DNA of 48,787 nt from Nitrospirota bacterium. GTDB lineage: Bacteria; Nitrospirota; Thermodesulfovibrionia; Thermodesulfovibrionales; UBA6898. The notes under the pieces are model-generated. The model did not search any database, had not been told where the DNA came from, and saw only the letters and a list, made by a program, of their open reading frames with translations. The stretch lies in NCBI GenBank assembly GCA_024275975.1, contig JAJRYC010000023.1, positions 1-48,787 of the forward strand. The letters are read 5' to 3'. A program made the position numbers and the translations under genes. This document shows positions 1-48,787 of the stretch, in pieces (within the stretch, counting starts at the first letter, position 1; each line of letters begins with the position of its first letter).

Positions 1-141
1 AACGAAGACCCAAGCCGAAGTCCTATCGGCCTTTGGCCACTATGTGGATGACAGTGGGGTCTTACAACCGGTGCGCAGCTAAAGTACCGTCAATACTGGC
101 TATGCGGCGTGGTCTAATAAGTTATCTCTTAAACTCCTGTT
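1..141 (+). repeat. Left arm of 141-bp inverted repeat (IS 3' end)
   Basis: This stretch is the reverse complement of 2872-3012, with about 8 mismatches in 141 bases by eye. It holds the last codons of a transposase (stop at 80-82) and about 59 bases of non-coding IS end. The match stops at 141, just before the truncated Res gene, so 141 is probably the element's terminus. The element may continue to the left of the window. Confidence 0.85.
2..82 (+). pseudogene. Transposase C-terminus (cut by window edge)
   Basis: The frame starting at base 2 gives the last 26 residues of a transposase, ending in VLQPVRS. The same tail is read on the minus strand at 2931-3012, where it ends in VLQPVRR. Only this tail is visible, so it cannot be said whether the gene is intact outside the window. 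The family is not certain. It looks like a DDE transposase, possibly of the IS4/IS1634 kind, but no catalytic residue lies in the visible part. Confidence 0.6.
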
Positions 142-150
142 GAAAAAAAT

Positions 151-2700
151 GTGGATTTGGAGAAAGAGCTTGCAATAGTAAAAGAAGATTATCCCACCTG
201 CACTGATTTTGAAAGAAGTTTCCCATCTATCTGTTTTGCCCTCGCAACAGGTGTCGGCAAGACCCGGCTCATGGGGGCTTTTGTAACATATCTTTACCTG
301 AGAAAGGGAATAAAAAACTTCTTTGTCCTGGCCCCGAATCTAACGATCTATAAAAAATTGATTGATGACTTTTCTATTTCAACGCATCCAAAGTATGTAT
401 TTCAGGGCATCGGAGAGTTTGTCCATAATCAGCCGGTTATTGTTACGGGTGATAATTACAATCATACCAAGTTGTTCAGCTCCGATGTTCATATCAATGT
501 TTTTAATATCTCCAAAATCAATGCAGAAACGCGAGGGGGGAATGCCCCCCGCATTAAAAGGCTTTCTGAGTTTCTGGGCGAATCATATTTCGATTATCTT
601 TCTAACCTGGATGACCTTGTGCTGTTGATGGACGAGTCCCATCATTACCGCGCCGACAGGGGAATGGACGTAATCAATGAATTAAATCCGATATTAGGCC
701 TGGAACTGACCGCTACTCCGCAGGTGGAAAGATTAGGAGGGGCCATTAAATTTAAAAATGTTGTCTATGAATATTCACTGGCAAAAGCCATCCAGGATGG
801 CTTTGTCAAAGAACCGGCTGTTGCAACACGCAAAAACTTTGATCCTTCCCATTATTCAATAGATGAAGTAGACAGGATCAAATTAGAGGATGGAATCAGA
901 ATTTATGAGGACACCAAGGCGGCTCTGGATATTTACGGAATAGATAACAATGTATCCATAGTAAAGCCTTTCGTTCTGGTCGTTGCTCAAAGCACCGAAC
1001 AGGCAGGCAGTTTAAAGACCATGATCACATCTCAGTCATTCTTTAACGGCGACTACGCGGACAAAGTAATGGAGATACACTCCAAGCAGAAGGGCGGGGA
1101 AAAGGACGAAAACATCGAACAGTTACTGTCACTTGAAGACCCCGACAACAAGATAGAGATAGTTATACATGTGAATATGCTCAAGGAAGGCTGGGACGTC
1201 ACCAATTTATATACTATCATTCCGCTGCGAACTGCCGCATCCATGACCTTAAGGGAACAAACAATAGGCAGAGGGCTACGACTCCCTTACGGCAAAAGGA
1301 CCGGAGACCATAAAGTCGATAAACTTACCATTGTTGCTCACGACAAATTCCAGGAAATAATAGATGAAGCCAACAAGCCCGATTCCATAATAAGAAAGGA
1401 AAATATAATAACTATTGATGAAACAGAGCTTGCCAGGCATAAAGAAGTTATTACTGTAACGACTAAATTCGAAGAGGAATTTAAAAGAGAGCAGGCAAAA
1501 ATTGATACTATTACCATACCGGAAGAAAAGCAGATGGCCCAAAACAGGCTGGAAGGTCATAAAATACTCATTGAGGTATTACCGGATTTAAAGAAACATG
1601 TAGGAAGTGTAAATGACCTCATACATGATGATATTGAAAAAATAGCGATAGAAAAAGTGGAACAGAAAATCCAAAGCTCTGTACAACAGGAAATGTATGC
1701 CACGGAAATGATCCGGGAAGTCCGGGCAGCATATAAAGCCATTGTGAAAGAATATATTAAAAAAATTATTGAAATTCCGAGAATAACCATACAGCAAAGC
1801 GGTGATGTCAGGTCCGGATTTCATGATTTTGATCTGGATATAAAGAGTCTCAATTATCAGCCTGTATCAGAAGAGATATTGAGAAAGACACTCAGGGAAC
1901 AGGAAAATAGCGTTGATACAGTGATTGGCAAGGGCAGGTTTGCTTATGACAGACCGGAAAATATTATAGTAAATGAACTTATCAACCAGCCTGAAATAGA
2001 TTATGATGAGCATGCTGACTTGCTGTTTAAACTGGCCGGGCAGGCGGTTCAGAAATTTCAATCATACCTTGATGGAGACAAGGTGATGAATGTGGTTCAA
2101 TACCATAAACGGGAAATAGCAAAGTTTATCTTTGCTCAAATGGACCAGCATTTCTACTGCGAAGCGCCTGAATATGAAACAGCGAAGGTTTATCCGTTTG
2201 ACAGGATCAGGGAACACAATTATTCAAAATATACTGAGGACAGTATCCATGACTATAGAGAAACGATCACTCCGACCAGTGCTATTCCGGGCAAGTTATT
2301 CAGCGGCTTTGCAAAGTCCTGCCATAATTTGTATAAATTTGATTCCAAGACGGAAAAAGATTTTGCAGGGATATTAGAGAATGATGGAGATGTTTTGAAA
2401 TGGTTGAGACCAGCGCCCAATCAATTTGATATATACTGGAACCATAACTCAAGCAGGTACCGCCCTGATTTTGTAGTAGAAACAGAAGCCACTATATACA
2501 TGGTTGAGACAAAGAAAGAAGGAGATATAGAATCCTCCGAAGTCCAGGAAAAATCTCAGGCAGCATTGAAATATTGCAAATTTGCTACAGAATATACCGA
2601 CCGTTATAGTGGCAAACCATGGGAATATGTTTTAATTCCTCACAATGCCGTGCAAAGCAATATGGGCTTTCGGTTTTTAGTTGATAGATTTAAGAGATAA
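151..2700 (+). CDS. Type III restriction Res-like helicase-nuclease, N-terminally truncated
   Basis: This is a superfamily 2 DNA translocase/helicase joined to a nuclease, as in type III restriction R subunits. Visible motifs are Walker A (ATGVGKT, residues 32-38), the Walker B/DEAH-type box DESH (161-164), LTATP (186-190), LKEGWDV (344-350) and QTIGRGLR (370-377). Near the C-terminus, PD at 772-773 followed by E786-x-K788 fits a PD-(D/E)XK nuclease. Relatives carry an extra N-terminal segment before Walker A, with the Q-motif region. Here the IS end stops at 141, an in-frame stop lies at 130-132, and the only start is a GTG at 151 without a clear ribosome-binding site. The natural start was therefore probably lost to the IS. 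No partner Mod methyltransferase is visible. If translated, the protein may still fold, but it is likely inactive or orphaned. Confidence 0.8.
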   Translation: MDLEKELAIVKEDYPTCTDFERSFPSICFALATGVGKTRLMGAFVTYLYLRKGIKNFFVLAPNLTIYKKLIDDFSISTHPKYVFQGIGEFVHNQPVIVTGDNYNHTKLFSSDVHINVFNISKINAETRGGNAPRIKRLSEFLGESYFDYLSNLDDLVLLMDESHHYRADRGMDVINELNPILGLELTATPQVERLGGAIKFKNVVYEYSLAKAIQDGFVKEPAVATRKNFDPSHYSIDEVDRIKLEDGIRIYEDTKAALDIYGIDNNVSIVKPFVLVVAQSTEQAGSLKTMITSQSFFNGDYADKVMEIHSKQKGGEKDENIEQLLSLEDPDNKIEIVIHVNMLKEGWDVTNLYTIIPLRTAASMTLREQTIGRGLRLPYGKRTGDHKVDKLTIVAHDKFQEIIDEANKPDSIIRKENIITIDETELARHKEVITVTTKFEEEFKREQAKIDTITIPEEKQMAQNRLEGHKILIEVLPDLKKHVGSVNDLIHDDIEKIAIEKVEQKIQSSVQQEMYATEMIREVRAAYKAIVKEYIKKIIEIPRITIQQSGDVRSGFHDFDLDIKSLNYQPVSEEILRKTLREQENSVDTVIGKGRFAYDRPENIIVNELINQPEIDYDEHADLLFKLAGQAVQKFQSYLDGDKVMNVVQYHKREIAKFIFAQMDQHFYCEAPEYETAKVYPFDRIREHNYSKYTEDSIHDYRETITPTSAIPGKLFSGFAKSCHNLYKFDSKTEKDFAGILENDGDVLKWLRPAPNQFDIYWNHNSSRYRPDFVVETEATIYMVETKKEGDIESSEVQEKSQAALKYCKFATEYTDRYSGKPWEYVLIPHNAVQSNMGFRFLVDRFKR

Positions 2701-2871
2701 AAGTGACTCCGTCAAGTCATCAAGGCGACTGCGAAAGGGGCAAGTCTTGTTTATCTGTTCATCATTTCACCCAACCGCGAATGACAAAGGGGGCGGACTG
2801 CGGAAATAATAGTCAGGGCAGTGTGATGATCACATCAAATTTGCCTTTTTAAAAGTGGAAACAAACATTCA

Positions 2872-3012
2872 AACAGGAGTTTAAGAGATAAGTTGTTGCA
2901 CCTCGCCGCATAGCCAGTATTGACGGTGCTTTAGCGGCGCACCGGTTGTAAGACCCCACTGTCGTCCACATAGTGGCCAAAGGCCGATAGGACTTCGGCT
3001 TGGGTCTTCGTT
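2872..3012 (-). repeat. Right arm of 141-bp inverted repeat (IS 3' end)
   Basis: This copy is the reverse complement of 1-141 and begins at the same terminal bases (AACAGGAGTTTAAG). The two copies point inward and enclose the Res gene and its 171-bp downstream flank, as in a composite transposon. This copy continues past 3012 as transposase coding sequence to about 3188, where it meets methyltransferase-derived DNA. Confidence 0.85.
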
Positions 3013-3188
3013 GGGATCTCAAGGCAGCGTTTTGGCTTTCTTGCGTTGTTGCTCAACATCAAAACAGAATGAAAATGCCGCATGTCATCCATTACATCCT
3101 CTGCGCTACGTTGAATCCCAGATGCTTTAACAGCAGCCAGAAGCAGGATATTAATAATGGTACAGACGGCGCTGAGGAAAAATCGCAG
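2931..3188 (-). pseudogene. Transposase C-terminal fragment
   Basis: The minus-strand frame ending at the stop 2931-2933 reads about 85 residues, including FLSAVCTIINILLLAAVKAS and FGHYVDDSGVLQPVRR. It is the same tail as at the left edge of the window. The reading has no start of its own. Upstream the DNA changes to plus-strand methyltransferase remnant, so the element has been cut to roughly 315 bases. The transposase family is uncertain. The boundary near 3188 is an estimate from where each protein's similarity seems to end. Confidence 0.55.
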
Positions 3189-3199
3189 CTGCCAGAACT

Positions 3200-3507
3200 T
3201 TGAAGAAACGACTGGAGCTGATCCTCGAAGGCGAATCGCCCTACGATATCTTTATACGCTGGAAACCTATCGAGAAACAGCCAATCGGCTGGAATCCCGA
3301 TCTCAACGACGGCGTGCGACTGAATATAAGACCCTTTATGTCCGTACCTGATGTAGGTCAAAAAGGTGCTGGCGTTCTTAGAGACAAACCAAATGGACTA
3401 AAGATAGAGGTAAGGATGTAGAATCTGCCCCTTGGTTTCATTTATTTAAAGGTGATAGGATAAATGACCATCACCTGAGCCTTGAGGAGAAGCGACTGAG
3501 CAGATAA
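3200..3507 (+). pseudogene. PglX/Eco57I-type DNA methyltransferase, C-terminal remnant
   Basis: The frame from 3200 reads a typical C-terminal segment of large restriction/BREX-type adenine methyltransferases: SPYDIFIRWKP, IGWNPDLNDGVRLNIRPFM and KGAGVLRDKPN. At about 3390 the similarity jumps to another frame. That frame continues KWTKDRGKD, ESAPWFHLFKGDRINDHHLS and EEKRLSR, stopping at 3505-3507. A small deletion is the simplest cause. The catalytic methylase part is missing, so this is a dead 3' end. Assignment to a PglX-like/COG1002 family rests on my memory of that family's tail. The nearby PglZ N-terminus at 5343 supports a former BREX locus. Confidence 0.65.
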
Positions 3508-3561
3508 GAGTGGGAGAAGGGGGGACTGGAAGAATGGGCGACCACTAACATAACTTTATTA

Positions 3562-3598
3562 TTGCACATTAACATTGCAAGCGTTATAATGCATTATA
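3562..3598 (+). promoter_or_regulatory. Sigma-70 promoter with palindromic operator before AbiE-like pair
   Basis: TTGCAC at 3562-3567 and TATAAT at 3585-3590 are 17 bases apart, close to consensus. A perfect 14-bp palindrome, TATAATGCATTATA (3585-3598), covers the -10 box and the likely start of transcription. That placement fits autorepression by the first gene product, as known for AbiEi antitoxins. The operator role is inference. Confidence 0.6.
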
Positions 3599-3620
3599 TA
3601 TGTTATTTACCTGATTTAAT

Positions 3621-4604
3621 ATGAATAATATGATGGAAAAGCTCGAACAATATTTACTGGAAACACTGGCTTTGCCGATCACAGCTGTCAAGTGGGATAA
3701 AGCCGGGCAGCTTCCTTTATTTCTGCGGGATATGTATGACTTTTACATGATATCCATGCTGAATGATTCTCTTCTTCTTATGGCTGCCGGAGAGAAACGT
3801 GAACAAACCCCGGCAACGGTCCGGAAACATCTGGTACAGGTACAGGAGATGTCCGGATATGAGGTTGTCTACCTGAAAGATTCTGTCTCTGCTTATAACC
3901 GTAAACGGCTTATTGAGCATAAGGTGCCGTTTATTATACCGGGCAACCAGATGTACCTGCCCATGCTGGGCATTGACTTGCGTGAGCATTTCAGGAAACA
4001 GCGAGAGGAGACAACAAAGTTCAGCCCCTCTACACAGGCAGTAGTCCTTTACGCAATTTACCATAAAGAGCAGAAGATGTTTACCCCTAAAGAAATGGCA
4101 AAACACCTCGGTTACTCTGCCATGACAATGACAAGGGCATTTGACGAACTGGAACAGGCTGGAATAGGAGAGCATACTGTTAAGGGCAGGGAGCGCTGCC
4201 TTCATTTCCACGATAAGGGTAAGGTGCTCTGGGACAGCGTCATGCAATTCATGAAAACTCCTGTTTTGAAACGTGTATATGTCCATCTACCCAGGGATAA
4301 AGAACCGGGGGTATATGCCGGGCTGGATGCCCTTGCCCGGTATACCATGCTGGCGAATCCGAAAAATCACGTGTATGCGTGCAGTGGTACTAAATGGAAA
4401 AACTACAGGTTGCAGGATAACATAACCAAAGTACCAATGCCTGAGCCGGATTCTATCCAGATAGAGGTGTGGAGCTACGATCCCTGGCTGTTTGCTGATA
4501 ATATGACCGCAGACCGCCTCTCCCTCTTTCTGTCGCTTCGGGATACAAGTGATGAACGTGTAGAATCAGCACTTAATGAGATGATGGAAGGTATGCGATG
4601 GTAA
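3621..4604 (+). CDS. AbiEi-like winged-helix antitoxin/regulator
   Basis: This is the probable antitoxin and autoregulator of a two-gene toxin-antitoxin module. A MarR-like winged helix lies at about residues 135-200 (PKEMAKHLGYSAMTMTRAFDELEQAG), with a C-terminal domain after it as in AbiEi-type proteins. The gene overlaps the next by 7 bases, so the two are translationally coupled, and the next gene is an AbiEii-like nucleotidyltransferase. That pairing is the main argument for function. The start at 3621 lacks a strong ribosome-binding site; ATG codons at 3630 and 3633 are alternatives. The promoter and palindrome just upstream suggest autorepression. Known AbiEi proteins are usually shorter, so this is a long relative. 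Confidence 0.7.
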   Translation: MNNMMEKLEQYLLETLALPITAVKWDKAGQLPLFLRDMYDFYMISMLNDSLLLMAAGEKREQTPATVRKHLVQVQEMSGYEVVYLKDSVSAYNRKRLIEHKVPFIIPGNQMYLPMLGIDLREHFRKQREETTKFSPSTQAVVLYAIYHKEQKMFTPKEMAKHLGYSAMTMTRAFDELEQAGIGEHTVKGRERCLHFHDKGKVLWDSVMQFMKTPVLKRVYVHLPRDKEPGVYAGLDALARYTMLANPKNHVYACSGTKWKNYRLQDNITKVPMPEPDSIQIEVWSYDPWLFADNMTADRLSLFLSLRDTSDERVESALNEMMEGMRW

Positions 4605-5356
4605 AGGGACTGAAGATATTTCAGGAGCATTTCAAAAAACATACTCATCAGTTTGTCCTGATCGGTGGTACGGCCTGCGACCTTGCAATGGAAGAAGCGG
4701 GGCTTGATTTCCGTAGCACAAAAGACCTTGATATTGTTCTTTGCCTTGAGGCGCTGAACAAAGATTTTGCCGGTGCTTTCTGGGAATTTATTCGAGCAGG
4801 AAAGTATCAACACCAGCAAAAGAGTACTGGCAAAAAACTTTTCTACCGTTTTCATACACCAGCGAATAAGGACTATCCTTTTATGCTGGAACTCTTTTCC
4901 AGGGTGCCGGATGCAATTACAGTTGACAGTGAGAGCCATCTTACCCCTGTCCCGGTTGACGAAGAGGCTTACAGCCTCTCGGCTATTCTCCTGAATAATG
5001 ATTACTACCATTTTCTGCACGCCGGGAAAAAAGAGATTGAAGATGTTCCTATTGTCGGTCCGGAGCATCTGATCCCTCTAAAGGCAAGGGCTTGGCTCGA
5101 CCTGAGCGAGCGGAAGGCGCAGGGTGATTCTATCGATAGTAAATCAATAAAAAAACATAAAAATGATATATTCAGGCTGTTCAGAATTATTGACCCCGCA
5201 ATCATCACCGATATTCCGGACGAGGTTAAGGATGGAATGAGACAGTTTCTCGATGAGATGGAATCTGAGGAGATTGACCTGAAGATCCTTGGATTGGGTG
5301 GTCAGGACAAAGGAGACATTCTTGGTGAGATGAGGCGGATTTATGGGATTGATTAG
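4598..5356 (+). CDS. AbiEii-like nucleotidyltransferase toxin
   Basis: This is the probable toxin of the pair with 3621-4604. Near the N-terminus it has LIGGTACDLA (residues 21-30) followed by STKDLDIVL (40-48). This is the GG(S/T) helix and D-x-D metal site of the minimal nucleotidyltransferase fold used by AbiEii/MenT-like toxins. Proteins of that family transfer nucleotides to RNA such as tRNA ends; the substrate here is not known. The start overlaps the stop of the upstream gene (ATGGTAA). Its own 3' end overlaps the start of the PglZ-zeta chimera by 14 bases. Similar pairs occur as passengers inside defence loci, which matches the BREX debris on both sides. Confidence 0.72.
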   Translation: MVKGLKIFQEHFKKHTHQFVLIGGTACDLAMEEAGLDFRSTKDLDIVLCLEALNKDFAGAFWEFIRAGKYQHQQKSTGKKLFYRFHTPANKDYPFMLELFSRVPDAITVDSESHLTPVPVDEEAYSLSAILLNNDYYHFLHAGKKEIEDVPIVGPEHLIPLKARAWLDLSERKAQGDSIDSKSIKKHKNDIFRLFRIIDPAIITDIPDEVKDGMRQFLDEMESEEIDLKILGLGGQDKGDILGEMRRIYGID

Positions 5357-5960
5357 TGAATACCTCATTAAAGCTATACGCGCTGCTGTTGTGTATAACC
5401 CCGAAGTCCAGGTGGCTCCATCCTGTATTTTATGGCCTGACAAAGACCGTCAATGGGAACCAGTCATTTCTACACTCATGGCAGAAATTCCTGAACTGCT
5501 TACATTTCAGCCGGAAATGACTGCATTTCAAGCAGGAAGGATTATGCTTAACCGGCTGCACTATCTGGCAAACAAGTGTATTAACTTTGCCTTTGAATCA
5601 ACTCTTGCCAGCAAAACATTTGCTCCCTGGATAACAGGATTACGTAAGAAAGGCTATGATTTTCATCTTGTTTTTCTCTGGCTGCCAAGCGAGGACTTTG
5701 CGATAAACCGCGTTACTGAGAGGGTGAAATCCGGGGGACATAATGTCCCTGAAGATACCATAAGGCGACGCTACCATGCAGGGCTAAAAAACTTTTTTGA
5801 ACTTTATCAACAGATTACCGATAAATGGTTCTTTTACGACAACTCCGCCACTGAACCCAGACTGATAGCCTATGGTGAAGGATCCAGTGATTTAGTTGTC
5901 ATAGATGGCACAATGTGGCATAATATTGAAAAAGAATATGGATCAGAAAGAAAAAAATAA
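5343..5960 (+). CDS. Chimeric protein: PglZ N-terminus fused to zeta-type kinase lacking its P-loop
   Basis: Residues 1 to about 55 (YNPEVQVAPSCILWPDKDRQ, then WEPVISTLMAEIPELL) read like the start of the BREX phosphatase PglZ, type B. From about residue 58 the protein becomes the middle and end of a zeta-toxin-like kinase: AFQAGRIMLNRL, NFAFESTLASKTF, FHLVFLWLPS and GGHNVPEDTIRRRYHAGL. The Walker A loop (GxNGxGKS/T) and the first strand that should precede this are absent, so ATP binding as a kinase is doubtful. The likely origin is a deletion joining a pglZ start to a nearby zeta gene, with the junction near 5508-5516. The reading frame is open throughout, and the start overlaps the AbiEii-like gene by 14 bases. 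It may be inert, or a remodelled protein kept with its partner downstream. Confidence 0.65.
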   Translation: MGLISEYLIKAIRAAVVYNPEVQVAPSCILWPDKDRQWEPVISTLMAEIPELLTFQPEMTAFQAGRIMLNRLHYLANKCINFAFESTLASKTFAPWITGLRKKGYDFHLVFLWLPSEDFAINRVTERVKSGGHNVPEDTIRRRYHAGLKNFFELYQQITDKWFFYDNSATEPRLIAYGEGSSDLVVIDGTMWHNIEKEYGSERKK

Positions 5961-6123
5961 AGACAAAATCATTGAGGCTTTCTCTAATCCTGAAAATATC
6001 ACAAAAGCTCTGGTTCAGGGTGTACGTGAAGCGCTGCTCAAGCATAAGCAGGCCGGCAACTCAGTCGTTATCTGGCGAGACGGGAAAGCTGTCTGGCTTG
6101 AACCAGATGAGATACTGAGCTGA
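5938..6123 (+). CDS. Small zeta-associated antitoxin-like protein
   Basis: This is a 61-residue protein starting at ATG 5938 and overlapping the end of the chimera by 23 bases. It contains ALLKHKQAGNSVVIWRDGKAV followed by WLEPDEI. This pattern (a helix, then a short strand pair with WxxGKxVW) is common in small proteins encoded next to zeta-like kinases and probably acts as antitoxin. A longer in-frame start at 5905 would lie deep inside the chimera, so the shorter form is preferred. With the kinase P-loop lost, its present role is unclear. Confidence 0.6.
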   Translation: MDQKEKNKDKIIEAFSNPENITKALVQGVREALLKHKQAGNSVVIWRDGKAVWLEPDEILS

Positions 6124-6237
6124 TAATATATATAACAGTATTCTAACAACCTTGCCCCTGCAACACTTTTCAGCATGTCACTCTCATAAAATTCAACAGT
6201 AGAGGATTACGTCATCTCCTTACTAAGACGCTTATGA

Positions 6238-6434
6238 CCAAAGCGGGACGACTTCTACGAGGTTGACTGCCTCCCCGAAAACGACCGTATCCGCTTCACA
6301 ATCTCCCCCGCCGCCCGCCGCGAAGTCCTCAAACGCCTACTCAAACTCAACCGCGAAATCCATGAGCGGAAGTTGCCCAGGGACTGTATGATAAAGAGAA
6401 AAAAACGCAAAAACAAGGTGAGGCCGAAAGCTAA
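6238..6434 (+). pseudogene. Second DNA methyltransferase C-terminal remnant, frameshifted
   Basis: After a stop at 6235-6237 the frame reads RDDFYEVDCLPENDRIRFTI and ARREVLKRLLKLNREIHE. Near 6365 the sense moves to another frame, reading EVAQGLYDKEKKTQKQGEAE before the stop at 6432-6434. Together these form a plausible C-terminal tail of an Eco57I/COG1002-type methyltransferase, different from the one ending at 3507. No start or catalytic part remains. The family assignment is from memory of such tails; the frameshift itself is visible directly. Confidence 0.55.
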
Positions 6435-6444
6435 GGCAGGTGGT

Positions 6445-6501
6445 TGTGCTATCCTAAAATTGACCATTAAACATAGCTTGTGATGGCCCAAAATTGACCA
6501 C
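6445..6501 (+). repeat. IS21-type terminal direct repeats
   Basis: Two 23-base copies, at 6445-6467 and 6479-6501, share TGTG, CC and AAAATTGACCA in the same spacing. They lie 34 bases apart just upstream of an istA start. Repeated short boxes at an end are typical of IS21-family elements, so the element's left end probably lies at or just before 6445. No right end is visible in the window. Confidence 0.7.
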
Positions 6502-6575
6502 CCTGAGCAATAACCCTCTTGGTATTATGGTTAGTAATAAACGCCATAATCTAAGGAGGAGAGGAGTTTCTTACA

Positions 6576-6753
6576 ATGGATCAGTATGAATTTATCAGGA
6601 TTGCCCACCGAATATACGGCAAGAACATCAGCGAGTTGTCAAGAATGACAGGTCACTCTCGCAACACAGTGAAAAAGGCCATACGCGGAGAGTCCAGGTG
6701 TTTTTATTCCCTGCGATCCTGAAGCCGGCTTCGAGGCTGAGGTTGACAGGTGA
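6576..6753 (+). pseudogene. istA: IS21-family transposase istA, broken N-terminal fragment
   Basis: A strong ribosome-binding site (AAGGAGGAG) precedes ATG 6576. The first 40 residues (FIRIAHRIYGKNISELSRMT and HSRNTVKKAIRGES) are the helix-turn-helix of IS21 IstA. The frame then breaks. In another frame, VFIPCDPEAGFEAEVD resembles the start of the IstA catalytic core (usually xxPGExxQVDW), followed by a stop at 6751-6753. A deletion between the two segments is likely. The catalytic core and istB are gone. The remnant ends against the lexA promoter. Confidence 0.7.
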
Positions 6754-6772
6754 ACATTCGTTCACCTATAAT
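6743..6772 (+). promoter_or_regulatory. LexA-box promoter of the SOS mutagenesis operon
   Basis: TTGACA (6743-6748) and TATAAT (6767-6772) are perfect sigma-70 boxes separated by 18 bases. The spacer is exactly a perfect inverted repeat, GGTGAAC-N4-GTTCACC (6749-6766). Its core GAAC-N4-GTTC is the LexA/DinR box of Bacillus type, not the CTG-N10-CAG box of E. coli. A repressor bound there would block both promoter elements. The -10 box ends only 6 bases before the lexA ATG, so the mRNA is expected to be leaderless or nearly so. Confidence 0.88.
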
Positions 6773-6778
6773 TAAAGC

Positions 6779-7372
6779 ATGCCAAGAGAGACGAGCAGAG
6801 ACACCATCCAATCAAGGGTTAAGGATATTTCAAACTTCTATCATAAAAATGGAAGAATGCCGAGCTTCTCGGAAATTGGAGAGTTAGTGGGTTTCCGGTC
6901 TAAAAACGCAGTTTCCAAGTTCGTTAACAAACTCGAAGAGCACGGGGTTCTGGAGAAAGACGAAAAAGGAAAGCTCATTCCTAGGTCTATAACATACACC
7001 GCAAAGGTGCTCGGCACTGTGGAAGCCGGCTTTCCAAGTCCCGCGGAAGAAGAACTGGCGGACACAATGTCACTTGATGAATTCCTTATTCGGAATCCGC
7101 AGGCCACTTTTCTCCTTAAGGTATCAGGCGATTCCATGTCAGGGGCAGGCATACTCCCCGGAGATATGGTGATTGTCGATAAAGGGCAGACGCCCAGGAG
7201 CGGCGACATCGTGATTGCCGAAGTGGACGGAGAATGGACAATGAAATATTTAAAGAAAAGAGGCGGTAATGTGACCCTCGTGCCTGCAAATCCCAAATAC
7301 AGGCCCATCAAACCCAAAAAAGAACTCAGTATTGCAGGCGTAGTAACAGCGGTAGTAAGAAAGTACAGGTAG
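6779..7372 (+). CDS. lexA: LexA/UmuD-like self-cleaving repressor
   Basis: This is an SOS repressor with an N-terminal winged helix (residues about 8-65, including PSFSEIGELVGFRSKNAV) and a C-terminal S24 peptidase domain. The Ala83-Gly84 cleavage bond (VEAGFPSP), the nucleophile Ser119 (SGDSM) and Lys156 form the autocleavage set. Parts of the peptidase domain (AGFPSPAEEEL, LDEFLIRNPQATF) look more like UmuD than LexA, yet the DNA-binding domain is present. It may therefore both repress this operon and, after cleavage, serve as a UmuD'-like partner of the polymerase downstream; that is inference. The ATG at 6779 is needed to keep the first helix. No ribosome-binding site precedes it, consistent with a leaderless message. 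The polymerase gene follows after 22 bases. Confidence 0.88.
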   Translation: MPRETSRDTIQSRVKDISNFYHKNGRMPSFSEIGELVGFRSKNAVSKFVNKLEEHGVLEKDEKGKLIPRSITYTAKVLGTVEAGFPSPAEEELADTMSLDEFLIRNPQATFLLKVSGDSMSGAGILPGDMVIVDKGQTPRSGDIVIAEVDGEWTMKYLKKRGGNVTLVPANPKYRPIKPKKELSIAGVVTAVVRKYR

Positions 7373-7394
7373 CGCGAAACCTCAAGGATTAATT

Positions 7395-8708
7395 ATGAGC
7401 GGTCAGCCTTTAACAATATCTTCCTTTCCCCGGGCGATTATCCATATTGACGCAGATGCATTCTTTGCGTCCTGCGAACAGGCAATTCATCCTGAACTCA
7501 GAGGAAGGCCGGTAATAACGGGTAAGGAGCGTGGGATAGTCTCGGCTGCAAGTTATGAAGCGAAGGCACGGGGAGTAAAAAGAGCTATGAGGCTCTTTGA
7601 GGTTAAGAAGGTCTGCCCTGATGCTGTGTTTATGCCGTCGGATTACGAGACGTACAGCCTTTTTTCTCTCCGGATGTTTGAGATATTCAGGCGGTTCTCC
7701 CCGGATGTTGAGGAATACTCCATTGATGAGGCGTTTGTTGATCTGACGGGACTGAGGAGAAGCTTTCACGGCTCTTACGGCATGATCGCCCAAAAAATAC
7801 GGAAGACTGTTGAATCAGAGCTGGGGATTACGGTATCCGTCGGCGTCAGCCTCTCAAAGGTATTGGCGAAAATAGGCTCGAAACACAACAAGCCGAATGG
7901 TCTCACTCTTATTCCCGGAAGGGATATACATCTCTATCTCGATAAGCTGCCGGTTGAAGAGGTCTGGGGAATAGGACCGAACACAGCGGCATTCCTCGGA
8001 AAGTTCGGCATAACAACAGCGCTTCAGTATGCCCGCAAGGATGAAAAATTCATACAAAAATATCTGTCCAAGCCCTATCAGGAAATCTGGCATGAACTTA
8101 ATGGAAGGAGCGTTTACCCTGTTGTCACCGAAACAAAGCAGACTTACCAGTCCATCAGCAAAACAAAAACATTTACCCCTCCATCAAATGATGAAGCATT
8201 TGTCTATGCGCAACTCTCCAAAAACCTTGAGAACGCCTGCATCAAGGCACGTCGCTACAAACTGGCGGCAACACGTCTCATAGTGTTTTTAAGGAGGCAG
8301 GACTTTAAAGATAGCGGCGTGGAGATAAAGCTCAGTTCTCCAACGGTCTACCCTGTTAATCTGTTCAGCGCCCTGCGGAAAGGTTTTAACTCTGTTTTTA
8401 ACTCCCGTGAACTTTACCGTCAGACAGGGGTTGTCCTTGCCGGACTTGTCTCTGAAGACAGGATTCAGCACACTCTCTTTGATGACATTCCAAAGATAGA
8501 GAAGCTTGAAAAGATTTACAGCGCCGTTGACAGGCTGTCCGAAAGATTCGGCAAACATACGCTTCAGCACGCTGCGAGCCTGCCGGCAAAACTTCAGGCC
8601 CAGCATGAAGGCGAGAGGGGTGATGTAGCGCAGAGAAAAGTAAGCCTCTTTAAAGGCGAAAACAGGAGGCGGAGGCTGGGATTGCCGATGTTGAACATCA
8701 GGGTTTGA
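7395..8708 (+). CDS. Y-family translesion DNA polymerase (DinB/UmuC type)
   Basis: This enzyme copies past damaged bases during the SOS response. The active site is visible: IHIDADAFFASCEQ with D19 and D21 and an aromatic steric gate at F23/F24, then YSIDEAFVDLTGL with D111 and E112. A helix-hairpin-helix segment (VEEVWGIGPNTAAFLGKFGI) and the little-finger region follow, giving the usual family length at 437 residues. Its position behind a UmuD-like LexA makes UmuC-like function more likely than a stand-alone DinB. No beta-clamp motif was identified with certainty. It shares the LexA-box promoter at 6743-6772 with lexA. Confidence 0.9.
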   Translation: MSGQPLTISSFPRAIIHIDADAFFASCEQAIHPELRGRPVITGKERGIVSAASYEAKARGVKRAMRLFEVKKVCPDAVFMPSDYETYSLFSLRMFEIFRRFSPDVEEYSIDEAFVDLTGLRRSFHGSYGMIAQKIRKTVESELGITVSVGVSLSKVLAKIGSKHNKPNGLTLIPGRDIHLYLDKLPVEEVWGIGPNTAAFLGKFGITTALQYARKDEKFIQKYLSKPYQEIWHELNGRSVYPVVTETKQTYQSISKTKTFTPPSNDEAFVYAQLSKNLENACIKARRYKLAATRLIVFLRRQDFKDSGVEIKLSSPTVYPVNLFSALRKGFNSVFNSRELYRQTGVVLAGLVSEDRIQHTLFDDIPKIEKLEKIYSAVDRLSERFGKHTLQHAASLPAKLQAQHEGERGDVAQRKVSLFKGENRRRRLGLPMLNIRV

Positions 8709-8775
8709 CAGGGGAAATTCCGGTATAATTCAGGCTTGTGTGTGGAAATCGTTTCCCATGGGACTGTTTTTAAAC

Positions 8776-8817
8776 TTGCATCACTATCTGATTTCTGATA
8801 TGCTGAAATCAGATAGT
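8776..8817 (+). promoter_or_regulatory. Promoter and inverted-repeat operator of AbrB-PIN operon
   Basis: A perfect 13-bp inverted repeat, ACTATCTGATTTC (8783-8795) and GAAATCAGATAGT (8805-8817), is separated by 9 bases. TTGCAT (8776-8781) and TATGCT (8799-8804), 17 bases apart, could be the -35 and -10 boxes, so the repeat would cover the spacer and the -10 box. It lies 23 bases before the antitoxin ATG, and the short U-poor run after it argues against a terminator. Autoregulation by the AbrB-type antitoxin is the likely role. Confidence 0.6.
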
Positions 8818-8840
8818 AATATCTTTTGTGGAGGTGTGTA

Positions 8841-9122
8841 ATGGAGACAGGCAAGGTAACGGTTGCTGAAATAAAGGCCCGCGGTCAATTGACCATACCT
8901 AAAAAAATAAGGGAAGCAGGTCATCTTGAGGAAGGACAGGTTGTCTCGATAATTCCGGTTGGTGATTCTATTATCATTACACCGAAAAGACTTGAACTTG
9001 ACGAGGCAAGACGGGAGATAAAGAAGATACTTAAGGCATCCGGACTCTCGGCGGAAGATCTGCTGTCAGGGCTTAAAGAAGAAAGAGAAGCTCTGTATAA
9101 AGAAACATATGGCAAAAAATGA
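8841..9122 (+). CDS. AbrB/MazE-type antitoxin
   Basis: This 93-residue DNA-binding antitoxin has a swapped-hairpin AbrB domain in its first 50 residues: VAEIKARGQLTIPKKIREA, then a hydrophobic VVSIIPVGDSIIITPKR strand pair. A charged C-terminal helix region should bind and neutralise the toxin. ATG 8841 is preceded by GGAGGTG at good spacing. A start at 8826 is possible but would remove that ribosome-binding site. It overlaps the PIN gene by 14 bases. The inverted repeat at 8783-8817 is its likely operator. Confidence 0.85.
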   Translation: METGKVTVAEIKARGQLTIPKKIREAGHLEEGQVVSIIPVGDSIIITPKRLELDEARREIKKILKASGLSAEDLLSGLKEEREALYKETYGKK

Positions 9123-9576
9123 GCTTAAGGTCTTTCTCGATTCAAATGTAATATTATCCGGCCTTATTTCCGACAGGGGATCGCCGCGCATAATTCTTGA
9201 CCTTCTGGTCCTCGGTCTGCCCTTTCTCTCCGGCGCGACAGGAGAATACAATATTATTGAGATTGAGCGGAACGTAAAAAAGAAAGTGCCGAAACTCTTG
9301 CCTCTATATAAAAAATATGTTGCCTCTCTTAAGCTGGAGATTATCTCCCTGCCTTCTCCGAAAGCAGTAAATAGGTTATCGGGATGCATTGCAGATAAAG
9401 ACATCCCTGTCCTTGCTTCGGCTATTAAGGGCAAAGTCGATTTTCTTGTTACAGGGGATAAAAAGGATTTTGCAAAGGCCAGGGCAAAGGATGAATATTC
9501 TTTTAAAATAGTAAGCCCGACAGAGTTTATTGAAATAATCCTTCCCGATGTTCTTAAAACAATGAGAACTGATTAA
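9109..9576 (+). CDS. PIN-domain ribonuclease toxin
   Basis: This is a VapC-like PIN nuclease that would cleave RNA using metal ions held by acidic residues. Visible are D11 in VFLDSNVILSG, an acidic residue around E46/E51 in the middle helix, D96 and D98 in CIADKDIPVLASA, and D117 in VTGDKKDF. This is a full PIN set at the expected spacing for a 155-residue protein. It is encoded directly after, and overlapping, the AbrB-type antitoxin, forming a type II toxin-antitoxin module. The RNA target cannot be read from sequence. Confidence 0.85.
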   Translation: MAKNELKVFLDSNVILSGLISDRGSPRIILDLLVLGLPFLSGATGEYNIIEIERNVKKKVPKLLPLYKKYVASLKLEIISLPSPKAVNRLSGCIADKDIPVLASAIKGKVDFLVTGDKKDFAKARAKDEYSFKIVSPTEFIEIILPDVLKTMRTD

Positions 9577-9801
9577 TAGTTCCATAAATACCACTCTTTG
9601 TGTCTACACATTACCCGATTATCCGCTGGTCCGGACTACGGACTTTATGGTCGCCCGCCGAATGTGCAACTGATTATTGTACGCCGCTGTAACCATTGGC
9701 CCGCTGAGTCCAGGAGGAAGGTTTTTCAGGATATATTGCAAAAAAGGAAAACGAAGTTTTATTATTAGCACTATAACCGTTTTGAATTTACAGGGGGCAT
9801 T

Positions 9802-10251
9802 ATGAGAAAAACAATAGTTAAGTATATATATATCGGTGTAATACTCTTCCTTGGGCTGATGCCTGTTTCCTGCGGTAAGGAAAAGATCAAGCCGGTCTCC
9901 GGGGAGTCGGGTCAGGCGCTTGAGGCGTTCGCTCTCGCCGAGACAATCAGGGAAGCCTTTATCAAAAACGACATGGACACACTCCGGGAGAATTCCACGG
10001 ATGATGGCTACAGGGACATCACCGCCAATTCAAAGGACTTTGACCGTCTTGAGCTGACTTTCACCCCAAGGTGGGTGGAGATAGAAGGACAGGAGGTTTA
10101 CCTGAATATAGCATGGAAGAGCAGTTGGACTTCCTCGGACAAAACAGTGGCGGACAGGGGAATGGCTGTTTTTGTCCTTGAAGGCAGGCCATTGAAGGTA
10201 GCGAAGATTTTAAGGGCAAATCCCTTCAGTTACCCCGGGCTATCGCGGTAG
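9802..10251 (+). CDS. Putative small lipoprotein, unknown function
   Basis: This is a 149-residue exported protein. A positively charged start, a hydrophobic stretch ([14 protein letters not shown]) and Cys at about residue 25 suggest a lipoprotein signal, though the residues before Cys (MPVS-C) match the usual L-x-x-C lipobox poorly. The mature part is acidic and has an alpha+beta look of the SnoaL/NTF2-like size class ([18 protein letters not shown], then strands with [19 protein letters not shown]); this fold idea is weak. It has a clear AGGGGG ribosome-binding site. It ends just before the convergent FmdB gene. Confidence 0.6.
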
Positions 10252-10257
10252 CCGCCC

Positions 10258-10470
10258 TCACTTGCACGAGCTGCAGGAGCCTTTGCTGCAGGAGGCGCAG
10301 CCTGACGATGATCCGGCGAATGGCTTTTCAACTCCGCTCACTCCGAATGTCGAGAGTTTCTTTTTAATATCACCGGAAGAGCATTTTGGGCAGTCCACAT
10401 CCTTGTTTCCGAAAACCAGCTTCTCGAATTCTTCTCCGCATTTATTGCATATGTATTCATATATCGGCAT
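10258..10470 (-). CDS. FmdB family zinc-ribbon protein
   Basis: This is a 70-residue protein with the FmdB/CxxC zinc ribbon: [18 protein letters not shown] followed by DVDCPKC. The four cysteines (CNKC and CPKC) should bind one zinc. The C-terminus is rich in Gly, Ser and Cys ([14 protein letters not shown]), as in many members. The family is widespread, often called a putative regulatory protein, and its function is not established. It lies just downstream of the transaldolase gene on the same strand, with a 21-base gap, and is probably cotranscribed. Confidence 0.88.
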
Positions 10471-10491
10471 TTATTGACTCCAGTTTTGAAA

Positions 10492-11154
10492 CTATTTCTT
10501 CCTTGCCGGTTTTTTGGGTACTTTTTCCCAGTCTTTCAGGAATTTTTCCAGCCCGATGTCCGTTAGCGGGTGTTTGATTAAGTGCGTGATGACCGAATAA
10601 GGTATGGTCGCTATATCCGCTCCGATCCGGGCGGCATCAAGCACATGGAGAGGGTTTCTTATGCTTGCAACGATAATCTCCGTCCCGAACATGTAATTGT
10701 CATATATCTCCACTATTTCTCTGACGAGGTCTATCCCAACATGGCTTATGTCATCAAGGCGACCGATAAAAGGGCTGACATAAGTTGCTCCCGCCTTGGC
10801 TGCAAGCAGGGCCTGAGTGGCCGAAAAAACCAGAGTTACATTTGTTTTTATCCCGAGTCCGGACAGCTTTTTCACGGCCTTCAGCCCTTCTTCAATCATC
10901 GGTATCTTGATGACAATATTATTATGGATTTTTGATAATGACCGGGCCTCTTTTATCATGACGTCGGCAGTGATGCCGATAACCTCGGCGCTTACAGGGC
11001 CGTTAACAATGCCGCAGATGGCCTTTAACAGCTTAACCGGCTCACTCCCTTCTCTGGCTATCAGAGATGGGTTGGTTGTAACCCCATCTATAACGCCAAG
11101 TTCCCATGCCTTTTTGATCTCGTCGATGTTTGCCGTGTCGATAAAAAATTTCAT
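10492..11154 (-). CDS. tal: Transaldolase (small TalC/MipB-type)
   Basis: This enzyme moves a three-carbon dihydroxyacetone unit between sugar phosphates in the non-oxidative pentose phosphate pathway. It begins [17 protein letters not shown] and has [29 protein letters not shown] and [11 protein letters not shown]. The Schiff-base lysine is expected in the preceding IVIKIPM strand. At 220 residues it matches the short transaldolase/fructose-6-phosphate aldolase class, and transaldolase is the more usual activity. ATG 11154 is chosen because it starts the conserved first strand and has AAGGGTGG upstream. A longer frame to 11313 adds no conserved residues. Confidence 0.9.
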
Positions 11155-11312
11155 TTGGCCACCCTTTTTAATAAATTTATTCCCAAATATTATAACGAAA
11201 TCCGCGCAAAAATTGCCTGCTATGGACGGGGAAGGATTATTTATACTGGAATTCAATTGCCGCGGCATGCTAATATAACCAATCTTCTTTATCAGGTGGA
11301 ACAAAAAAATCA

Positions 11313-13597
<2,285 letters not shown>

Positions 13598-13600
13598 TTG

Positions 13601-14839
13601 ATGGCAATGGAAAAAAACTCAAACTCGATGCCGATCAAGGATGTTCTTAACAAGCTGTCGATCGAGGAACTTAACATAAGAGGAAAAAGGGTTTTTATCA
13701 GGACTGATTTCAATGTCCCTCTTGACGAACATCTCAGGATAACGGATGACAGGCGGATACGTTCCGCGCTTCCGACAATAAATTATGCCATTGATGACGG
13801 AGCCAAGGTTATACTTGCTTCACATCTTGGCAGGCCCAAGGGAAAGATCGACCCCAGATACAGTCTCGCTCCCGTGGCAAAAAGGCTTCAGAGGCTGCTC
13901 GACAAGGAAGTTGTTCTTGCCCAGGGCTGTATCGGCCCGCAGGTTGAGCACCTTGTGGCGAAAATGAAGGCCGGCAGCGTGCTTCTGCTCGAAAACCTGC
14001 GGTATTATCAGGAAGAGGAGAAAAACGACGAGAACTTTGCGAAACAGCTTGCGAGCCTGGCCGATTTTTATATAAACGACGCCTTTGGCGCGGCCCACAG
14101 GGCACATGCCTCGATTGTAGGCATCCCGAAGTTTTTGCCGGCTGCGGCAGGTTTCCTTATGAAGAAGGAGATAGAGTACCTGAAAGGCGTTGTTAATAAT
14201 ACTGTCAGGCCCTTTGTCGCAATCCTGGGCGGTGCTAAAGCCTCGGGGAAAATAGGCGTTCTTGAACATCTTGAGAAGAAGGTGGACAAGGTGCTGATAG
14301 GCGGCGGTATGGCGTTTACCTTTATAAAGGCGATGGGTTACGAGGTGGGTGATTCACTTGTTGAGGCCGAGATGTTCGACCTGGCGCAGAGGATCAGGAA
14401 AAAGCTGAAAAACGCCGGGGTGAAATTCTATCTGCCGGTTGACTGTGTCATCTCCCAGACACTGGAGTCAGGCGTCGAGACAAAAATCGTTCCAACACTG
14501 GAGATACCAAAGGGCTGGAGGGCTCTTGATATCGGGCCGGCGACGGTCAAACTCTTCTCCGAAGCGCTTGCAAACGCAAAGACCATTCTCTGGAATGGTC
14601 CGATGGGGGTGTTTGAGATGGATGCATTCTCGAGGGGGACGTTCGCCATCGCCCATGCTGTCGCCGATGCCTATGCCTTAACTATAGTCGGCGGAGGAGA
14701 TACCGATCTTGCCGCTCACAGGGCCGGGGTGTCCGATGCGATTTCATTTATTTCAACAGGCGGCGGCGCTTCACTCCAACTACTTGAGGGAAACGAACTG
14801 CCCGGCATTGCAGCGCTTACAGATAAAACACACTCATAG
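13601..14839 (+). CDS. pgk: Phosphoglycerate kinase
   Basis: This enzyme transfers phosphate between 1,3-bisphosphoglycerate and ADP. VFIRTDFNVPLDEH, the SHLGRPKG loop, LLLENLRYYQEEEKN, GGAKASGKIGVL and the C-terminal GGGDTDLAAHRAGV with FISTGGGASLQLLEG are all present. It has 412 residues, with an N-terminal extension of about 20 residues (SIEELNIRGKR follows it) before the common start. ATG 13601 directly follows the gap stop; TTG 13598 and ATG 13607 are alternatives. It is coupled to gap by the AGGAG at the gap 3' end. Confidence 0.96.
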   Translation: MAMEKNSNSMPIKDVLNKLSIEELNIRGKRVFIRTDFNVPLDEHLRITDDRRIRSALPTINYAIDDGAKVILASHLGRPKGKIDPRYSLAPVAKRLQRLLDKEVVLAQGCIGPQVEHLVAKMKAGSVLLLENLRYYQEEEKNDENFAKQLASLADFYINDAFGAAHRAHASIVGIPKFLPAAAGFLMKKEIEYLKGVVNNTVRPFVAILGGAKASGKIGVLEHLEKKVDKVLIGGGMAFTFIKAMGYEVGDSLVEAEMFDLAQRIRKKLKNAGVKFYLPVDCVISQTLESGVETKIVPTLEIPKGWRALDIGPATVKLFSEALANAKTILWNGPMGVFEMDAFSRGTFAIAHAVADAYALTIVGGGDTDLAAHRAGVSDAISFISTGGGASLQLLEGNELPGIAALTDKTHS

Positions 14840-14847
14840 CGCCGGTC

Positions 14848-15258
14848 TTAGACAACAGGTTCAAGTATCGTGGAAGGCGAGACCTTGTGCGGCAGTTTTT
14901 TATTATCGTGAGACAGAATCCCTCTTTTTATCTCGACAATCGAAGAGCTTTTGCATTCGAACTGTTCTATCAGAAACGATGACGCGACTTCCGGCTTTAT
15001 TACATCACCGCAGGTGAAAATATCTACAGCAGCATAAGAGTACTCGGGCCATGTATGAATAGAAAGATGTGACTCTGCTATAACCACCATGCCGCTTATG
15101 CCAAAGGGATTGAATTCGTGGAAAGATATATCAACAATAGTTGCCTTTGCTTCCATAGCTGCGGCCACCATTGCATTTTTTACTTTATTAAGATCTTTTA
15201 GAATTTCAGGGTTGCAATCCCTCAATTCAACTAATAAGTGGGTACCTAAAGCATGCAA
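14848..15258 (-). CDS. speH: S-adenosylmethionine decarboxylase proenzyme
   Basis: This pyruvoyl enzyme makes decarboxylated SAM, the aminopropyl donor for spermidine. The self-cleavage site is seen as AESHLSIHTWPEY with the Glu62-Ser63 bond; Ser63 becomes the pyruvoyl group. His68 and Cys83 (DIFTCGD) are the usual processing and proton-transfer residues. The start HALGTHLLVELRDCNPEIL is typical, and the 136-residue length is normal for the bacterial class 1B form. No spermidine synthase is visible nearby. It converges on pgk with an 8-base gap. Confidence 0.95.
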   Translation of the reverse strand: MHALGTHLLVELRDCNPEILKDLNKVKNAMVAAAMEAKATIVDISFHEFNPFGISGMVVIAESHLSIHTWPEYSYAAVDIFTCGDVIKPEVASSFLIEQFECKSSSIVEIKRGILSHDNKKLPHKVSPSTILEPVV

Positions 15259-15335
15259 TCGTCTATACCCTCCTTCATTAATATATTTGAGCTATTACTG
15301 CCCTCTCAAGCTCAAAATATTACAGTAAACAGTTG

Positions 15336-15350
15336 TCACTTGTCAAGTGA
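15336..15350. promoter_or_regulatory. 15-bp palindrome in the speH-selB intergenic region
   Basis: TCACTTGTCAAGTGA is a perfect inverted repeat around a single central base. It lies 78 bases upstream of the speH start and could be a dimeric regulator's site. The regulator is unknown. Confidence 0.35.
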
Positions 15351-15553
15351 AAGCAGATGCTGTGCCACCTTTATTGATTTAAGCGTCTTCCTTTTTAATT
15401 CAGGATGTTTACTTTTAAACGTGCTGCTGCCTGGTTTCAGTGGGCAATCCGCATTGATCGTCTGTTGACCTGCCTAATTTCAAATACTACAATATCAGAT
15501 GGCGCAACCCTCGGGTGGAGGCGGAGCAGAGGCGGGTGTAAATGCTATTTGTG

Positions 15554-15596
15554 TTCCTGATTTGCTTTCCCTTGGGTCACGTCGCCAAATCAGGAA
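15554..15596 (+). promoter_or_regulatory. Hairpin in the selB leader
   Basis: An 11-bp perfect stem (TTCCTGATTTG, 15554-15564, with CAAATCAGGAA, 15586-15596) encloses a 21-base loop. It ends 15 bases before the selB ATG and overlaps the place a ribosome would occupy. There is no U-run after it, so a terminator is unlikely. A SelB-binding or attenuating leader element is possible by analogy with the SECIS-like element before E. coli selAB, but this is speculative. Confidence 0.35.
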
Positions 15597-15611
15597 ATAA
15601 AGGGCTGAATA

Positions 15612-17507
15612 ATGCGGTATATCATTCTTGGAACGGCAGGGCATATTGATCACGGGAAGAGTTCCCTTGTGAAGGCCCTCACCGGTGTTGACCCGGACAG
15701 GCTTAAGGAAGAAAAAGAGCGGGGAATTACGATCGACATCGGTTTTGCGGACCTGAGGTATCCCGAGAGCGGGCTCTCGGTCGGCATAGTCGACGTTCCG
15801 GGTCATGAAAAACTGATCAGTAATATGCTTGCCGGCGCAGGGGGGATTGATATGGTTATGCTGGTTATAGCCGCTGATGAGGGGATTATGCCCCAGAGCC
15901 GGGAACACCTTGCCATCTGCAACATGTTGAAGATAAAGGCAGGTCTGATCGCCGTCACAAAGACAGACCTGGTGGAAAGTGACTGGCTGGATATGGTTAT
16001 GGACGAAACAAAGGGCTTTGTGCGGGGCACTTTTCTTGAGGGCGCGCCTATAGTCCCTGTGTCGTCCGGGACAGGAGAAGGCCTTGATCTCCTGAAAAAA
16101 GAGATAAGGGAGATAGCTCTTAATGTCCCGCCGAAGACATCCGACGGATTATTCAGGCTCCCTGTTGACAGGGTTTTTACCCTGAAAGGATTTGGTACTG
16201 TTATTACAGGCACGGCTGTGTCCGGCACTGTCTCGATTGAAGACCCGCTGGAGATATTGCCGGGCCATATAAAGACAAAGGTCAGGGGACTTCATAGCCA
16301 TGGGAAGCCGATCCAGACCGCTTATGCGGGGCAGAGGGTTGCGATCAATCTCCAGGCTGTTGAGAGAGAAGACCTGAGAAGGGGGGCTGCCGCGGTATCG
16401 CCGGCCGGCTTTCAACTGTCGAAGACCATGGATGTATTTATTGAACTCTTCTCAGGGGCGCCTGAATTGAAGAGTAGAAGTCTTGTCCATTTTTATACCG
16501 GCACTTCCGAAACAGTTGCAAGGGTCATCCTCTATGAAGAGGAAAGGTTAAAGCCCGGAGAAAGCTGTTATGGACAGTTAAGGCTGAAGGAACCCGTTGT
16601 TGTAGTATCCGGAGACAGATATATCATAAGGAGATTTTCGCCCCTGGAGACACTCGGCGGCGGCGAAATCCTCGATCCCTCGCCCTTGAGAAGGCGGCGG
16701 AAAGACGGTTTTGACGACCTGAAGGTCATTTATCACGGCAGCCTTGACCAAAAGATCTCTCTGAAAGTACAAAAGTCCGGGATCAACGGCATTTCCTCCG
16801 GAGCAATAAAGGGCTGGATTAAAGCGGATGCGGGAAGTATCCAGGATTCGATTGACAGACTCAGGGATTCGGGCGAAATAATACAGCACGAGGATATCCT
16901 TCTTCACAAAAAAAGTTTTGACCTGTTTCAATCCCGTGTTTCCGAACTCGTCGGTGATTTTCATAAAAAAAATCCCCTTAAACCCGGGATGCCCAAAGAA
17001 GAGGTCAGAAACTGGCTGAAGCTTGATCCGGGATTATTTAATTTTATTCTTTCAGGTCTGCACGGAATCTCTGTCGAGAAGAACCTGATAAGGCGCGCGG
17101 AATTTAAGATAGCCCTTTCAAACAGTGAAGAGGCTTACAAAACGAAAATACTCGATTTGCTGGGTAAGGGGGGCTTTCAGCCCCCGCTGAAAAGCGAGAT
17201 GTCCGCGGCTCTGGGTGTGGAACAGAGACAGATTCTGGATATTTTAAATATTCTGTCAAAAGAAGGCAGCGTAGTCAGGATTAATGAATCTCTTTATCTT
17301 TCAAGGTCTGCCTATGATAATATGCTGTCGTCGCTTAGCGCCTTTTTTGACGGGAACCCTGAGTTAACGGTCGCGGAGTTCCGGGACATGCTTAATACAA
17401 CCAGGAAATATGCGCTTCCATTCCTGGAATATCTTGATTCAAGCAAGATCACCTTCCGAGCCGGTGATGTTAGAAAACTGTTGTTTAAACCCGGAAAATC
17501 CGGTTAA
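15612..17507 (+). CDS. selB: Selenocysteine-specific elongation factor SelB
   Basis: This GTPase brings selenocysteinyl-tRNA to the ribosome at UGA codons marked by a SECIS hairpin. G1 ([17 protein letters not shown]), the switch [10 protein letters not shown]3 DVPGHEKLI and G4 TKTD are at the N-terminus. Domains 2 and 3 follow ([17 protein letters not shown]), then C-terminal winged helices ending [20 protein letters not shown], which recognise SECIS RNA. Its length of 631 residues is normal. selA is about 14 kb downstream at 31317 rather than adjacent. A hairpin sits just upstream of the start. Confidence 0.96.
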
Positions 17508-17723
17508 CTTGAATATCACTTGAACTTCAGGAGATTATAATATGTCCGGATCTTTGTATTTTCCTGTTGTTTGTTTGCAAACCGGATAAGAAAGGTTTTA
17601 AGATAAAGGTCGGCTATCGAATCAGCTGATGAAGATAAGCCGGAAGCCTTCAGTTCGATAAATTTGGCGGTACCCAGGATGCGACCGGCCGGGAAGAAAT
17701 AGAGAGACAACCAGGATAAACTT

Positions 17724-19049
17724 ATGAGATATATAATTTTAAGAATATTATTACTCCTGCTTTTTGTGTTAACGCCTCTTGGCGCATATCCCATGGATAT
17801 CCGGGAATATACACTTGATAACGGCCTGAAGGTCTTGATGCTTGAAAACCATAAAGCCCCGACAGCCACTTTCCAGGTATGGTACAGGGTTGGCTCGAGA
17901 GATGAGAATATCGGAAAGACGGGCTTAAGCCATCTACTTGAACATATGATGTTTAAAGGCACCGAGAAGTATGGTCCCAAGACCTTTTCACAGGCGATCA
18001 AACGCGCCGGCGGCAGGGACAACGCGTTTACATCCAGGGAATACACAGGATATTTCCAGCTGATCGCATCTGACAGAATAGGACTGCCGATTGAGCTTGA
18101 AGCCGACAGGATGCGGAATCTCGTTTTAACACCGCGGGCCGTCCTGTCGGAGCGCGATGTTGTAATGGAAGAGCGCAGGATGCGTTATGAAGACGACCCC
18201 AGGAACCTGGTCTTCGAGGAGGTTATGGCGGCAGCTTTTAAGAGCCATCCTTACAGATGGCCTGTAATCGGCTGGATGTCCGACCTGAAAGGCCTGGATC
18301 CCCGGGACCTGATCGAGCATTACAGGACATACTATGTGCCTGATAACGCTGTTGTTATAGTTGTGGGCGATATCAATCCCGAGGAAGTACTGGCTTACAT
18401 CAGGGAGCGTTTTGGTGAAATTCCCAAGGGCCCCGGGATAAGAAGACTCCGGCAAGTTGACGCGGGGCAAAGCGGAGAGAGACGGGTTTATGTAAAAAAA
18501 GAGGCCAGGCTTCCGTATATGCTTTCGGCATACAAGGCCCCGGACATCAGGCATGAAGACGCCTATGCCCTGGAGGTGCTCGGCTATATTCTCTCCGGGG
18601 GCAAAAGCTCAAGATTGTTCAGGTCGCTGGTTTATGAACAACAGCTGGCGGTATCGGCGTGGGCGAGCTATGACGGACTTTACGCGGACCCGTTCCTCTT
18701 CTTCTTTGGCGCTACTGCGGCGCAGGGCCGGAAGATAGAAGATGTCGAGAAAGCGATTATCGCCGAGATCGAAAAGATCGGGAAGGAGCCGCCTACCGAA
18801 CGTGAGTTACGGAAAGCCAAGAACCAGATTGAGGCGTCTTTTATAATGCAGCAGGATTCCATCTATATGCAGGCCAGGATTATCGGCTCTTTTGAGATGG
18901 CTGGTGGATGGAGGCTTCTGGGGAAATATCTTGACGGCATCAGAAAAGTTTCACCCGAAGATGTAAGCCGTGTCGCTGTAAAATATCTGACCGGGGACAA
19001 GAGGACAACAGGTATATTAATTCCACTTGAAGACGGAGTAAAGAAATGA
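17724..19049 (+). CDS. M16 family zinc peptidase, active subunit
   Basis: This exported metallopeptidase of the pitrilysin/processing-peptidase type has a hydrophobic signal peptide over the first 23 residues. The inverted zinc motif HLLEH (residues 70-74) with the usual downstream Glu region is intact, preceded by WYRVGSRDENIGKTGLSH. Its length of 441 residues is that of one M16 half. It overlaps the next gene by 4 bases, and that product lacks the zinc motif. The two should form a heterodimer in the periplasm, as known for paired bacterial M16B proteins. The substrate is unknown. Confidence 0.92.
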   Translation: MRYIILRILLLLLFVLTPLGAYPMDIREYTLDNGLKVLMLENHKAPTATFQVWYRVGSRDENIGKTGLSHLLEHMMFKGTEKYGPKTFSQAIKRAGGRDNAFTSREYTGYFQLIASDRIGLPIELEADRMRNLVLTPRAVLSERDVVMEERRMRYEDDPRNLVFEEVMAAAFKSHPYRWPVIGWMSDLKGLDPRDLIEHYRTYYVPDNAVVIVVGDINPEEVLAYIRERFGEIPKGPGIRRLRQVDAGQSGERRVYVKKEARLPYMLSAYKAPDIRHEDAYALEVLGYILSGGKSSRLFRSLVYEQQLAVSAWASYDGLYADPFLFFFGATAAQGRKIEDVEKAIIAEIEKIGKEPPTERELRKAKNQIEASFIMQQDSIYMQARIIGSFEMAGGWRLLGKYLDGIRKVSPEDVSRVAVKYLTGDKRTTGILIPLEDGVKK

Positions 19050-20383
19050 AGAGGAGATATTTTAAAAATGCGGTCCTGTTTTTTGCAGCCATGTTTCTTT
19101 TGTTCAGCCCGCCTGCCCATGCCGGGCGGATAGCTGAGAGGGAGATTCTCCCGAACGGCATTATACTGCTGCACTCGGAAAAAAAGGCGCTGCCGATGGT
19201 AACGGTTGTGGTGGCTGTAAAGGCCGGGAGTATTTTCGAGCCTTCGGAGAAGGCCGGACTGGCCAATCTTACCGCGGACCTGCTGAATGAGGGAACAAAA
19301 AGACGCACTGCCGGAGAAATAAGCGAGGAGATCGAATTTGTAGGCGGCACATTGACCGCTTCTGGCGGTTATGATTTCATAACAATAAAACTGACGGTCC
19401 TCAAAAAAGATATTGAACTCGGCTTCGACTTAATCTCCGATATTATCCTGAACCCCCTGTTCAGCCCTGATGAGATATCCAGGCGCAAGACGATGATCAG
19501 GAATGCGATAATAAGGCAGAATGAGGAGCCGGGGCTTGTCGCCTCGAAGGCTTTTTTGAAGGCTGTGTACGGAGACCATCCATATGGCAGGATGATCGAG
19601 GGGACCGAAGAGACTCTGGATAATATAACCCGTGAGGACCTCGTCGCTTTTCATGAGAAATACTATGCGCCGAACAATTCCATAATGGCTGTAGTCGGGG
19701 ACATAAACAAAGATGAACTTATGACGCTGCTTAACAGATATTTTAAAGACTGGCGGCCGCGCGGGATTAAAACCGAAATCCCGCCTGTTCCGGAATTCAA
19801 CCGAAAGCGTCGGGTCATCAGGATCAACAGAAATATAACCCAGGCCAATATTATTCTTGGACATCCCGGCATAAAACGTGACAGTCCTGATTATTATGCG
19901 GTGTCGGTGATGAACTACATACTCGGTGGAGGTGGTTTTGCGTCGCGCCTTATGGACAATATTCGTGACGACAAGGGTCTGGCTTACGACATCTACAGCT
20001 ACTTTTTTGCTAATAAATACGCGGGGAGCTTCAGGGTCGAATTGCAGACCAAAAATCGTTCGGCAAATACCGCCATAGACGAGGTGCTAAAGGAAATGAA
20101 CAGGATCAGGACGGAGCCCGTAAGCAGGAATGAACTTAGTGACGCGAAATCATATATGACCGGCAGTTTTCCTCTGCGTCTTGATTCCAACAACAAGATG
20201 GCAGGCTTCTTGATAGCGACCGAATACTATGGCCTCGGCCTGGATTATGCCGAAAATTACAGGAAGTTTATCAACGCGGTTTCCACGCAGGATATACTTG
20301 AAGCGGCCCGGAAGCATCTCGATACAGAGAATTATATCCTGGTGGTCGTCGGCGACATAAAAAAGACAGAGTTGAGATATTAA
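19046..20383 (+). CDS. M16 family peptidase-like protein, inactive subunit
   Basis: This is the partner of the preceding M16 peptidase. It has a signal peptide (FFAAMFLLFSPPAHA) and then the M16 fold (LPMVTVVVAVKAGSIFE). Where the active subunit has HLLEH this one reads LANLTADLLNEG, so no zinc site exists. Glycine-rich NYILGGGGFASRLMDNIRDD and DIYSYFFANKYAGSF match the substrate-shaping C-terminal half of the inactive type. The gene overlaps the active subunit by 4 bases, consistent with 1:1 synthesis. Confidence 0.9.
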   Translation: MKRRYFKNAVLFFAAMFLLFSPPAHAGRIAEREILPNGIILLHSEKKALPMVTVVVAVKAGSIFEPSEKAGLANLTADLLNEGTKRRTAGEISEEIEFVGGTLTASGGYDFITIKLTVLKKDIELGFDLISDIILNPLFSPDEISRRKTMIRNAIIRQNEEPGLVASKAFLKAVYGDHPYGRMIEGTEETLDNITREDLVAFHEKYYAPNNSIMAVVGDINKDELMTLLNRYFKDWRPRGIKTEIPPVPEFNRKRRVIRINRNITQANIILGHPGIKRDSPDYYAVSVMNYILGGGGFASRLMDNIRDDKGLAYDIYSYFFANKYAGSFRVELQTKNRSANTAIDEVLKEMNRIRTEPVSRNELSDAKSYMTGSFPLRLDSNNKMAGFLIATEYYGLGLDYAENYRKFINAVSTQDILEAARKHLDTENYILVVVGDIKKTELRY

Positions 20384-20521
20384 GAGTGGATATAACCTGC
20401 TGAAAATGGAGCTGAGCGGATCGGAGAGTTTTTCGGACTGCTGAAATCCCGATCTTTGTTATTTTCATCACCAAGCTGTTAACGTGGTCGTTTCGGTGTT
20501 AAAAGTTTCTAAATAATGCGG

Positions 20522-21727
20522 CTAGCCCAGGCTGGCGGGTTCATAACACATGACCCTGTTTCTTCCTGCTTCCTTCGATTTATATAAGGCGATATCCGCG
20601 AGTTTCACCGTGGCCTCTATTGTGTCGCTGTCGGAAGGGAATGTGGCTATCCCGCCGCTTATAGAGATCAAGCCGAGCGGTTGTTTCTCCCTGTGTCTGA
20701 AGGCTGTCGAGGCTATCAGTTCTCGTATCTTTTCCGCATACAGATAAGCCCCTTTTTTATCGGTGTTAGGGAGCATAACAATAAATTCTTCCCCCCCGTA
20801 TCGTGCTATTATGTCGCGGCCCCTTGTATTCTCTTTTAAAAGAAGGCCCAGTTCGCTGAGAAGATAGTCGCCTTCGGCATGACCGTTGTTATCGTTGTAT
20901 TTCTTGAAATGGTCTATATCGAACATAAAAAGTGATATAGGGGAATTATCAATGATGGCCCTTTCGGCCTCAAGGAGCGACCTCTCAGCAAAATACTTTT
21001 TGTTGTAAAGACCGGTCAGCGCATCCGTATTCGCCTGATGCTGCGCGGTTGAGAGCCTCTCACAGTTCTGCAGGGAGACCCCGGCCAGGTCTGCTATCAT
21101 TGCGATAAATCTCTTTTCATTGCCGGTTGCGTTTTTTATCTTCCCGAATCCGAGGACCCCGATCAGAGTGTTCCTGAACATAACCGGAGCGCCGTAAAAT
21201 ATCATGTCGCCGGTCTTTTTTGGAAGGGACGGCATGTTCGCCCTGGAGATGATGACCCTCTGCTCAGCTGCTTTTCCGATGACGCCCTCGCCATAGGGCA
21301 CCGTTATCTTATTCTTCCTGTTCGAACCGAATGCCGCCTCGATCGCGAGCCGCCCGGATTCTTCATTGAAGAGATAAAGCTCAATGCAATCCGTATCAAT
21401 AATGTCTTTGCTGAATCTGATAATAGAGGAGACCGTTTCATCAAACGTAAGGTTTGAATTGAGATTTTTAACCGCCTCCGGAATGCGCAGAACAAAAAAA
21501 AGGTACTTCTCATTCAGACGCCTCAGGTCTTCAATCTCCCGAAGGAGCTCGTTCCTGCCGGAATCGACATCGGCAATTTTTTTTTCGAAGACCCTGTTTT
21601 CTTCCAGGCGTCTGATTCTTTCCAGGTAGTCGCCGGATTTTTTACCGATCAGGAAGACCGGCACCATCATCAGTAAGGCAATTCCTGCAATCAGCAACGT
21701 ATAAGTTTGTTCGGGCATCTCCAGCAT
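20522..21727 (-). CDS. GAF-GGDEF diguanylate cyclase, membrane-anchored
   Basis: This protein makes c-di-GMP. Its order is one membrane segment (residues about 9-28, TLLIAGIALLMMVPVFLIG), a coiled stretch (33-75), a GAF-type sensor domain (about 90-220), then GGDEF (about 235-395). The active site GGEEF is at 311-315 with metal-binding D270 (FMFDIDHFKKYND). RGRD at 302-305 is the product-inhibition I-site. All key residues are present, so it should be active and feedback-limited. The GAF ligand is unknown. ATG 21718 is an alternative start. No EAL partner is nearby. Confidence 0.92.
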   Translation of the reverse strand: MLEMPEQTYTLLIAGIALLMMVPVFLIGKKSGDYLERIRRLEENRVFEKKIADVDSGRNELLREIEDLRRLNEKYLFFVLRIPEAVKNLNSNLTFDETVSSIIRFSKDIIDTDCIELYLFNEESGRLAIEAAFGSNRKNKITVPYGEGVIGKAAEQRVIISRANMPSLPKKTGDMIFYGAPVMFRNTLIGVLGFGKIKNATGNEKRFIAMIADLAGVSLQNCERLSTAQHQANTDALTGLYNKKYFAERSLLEAERAIIDNSPISLFMFDIDHFKKYNDNNGHAEGDYLLSELGLLLKENTRGRDIIARYGGEEFIVMLPNTDKKGAYLYAEKIRELIASTAFRHREKQPLGLISISGGIATFPSDSDTIEATVKLADIALYKSKEAGRNRVMCYEPASLG

Positions 21728-22125
21728 CCGGTAATTGCAAATAATTATTAAGTCGTTTTAAAGATCATCGAGACTTCCCACCTTGTATAGCATTATACAC
21801 TTTTTTTCGGGTTCTTCAGAAAACAATCTGACAATAAATATGAGGCGGCGAGTCCGCTGTAATATTTCCGGGCGGGCGAGCTGATCAGTTTTGCTAATAA
21901 ATATATAAATTTCTTAAATTGGACAAATCTGTATATAATTTTATAACCTGTATGTAATTTGATAATTCTAACTTAAGATTACTTGATGATTGATACAAGA
22001 AATTATCACTAAAATATCGCTAGAATTCTCAATCTTTTATTACAACACATTTTTTATATACACAGTTTAGATGATTTGCGCTATTCTTTAATGCAGTAGT
22101 AATTTAATAAACAAACGAGGTGCTT
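21728..22125. other. 398-bp intergenic region, AT-rich, upstream of cytochrome operon
   Basis: This lies between two divergently transcribed genes (the GGDEF gene and the cytochrome operon). From about 21890 it is very AT-rich, unlike its surroundings. Several TATAAT-like strings occur, but none has a convincing -35 partner. It probably holds the cytochrome operon promoter and regulator sites. I see no gene in it. Confidence 0.45.
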
Positions 22126-23058
22126 ATGTCATTTAAAAAAATTCTGATTTTGGTCGCACCTTTACTGCTCCTTTCATTCGTTACCCCTCAGGAAGTTTTT
22201 TCTCAGGAATCGGCAAACTGTCTTATATGCCATAGCGCCATGAAAGGGAGGCTGAAGACCGCCGCCGGTGTTCTGATGGAATTGAATGTCGATACAGACA
22301 GATTCCAGGCCTCGGTCCACGGTTTTCTATCCTGTACCGACTGCCACCTGAGATTTTCGGATAACCCGCATTCATCGCCTGACGCCCGGGTCCCATCGGA
22401 GCTGCTTTCCATCTCTTCTGAAATCTCTTCGAAATATCCTGTTGACCCGGTTGCCGCCGCAGCATGTGATTCCTGTCATGAAGTCATCTACCAGAAGGTT
22501 CTCGGGAGCGTTCATGGCCGTAATATAACAGTTAAAAATCAGACGGACGGAGCCTTGTGCCTGGACTGCCACGGGTCGCCGCATTACATAACACCGGTGA
22601 AAGATGTGAACTCCCCGGTCGGTCGTCGGCTTCAGGCTGAAACGTGCGGCAGATGCCACGGAGACAAGGAATTAAACGAGAAATATAATTTGGAGGAAAA
22701 TGTGATGGAAAGCTACGAGGAGAGCTTTCACGCGAGAAAACTGCATCTCGGTCATACCGGAGTCCCTCTATGCTCAAGCTGCCACAACGCGCATGATATA
22801 AAATCAAAAGATGATCCTGATTCTCCTGTCTTCGGCAAAAACAGACTCGAGACATGCGGGAAGTGTCACGAAGGCGCCAATGAAAAGTTTATTCCAGCAA
22901 TCACCCATAAACCTGCCGGACCGATTCCGTATTATACTGAAAAGCTCCTGATAGTGCTGACAATGGGTGTCTTTGCGTTTATTGTTTTACACGTTATTGC
23001 AGAAGCCTTATCCGACATACGTGATGCGATTTTCAGGAAAAAGGAGGGATCGGAATGA
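22126..23058 (+). CDS. Seven-heme membrane-anchored c-type cytochrome
   Basis: This electron carrier has a signal peptide (LILVAPLLLLSFVTPQEVFS) and seven CXXCH heme sites: CLICH, CTDCH, CDSCH, CLDCH, CGRCH, CSSCH and CGKCH. A C-terminal membrane segment (LLIVLTMGVFAFIVLHVIA) places the hemes on the periplasmic side. Histidine-rich spacers (ASVHGF, GSVHGR, ESFHARK) can give second heme ligands. The next two genes encode a b-type cytochrome and a nine-heme lipoprotein, so it is probably the middle of a quinone-to-periplasm electron conduit. ATG 22126 has GAGG just upstream; a GTG at 22120 is an alternative. It is not a recognisable NrfA or NapC. Confidence 0.88.
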   Translation: MSFKKILILVAPLLLLSFVTPQEVFSQESANCLICHSAMKGRLKTAAGVLMELNVDTDRFQASVHGFLSCTDCHLRFSDNPHSSPDARVPSELLSISSEISSKYPVDPVAAAACDSCHEVIYQKVLGSVHGRNITVKNQTDGALCLDCHGSPHYITPVKDVNSPVGRRLQAETCGRCHGDKELNEKYNLEENVMESYEESFHARKLHLGHTGVPLCSSCHNAHDIKSKDDPDSPVFGKNRLETCGKCHEGANEKFIPAITHKPAGPIPYYTEKLLIVLTMGVFAFIVLHVIAEALSDIRDAIFRKKEGSE

Positions 23059-23804
23059 GCCGGCAAATTCCACCAGACATCGAAAGGTTTAATATCATTT
23101 TCAGAATACAGCATGTTCTTATGTTCACCACTTTTCTGCTCTTAAGCTTTACCGGCTGGGGTCTTAAATTCGCCTATGAACCGGAGGGGCTCTCCAGTAT
23201 CTGGATACGCGTCTGGGGAGGGGCTGAAACAGCGGGCCTCATACACAGGATTGCGGGGATAACGATGCTGCTCGATTTTATCTGGCATGTGCTGTATCTT
23301 GTGTATCTCTTTGCCAGGAAAAGGATGACCATAGATCTGAAAACTACGATAATACCCCTCCCGAAAGATGTCTTTGATCTTATAAAAAACTTTATGTACT
23401 TTATGGGTCTGTCTAAAGAGAAGGCAAGATTCGGCAAATATTCTTATGCCCAGAAATTTGACTACTGGGCCGTCTTCTGGGGAATGATTATCATAGGAAC
23501 ATCAGGTTTTGCGCTCGCCTTTCCAATGCTCGTGTCATACGTCATTCCTGAATTCACCACGGCATGGATATGGCAACTCCTGGCGATTATGCATAGCGAC
23601 GAGGCACTCCTTGCGATAGTATTCATACTCTTCTGGCATTTCTATAACGAGCATCTCAAGCCTGAAGTCTTCCCGATGAACTGGATCTGGCTGACCGGCA
23701 GGATATCGACTGAAAAGCTGAAGCATCATCATCCTATCGAATACGAAATGCTCTTTCCGGATACCCCGGAAAGTAAGAAGCCGGCAGATAAAAAGGATCG
23801 GTAG
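23055..23804 (+). CDS. Cytochrome b561-like membrane subunit
   Basis: This is a membrane b-type cytochrome like the gamma subunit of formate dehydrogenases and the b subunits of quinone-linked complexes. Four hydrophobic spans are visible: HVLMFTTFLLLSFTGWGL, a second with IHRIAGITMLLDFIWHVLYL, a third WGMIIIGTSGFALAFPM, and the last LLAIVFILFWHFYNEH. Histidines H21, those in IHRIAG and FIWHV, and the last-helix FWHFYNEH can ligate two hemes. It overlaps the previous gene by 4 bases. It likely exchanges electrons between menaquinone and the attached multiheme subunits. Confidence 0.87.
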   Translation: MSRQIPPDIERFNIIFRIQHVLMFTTFLLLSFTGWGLKFAYEPEGLSSIWIRVWGGAETAGLIHRIAGITMLLDFIWHVLYLVYLFARKRMTIDLKTTIIPLPKDVFDLIKNFMYFMGLSKEKARFGKYSYAQKFDYWAVFWGMIIIGTSGFALAFPMLVSYVIPEFTTAWIWQLLAIMHSDEALLAIVFILFWHFYNEHLKPEVFPMNWIWLTGRISTEKLKHHHPIEYEMLFPDTPESKKPADKKDR

Positions 23805-24566
23805 ATGTTGCAGAGGCTTATAACCGTTCTGTCCCTTATCGTACTGCTGGTTTCCTGTAAATGGAAAACAGGGGAGGAGGTGCTTATTATCGAAGAACCG
23901 GAATCCCCGATCATTGATTCACTCCGGGATTCCTCGCTTCCCTGCCTGCAGTGCCATGATTATGAAAAGTTCGCCATGCAGAAACGGGGTGAATTTTCAC
24001 ACCGCAAGCATATGGATTTTGGTGTGCACTGCAATCAGTGTCATATAATACGGGCGCATAACGAATTGACCATAAACAGGGACGTATGCGGCAACTGCCA
24101 TAAGCTGGCCGATTTTTCATATGAAGCCTCCGGCATGCCCGTTAAGTTCTCACACCAGAGCCACGCCAATAAATTCAACTGCGGGGAATGTCATCCCAGG
24201 AGCTTTAATATGAAGAAGGGCACCACAAAGATAACCATGGATGCCATGTACAATGGTGGTTCCTGCGGCAAATGCCATAACGGCAATATAGCCTTCCCAA
24301 CGGCGGAATGCAAAAAATGCCACGATATGTCCGGATTTAAAAAAGAACTGTCATATCAGTCCGGGGGTATTTCCCGGGCGGTCTTCAGCCATGAAACGCA
24401 TACGTCGATGTTTGACTGCGATCGATGCCATACATCAGTCTTCAAGTTCAGACAAGGCGGTTCCGGGATGAAAATGGACGATATATATCAAGGCAAGTTT
24501 TGTGGTAGCTGCCATAATGACCGGATGGCCTTCGGCCCGATGTCCTGTAAAAATTGCCATAAATAG
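23805..24566 (+). CDS. Nine-heme c-type cytochrome lipoprotein
   Basis: An exported lipoprotein (LSLIVLLVSCK, lipobox Cys at about 18) with nine CXXCH motifs: CLQCH, CNQCH, CGNCH, CGECH, CGKCH, CKKCH, CDRCH, CGSCH and CKNCH. The chain repeats a unit of FSHxxH, then CxxCH, then MDxxYxGxxCGxCHN; two clear copies begin near SHQSHANKFNC and SHETHTSMFDC. This points to duplication of a cytochrome c3/c7-like module. It directly follows the b-type cytochrome, separated by no bases. It may pass electrons to an outer partner or act as an electron store; the partner is unknown. Confidence 0.88.
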   Translation: MLQRLITVLSLIVLLVSCKWKTGEEVLIIEEPESPIIDSLRDSSLPCLQCHDYEKFAMQKRGEFSHRKHMDFGVHCNQCHIIRAHNELTINRDVCGNCHKLADFSYEASGMPVKFSHQSHANKFNCGECHPRSFNMKKGTTKITMDAMYNGGSCGKCHNGNIAFPTAECKKCHDMSGFKKELSYQSGGISRAVFSHETHTSMFDCDRCHTSVFKFRQGGSGMKMDDIYQGKFCGSCHNDRMAFGPMSCKNCHK

Positions 24567-24791
24567 ATTATCCCCCGGTAATTCGGATGCCTTCCCGGTG
24601 CCCGGAAAGTCACTCATCAGCCAAATTGATAGATCCCGGAGATTGCCCGTGCGTCATCGCATAAAAGGTGGGCAGATACAACGGTATGGGCCGGCCAGAA
24701 TTTAAAGGATGAAATTCGATGGCAATAAATTATATAATTTACGGGGATGAAGATGTCTCCGAAACCTTTCGACAGGGATAAATTATAGTTT

Positions 24792-25769
24792 ATGGCCGTG
24801 ACAGATGATATTATCGACATAGCGAAAAATGTTCTACAGACCGAAGCGGACGCGATTACCGGGCTGATAGAAAAGCTGGACGGCAGTTTCGAGAAGGCTG
24901 TCGGGATCATTCTTGAAAGCAGGGGCAAGGTTGTAGTGACAGGTATGGGCAAGTCAGGACTTATCGGCAAAAAGATTGCCGCAACACTTGCCTCGACTGG
25001 AACTCCGGCGTTATTTATGCATCCCGCGGAAGCCAGCCACGGCGACCTTGGGATGGTGACCTCCGAGGATGTGATTATAGCTTTGTCGAACAGCGGTGAA
25101 ACAGAGGAGATCATCGGACTGATACCTTTCCTGAAGAGGTTTAACGTGGGTATCATTTCCCTGACCGGCAATGCAGGCTCGACCCTCTCGAAGATGTCCG
25201 ATGTGGCGTTGGATGTGTCCGTAAAGGAAGAGGCATGCCCTTTTGGCATTGTGCCTATATCATCAACAACCGCGGCGCTGGCAATGGGCGATGCTATCGC
25301 AGTTGTCCTTTTGACTAAAAGGGGCTTCAGGGAGGAGGATTTTGCCTGTTTTCATCCGGGCGGCAGCATTGGGAAGAAATTATTAATAAAAGTCAGCGAT
25401 CTGATGCATACGGGAGACGCCCTCCCTCTGATCTCGCCGGAGACATTAATACTGCAGGCCGTTCTGGAGATATCCTCCAAAAGACTCGGCATCGTGGTAA
25501 TCACTGATGCGGAAAAAAAGTTACTCGGTATAATCACGGATGGAGATGTCAGGATGGGGATCGGGAAATGGGATAAATCTTTTTTTGATATGAAGGCTGA
25601 AGATGTCATGACAAGGAATCCGAAGACCATAGCGGAAGAAGAACTCGCTGCAAGAGCTATTGCTATGATGGAAAAGTATTCTATTACGTCTCTTGTCGTT
25701 CCGGATAAGGACGGACGGGTTGTCGGAGTAATCCACCTGCATAATATATTAAGACAGGGAATAGTTTGA
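24792..25769 (+). CDS. kdsD: Arabinose-5-phosphate isomerase
   Basis: This enzyme converts ribulose-5-phosphate to arabinose-5-phosphate, the first step to KDO for lipopolysaccharide. A SIS domain (about 40-180) carries VVVTGMGKSGLIGKK, HPAEASHGDLGMV and ALSNSGETEEI. The conserved FHPGGSIGKKL links to two CBS domains (about 205-325) ending VVGVIHLHNILRQGIV. Its 325-residue length is standard. kdsC follows, so two KDO steps are in one operon. It opens a long gene run that reaches selA. Confidence 0.95.
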   Translation: MAVTDDIIDIAKNVLQTEADAITGLIEKLDGSFEKAVGIILESRGKVVVTGMGKSGLIGKKIAATLASTGTPALFMHPAEASHGDLGMVTSEDVIIALSNSGETEEIIGLIPFLKRFNVGIISLTGNAGSTLSKMSDVALDVSVKEEACPFGIVPISSTTAALAMGDAIAVVLLTKRGFREEDFACFHPGGSIGKKLLIKVSDLMHTGDALPLISPETLILQAVLEISSKRLGIVVITDAEKKLLGIITDGDVRMGIGKWDKSFFDMKAEDVMTRNPKTIAEEELAARAIAMMEKYSITSLVVPDKDGRVVGVIHLHNILRQGIV

Positions 25770-25821
25770 GAAGTTTCCGGATAAAGATTATCCCGGAGCG
25801 ATAAGACAGGGATGAGAAAAG

Positions 25822-26367
25822 ATGCCAAAAGGGATTTCTAACAAAAGTCTTTTAAACAGGGCTAGAAAGATCAGGCTCCTTATCCTCGATGTCGATGGTG
25901 TTATGACAGACGGCGGCATCATCCTCGACAATGACGGCAATGAATACAAAGCCTTCCATGTGCGTGATGGTCAGGGTATAAAAATGCTCCAGAGAGAGGG
26001 GATCCATGTTGCGATCATCACCGGAAGAAATTCCAGTGTTGTCAAAAGAAGGGCCGATGAACTGGGTATTAAAGAGGTATACCAGAAATGCCATTCAAAG
26101 GCAGCCGCGTATGAACGTCTCCTCAAAAAAATCGGTGTCACCGGCGAAGAAACAGCATGTATCGGTGATGATATCGTCGATATCCCTCTCTTTAAAAGGT
26201 CCGCCCTCCCGATCGCGGTCGCGGATGCCGCGAAAGAGGCAAAAGCCGAAGCGGTGATGGTGACTGAAAACCGGGGCGGTCGGGGCGCGGTGAGGGAAGT
26301 AACAGATTTTATTTTAAAGGCGAAAGGTCTCTGGAAGAGAATACTGGATGACTACCTTGAAGCTTAA
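25822..26367 (+). CDS. kdsC: KDO-8-phosphate phosphatase
   Basis: This HAD-family phosphatase releases KDO from KDO-8-phosphate. The nucleophile motif LLILDVDGVMTDGGI (D23 and D25), the threonine motif AIITGRNSSVVKRRADELG and the C-terminal GDDIVDIPLFKRS are complete. There is no large cap domain, and 181 residues is the usual size, which forms tetramers. Its 3' end overlaps pgsA by 20 bases. It functions with kdsD just upstream. Confidence 0.94.
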   Translation: MPKGISNKSLLNRARKIRLLILDVDGVMTDGGIILDNDGNEYKAFHVRDGQGIKMLQREGIHVAIITGRNSSVVKRRADELGIKEVYQKCHSKAAAYERLLKKIGVTGEETACIGDDIVDIPLFKRSALPIAVADAAKEAKAEAVMVTENRGGRGAVREVTDFILKAKGLWKRILDDYLEA

Positions 26368-26890
26368 TCTGCCGACCATCCTGACATTGAGCAGGATAGT
26401 GCTTATCCCTTTTTTCGTCCTTTCCGTTTATCAGCACGCGGTCATCGGGGCTCTTTTGTTCGGCGTCGCCTCGCTCACGGATTTCCTCGACGGATATCTT
26501 GCAAGGCGTTCCGGGCAGGTCACCAAGTTCGGTATTATTATGGATCCGCTTGCGGATAAATTTCTTGTGATATCCGCCCTGATAGTACTGGTAGACATGG
26601 AACGACTTTCCGCCCTGATAGCTATCATTTTAATTGTGAGGGAGTTTCTTGTGACCGGTCTCAGGGTTGTTGCCCTTTCAAAGGACATAGTCATACCCGC
26701 TGAAATGGGTGGAAAGCTGAAGGTCACCGCGCAGATAACCGCTATCTTATGTCTTATTCTGATGGGTAGTTGGATTGATAATCTTCCTATAGATATGTAT
26801 GATATCGGCATAGTCTTTATCTGGATTGCCCTGGTGTTGTCGGTGATATCCGGAGTGAAGTATACAGTTGCTTTCTGGGGGAAAATTTGA
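26348..26890 (+). CDS. pgsA: CDP-diacylglycerol-glycerol-3-phosphate 3-phosphatidyltransferase
   Basis: This membrane enzyme makes phosphatidylglycerol-phosphate from CDP-diacylglycerol. The full CDP-alcohol phosphatidyltransferase motif is seen: D45, D48-G49, A52-R53, G62, D66 and D70. Several hydrophobic helices make up the rest of the 180 residues. The start ATG 26348 lies inside the end of kdsC. The stop overlaps the TTG start of plsY, so two phospholipid genes are coupled. Confidence 0.94.
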   Translation: MTTLKLNLPTILTLSRIVLIPFFVLSVYQHAVIGALLFGVASLTDFLDGYLARRSGQVTKFGIIMDPLADKFLVISALIVLVDMERLSALIAIILIVREFLVTGLRVVALSKDIVIPAEMGGKLKVTAQITAILCLILMGSWIDNLPIDMYDIGIVFIWIALVLSVISGVKYTVAFWGKI

Positions 26891-27471
26891 CAATCGTTTT
26901 TTTATCGCTCTTTGCCTTTGTTCTTGGGTCGATACCGACAAGCCTGATAATAGCAAAAAACAGGGGAATAGACATAAGAAAGGTTGGAAGCGGCAATATC
27001 GGGGCGACCAACGTACTGCGTGCCCTGGGCAAGGGGCCGGCGATTCTGACACTGGTCGGCGACATACTGAAAGGTTTGACGGCCGTATTGGTAGCCAGAT
27101 TTTTTGAAGTTGGAATGTTTTATGAGGGTATTGTCGGATTATGTTCCATACTCGGGCATAATTTTCCGGTATTTCTGAAATTCAGGGGAGGAAAAGGGGT
27201 TGCTACAAGTATAGGTGTGTTGAGTGTTTATTCTCCTCAAACAGCCCTTGTTACTATTGTAATATGGCTGATGACAGTTTTCATTACAAGATATTCTTCT
27301 CTTGGCGCCCTGATCTCCTTCGGACTCCTGCCGTTGAGCATAATCATGTTTGATACAAAAGCAAAGTTCCCGATCGCACTGATCATTACGTTAATAGTCT
27401 ACGCAAGGCATGCAGAAAATATCTCCCGTCTCTTCAAGGGCACGGAACGGAAGGTTGGCAAGGCCGTATGA
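26887..27471 (+). CDS. plsY: Acyl-phosphate glycerol-3-phosphate acyltransferase
   Basis: This integral membrane enzyme starts phospholipid synthesis by acylating glycerol-3-phosphate from acyl-phosphate. The three PlsY loops are visible: GSIPTSLIIAK then VGSGNIGATNVLR, LGHNFPVFLKFRGGKGVATS, and RHAENISRLFKGTERK. The start is a TTG overlapping the pgsA stop (TTGA), which fits the conserved first helix. Its length of 194 residues is normal. It overlaps the next gene by 4 bases. Confidence 0.94.
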   Translation: MTIVFLSLFAFVLGSIPTSLIIAKNRGIDIRKVGSGNIGATNVLRALGKGPAILTLVGDILKGLTAVLVARFFEVGMFYEGIVGLCSILGHNFPVFLKFRGGKGVATSIGVLSVYSPQTALVTIVIWLMTVFITRYSSLGALISFGLLPLSIIMFDTKAKFPIALIITLIVYARHAENISRLFKGTERKVGKAV

Positions 27472-29144
27472 GAAGAATGCTGATATTAATCCCCCTCTAC
27501 CTCCTCTTGTCCGTGTCTGTTTCTTTTGCTGCCGCCGATGATGGTTTTTATGAAAGTCAGCTGGACAGAGGGATCAGAAATTCAGATGTGTATTCATATT
27601 TATTAATACAGGAGGCCGGGAAGAACAATGTCGATACAGTCGAAATCCTTAAAAAGACCCTGACTTATTCTCCAGACCTTCCGGCCGTCTATTTTGAGAT
27701 GTCAAAGGCGGTCTTCTCTTTCTCCATTACAGGTGTCCTGGACAGTTTCAACTACCTTCTGCAGGGAGTTGATGCATACTTCAGGAACTTCTGGTGGTCA
27801 TTCACACTGATAGAGTCACTTTTCCTCGGTCTCATGCTCTCGTTTATTGCGGCCATCTCTTTTACCATTGTGATAAGGCTTTTTCGCGATCTCCCCTTGA
27901 TTTCCCACGATATAAAAGAGACAGGCTCCAAGGTATTTTTCCTGCCTGTTCTCGTGTTGCTGTCGTTAATGAGCCCTTTGCTCTTCATGGCCGGCATACT
28001 GGTCATGCTGGGTGTCTATATGAAGGCGACCGACAGGATCGTTGTTATCCTTTTCCTGGTGTTTCTTATCTTTTCACCCCCTATTTTTAACACAGTCTCC
28101 CGTTTCCTAATGGCATCTTCATCCGGAGACGTAAGGGCGCTGGTCCAGGTGAACGAGGCCAAAGGCAATAATTACGCGATAACCGTCCTGAATAAAAATG
28201 ACGATGATTTCGCGCGATTTTCTTATGCGCTTGCTCTCAAGCGCGAAGGGTATTATGACGATGCGATTACCACCTATAAGCGATTGATTGAAAAGTGGCC
28301 CGACCCCAGGGTTTTTATAAACCTCGGGGATTGTTATGTCGGCCTGAACAGGATGGATGAAGCCGTCAATAATTATCTGGTTGCAATAAACATTAAGCCG
28401 CTCCCATCCGCTTATTATAACCTTTCACAGGTCTCGAGGGAGTTGTTCGACTTCGAAAGCGGCGACAGATATTTTATGGCGGCCGTGGCGCTTGACAGGA
28501 CAGCCGTGGCAAAATACAGGGAGACCTACGGCAGGAGTCCGAACAGGATTGTAGTCGATGAGTCACTCAATTTCTCCGACCTGTGGGATTATGTTATGGG
28601 GACGTCAAAGGAGACTTCATCATACGGAATATCAACCATTCCGCTGTCGTTGATACCGGCAATATCCCTGGTGTTGCTGGCCTGCCTGATAATATCGGAC
28701 AGGAAATTAAAATACAGGGCCTACATGTGCAGAAGGTGCAGCGCCATACTCTGCACAAAGTGCGAGAAACATCTGGCATGGGGGGAGATGTGTCCTCGGT
28801 GTTATCGGTCGCTTGTGAAGATCGAGGAACTGGACGTAAAACAGAGAGTCTCCAGGCTCCTTTCTGTCCAGGCGCATCAGAAAAAACGCAGAAATACGAT
28901 GAAAATACTTACCTTTGTACTTCCAGGATCGGCCCATATATACGCTGGGCAGATCCTCCATGGTTTTATATTGTTGTGGATATTTTTATTTTTTATCTCC
29001 GTGCCGGCCATAAATTCAATATTCAAAATCGACGGTTTTTCGGCCCACACTATGGTTAATTGTATAGCGGTCTGCGTTGCAGCCTCAGTGTATGGTGCTT
29101 ATAATCTGCTAACAAGACAGAGGATTTCCAGGGGATGGCTTTAG
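27468..29144 (+). CDS. TPR membrane protein with C-terminal zinc ribbon
   Basis: This 558-residue protein is of unknown function. It has a signal peptide (LILIPLYLLLSVSVSFAAA) and several membrane spans in the first third (SLFLGLMLSFIAAISF and VFFLPVLVLLSLMSPLLFMAGIL). Two or three TPR repeats follow at about 245-345 (YYDDAITTYKRLIEKWPDPR, NLGDCYVGLNRMDEAVNNYL). After another span comes a zinc-binding CRRCSAILCTKC...CPRCYRSL segment, then two further spans. It overlaps plsY upstream, and its last codons overlap the probable start of the DUF4388-pseudopilin gene. The arrangement suggests a scaffold acting with that neighbour at the membrane; this is inference. Confidence 0.7.
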   Translation: MRRMLILIPLYLLLSVSVSFAAADDGFYESQLDRGIRNSDVYSYLLIQEAGKNNVDTVEILKKTLTYSPDLPAVYFEMSKAVFSFSITGVLDSFNYLLQGVDAYFRNFWWSFTLIESLFLGLMLSFIAAISFTIVIRLFRDLPLISHDIKETGSKVFFLPVLVLLSLMSPLLFMAGILVMLGVYMKATDRIVVILFLVFLIFSPPIFNTVSRFLMASSSGDVRALVQVNEAKGNNYAITVLNKNDDDFARFSYALALKREGYYDDAITTYKRLIEKWPDPRVFINLGDCYVGLNRMDEAVNNYLVAINIKPLPSAYYNLSQVSRELFDFESGDRYFMAAVALDRTAVAKYRETYGRSPNRIVVDESLNFSDLWDYVMGTSKETSSYGISTIPLSLIPAISLVLLACLIISDRKLKYRAYMCRRCSAILCTKCEKHLAWGEMCPRCYRSLVKIEELDVKQRVSRLLSVQAHQKKRRNTMKILTFVLPGSAHIYAGQILHGFILLWIFLFFISVPAINSIFKIDGFSAHTMVNCIAVCVAASVYGAYNLLTRQRISRGWL

Positions 29145-30178
29145 AATGATCATTAACGGATTTCGGTCTCGCCGATATTCTTCAGCTTATTTATTTTCAG
29201 CGGAAGACAGGCATACTTACGCTTAAAGGGAAGATGGACCATGTGAAGCTTCTCTTTGTCGACGGGAATATCGTTGGAGCGGAATCCAGGAGGAGGCTCG
29301 CGGATAATCGGCTCGGCATAATTCTGCTCAAAAAGGGCCATATAAATCAAGCCGACCTCAAGACCGCCCTCGACGAGCAGCGAAATACCGGGAGCAAGCT
29401 TGGGGATATATTAATACATAAAAACTTTGTTGACAGAGAGTCGATAAGGGAAATATTACAGAATCAGATCACCGAGACGGTGATACAGTCTTTTGGATGG
29501 AAGCAGGGGACATACGAATTCGTGGCGCAGGGCGTTCCCCAGGGGGAATTTGCATTTGCGATCGATACTCAGCATATCCTTATGGAAGGCCTGAGAATAG
29601 TTGATGAGTGGTCTGTTATAAAAGGCCGGCTTACGCTGGAGACGGTTTTTATCAAGAGATTGGATTCCCCTTCCGGCCTGACACCGGATGAAGAGGAAGT
29701 TTTTGCCTATATCGACGGAGAGAACGATGTAAGTACGATTGTGGATCTTACGGGTAAAGACAATTTCGAGGTCTCCAAAATCCTACTGACGCTTATGGAA
29801 AAAGGGGTGGTCGAAGCTGCTCAATCGGCGCCTTTAATTACAGAAGTGGTCGAGGAGAGGAAGAAACCGTTTGTTGTGCCGAACTTCCTTCCCCTGGTAA
29901 CTATTATTATCTCATTAATCATCGCTGTCTACTTTGTATCAACGCAGCAGTTGGTCGACATAAAGGGACAGCGGGCCGCGGGTAATATCGAGGAACTCAG
30001 GTTTAAGATAGAGGTTTACAGACTCGAACATTCAGCCTACCCCCGAACCCTCGACTTAATCTCGGAGGCCGGGGATCCATGGGGACGACCTTATATATAC
30101 AGGGTGACGGGCCGTTCATTTTATCTTGCCAGCGCGGGGGCTGACGGTAAGGAAGGTACGCCGGATGATCTTTATTAA
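29135..30178 (+). pseudogene. DUF4388-pseudopilin fusion with in-frame UGA at codon 5
   Basis: From ATG 29135 the frame reads MALE, then TGA (29147-29149), then SLTDFGLADILQLIYFQRKT, which is the standard start of DUF4388 proteins, where Gly usually stands at the UGA position. After the stop codon the frame is open for 342 residues. No ATG, GTG or TTG occurs in frame until 29234, which would remove most of the conserved first domain. The order is DUF4388 (to about 90), a second domain of GspE/PatA type (about 110-230), a membrane span (LPLVTIIISLIIAVYFVS), then a type II secretion pseudopilin C-terminus: FKIEVYRLEHSAYP, DPWGRPYIYR and ASAGADGKEGTPDD. No prepilin peptidase site is expected because the span is internal. 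Nonsense mutation, sequence error and recoding are all possible. Confidence 0.75.
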
Positions 30179-30208
30179 CTGTTGGTATTATGGACTGCGT
30201 TTTTCGGG

Positions 30209-30985
30209 ATGAAGGAGACGCGGAACGGAGTCGGTAAGGCCGTAGTTTTACTGAGCGGAGGGATAGATTCAGCCACGGTTCTGTCCATTGCAAAGGCGGA
30301 TGGTTACGAGCTTTACGCAATAACCTTTGACTATGGCCAGAAGCACGCAAGAGAGCTTGAATCCGCAAAATCAGTCGCAGAGGCTTTTTGCGTCCGGAAA
30401 CATCTTGTGGTTGATTTTGATCTTAGAGATATAGGCGGCTCGGCGCTTACATCCGATTTAGAAGTACCCAAAGAGGAGAACAGTCCGGGACTAAGGGAGA
30501 ATGGACCGGGAAAAGTTAATAGCGTGGAACCGCCTGGGTCCGGCCTGTCCATCCCTGTTACTTATGTTCCAGCCCGCAACACCATATTCCTGTCTTTTGC
30601 TCTGGCCTGGGCCGAAGTGCTCTCAGCCGGAGATATCTTTATAGGGGCCAACGCAATAGACTACAGCGGCTATCCCGACTGCAGGCCGGAGTATCTGGAA
30701 GCTTTTGAGAAAATGGCAAATCTGGCAACAAAGGCATCAATTGAAGGACGGCTTGGATTCAGGATAAAGGCGCCTCTTATCTCCATGAAAAAAGCCGGGA
30801 TAATCCGGAAAGGTATTGAACTCGGCCTTGACTATGCGCTGACCTGGAGCTGTTATGATCCGCAGCGGATACAGGTCCAAGGGCGGGAGTCCGGCTACGT
30901 GCCGTGCGGCTCATGTGACAGCTGCAGATTCAGGGCGAAGGGCTTTGCCGAGGCGGGCGTAAAGGACCCGTTAGCGCAATCATAA
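30209..30985 (+). CDS. queC: 7-cyano-7-deazaguanine synthase
   Basis: This ATP-dependent enzyme makes preQ0, the precursor of queuosine and of deazaguanine DNA bases. The PP-loop [44 protein letters not shown] and [18 protein letters not shown] are present. Zinc is held by WSCYDP and [17 protein letters not shown] 30209 is preferred because it begins just before the PP-loop strand. The loop between [10 protein letters not shown] and the PVTYVPARN motif seems about 20 residues longer than usual. No queD, queE or queF is visible in the window. Confidence 0.95.
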
Positions 30986-31041
30986 TATATCAGTGAATTT
31001 TAATCCTTGATATGTTAAATTATTATCAATAGGAGGCTACC

Positions 31042-31320
31042 ATGACAGAAAAGCTTTCCCATGAAGAGTTTGTCAAAAAGGCGATAGTGAGCTTAAGGAA
31101 AGAAGGTTACAAGGGTGTCCATAGTGTCTACTCGGGATTTAATGAGGCATTTAAAAAGTACTTTGACGGCGAGAACCCCGTTGAAGTCACAAACGGCCTC
31201 GCCAGGGAAGGTAAAATCGTAATAAGGCCGGTAAAGGGCGGCGTGATGCTTTACCTTCCGGAAGACGCGCCAGGGGGAAGCGACGCTGATCAGACACTGA
31301 AGAAGATGGGCCTTAGTTGA
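31042..31320 (+). CDS. Small conserved-looking protein, function unknown
   Basis: This 92-residue protein has a strong ribosome-binding site (AGGAGG) before ATG 31042. It is soluble and charged; LSHEEFVKKAIVSLRKEGYK and SVYSGFNEAFKKYFDGENP suggest helices. The middle part (EVTNGLAREGKIVIRPVKGG) resembles a winged-helix wing in size and pattern, which is a weak idea. It overlaps selA by 4 bases (TTGA), so the two are coupled. I do not recognise the family. A role connected to selenium cannot be claimed from position alone. Confidence 0.65.
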   Translation: MTEKLSHEEFVKKAIVSLRKEGYKGVHSVYSGFNEAFKKYFDGENPVEVTNGLAREGKIVIRPVKGGVMLYLPEDAPGGSDADQTLKKMGLS

Positions 31321-32726
31321 GATTAGAGAGTGACGAAAAACATAAGCTGCTGACAACCCTGCCTTCTGTTGACGAACTGCTTAAAAGTTCTGCCGGAAAC
31401 AGCTGGCTGCTTAGCTTTCCCCGGCTGACAGTGCTTCAGGCGATCAGGGATACGATTGCTGAAAAGAGAAAAGCCCTGTTCGACGGCCTGTTCCCTGACT
31501 TGTCCCCGGAGATACTGATTGGGGAGATCGAGGAAAGGATCCGGAAGTTTAATTCATACAGCCTTCTGCCCGTAATCAACGCTACGGGGATAGTCCTGCA
31601 TACAAACCTTGGGAGAGCAGTGCTTTCCGAAAAGACCATTAAAAACATTGTGTCCGCCGGCAGTGGATATTCCAACCTGGAATATGACATTGAGACAGGG
31701 AAAAGAGGGAAACGGCATACTCATACGGAAAGACTCCTGAAACAGATCACCGGCGCCGAGGATGCGCTGATAGTAAACAACAATGCTGCGGCCGTATTTC
31801 TGTGTCTTAACACACTGGCGAAAGGTCGAGAAGTTATAGTTTCCAGGGGTGAGCTTGTCGAAATAGGCGGCTCATTCAGGATGCCCGATGTTATGGACGC
31901 AAGCAGCGCCGTCCTCAGGGAGGTCGGTGCAACCAACAAAACACATCTTTATGATTATGAAAATGCGATCAACGAGAACACAGGCTTGATTTTAAAGGTA
32001 CACCAGTCAAATTATAAAATAACAGGGTTTACAGGTGATGTTAAGATTGAGGAGCTTGTCGGGTTTGGAAAGAAGCACGGCATACCCGTAATGTATGATG
32101 TTGGAAGCGGATGCCTTCTGGACCTGAAACCCTTTGGTATCTATACCGAGCCCACAGTACAGGAAATCGTTAAGTCAGGTGTTGATATATTATCATTTAG
32201 TGGAGACAAGCTCCTTGGAGGCCCCCAGGGCGGTGTTATTGCGGGCAGGCAAAAATATATGGAATATATCCGGAAAAACCCTCTGGCGAGGGCATTGAGA
32301 ATAGACAAGCTGACTATAGCCGCCTTTGAGGCAACACTCATGGAATACATAGACCTGGAAAACGCAAAAGAAGATATCCCCGTCATGAAGATGCTTCTTC
32401 AGACACCCGAAGAAATAAGACTGCGGGCCGGGAAGATAGCGGCAGCCCTCAGGAGAAGGATCAAGAACGCGAGCTTTAGTGTCATAAAAGATACATCAAT
32501 GGCAGGAGGAGGCTCGCTCCCCGAGACCGAATTCCCGACATTTGCTGTTTCAGTAAAGCCCGGAAGGATATCCGTCAATGAACTGGAATCAAGGCTCAGA
32601 AACAGCATGCCTCCGGTAATAGCCAGGATTAAAGACAGACTGCTGCTGCTTGATGCACGGACTGTACGGAAACAGGACATCCCTGGTATTGTGAGCGCGG
32701 TGGATTATTCTATCAATCTCCCCTGA
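31317..32726 (+). CDS. selA: L-seryl-tRNA(Sec) selenium transferase
   Basis: This PLP enzyme changes seryl-tRNA(Sec) to selenocysteinyl-tRNA(Sec). Family segments are INATGIVLHTNLGRAVLS, SNLEYDIETGKRGKRHTH, VNNNAAAVFLCLNTLA, REVGATNKTHLYDYENAI, and the PLP lysine K298 in FSGDKLLGGPQGG. Its length of 469 residues is normal. It starts at a TTG overlapping the preceding stop. With selB at 15612, two of the Sec genes are in this window; selC and selD are not seen. It ends the collinear run that starts at kdsD. Confidence 0.96.
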   Translation: MRLESDEKHKLLTTLPSVDELLKSSAGNSWLLSFPRLTVLQAIRDTIAEKRKALFDGLFPDLSPEILIGEIEERIRKFNSYSLLPVINATGIVLHTNLGRAVLSEKTIKNIVSAGSGYSNLEYDIETGKRGKRHTHTERLLKQITGAEDALIVNNNAAAVFLCLNTLAKGREVIVSRGELVEIGGSFRMPDVMDASSAVLREVGATNKTHLYDYENAINENTGLILKVHQSNYKITGFTGDVKIEELVGFGKKHGIPVMYDVGSGCLLDLKPFGIYTEPTVQEIVKSGVDILSFSGDKLLGGPQGGVIAGRQKYMEYIRKNPLARALRIDKLTIAAFEATLMEYIDLENAKEDIPVMKMLLQTPEEIRLRAGKIAAALRRRIKNASFSVIKDTSMAGGGSLPETEFPTFAVSVKPGRISVNELESRLRNSMPPVIARIKDRLLLLDARTVRKQDIPGIVSAVDYSINLP

Positions 32727-32890
32727 TATTGTTCTGATTTGCCGTCAAATATAGTATCGATCATCCGTGCCGGTTTTCCTATATCAACGGATTTTGCAGG
32801 AAAATAACGGATGCCGATAGCCCCTAATCTTTCCGGATTGTTAACCCATCTTCCGCAGTTCAAAAATTGAAAGTCAATGAATCCAATAGG
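32705..32890 (-). pseudogene. Possible C-terminal remnant of an unidentified protein
   Basis: Between stops on the minus strand, 61 codons read with a coding-like pattern, including WVNNPERLGAIGIRYFPAKS and VDIGKPARMIDTIFDGKSEQ, ending at 32705-32707 inside the selA 3' end. There is no start codon with a ribosome-binding site and nothing coding-like upstream. It faintly recalls the end of ABC-type substrate-binding proteins, but I cannot confirm that. It could also be chance. Confidence 0.25.
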
Positions 32891-33119
32891 TTATGCGTTG
32901 AATTAGGCGATTTCCTTCACTAAAAAAATTTGATCAGGATTTGACAATGGGGAGGATATCCATGATCTCACAGGCATGTCAAAAGCGACAATTAAGCATC
33001 CCGTGGAAAAAGTACGAATTAAGCTGCATATGGCCGAGTCTCTGGTAAATGAAATTGATGGAATACGTCGGACGATCGGGGGTAAAAGACGCCGTTGTGC
33101 AAAGCAATCGCAGCAGGAT
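32727..33119. other. Intergenic region between selA and the ParE-like gene
   Basis: This holds the doubtful remnant at 32705-32890 and one copy of the 17-bp direct repeat (33079-33095). A plus-strand stretch near 32976-33070 reads KHPVEKVRIKLHMAESLVNE, somewhat like a ribbon-helix-helix antitoxin start, but the reading collapses at the repeat. No intact gene is supported here. Confidence 0.4.
33079..33095 (+). repeat. 17-bp direct repeat, left copy
   Basis: GGGGTAAAAGACGCCGT occurs here and again, identically, at 33843-33859. The two copies bracket the Phd/ParE-type module on 33120-33693. This may mark the edges of an inserted segment or be part of a dispersed repeat. Confidence 0.6.
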
Positions 33120-33419
33120 TCATGGCATTTTCAGTTGTCTTTCACTCCTCCAGATGCGGATAATACGAACTTTCTTTTTGTCATATCTGTAAACAATCCG
33201 GAAAGGAGGAAGAATAATTTCCCGCAAATGCTCAACATTAAATTCAGGCACAATACGACCGCTCAAAGGATGATCAGCAAGCCGTTCTATCTGTATAATG
33301 ATATCGCCTGCAGGCCGTTTTCCGGCATCTGGTGCATCTTCGCTGTTGTAATATGCCTGAAGGTCTTCTAAGTCAGTAACAGCCGATGAAGCGAAAGAGA
33401 TCGATACCTTGCCCGGCAT
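33120..33419 (-). CDS. ParE/RelE-family toxin
   Basis: This 99-residue toxin has the RelE/ParE fold pattern: SISFASSAVTDLEDLQAYY, a helical hairpin, LADHPLSGRIVPEF, and the final strands LREIILPPFRIVYRYDKKKV and IIRIWRSERQL. RelE types cut mRNA on ribosomes and ParE types poison gyrase; the sequence does not decide which. It lies 4 bases after the stop of a Phd-type antitoxin, the usual order. Confidence 0.87.
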   Translation of the reverse strand: MPGKVSISFASSAVTDLEDLQAYYNSEDAPDAGKRPAGDIIIQIERLADHPLSGRIVPEFNVEHLREIILPPFRIVYRYDKKKVRIIRIWRSERQLKMP

Positions 33420-33423
33420 CCTG

Positions 33424-33693
33424 CTACTTCAACCCGAGACGTTTCTTTGCATCTTTCAGAGAAAGTTCCCTGCCTTCTTCAATATCCATTAATCCCTCTA
33501 CTATATCCTGCATAAAGACACGCTTCTCGGATTCATTTTCATAATCATCAAGTGACTGCACTACGGCAACACCACGTCCCCTGCCTGTCAGCAATACCGG
33601 CCTGTGCGTCTCATTCACATGAGCGACCACTTTGCCGGGATTTACCTTCAGGTCGCTGAGAGGGATAATATCTTCGGAAAATTTAGTGCCCAT
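33424..33693 (-). CDS. Phd/YefM-type antitoxin
   Basis: This 89-residue antitoxin begins MGTKFSEDIIPLSDLKVNPG, then KVVAHVNETHRPVLLTGRGR and GVAVVQSLDDYE, which is the Phd/YefM DNA-binding domain. The C-terminal helices (VEGLMDIEEGRELSLKDAKK) should wrap the toxin. ATG 33693 is chosen for its AGGAGG ribosome-binding site at ideal spacing; a frame to 33738 adds residues upstream of that site. As in the family, it probably represses its own operon. Confidence 0.87.
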   Translation of the reverse strand: MGTKFSEDIIPLSDLKVNPGKVVAHVNETHRPVLLTGRGRGVAVVQSLDDYENESEKRVFMQDIVEGLMDIEEGRELSLKDAKKRLGLK

Positions 33694-34088
33694 AATTGAC
33701 CTCCTTATTGGTCTTGTTAACTGGTTTAATAATAGCACCTGTTTAAAGGTACGTCAACATGGAATTGCAGAAAATCTTTGATCAATAAATAGTGAAAATA
33801 GGGATGCTTACCATGTCCCTAATACTCAAGCAGAGCAGTTTCGGGGTAAAAGACGCCGTCGGATCTCTACGCTCCCCGACCCAGACTGCCGTATATGTTT
33901 ATGTTGAATTAATTAAATGGGGAATGAAAAGCAATAGCAGCTATAAACCACCCTTTATGTAAGGCAAAAAGTGTCAGGCTGGATTTTGTGCATTTAGTCG
34001 TCACAGCATTTTTTCAAGTGTACTCTTCCCCTGCTCGCTTGCAGCCGCTCGTGACCATCAGGCGGGAGCCGGAATACCCTCCCCGGGT
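33694..34088. other. 395-bp intergenic region with repeat-like DNA
   Basis: This contains the toxin-antitoxin promoter side, the second 17-bp repeat (33843-33859), and a short inverted repeat TAGGGA...TCCCTA (33799-33821). From 33843 the DNA reads like a fragment of a dispersed repeat. I find no gene in it. Confidence 0.45.
33843..33859 (+). repeat. 17-bp direct repeat, right copy
   Basis: This is identical to 33079-33095. The spacing between copies is 764 bases, and the toxin-antitoxin pair lies within it. Confidence 0.6.
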
Positions 34089-35315
34089 TTATTTTAAAAG
34101 GATGTATTCCAGAAAAGCAGCCGCGAAAATGATAGCGCACGCCGGTATTATTTTTTTGTAGATTCCCCACATATCCGCCCTGAAATATTCTTTTGTCAGG
34201 ATGAGACAGAGATGGACTGGAGACAAAAGCACGCCGATAAAACCTGCGGCAAACGCAAGGGATATGACCGGAAGTGACGCCCCTCCGCCAATGCTTATCA
34301 GGAGCGGAAAGGTGCTGCCGACAAAGGCCACGGTTATGCCTGTTAAAAGGCCGGCTACAAACGGAAGAATACATATTATCGGAAGGGCTGGAACGCCCTG
34401 CTCTACGAAAAAGCCGCTCAGATTTCTTACAGCGCCCGAGGCCTCCATCGTCTCTTTAAAGAGCATGACCCCGAAGATCAGCACGATGACATCCACCGCG
34501 AATCCGTGCTTGGTGATGCGCAGGACTTCTTTTGCCGGGTACTTATACATAATAAGCAGGGGGATGGTCGTAATCAGGAGCGCGTAGTGGAGCTCTATCC
34601 GGGCGACGACAACCAGAAGGAGCACGGCCAGAATCGGCAGGAAACTCGCCACTTCCCTTCTGGTTATCCGTCCTGATTTTTTTGTCTTTACGTCGGCGTC
34701 TGTCTTTGCGGGGGCCGCCTGCCTGCCCAGTCCTCTCATGCTGTATGTAAAACCGGTAGCTATCAGTGTAAACGCATAAAGCATGTTGGCCAGTATAAGA
34801 TTATAGAGAGGAATATCCGCTATTGCGGAAGCGAGCAGTATTCCGGGGTACAGCGGCAGAATGTATTCCCATGGATGTCTGAACCAGTAATTTATAAATG
34901 CTTTTTCCTCCTGGCTCATCTTCAAGCCGGTGACCGCCTCTTTTACCATCGGCGCGGAAAAGTATGCGCCACCCAGCGAGGGCAGCATTCCTATCAGCAA
35001 AGGCATTGATGTGATGACGGCCCTTCTGCTCCTGAAATAATTTTTTACACTTGACATCATCGTCGAAAGCACATTGTTTTCCCTGAGTATCAGCTCGAAC
35101 ATCCTGATTAATGACAGGGCAAGCAGCAGGGTCAGTGTGATCCTGTTTGTCACTGTATTCCTTATGGCTGCAACTATGGCCGCAATATTCATCGAATAGA
35201 GAGCGAAAAGAGCTACGGACGCGATCAGCATAACATAGCCGATCCTGATCTTTTTGCGCAGCAGGAACAGGATTATAAAAAAAATCAGGGAGATTTTCAG
35301 TAATTCCAGCATCAT
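34089..35315 (-). CDS. DUF401 family membrane protein (putative permease)
   Basis: This 408-residue integral membrane protein has about ten hydrophobic spans, such as ISLIFFIILFLLR, IGYVMLIASVALFALY, FLPILAVLLLVVVARI and IICILPFVAGLLTGITVAFV. Signature segments are MPLLIGMLPSLGGAYFSAPM and NYWFRHPWEYILPLYPGILL, which I associate with DUF401, a family related to anion/organic acid carriers. The substrate is unknown. It is divergent from the Mut7-C gene, with 143 bases between. Confidence 0.8.
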   Translation of the reverse strand: MMLELLKISLIFFIILFLLRKKIRIGYVMLIASVALFALYSMNIAAIVAAIRNTVTNRITLTLLLALSLIRMFELILRENNVLSTMMSSVKNYFRSRRAVITSMPLLIGMLPSLGGAYFSAPMVKEAVTGLKMSQEEKAFINYWFRHPWEYILPLYPGILLASAIADIPLYNLILANMLYAFTLIATGFTYSMRGLGRQAAPAKTDADVKTKKSGRITRREVASFLPILAVLLLVVVARIELHYALLITTIPLLIMYKYPAKEVLRITKHGFAVDVIVLIFGVMLFKETMEASGAVRNLSGFFVEQGVPALPIICILPFVAGLLTGITVAFVGSTFPLLISIGGGASLPVISLAFAAGFIGVLLSPVHLCLILTKEYFRADMWGIYKKIIPACAIIFAAAFLEYILLK

Positions 35316-35458
35316 TCATTGTATCACACCGGATTTTATCGTGTGAACCAGGGAATCCGGCGGGCGGGTTGGCTGGTTTTTCCTGTTGTCTGTTATTATA
35401 ATAAGGTGTAATGCGACTTTTTATCTGAGGACCAGGATGTTTAGTTTACAGGATAAAA

Positions 35459-35947
35459 ATGAAATTCATAGCGGACGCTATGCTCGGCAGGCTTGCAAAG
35501 TGGCTTAGACTGCTTGGCTTTGATGTATTGTATTATCCTGATATCGATGACAGGGAGCTTATACGGATTGCCATGGAGAAGGAGAGGGCGGTGCTTACCA
35601 GGGACACACGGCTTGCTAAAGACAGGAGATTGAGAGACTGTATTTTTATCGAATCCGATAACATATCCGGTCAGCTCGCTGAAATGAAAGCCAGGCTGAA
35701 TTTCGGCGGGAACGCCAGGTCGTCCAGGTGTGCCGTCTGCAACGGGGAACTCTCCAGGGTTTCTCAAAAGATGGAGATAAAGGAGTATGTCCCGGATTTC
35801 ATATACCACGACTTCAATGACTTCTCTAGATGCGGAGACTGCGGAAGGGTATACTGGGAGGGGACTCACAGGAAAAAGATCAGAGAAAAACTCGCCCGCG
35901 TTTTACCGGAACCGTTCGACAGGATGAGGAGTGAAAAAAGGCGTTGA
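35459..35947 (+). CDS. Mut7-C RNAse/zinc-ribbon protein
   Basis: This 162-residue protein begins KFIADAMLGRLAKWLRLLGF, a PIN-like Mut7-C domain with acidic residues (D6, and DTRLAKD around 69-75). A C-terminal zinc ribbon follows with CAVCNGEL and CGDCGRVYW. The family is predicted to act on RNA and is common in thermophiles and anaerobes. It overlaps the histidine kinase gene by 4 bases, probably a shared operon of convenience. Confidence 0.88.
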   Translation: MKFIADAMLGRLAKWLRLLGFDVLYYPDIDDRELIRIAMEKERAVLTRDTRLAKDRRLRDCIFIESDNISGQLAEMKARLNFGGNARSSRCAVCNGELSRVSQKMEIKEYVPDFIYHDFNDFSRCGDCGRVYWEGTHRKKIREKLARVLPEPFDRMRSEKRR

Positions 35948-38385
35948 GGATTAATTTATTTCTGTTTATCCTGGGAATTTTTATTATTTCCCTTATTATA
36001 ACACTTAATATTTTTTTCCAGCAGAGCTATCAGAGCGAAATGGCGGAGCAGTTTAATAAACAGCAGCTGCTTATCGCAAAATCCATCGCCAAAAATATAG
36101 AGGATGAAATGCAGCATATCGAAGACGAGTCCCTGTCTTTCGCAAGGCTTTTGTCGGAGAGGGGCCTTGATGAGCGGGATATGGAGGGGTTTGTTAATGA
36201 AACTTTCTACGCCTCAAGAGAGGACCCATATATAAATCTTAAGATCCTGGATTTTCAGGGGAGATTGGAATACAGCTCGTTGGCAGAGCCGGCGACCGCC
36301 GGAGAGCTGGCACTGCTTAAAGTAGCTAAAAAGACGAAACCGGGAGAAGTGGTTTTTGTGGACAAGCTTGCCGATGATAGAAAAGTTGTACTGCTTACAC
36401 CGATAGAAGGGCCGAAAGGGAAGGGGGTCCTGCTGGTTGAGATAATGATCAAGGCCGTGAACCAGAAGTTTCTTGCGCCTATCAGGGCTGGCATCAGGGG
36501 GCACGCATGGATGATGGACAGTAGCGGCACATTGTTATATCATCCCACACAGCCCACAATGGTTGGAAAGAACCTTAACAAGGCGGACAGTTCATGTTTT
36601 GATTGTCACAAATCATTCGAGGTCGAAAAGAAGATACTCGAAAGCGGTGATATCGGGTTCAGCTCCTATATCGCCCCATACGGGGAAGATAAGCTCATCG
36701 CATTTTCGAAGGCCAGGATTGCAGGGATGTCATGGATTGTATGTGTCTCGATACCTTATTCCGAAGTTACCTTCAGTATAAGGAAGAGCATGAAGCTTCA
36801 CTCACTACTGGTTATTTCAATCTTTATCGCAACGGTTATAGGCGGGTTCGCCATCACCATGATTAACCGCAAGAGGATTAAGGCTGAAGAGAAGGCGATA
36901 CATCTCGAGACACAGAGACATCTCGAAAAAGAGATCCTGCAGGCAAAGGATTACCTTGAAAACCTGCTCGAAAGCACGGAGTCGAAAATAATGGTGCTCG
37001 ATAGGGACATGACAATCAGGACAATAAATTCAGCCCATGAAAGGCTCTGCGGCCATATAAAGGAAGAAGTTGTCGGTAAAAGTTTTTTTGATGTCTTTCC
37101 CATGGCTGGTGAAAAAGAGAGGGCCAGGCTGAAGGGCATTCTCGAAATGTGTCTTAAGGGGAAAAGCCACAGGTTGAGTAATTATCACTATACAAGGCAG
37201 GGCCGGACCCTGCACCTCAATATCAGTATAAATCCGCTTGTGCTCCACGGGGAAGTTTCGGGGATAATACTGTCGAGCAGCGACGTTACTGAAGAGGTGA
37301 ATCTCAGGGAAGAGTTGAAAAATTATGCCGCAGGACTTGAGGATATCGTCAGGGAGCGTACGAATGAACTACTGAATGAGAAAGAAAAGCTTGCTGCTAT
37401 CGTAGAGACACTCGAGGCGGGGCTGTTCCTTATGGACAGCAACAGGAATATTACCTGGGTAAACAGGACACTGAAGGCGTGGCTCGGCAAAGAGCGGATC
37501 GAGGATATCTCGCTGGGTGATATATCCGTGGAGGGTGAAATACAGCAATGCATAGTCGACAACAGGATGACCCAGGAAGTTGTCTTCCGGGACTTTGGCC
37601 GGAGAAAAGGCTATTTCCAGATAACATCAACCCCGCTCGTAGGACATGACGGGAGTGTCCAGGCCCTTGTGCTCATACAGGACATTACCGAGATGAAGAA
37701 GATGGAGGAACAGATGATGCATTCAGAAAAACTTTCCGCCCTTGCGAGGATTTCAGCCGGTGTCGCGCATGAGATAGGCAACCCCCTTACTTCCATCTCT
37801 TCGTACGTCCAGATTTTAAGGGAGATGGATTTTGATGACTTCACCAAAGAGAGTCTTGATACGATAGCAAAACATATTAACAGGATCACTGATATTGTGA
37901 GGCAGATGTCAAGTTTTTCCAGGACCACTGTTCCAGACCTGAAATTTCATGATCCACGACAACTCGTGGATTTGACCCTTGAGCTTGTCAGGTATGATAA
38001 AAGGATGAAGGACATAAAGATAAACATCGACATGCCCGTGGGGCTGCCTGATGTCCGGGCGGATGAAACCCAGTTGATCCAGATATTCATGAACATTATC
38101 CTGAACGCCGCGGATGCGATGACGAACGGGGGCCGTCTTGATATAACGGCGGACAAGTCTGAAAAATATGTGGAGATATCGTTTTCCGACTCCGGCACTG
38201 GAATTTCGACTGAACATCTGGAAAAGATATTCGATCCGTTTTTTACGACGAAAGAGAAAGGGACCGGGCTGGGACTTGCCGTCAGTTACAGTATGATCAA
38301 GAGTTTCCAGGGCGACATCCTGGTTGAGAATAAACCCGGTGGCGGGACAATTTTTAAGGTGAGGTTGCCGTATTATGAAAACTGA
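35944..38385 (+). CDS. Sensor histidine kinase with periplasmic CXXCH motif
   Basis: This 813-residue kinase has membrane span 1 at about 5-27 and a Cache-like periplasmic domain (about 30-280) containing CFDCH (Cys218, Cys221, His222), a c-type heme attachment motif. Span 2 is at about 285-305 (HSLLVISIFIATVIGGFAIT). Two PAS-type domains (about 345-460 and 480-590) follow, then the HisKA phosphoacceptor ISAGVAHEIGNPLTSISSYV and an HATPase core (NIILNAADAM, FSDSGTGIS, TKEKGTGLGLAVSYSMI). It starts at a TTG overlapping the Mut7-C stop. It overlaps the regulator gene by 11 bases. Redox, NO or CO sensing via heme is plausible but not shown. Confidence 0.9.
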   Translation: MRINLFLFILGIFIISLIITLNIFFQQSYQSEMAEQFNKQQLLIAKSIAKNIEDEMQHIEDESLSFARLLSERGLDERDMEGFVNETFYASREDPYINLKILDFQGRLEYSSLAEPATAGELALLKVAKKTKPGEVVFVDKLADDRKVVLLTPIEGPKGKGVLLVEIMIKAVNQKFLAPIRAGIRGHAWMMDSSGTLLYHPTQPTMVGKNLNKADSSCFDCHKSFEVEKKILESGDIGFSSYIAPYGEDKLIAFSKARIAGMSWIVCVSIPYSEVTFSIRKSMKLHSLLVISIFIATVIGGFAITMINRKRIKAEEKAIHLETQRHLEKEILQAKDYLENLLESTESKIMVLDRDMTIRTINSAHERLCGHIKEEVVGKSFFDVFPMAGEKERARLKGILEMCLKGKSHRLSNYHYTRQGRTLHLNISINPLVLHGEVSGIILSSSDVTEEVNLREELKNYAAGLEDIVRERTNELLNEKEKLAAIVETLEAGLFLMDSNRNITWVNRTLKAWLGKERIEDISLGDISVEGEIQQCIVDNRMTQEVVFRDFGRRKGYFQITSTPLVGHDGSVQALVLIQDITEMKKMEEQMMHSEKLSALARISAGVAHEIGNPLTSISSYVQILREMDFDDFTKESLDTIAKHINRITDIVRQMSSFSRTTVPDLKFHDPRQLVDLTLELVRYDKRMKDIKINIDMPVGLPDVRADETQLIQIFMNIILNAADAMTNGGRLDITADKSEKYVEISFSDSGTGISTEHLEKIFDPFFTTKEKGTGLGLAVSYSMIKSFQGDILVENKPGGGTIFKVRLPYYEN

Positions 38386-39733
38386 TACATACAAAATACT
38401 GGTTGTGGACGATGAAAGAGATATCTGCCGGGCGCTTGAATTTCTGCTTTCGAGAGAGGGGTATAAAGTAACAACCGCGTACAGCGGCCGGGATGCCCTG
38501 AAAAAGATAGAATCCGGGGACTTCGATCTTGTGATCAGCGATCTGAAGATGGAGGAGATAGACGGGATGCAGGTGCTTGAAAGGGCGCTTAAATTGAACC
38601 CTAATCTCATAGTGATTATAATGACCGCCTTTGCATCCGTGGAGTCGGCGGTTGAAGCAATGAAAAAAGGCGCGAGCGATTATATAGTGAAGCCTTTCAT
38701 CAACGAAGACGTGAAGATGACAGTCAGAAGGCTTCTGGAGCACAAGAAGGTTCTGTTCGAAAATCTTGTGCTGAGGCAGCAGCTCAGCCAGCAGTTCGGC
38801 AGCAGGGAGTTTATCGGAATATCCCCCAAGATCAAGAAAGTCTTTGATGTGCTTGAAAAAGTTGTGGTTGCCAGGAGCAGTTTACTGATTCTGGGAGAGA
38901 GTGGGACCGGCAAAGGCCTGATCGCGGAGCTTGTGCATTCCAACAGCCAGAGAAAGGACAGGCCGTTTATATCAATAAACTGTTCCGCAATCCCTGAAAC
39001 CCTGCTTGAAAGCGAGTTGTTCGGCTACAGGAAAGGTGCTTTTACGGGTGCGGCGTCCGACAAGAAGGGGCTTATTACAATGGCCGACCAGGGCACGCTT
39101 TTTCTTGACGAGATAGGCGATATGCCGGTGGGTCTGCAGGCCAAATTGCTGAAGGTCCTTGAGACAGGAGAGGTGCTTCCTGTCGGTGATACCAAGCCGA
39201 GGTATGTGGATGTGAGACTTATAGCGGCGACCAATAAGAATATCGAAGAACAGATAGCAAGAGGTTTGTTCAGGGAAGACCTTTACTACAGGCTCAATGT
39301 CATCGAAATAAGAATACCTTCGCTGAGAGAGAGAAAAGAGGACATCGCGGTGCTGGTGCATCATTTTATCGGGAAGTACAGCAGGGAGAACAATAAAAAG
39401 ATTACAGGGATAACCGATGAAGCCATGGAGGTCTTAAATAATTATGCATGGCCGGGAAATATCAGGGAGCTGAGCAATGTGATAGAAAGGGCTGTGGTGC
39501 TTACCGGCACTGAAATGCTGGGGCTGGATGAACTGCCTGAAAAGCTGAAGGCCCAGGGGACAGGGAGAGGCATGCGGACACTGAAGGACAAAATGGACTC
39601 TTACGAAGAGAAGATTATAAAAGAGGCCCTGCAGGACCATGACTGGAATAAGGAGGAGACGGCGGCGAGCCTAGGGGTGGACCTGGCCACGCTCTACAGG
39701 AAGATCAAGAAGCTCGGGATAGCAGAGCGTTGA
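38375..39733 (+). CDS. NtrC-family sigma-54 response regulator
   Basis: This is the regulator cognate to the kinase just upstream. The receiver domain (1-125) has the acidic pocket in VVDDERD and the phosphoacceptor D in LVISDLKMEEIDGM. The AAA+ domain (about 140-380) has Walker A LGESGTGKG and the sigma-54 contact loop GAFTGA. The C-terminal Fis-like helix-turn-helix (WNKEETAASLGVDLATLYRK) binds enhancers. It should activate sigma-54 promoters when phosphorylated. I could not identify a clear -24/-12 promoter in the window. Confidence 0.94.
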   Translation: MKTDTYKILVVDDERDICRALEFLLSREGYKVTTAYSGRDALKKIESGDFDLVISDLKMEEIDGMQVLERALKLNPNLIVIIMTAFASVESAVEAMKKGASDYIVKPFINEDVKMTVRRLLEHKKVLFENLVLRQQLSQQFGSREFIGISPKIKKVFDVLEKVVVARSSLLILGESGTGKGLIAELVHSNSQRKDRPFISINCSAIPETLLESELFGYRKGAFTGAASDKKGLITMADQGTLFLDEIGDMPVGLQAKLLKVLETGEVLPVGDTKPRYVDVRLIAATNKNIEEQIARGLFREDLYYRLNVIEIRIPSLRERKEDIAVLVHHFIGKYSRENNKKITGITDEAMEVLNNYAWPGNIRELSNVIERAVVLTGTEMLGLDELPEKLKAQGTGRGMRTLKDKMDSYEEKIIKEALQDHDWNKEETAASLGVDLATLYRKIKKLGIAER

Positions 39734-39851
39734 CTGCATAAACGTATAATCACCTGGCCGGTCCGCAGTGAATCAGGCTGACCATGGATTGCCTGATGGA
39801 TTTCTCCTGATTAAGGAATGTGAAGAGTTGCAGGGACCCTGTCTGTGGGGG

Positions 39852-40193
39852 TTAACAGGTTAAGTGGAAAGCCCCGGCAGTCTTCTTGTCCGCGGGCTGC
39901 CGGTTGAATATCTCCACCGCCTTTACGGTTTTCTCTATATAGACCTTGATTCCATTTGATTCGATGAACTTTTTAGTTTTCTCCGGTACCCGCATAACGC
40001 CGGAATTTCCCGTCCCGATTACGAGGATGTCGGGTTTGGCGCTTACAATCTTCATGATGTCTGCTTCCTGAAGATTGTGGCCTTCTTTTCTCCACCATGA
40101 CGGGTCAACCTTGTCCGGGTAAATAATAACGTCGGAGGAATAGGTCTGTCCGTCTATGACGATTTTCCCGAATCTATAGTCATCGATATGCAT
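39852..40193 (-). CDS. Mth938-like domain protein
   Basis: This 113-residue protein is of the Mth938/NDUFAF3-like fold family. It has YRFGKIVIDGQTYSSDVIIY, VDPSWWRKEGHNL and the glycine loop DILVIGTGNSGVMRVPEK. Bacterial members have no proven activity; the human relative is a complex I assembly factor. It stands alone on the minus strand, 59 bases from mgtC-like. Confidence 0.87.
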   Translation of the reverse strand: MHIDDYRFGKIVIDGQTYSSDVIIYPDKVDPSWWRKEGHNLQEADIMKIVSAKPDILVIGTGNSGVMRVPEKTKKFIESNGIKVYIEKTVKAVEIFNRQPADKKTAGAFHLTC

Positions 40194-40252
40194 AATACAC
40201 GGATTATATCATTAATTATCCCGAATGTTGTATCGTGCCCATCCGGGTAAGA

Positions 40253-40933
40253 TCATCCCTTGATTTTCAGCTGTCTTACAAACCCGAGGCGTGATGTCGA
40301 TTCCATGATATCTTTTACCGGGATATCCTTCCGGGAAGAGACTCTGAACAGGAAAGTCTTTTCCTTCCGGGAAAATTCGATCTCATAATTCATCATGCTT
40401 ATCTCGAACCCTTTCTTTTCGAAGAGCGCGGTTACAGCCTCTTCGTCGCCTGACTCATCGGTAACCAGTGTTATGTATTTATAGGTCAGGCGCGGAATTC
40501 TGGCTTCTACGGTACGCAGGACCCACAGAGAGAAGAACGTGATCAGGAATCCTGAAATCCCCGCCACATATTGTCCGGCCCCGATCGCAAGACCGATCGC
40601 CGCCACAATCCATATGCAGGCCGCGGTTGTCAGTCCCTGTATTGAGAGTCCGGTCTTGAGTATCACCCCGGCGCCCAGAAAGCCCACGCCGGTCATGGCG
40701 CCCGCGGCGATCCTTGTTGGATCGAATCTCACATAACCTGCCCCACCTGCCCCCGTCGCATTCAGCGAGTAATAATGATCTGAAATCAACATTAACAGCA
40801 CACAAGCAACACAGACAAGGAGCTGTGTTCTGAAGCCCGCCGGTCTTCCGTGGGTCTGACGCTCGAACCCGATAATCCCTCCGAGCAGAGTGCCGAGAAG
40901 GAGCCTGTAGACTATTTCATAATCACCGTTCAT
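40253..40933 (-). CDS. MgtC/SapB family membrane protein
   Basis: This 226-residue membrane protein has the MgtC core in the N-terminal half: [58 protein letters not shown] and [21 protein letters not shown] cytoplasmic ACT-like domain follows (about 150-226). MgtC proteins affect magnesium stress and virulence in pathogens; in free-living bacteria the role is unclear. Its ATG overlaps the tyrS stop by 4 bases. Confidence 0.9.
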
Positions 40934-42141
40934 ACGGCCTTAATTTTTAGGAATTTTCTTTTTCCCGCCTTAAAGATGTACTCCCCGCGTGAAAGTTTCG
41001 TTTCAGGATTGTCTATTTTCCTGTCATCTATCTTCAGCCCGCCCTGGTTGATGAGTCTTATCGCCTCTCCCGTGCTTTTGGAAAGACCCGAGAGCTTCAT
41101 TATTTTCGGCACCCAGATTTCATCTCCGTCCCACGTGATTTCATACACAGGTATCTCTTCAGGGACGCCCTTGTCTCTAAATATGCGCAAGAAAATATCT
41201 TTTGACCGGGCGGCTTCATCTCTTCCATGATACCTCTCAACCAGCTCAAATGCAAGGTCTTCCTTTGCCGTTTTAGGGTGCACGGCGCCGCTGCCCAGAC
41301 CTTCCTTTAGACGCTTGAGTTTATCCAGGGATATACGGCTCAACAACTCGTAATACCGCAGCATTAATTCATCGCTTATGGACATTATCTTCCCGAATAT
41401 TTCTTCGGCAGGCTCGTCTATGCCTATATAATTTCCGAGGCTTTTGCTCATTTTATTTACACCGTCAAGTCCTTCAAGCAGTGGCGTCATTAAAACAACC
41501 TGCTCTTCTACCGCCATCTTCCTCTGCATCGTCCTGCCCATCAACAGGTTGAATTTCTGGTCCGTGCCGCCGAGTTCCACGTCTGCATGAAGGGCCACGG
41601 AGTCATATGCCTGAAACAGGGGATAGTAAAATTCGACTATGCTTATGTCCTGCCGGTTTTTAAACCTTTTCTTGAAATCATCCCTTTCGAGCATCCGCGC
41701 GACAGTCTGCATCGCCCCGAGCCTGACAATCGCCAGGCCGTCCATTTTGCCCAGCCATTCACTGTTAAAGACTACCCGGGTTTTTTCACTGTCGAGAATC
41801 CTGAATACCTGTGTCTTATATGTTTCGGCATTCTTTGAGACCTCTTCCCCTGTCAGCGGTTTTCTCAGCTCGGACCTTCCGGTCGGGTCACCTATCATGC
41901 CGGTGAAATCTCCGATGAGGAAGATTACTTCATGTCCTAGTTGCTGGAACTGGTGCATTTTTTCGAGAAGGACGGTATGCCCCAGATGTATGTCAGGGGC
42001 GGTGGGGTCAAAACCCGCCTTGATCCTCAGAGGCACATTCTCCTGAAAGGACCGCTCGAGTTTCAGCAGGAGTTCTTTTTCGCTGATGATCTCGACAGCG
42101 CCTCTTTTTATGATTTCGAGTTGTTTTTCCGGTTGCAGCAT
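40930..42141 (-). CDS. tyrS: Tyrosyl-tRNA synthetase
   Basis: This enzyme charges tRNA-Tyr. The class I signatures are HLGH (residues 52-55) in [20 protein letters not shown] and KMSKS in [16 protein letters not shown]-terminal S4 RNA-binding domain is visible ([20 protein letters not shown]). Its 403-residue length and [20 protein letters not shown] fit the TyrZ-like/longer bacterial subclass. It is upstream of the MgtC-like gene. Confidence 0.96.
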
Positions 42142-42198
42142 AGCCGTTTATGATAATCCCTGAAGACGGTCGCAGTCAATTGATAACTGTTCCGCCGG

Positions 42199-42771
42199 TT
42201 ATTTTTGATGGAGCTTCAGAAAGTTCCCCAATAAATCTTTTCCGACAGTGGTCAGTATTGATTAAGGATGGAACTGGACACCCTCGACAACAAATTCTTT
42301 ATGCCTGACACCCATAATCTCGTCGGCATCGGTCCATGCCGTTATCTCGAGGCATTCCGGCAGGGTCTCTTTCCTGATGACAAGGGAATGGTATCTGGTG
42401 GCCTCAAAAGGGTTCGGCAGGCCTTCGAACAGTGTTCTGCCGTCATGGTGTATAAGGGAAGTCTTTCCATGCATTAGTCTCGGGGCGCGGATGATCTCGC
42501 CGCCGAAAGCCGCCCCCAGGGACTGATGTCCGAGACATACACCCAGGACAGGTGCTTTTCCCGCAAAATGTCTGATCACTTCAACCGATATCCCTGCCTC
42601 CCTGGGTGTGCAGGGTCCGGGTGATATCACGATCCTGTCAGGGGCCATTTTTTCTATTTCCTCGATGGTGATCCTGTTGTTTCTGAAAACCCGTATCTCT
42701 TCTCCAAGCTCACCAAAATACTGGACCAGATTGTATGTAAATGAATCATAATTGTCTATCATTAATAACAT
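42199..42771 (-). pseudogene. trpG: Anthranilate synthase glutaminase subunit, stop at catalytic Glu
   Basis: The minus-strand frame gives a normal TrpG/Pab[31 protein letters not shown], and [15 protein letters not shown] with nucleophile Cys79. After GVQFHP (His168) comes TAA at 42264-42262, where the family always has the catalytic Glu of HPES. The same frame then continues SILTTVGKDLLGNFLKLHQK to a second stop at 42201-42199, giving the expected 190 residues. A single G-to-T change (GAA to TAA) explains everything. The 169-residue product would lack the triad Glu and the last helix. trpE follows the same strand upstream. It may be a true recent loss or a sequence error. Confidence 0.88.
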
Positions 42772-42870
42772 ATTCCGCTTCCTCTATCCTCCGGCTAAAT
42801 TATTTACTTTAGCGCCGCGTAAAATCCATTCTCCGGCTTTATCACAAGACGTTTCCGGTGCTTCCGCCGC

Positions 42871-44343
42871 TCAGCCCAGCCCCTTTTCAGCCATATCCAC
42901 CGCCTTCATCATTCCCTTCGCCTTGTTAACGGTCTCCAGGTATTCATCCTCCGGCACTGAGTCGGCGACTATGCCCGCGCCCGACTGGACATATACCTTG
43001 CCGTCTTTTATTATAAGCGTCCTGATCGTAATACACGTATCCATATTGCCGGAATAGCTGAAATATCCGACGGCGCCGGCGTACGGCCCCCTGCTTTCCG
43101 GTTCGAGCTCCGCTATAATCTCCATCGCCCTTACCTTCGGAGCGCCGGTTACAGTCCCTGCCGGGAAGCATGCCGATAGCACGTCAAATGCGTCAAGCCC
43201 TTCTTTGAGGCCGCCTTCGACATTAGAGACCAGGTGCATAACATGGCTGTACCTTTCTACCGACATCAGTTCAGTCACCTTCACCAAACCGGTTTTCGCT
43301 ACTCTACCGACATCGTTCCGGCCCAGATCCACAAGCATGATATGTTCGGCGATCTCTTTCGGGTCTGCTCTCAGCTCTTCCTCCAGTGCCTTGTCCTCGG
43401 CTTCCGTCTCCCCCCTCTTCCTGGTGCCGGCAATGGGGCGGAGCACAATGTTCCCATCTTCTACCCTTACAAGTACCTCGGGAGAAGACCCCACGATCTG
43501 CGCGTCGCCGATGTTCAGAAAATACATGTAAGGAGAGGGATTGATTACGCGAAGCGCCCTGTAAATATCAAAGGGTTCTGTTGATGTCGGGCGTTCGAAC
43601 CGCTGTGATAATACCACCTGGATTATATCGCCCGCCATTATATAATCCTTGGATTTCTCGACGCAGGCCCGGAAATCATCCGCGGAAAAGTTTGAACTGA
43701 ATTCTTTTGATTCTCCCGCGCAGCCGGATTTTGCGACGGCAAAAGGTTTCCGGAGCCTGGATATAATGTCATCGATCTTATGTTCAGCTTCCCTGTAAGC
43801 CTCCTCGGGCCCCTGTCCGTCAAGATGCGCGTTGGATATGACCTTGATCTTCTGCTCCAGGTTATCGAATATCAATATTGTATCCGTTAGCATGAAGAAA
43901 AAGTCGGGCAGGCCGATTACATCTTTTTTAGCCTCGGGTATATTCTCAAAAAACCTGACCATATCATATCCGATATAGCCGACAAGTCCACCGTAAAACC
44001 TTGGAAGGCCGCTCACCTCCACCGGCGTGTACATGGATATTTCCTTTTTAATGATATCCATGGGGTTGTCGACTTCAAGGGTCCTCGGCGCAGCCCGGTC
44101 GCTTATGATCTCGACTCTTTGTCCGGATCCTTTTATTATTTTCGAAGGACGGGCGCCGATAAAGGAGTACCTTGCCCATTTTTCGCCTCCCTCCACGCTC
44201 TCCAGGAGAAAGGAGGGAGAACCCCCAAGTTTTAGAAAAGCCGTTACCGGCGTATCCGTATCCGCGAGGATTTCCCTGTAAACAGGGATTAAATTCGACT
44301 CTTCGGAGAGTCGTCTGAATTCATCAAAATCAGGAGTTAACAT
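42871..44343 (-). CDS. trpE: Anthranilate synthase component I
   Basis: This subunit makes anthranilate from chorismate using ammonia from TrpG. The C-terminal catalytic half has KDYIMAGDIIQVVLSQRF, YMYFLNIGDAQIVGSSPE, IAGTRKRGETEAED, VDLGRNDVGRVAK, FPAGTVTGAPKVRAM and the final YVQSGAGIVADSVPEDEYLE. The N-terminal feedback domain starts with ESNLIPVYREILADTDTPV and includes SFLLESVEGGEKWARYSFIG, the usual LLESx tryptophan-binding type. Its 490 residues and full motifs suggest activity. The trpG downstream is interrupted. Confidence 0.96.
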   Translation of the reverse strand: MLTPDFDEFRRLSEESNLIPVYREILADTDTPVTAFLKLGGSPSFLLESVEGGEKWARYSFIGARPSKIIKGSGQRVEIISDRAAPRTLEVDNPMDIIKKEISMYTPVEVSGLPRFYGGLVGYIGYDMVRFFENIPEAKKDVIGLPDFFFMLTDTILIFDNLEQKIKVISNAHLDGQGPEEAYREAEHKIDDIISRLRKPFAVAKSGCAGESKEFSSNFSADDFRACVEKSKDYIMAGDIIQVVLSQRFERPTSTEPFDIYRALRVINPSPYMYFLNIGDAQIVGSSPEVLVRVEDGNIVLRPIAGTRKRGETEAEDKALEEELRADPKEIAEHIMLVDLGRNDVGRVAKTGLVKVTELMSVERYSHVMHLVSNVEGGLKEGLDAFDVLSACFPAGTVTGAPKVRAMEIIAELEPESRGPYAGAVGYFSYSGNMDTCITIRTLIIKDGKVYVQSGAGIVADSVPEDEYLETVNKAKGMMKAVDMAEKGLG

Positions 44344-44457
44344 ATTGACAAAAAATTCCTTTTTAAATTAGTATGTATAATTATATATTATTAACTACAG
44401 GCAAGTTAAGAGTAATCTGAAGACCGGATGTAATCTCTTGAATTTTAACAACAGAAT

Positions 44458-44532
44458 GCGGGAATAGCTCAGTGGTAGAGCACAACCTTGCCAAGGTTGG
44501 GGTCGCGGGTTCGAATCCCGTTTCCCGCTCCA
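44458..44532 (+). tRNA. tRNA-Gly (GCC)
   Basis: The 7-base acceptor GCGGGAA pairs with TTCCCGC. The D arm AGCTCAGTGGTAGAGC, the anticodon loop CTTGCCAAG and the T loop GGTTCGAATCC are all in place. The discriminator is T, and CCA is encoded (44530-44532). Confidence 0.97.
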
Positions 44533-44577
44533 GTTCGGACTGTATTTAGTTATATAATAGATACGAATCTCAGGATC

Positions 44578-46494
44578 TTATTCAAATGGCGGCGTACCCA
44601 AGTGGCTAAGGGGGAGGTCTGCAAAACCTTTATGCAGCGGTTCAAATCCGCTCGCCGCCTCCAACTCCTGCAATGGATTATCCCCGGTTAATTTTTCAAG
44701 AAGCATCCTGTCAAGTCCTCTCTGCGCCAGGTATGCCTGTTCGAGCGATTCAATAAGGAAACGGTCAAGCACGCTGTTCCGAAGAAAGTCTTCCCTGAGG
44801 GCGGTATCTTTGTTCTGTATTATCCTTGGGAGTATCTGGTTCAGATATATCGATTCTTTACGTAGATCAACAAACACCTTTTCAAAAAGCTCGGCCGGAA
44901 TTTCAGCCGGCGGCCCGTCTTCGGATAAATTCTTTTCTATTTCAGCCCTGACCCGGTCACGCCCCCCCCTGACTTCGAGACCTGGAACAAAGCTCCTGAG
45001 ATTTTCTTTTAACGCCGAATAGATTCTGGAATATAAGTTTTCTTCATCTGCCAACAACTTCAGGTCCTTAACAACGTCCTTAAAGGCCGCCTCGCCATGT
45101 TTGATGTTGTCAAGGCCCTTTACGACTAACTCTATCTTGCGTTTTCCATAGCCCGTTATATATTTATTTCTATACAGCTCTTTAATAAACACGGAATGAA
45201 AGAGGCTGTCGTCCAGCTCATCAAATGCCTTTTTGTTCCCGAGCAGGCTCCTCACTGCGTCTTCCCTGAATTCAGGATTTTTCATGAAGGCCAGATTGCC
45301 GAGCATCGCCCGAACATTGTCATATCTGTCAAAGTAAGTCACAAGAGAGCTGAACTCCTCCAGGACACTGAAGTCATCTGTCTCGCGTGAGAGGTCATCG
45401 CAGGCCTTCCCTATGTCCAGGAGCACCTTCTCCATCCCCTTTTCGTTCAGGGAACAAGCCTTGTTGTTCGCTTTAATAAGCCGTACAATATCTTCTTTTA
45501 TAATATGCCGCTTGATGGAGGAGTCGCTGAAGAAGAGATTCTCGAGAATAGACCGCGCTTCATTCACGTATCCCGCTTCTTCATCCGCCTGAACGTTCTT
45601 TCCCTTCAACAACAGTATATTAAGGGTATTAAACAGGATGACCGATATATTGTTTCTTATGCCCAAAGTCCGGAGCCTGTTCAGCTTTGCTTGTTCGGAA
45701 GAATGCAGAATCTCCTTTTTGAGTCCATTTATAAGAATATCCTTGTATTCATCAACAATGGCCCTGTTTTCCGGCTGTCTGTACATAATCTCGATCTTCA
45801 TTCTCTCCCGCTGATAACTGTCAATGTTGTTTCTTGAAGCTATCTCTTCAAGGAAGAGTTCTTCCTCGATGCCGAGTTTCCTGTTTTTCAGGTAAAAACT
45901 TCTAAAGGCGTCGTAGTATTCCCTGTTTCCCCTGTTGATCAGCTTGAAGATGTAGAGTGTCGATCGCTCTTCGCTCAGTGCGGAGTAGAGACTGTCGAGT
46001 AGTTCGGTGTCCCTGTCGCCGTCCGACAGGTCCGTTCTTTTAAGAAATTTTCCGGTGGATTTCAAAATCTGTTTCTGCCGGTCTTTAAACTCTCCCTTAA
46101 ATTCGGATGAAACAATGAAGTAGTAATTTTTTACCGCGTGTCCCTGCAGGAATATTCTGTAGAAGGTCTCCTCGCCCTGGATGTTATTCGTAAAGACAAC
46201 CCGCTCGTTGTTGTCGGGAAATGCACCGAACATGATCAGTCGGTTTAAGATGTCCGGTTTTTTCATGTCCGTTACAGACTCCTCAACTCCGAACCCGTAT
46301 TCGCAGAAACTTCCGCCCGTGCCTCTGTAACTTATGCCGTGATCTGAAATAGTGAGTTCATTGCCCGGCGAGAAAAATCTTATACGTGAAGGTCCCTCTT
46401 CATGGAAATATGTGCTGTGTATGTTCATGCCGGCAACAAACGCGAAATAATCCACCTGGCCGATACTGCCGTGGAGCCTGAGATCTTTAATCAT
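44578..46494 (-). CDS. Large unknown protein; C-terminus antisense to tRNA-Cys
   Basis: This protein of about 638 residues has no signal peptide or membrane span. It is rich in helices and charged residues, and I do not firmly recognise it; a TIGR04442-type family is possible. The N-terminal part (GSIGQVDYFAFVAGMNIHST, GISYRGTGGSFCEYGFG) looks beta-rich; the rest is a long helical array. ATG 46494 is preferred to 46515 because the sequence settles there. Its last 27 or so residues (from EAASGFEPLH to the stop at 44578-44580) are read from the opposite strand of the tRNA-Cys gene, so the original stop has probably been lost or lies within the tRNA boundary. It is divergent from the transglycosylase gene. 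Confidence 0.7.
   Translation of the reverse strand: MIKDLRLHGSIGQVDYFAFVAGMNIHSTYFHEEGPSRIRFFSPGNELTISDHGISYRGTGGSFCEYGFGVEESVTDMKKPDILNRLIMFGAFPDNNERVVFTNNIQGEETFYRIFLQGHAVKNYYFIVSSEFKGEFKDRQKQILKSTGKFLKRTDLSDGDRDTELLDSLYSALSEERSTLYIFKLINRGNREYYDAFRSFYLKNRKLGIEEELFLEEIASRNNIDSYQRERMKIEIMYRQPENRAIVDEYKDILINGLKKEILHSSEQAKLNRLRTLGIRNNISVILFNTLNILLLKGKNVQADEEAGYVNEARSILENLFFSDSSIKRHIIKEDIVRLIKANNKACSLNEKGMEKVLLDIGKACDDLSRETDDFSVLEEFSSLVTYFDRYDNVRAMLGNLAFMKNPEFREDAVRSLLGNKKAFDELDDSLFHSVFIKELYRNKYITGYGKRKIELVVKGLDNIKHGEAAFKDVVKDLKLLADEENLYSRIYSALKENLRSFVPGLEVRGGRDRVRAEIEKNLSEDGPPAEIPAELFEKVFVDLRKESIYLNQILPRIIQNKDTALREDFLRNSVLDRFLIESLEQAYLAQRGLDRMLLEKLTGDNPLQELEAASGFEPLHKGFADLPLSHLGTPPFE
44588..44663 (+). 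tRNA. tRNA-Cys (GCA)
   Basis: The acceptor GGCGGCG pairs with CGCCGCC. The anticodon loop GGTCTGCAAAACC holds GCA, and the T loop is GGTTCAAATCC. CCA is encoded at 44661-44663. It is 55 bases after tRNA-Gly. The 3' end of the convergent unknown gene covers it entirely. Confidence 0.97.
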
Positions 46495-46621
46495 AGTCAG
46501 AATATACCATAGCAATAAAAAAATATTCTATTCGCGGGCGGACGGGCCGTATGAAAAGTTTGCCTAAAGGAAAAGCTTCCTCTATTATAAAAATAGCAGG
46601 CAAGAAGCAGGAAGTATAAAT

Positions 46622-48610
46622 ATGAAGATATCCTCGGGACATAAATTGCCTCCAGCCTCCCGGCTCCCGGTTGCCGCGTGTCTTATTATCTCCCTTTTTT
46701 GTATCCTGGTTTCAGGTGTTAATCTCCTCTCCGCCAGGGATTTTACAGGCAGAGAATACTTTCAAAACGGCAAAAATGACCTTGTCGTCGGCCGTTACGT
46801 CCAGGCAGTTAAAGGATTTTCGATGGCGGAGAAAGAGTTCGGGCTGCTTAAGGACTATGCGTTGTTATATCTCTCCGAGGCCTACCATGAGCTGGGAGAA
46901 CACGGGAAGGCACTGGATGCAATCCGGAGACTGCTCAGGGAGGAACCTCTTTCACCCCTGAGGAAAAAAGCGAAGATGTATGAAATCAGGGAGGCAGAGG
47001 AGACCGGGGACTCAAAAGGGGATATTCCGCGGCTGTACGAGTCGTTTCTGCGGGATTACCCGGGAACTGAAGAGATCTCTTTTTCTTATGGCCGATATCT
47101 TAAAGAAACCGGGGAAAAGGCCGGGGCCGCGGCTGTATTTAAAGAGATATATAAAGGGGCGGGCGCTTTATCGGAATCGGCGTATGCTGAATTGACGCCG
47201 GAGGAGATAAAATCCGGTGACCTGGTTGAAAGGGCCTCGAACCTGATGAAGAATTATGCATTCGGGGCGGCGGAACGCGACCTGAGGAAGGCCCTGTTGC
47301 TGGACGACGGCGGGAAGAGGGATGCCATACTTAAGAAACTCGGCCTTGTGCTTTTCAGGCAGAAGAAATATAAGGACGCCGCGGAAGTATACGGCAGGAC
47401 AGGCGAGCTGTATTCCAGTGCCCGTTCCTTATACCGGGCGGGTGACAGGCAGGGGTTTGAAGAGGCGCTTAACCAGCTTGTGGAAAGCAATAGCAGGAAG
47501 GCCGGTCGCCTTTTCGTGGCTGTCGCCTCTGATAAGCGGAGGGAGAAAGACTATAAAAACGCTCTGATTATCTACAATGATGTTCTGAAAAAATATCCTC
47601 TGGAAAAAGAAGACGCAATGTGGGGAATCGGGTGGACGAATTATCTCTCGGGAAAATATAAAAAATCATCCGGGGTGTTCGCCGGGTTATACGCTGAATA
47701 TAAGCGACCGAAATATCTTTACTGGCGGGCAAAGAGTGTCGATGCCCTCGGCGGCGATGCAGCGGCTATATATGATTCACTCATGAAAATGGACAATAAT
47801 TTTTACGGCGTTCTCTCCTACGCAAAAAACGGGAAGAAATTTCCCGGGCGTGTTCTGCCTGATAACATGGCGATTAACCGTCGTGCCGGCGGTCGCGGGC
47901 CGGGAAACTTCGAGCGTATTGAAGCGCTTCAGTCACTGGGCATGCATGAGGAAGCAACAGGAGAATTGATAGCTTTGTCAAAAAACATCGGTTCTCCAGA
48001 GGAGATGATATCCTTTATTCTGAAATTCCAGGAGCTGGGAGAATTTAACTACGCGATAAAACTCGCGGCGGGAAGTCCGTATACCGCAAACCTTCACGGT
48101 TTCTGGTATCCCCTTGCATTCTGGGATATTATCGAGCGGGCATCACAAAAATACGATATAGACCCTTTTGTCGTGCTTTCCGTAATAAGAGAGGAGAGCC
48201 GCTTTGATGCAGACGCAAAATCAGTTGCGGGTGCGCTTGGGCTTATGCAGCTCATGCCCCGGACGGCCTACCGCCTGGACAGGGAACTGGACCTCGGCAT
48301 AAATAATGTCTCGCAGATAAATGATATAGGAACCAATATCTATCTTGGGTCATATTATCTTAAGAGCCTGTTCAATGAATTTGACACATTAGCCTATGTC
48401 CTTGCGGCATACAACGCTGGTGAAAGTATCGTCAGGGCATGGCGGAGCCAGGGGGACTACAGGTCAACCGATGAATTCATCGAGGATATCCCTTATCCCG
48501 AGACCCGAAATTATGTTAAAAAAGTTATCACTTCCTGCTTCCAGTACAAAAAATACTCGGCCATGGAGGACAAGGGCACAGACATGGCCGGCCTGCTCGG
48601 TCAACTTTAG
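46622..48610 (+). CDS. Soluble-type lytic transglycosylase with TPR-like N-terminus
   Basis: This periplasmic enzyme cuts peptidoglycan to 1,6-anhydro-muropeptides. It has a hydrophobic signal at about 17-38 and a long helical TPR-like superhelix (about 45-470, e.g. YHELGEHGKALDAIRRLLRE). The C-terminal SLT domain (about 500-640) follows, with catalytic E525 in SVIREESRFDADAKS, then GALGLMQLMPRTAYRL and YVLAAYNAGESIV. The build is that of Slt70-type enzymes. The ribosome-binding site AGGAAG precedes ATG 46622. It may act in wall turnover or make way for envelope machines. Confidence 0.93.
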   Translation: MKISSGHKLPPASRLPVAACLIISLFCILVSGVNLLSARDFTGREYFQNGKNDLVVGRYVQAVKGFSMAEKEFGLLKDYALLYLSEAYHELGEHGKALDAIRRLLREEPLSPLRKKAKMYEIREAEETGDSKGDIPRLYESFLRDYPGTEEISFSYGRYLKETGEKAGAAAVFKEIYKGAGALSESAYAELTPEEIKSGDLVERASNLMKNYAFGAAERDLRKALLLDDGGKRDAILKKLGLVLFRQKKYKDAAEVYGRTGELYSSARSLYRAGDRQGFEEALNQLVESNSRKAGRLFVAVASDKRREKDYKNALIIYNDVLKKYPLEKEDAMWGIGWTNYLSGKYKKSSGVFAGLYAEYKRPKYLYWRAKSVDALGGDAAAIYDSLMKMDNNFYGVLSYAKNGKKFPGRVLPDNMAINRRAGGRGPGNFERIEALQSLGMHEEATGELIALSKNIGSPEEMISFILKFQELGEFNYAIKLAAGSPYTANLHGFWYPLAFWDIIERASQKYDIDPFVVLSVIREESRFDADAKSVAGALGLMQLMPRTAYRLDRELDLGINNVSQINDIGTNIYLGSYYLKSLFNEFDTLAYVLAAYNAGESIVRAWRSQGDYRSTDEFIEDIPYPETRNYVKKVITSCFQYKKYSAMEDKGTDMAGLLGQL

Positions 48611-48683
48611 TCGTTTTTACCCGTTTTTTTCGGACCTTTCCATCAGATATATAGGTGCGCATAAGTAACCAGACAATGAGCAC

Positions 48684-48785
48684 CTAAAAAAAAGGTTTCA
48701 TCAATCCCAGGATTTCCTCAGGGTGTTGCTGGATATCAGCGAAGGTACTGAACAAACTCCGGCACAATTCTTCAGGGGTGTCGAA
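48684..48785 (-). CDS. 3' end of an unidentified protein, cut by window edge
   Basis: The minus-strand frame reads 33 residues ending FADIQQHPEEILGLMKPFF with a stop at 48686-48684. The start is beyond the window. I do not recognise the family; it is hydrophobic and acidic and could belong to a small soluble domain. Coding sense is probable but not certain. Confidence 0.4.
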   Translation of the reverse strand, partial: FDTPEELCRSLFSTFADIQQHPEEILGLMKPFF

Positions 48786-48787
48786 AT

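Follow-up and report, generated by a model that had tools for sequence, protein, structure and literature searches.

An undescribed gene pair of Nitrospirota: a PATAN/MshEN protein ending in a GspG-like pseudopilin domain and its TPR/zinc-ribbon partner

Many Nitrospirota carry an undescribed pair of genes that encode a TPR/zinc-ribbon membrane protein and a second protein, in which a PATAN (DUF4388) domain containing an MshEN c-di-GMP-binding motif is joined through a single membrane span to a GspG-type pseudopilin head. The pair was encountered in a contig of 48,787 nucleotides from a Nitrospirota bacterium (hereafter, the window, meaning this whole stretch of DNA). The analysis establishes the domain make-up of the second protein, its predicted fold, the missing cleavage motif, its conservation and its co-inheritance with the TPR gene, and the anatomy of the protein is well supported. 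Its biological role can be read in several ways, among which a membrane-tethered regulator acting on pili or secretion machinery and an envelope function are considered below. The features of the two genes are as follows:

27468-29144, forward strand: partner gene, a TPR-repeat membrane protein with a six-cysteine zinc ribbon, co-inherited and overlapping
29135-30178, forward strand: whole gene, 347 codons in register with relatives, with a TGA at codon 5 in the assembly
29147-29149, forward strand: in-frame TGA (codon 5), Gly in 76/76 aligned relatives
29150-29614, forward strand: PATAN/DUF4388 domain, cytoplasmic (PF14332, E 1.3e-31; 61/61 orthologs)
29309-29467, forward strand: MshEN c-di-GMP-binding motif within PATAN (24+5+24 residues; NF053729; 61/61 orthologs)
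29645-29821, forward strand: winged-helix domain (TrmB, E 0.0013, below the Pfam cut-off; model residues 172-229)
29822-29872, forward strand: flexible linker (model pLDDT under 50; mapped approximately from L010 numbering)
29879-30031, forward strand: single long helix, comprising the membrane span (29885-29941) and pilin alpha-1 (model helix 251-301)
30032-30175, forward strand: GspG-type pseudopilin head, predicted periplasmic (PF08334; 3gn9 superposition)
30137-30169, forward strand: putative calcium-binding loop GADGKEGTPDD (exact match to the PERCAL motif, conserved)

Gene extent and the in-frame TGA

The original prediction began the gene at 29234, and the stretch from there to 30178 is the longest open part that starts with an ATG. 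This start proved to be a mechanical product of the open reading frame. Nearly all full-length relatives begin with MALEG, although V, L, S or G appears near the start in a few of them. Because this N-terminus maps in the window to the ATG at 29135, within the 3' end of the TPR gene that precedes it (ATGGCTTTAG), the alignment places the true start there and the gene at 29135-30178, with a premature stop in the assembly. One TGA was counted in the genome searches between 29135 and 30175, and the frame is otherwise intact, with its closest relatives at about 62% identity.

Since PgsA, PlsY, KdsD and SelA in the window all end in TGA, this codon is an ordinary stop in the host genome. Selenocysteine at codon 5 is ruled out, because relatives have Gly at this position and TGA is a normal stop in the host. 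As a separate observation, probable selB and selA genes, judged from their sequences, are located at 15612-17507 and 31317-32726 of the window, and the host genome seems able to decode selenocysteine with them, a capacity unconnected with the TGA at codon 5.

The TGA is either a nonsense mutation of the lineage or a one-base error of the draft assembly, which consists of 111 contigs. For the window copy only, it might mark a recent pseudogene or a shortened gene whose native start has been removed, such that either nothing is made or a protein is produced from the ATG at 29234 in which the opening strand and helix of PATAN are missing. This possibility falls somewhat short of an even chance. 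A stop at 29147-29149 where all 76 relatives encode Gly, read as a normal stop by the host, is what such a gene would carry, but the 342 codons that follow run without further disruption at about 62% identity throughout, and a consensus that is wrong at one base, in a draft of 111 contigs, would look identical.

Domain make-up and predicted fold

A cytoplasmic DUF4388 domain had been predicted ahead of the span, and this holds: the PF14332 match (109.6 bits against a gathering cut-off of 25) is followed by one membrane span. The GspE/PatA-like segment that had also been proposed does precede the span, and its description can now be sharpened, in that the GspE-like part proves to be an MshEN c-di-GMP motif set into the PATAN fold. 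The c-di-GMP motif model NF053729 matches inside DUF4388 with 59.3 bits, above its cut-off of 38.

The two-motif layout of MshEN (RLG...Q / RNTGS / KLG...Q) is present with exact spacing. Motif I (RLGIILLKKGHINQADLKTALDEQ) has every key residue, five residues form the linker, and motif II reads KLGDILIHKNFVDRESIREILQNQ, with K at position 1, N at the second Gly and I in place of the first Leu of LxxxLxxQ. The window Asn departs from the Gly present at this position in 50/77 sequences, and under the stricter pattern of PMC5013675 two MshEN motifs score in just 21/77 sequences. In PilF GSPII-B, a Lys at the first position permits tight binding (PMC11731258). For the family, c-di-GMP binding is likely, and for the window copy it is uncertain. 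The 24+5+24 motif and a predicted four-helix fold are common to MshE, PilF GSPII-B, NfrB and the window protein, whereas the window motif is inserted in PATAN instead of forming part of an ATPase or glycosyltransferase, and differs by its K and N at two key positions.

An AlphaFold model was generated for an intact ortholog (L010) from an alignment of 61 sequences, with a pLDDT of 81.6. In this model, PATAN strands and a helix (3-51) precede four MshEN helices (56-120) and a winged helix (172-229), which are followed by a disordered linker (232-247) and then a 51-residue helix (251-301) that runs into a small head. A Foldseek search with the whole model returned nothing under 1e-3, and domain-wise VIA alignments were used for this reason. 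The MshEN part superposes on MshE with c-di-GMP (5htl; Z 7.3, rmsd 2.7 over 60) and on PilF GSPII-B (8pe0; rmsd 1.0 over 55), and the winged-helix residues give matches with Z of about 8-9. The head aligns with Vibrio vulnificus GspG (3gn9) with Z 10.1 and an rmsd of 1.8 Å over 77 residues at 32% identity. A profile search of solved sequences matched MshE at 1.5e-10 and PulG at 3.9e-9; the latter match starts at residue 4 of the PulG chain, and the profile aligns the window helix stretch to PulG residues 6-60, membrane helix included.

The GspG-like C-terminus anticipated behind an internal span was borne out by PF08334 (T2SSG), which matches the full protein at E 2.3e-8 (34.5 bits, with the cut-off at 21) downstream of one span at residues 251-269. 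Significance of this match had been set beforehand as the point on which the prediction turned, and the C-terminal 85 residues alone give E 3.4e-10. The protein had further been expected to lack the usual prepilin processing site, and indeed no [G/A]-hydrophobic-x3-E motif occurs at the span. A class III leader (cleavage before Phe+1, Glu+5) is absent ahead of the span in the window protein and in 75/76 relatives; the sole prepilin-motif match, in relative L019, is at residue 228, well ahead of the span. The GspG equivalog model TIGR01710 gives 31 bits, short of its cut-off of 88.85. The C-terminal part is a pseudopilin-like domain and is not itself a GspG.

The loop GADGKEGTPDD fits G-x-D-G-x-x-[GN]-[TN]-x-D-D exactly, which is the PERCAL pattern of PMC3396595. 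This motif is present in pseudopilin 3g20, where D117, T122 and D125 provide side-chain ligands (PMC3396595), and these residues correspond to the conserved D337, T342 and D345 of the window protein. From knowledge of the family, we infer that the loop would bind calcium and that the pilin-like head would be outside the inner membrane. The long alpha-1, the head fold, YP, DPWG..Y and the calcium loop are thus common to GspG/PulG/EpsG and the window C-terminus. Unlike those proteins, it forms the C-terminal half of a larger protein, has no class III leader or Glu5, and is not encoded in a gsp operon. A GspG-like setting with gspE or gspF was not found at the locus, where the genes around it are plsY, TPR and queC.

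Conservation, neighbourhood and the partner gene

Proteins combining DUF4388 and T2SSG were found across much of Nitrospirota when the architecture was surveyed. Full-length orthologs share 41-63% identity, occur in 48/61 genomes of the nearest relatives (own genome counted), and come exclusively from Nitrospirota among the named full-length loci. Matches at 1e-30 are present in 71/246 Nitrospirota genomes, two of which (G061 and G078) carry soluble paralogs that have no span. Among 61 aligned orthologs, Pfam detects DUF4388 in 61/61 and T2SSG in 59/61, and NCBIfam detects the c-di-GMP motif in 61/61, which argues that selection keeps MshEN and T2SSG together. Related proteins of other kinds were also seen. 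Soluble DUF4388/MshEN-like paralogs from other Nitrospirota (L097, 5781-6593; L099, 6069-6899) have no span, pilin part or TPR neighbor, and host contigs C7 and C40 (L002 and L003) encode more DUF4388 proteins in open frames of 564 and 568 codons.

The TPR/zinc-ribbon neighbor named in the original prediction is directly upstream, and turns out to be co-inherited and overlapping across relatives. Of 246 Nitrospirota genomes, 70 have the TPR gene and 67 of these also carry the DUF4388/pilin gene. Each of the exceptions can be accounted for: two genomes hold paralogs, two have short contigs on which TPR pieces are present, and in the three TPR-only genomes the ortholog downstream of the TPR gene is divergent and has a shortened pilin part. 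The two genes are inherited in lockstep. Among 85 loci, of which some are redundant, 62 show an overlap of exactly 10 nt; the other loci range from an 11-nt overlap to a 40-nt gap. The gene order kdsC-pgsA-plsY-TPR-DUF4388/pilin gene is kept over most of Nitrospirota, with queC beside the pair only in the nearer part of the phylum. Elsewhere in the window (22120-24566) there are genes resembling multihaem and membrane cytochrome components with CxxCH motifs.

TPR repeats were found in 40/40 partner proteins scanned, and the six cysteines are invariant. The partner model has a pLDDT of 90.9, and its structural matches are generic TPR folds only, suggesting no function. The positive-inside rule and hydropathy give opposite answers regarding the side of the membrane on which the TPR block resides.

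A similar pair exists in a second phylum, which is that of one Myxococcales MAG (L053) and whose name rests on the title of that MAG. Here, the TPR gene is present in 32/113 genomes, and a DUF4388-span protein adjoins it in 23 of those 32. A PhoH-like gene follows the pair in the loci that were read and are long enough. Among 19 pairs read, the calcium loop occurs in 0/19 and the MshEN motif, by the pattern used, in 2/19, and only a pilin-like helix and hairpin are left of the C-terminus. Because the pair persists under these circumstances, it does not depend everywhere on the calcium loop or an intact c-di-GMP motif. The pilin-like end of these proteins (L124-L142) is degenerate (e.g., YP...YYY...LLAP), yet the single span is always kept. 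The phylum of a Verrucomicrobiota MAG yielded 0 matches in 79 genomes, a weak negative obtained from a search that had no positive control.

Possible roles of the pair

The preferred proposal, still tentative, which we regard as possible and appreciably short of probable, is that the protein is a PATAN regulator that responds to c-di-GMP and is tethered to the membrane, its uncleaved pilin end docking at the type IV pilus or type II secretion (T2SS) platform or at the TPR partner. The cytoplasmic PATAN domain, with its MshEN insert and winged helix, would bind c-di-GMP, and this half would contact a pilus or secretion motor as cyanobacterial PATAN proteins do. The pseudopilin half, comprising alpha-1 and a calcium-stabilized head, could not be cut by prepilin peptidase and would remain anchored in the inner membrane, its head facing the periplasm. 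It might serve as a docking end that sets the cytoplasmic module beside the pilin-handling platform or the co-made TPR/zinc-ribbon protein, and c-di-GMP would then alter the effect of the module on the motor. Docking on the machine and motor control are offered here as a hypothesis only.

This proposal draws on the motor contacts of cyanobacterial PATAN proteins and on a co-occurrence list for the Myxococcus pilus regulator SgmX. In cyanobacteria, PATAN proteins bind the pilus motor PilB1, with PilC as an additional partner of PixG (PMC12288463, a review; PMC7690835). PixG, PixE, LsiR and PatA share with the window protein a PATAN domain with an alpha-helical insertion, and contact with a pilus motor or platform is a likely further resemblance. 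However, the cyanobacterial proteins in the cited papers are PATAN-CheY-like response regulators, whereas the window protein has no receiver domain and instead has an MshEN motif, a winged helix and a pseudopilin membrane anchor. In M. xanthus, a phylogenomic search listed MXAN_3211 and MXAN_4965 (PATAN) and MXAN_6595 (TPR) as co-occurring with SgmX (PMC11580455), and this set, linked by co-occurrence to a type IV pilus regulator, can be likened to the pair by description.

Several other observations point toward a tethered regulator. Both halves resemble parts of one kind of machine, MshEN the N-terminus of pilus/T2SS ATPases and GspG the filament subunit. One 51-residue helix links span and head, as in pilins, the prepilin motif is absent, and the Lys at the first motif position is one that permits tight binding in PilF. 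The TPR gene is co-inherited and overlapping, and T2SSF-type platform proteins were found in all 23 genomes tested. These 23 include genomes that do not have the pair, and co-occurrence with pili is therefore uninformative. Because disorder is predicted for the linker that joins the cytoplasmic and membrane halves, tethering is favored over rigid, direct transmembrane signaling. Other evidence counts against the regulator, namely the pair of the second phylum that persists with its calcium loop gone and its MshEN motif mostly so, the Asn at the second Gly of window motif II, the premature stop in the window copy, and the location of the pair beside phospholipid and KDO genes, outside pil and gsp operons.

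A role confined to T2SS is unlikely, because full-length carriers exist in which GspG is not detectable. The host has its own GspG gene, which adjoins GspF on contig C4, but at E 1e-10 GspG was not found in seven carriers (G027, G039, G050, G238, G235, G225 and G065), and strict dependence on T2SS is thereby ruled out.

About equally likely as the tethered regulator, and thus just as tentative, is an envelope-maintenance or stress module unrelated to pili. In this case, the head would be just a calcium-stabilized domain in the periplasm, serving to bind the TPR protein or to sense periplasmic calcium, and the PATAN/MshEN/winged-helix part would pass its signal to other targets. Strict co-inheritance with the TPR protein and not with GspG fits such a module, as do the constant place beside plsY, pgsA, kdsC and kdsD in Nitrospirota, the carriers without detectable GspG, the disordered linker, and the persistence of the second-phylum pair without the calcium loop. 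Against it stands the specific resemblance of the head and helix to GspG and of the insert to pilus ATPases. The phospholipid and KDO neighbors may also be incidental, given that they were not seen beside the second-phylum pair, where a PhoH-like gene follows in the loci read.

A bolder version of the tethered regulator is unlikely. The protein would represent a class of signaling pseudopilin, a pilin that is never cleaved and has its own c-di-GMP receptor on the cytoplasmic side. Together with a dedicated TPR/zinc-ribbon partner, it would reside at the foot of a pilus or secretion machine and control how active that machine is. Very doubtful is a capping or priming pseudopilin, whose uncleaved head enters the base of a pseudopilus or pilus to block or start assembly until c-di-GMP releases it: a full alpha-1 with a calcium-loop head like that of assembled GspG would suit this task, and extrusion is impossible without a cleavage site, but the Glu at the pilin +5 position is missing, several carriers have no GspG at 1e-10, and heads are degenerate in other lineages.

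The literature on PATAN/DUF4388 is very sparse, and nothing relevant to uncleaved pilins fused to cytoplasmic domains was found in the literature searched. In this pair, three pilus-linked parts (PATAN, MshEN and a pseudopilin) reside on one chain, with one partner gene, across much of a phylum. If the tethered regulator is correct, the pair would show a second messenger placed directly at the pilin-handling platform, and PATAN domains would be assigned a definite place of action outside cyanobacteria. A further consequence would be that the pilin fold can be used as a fixed membrane dock, beyond its role as a filament brick.
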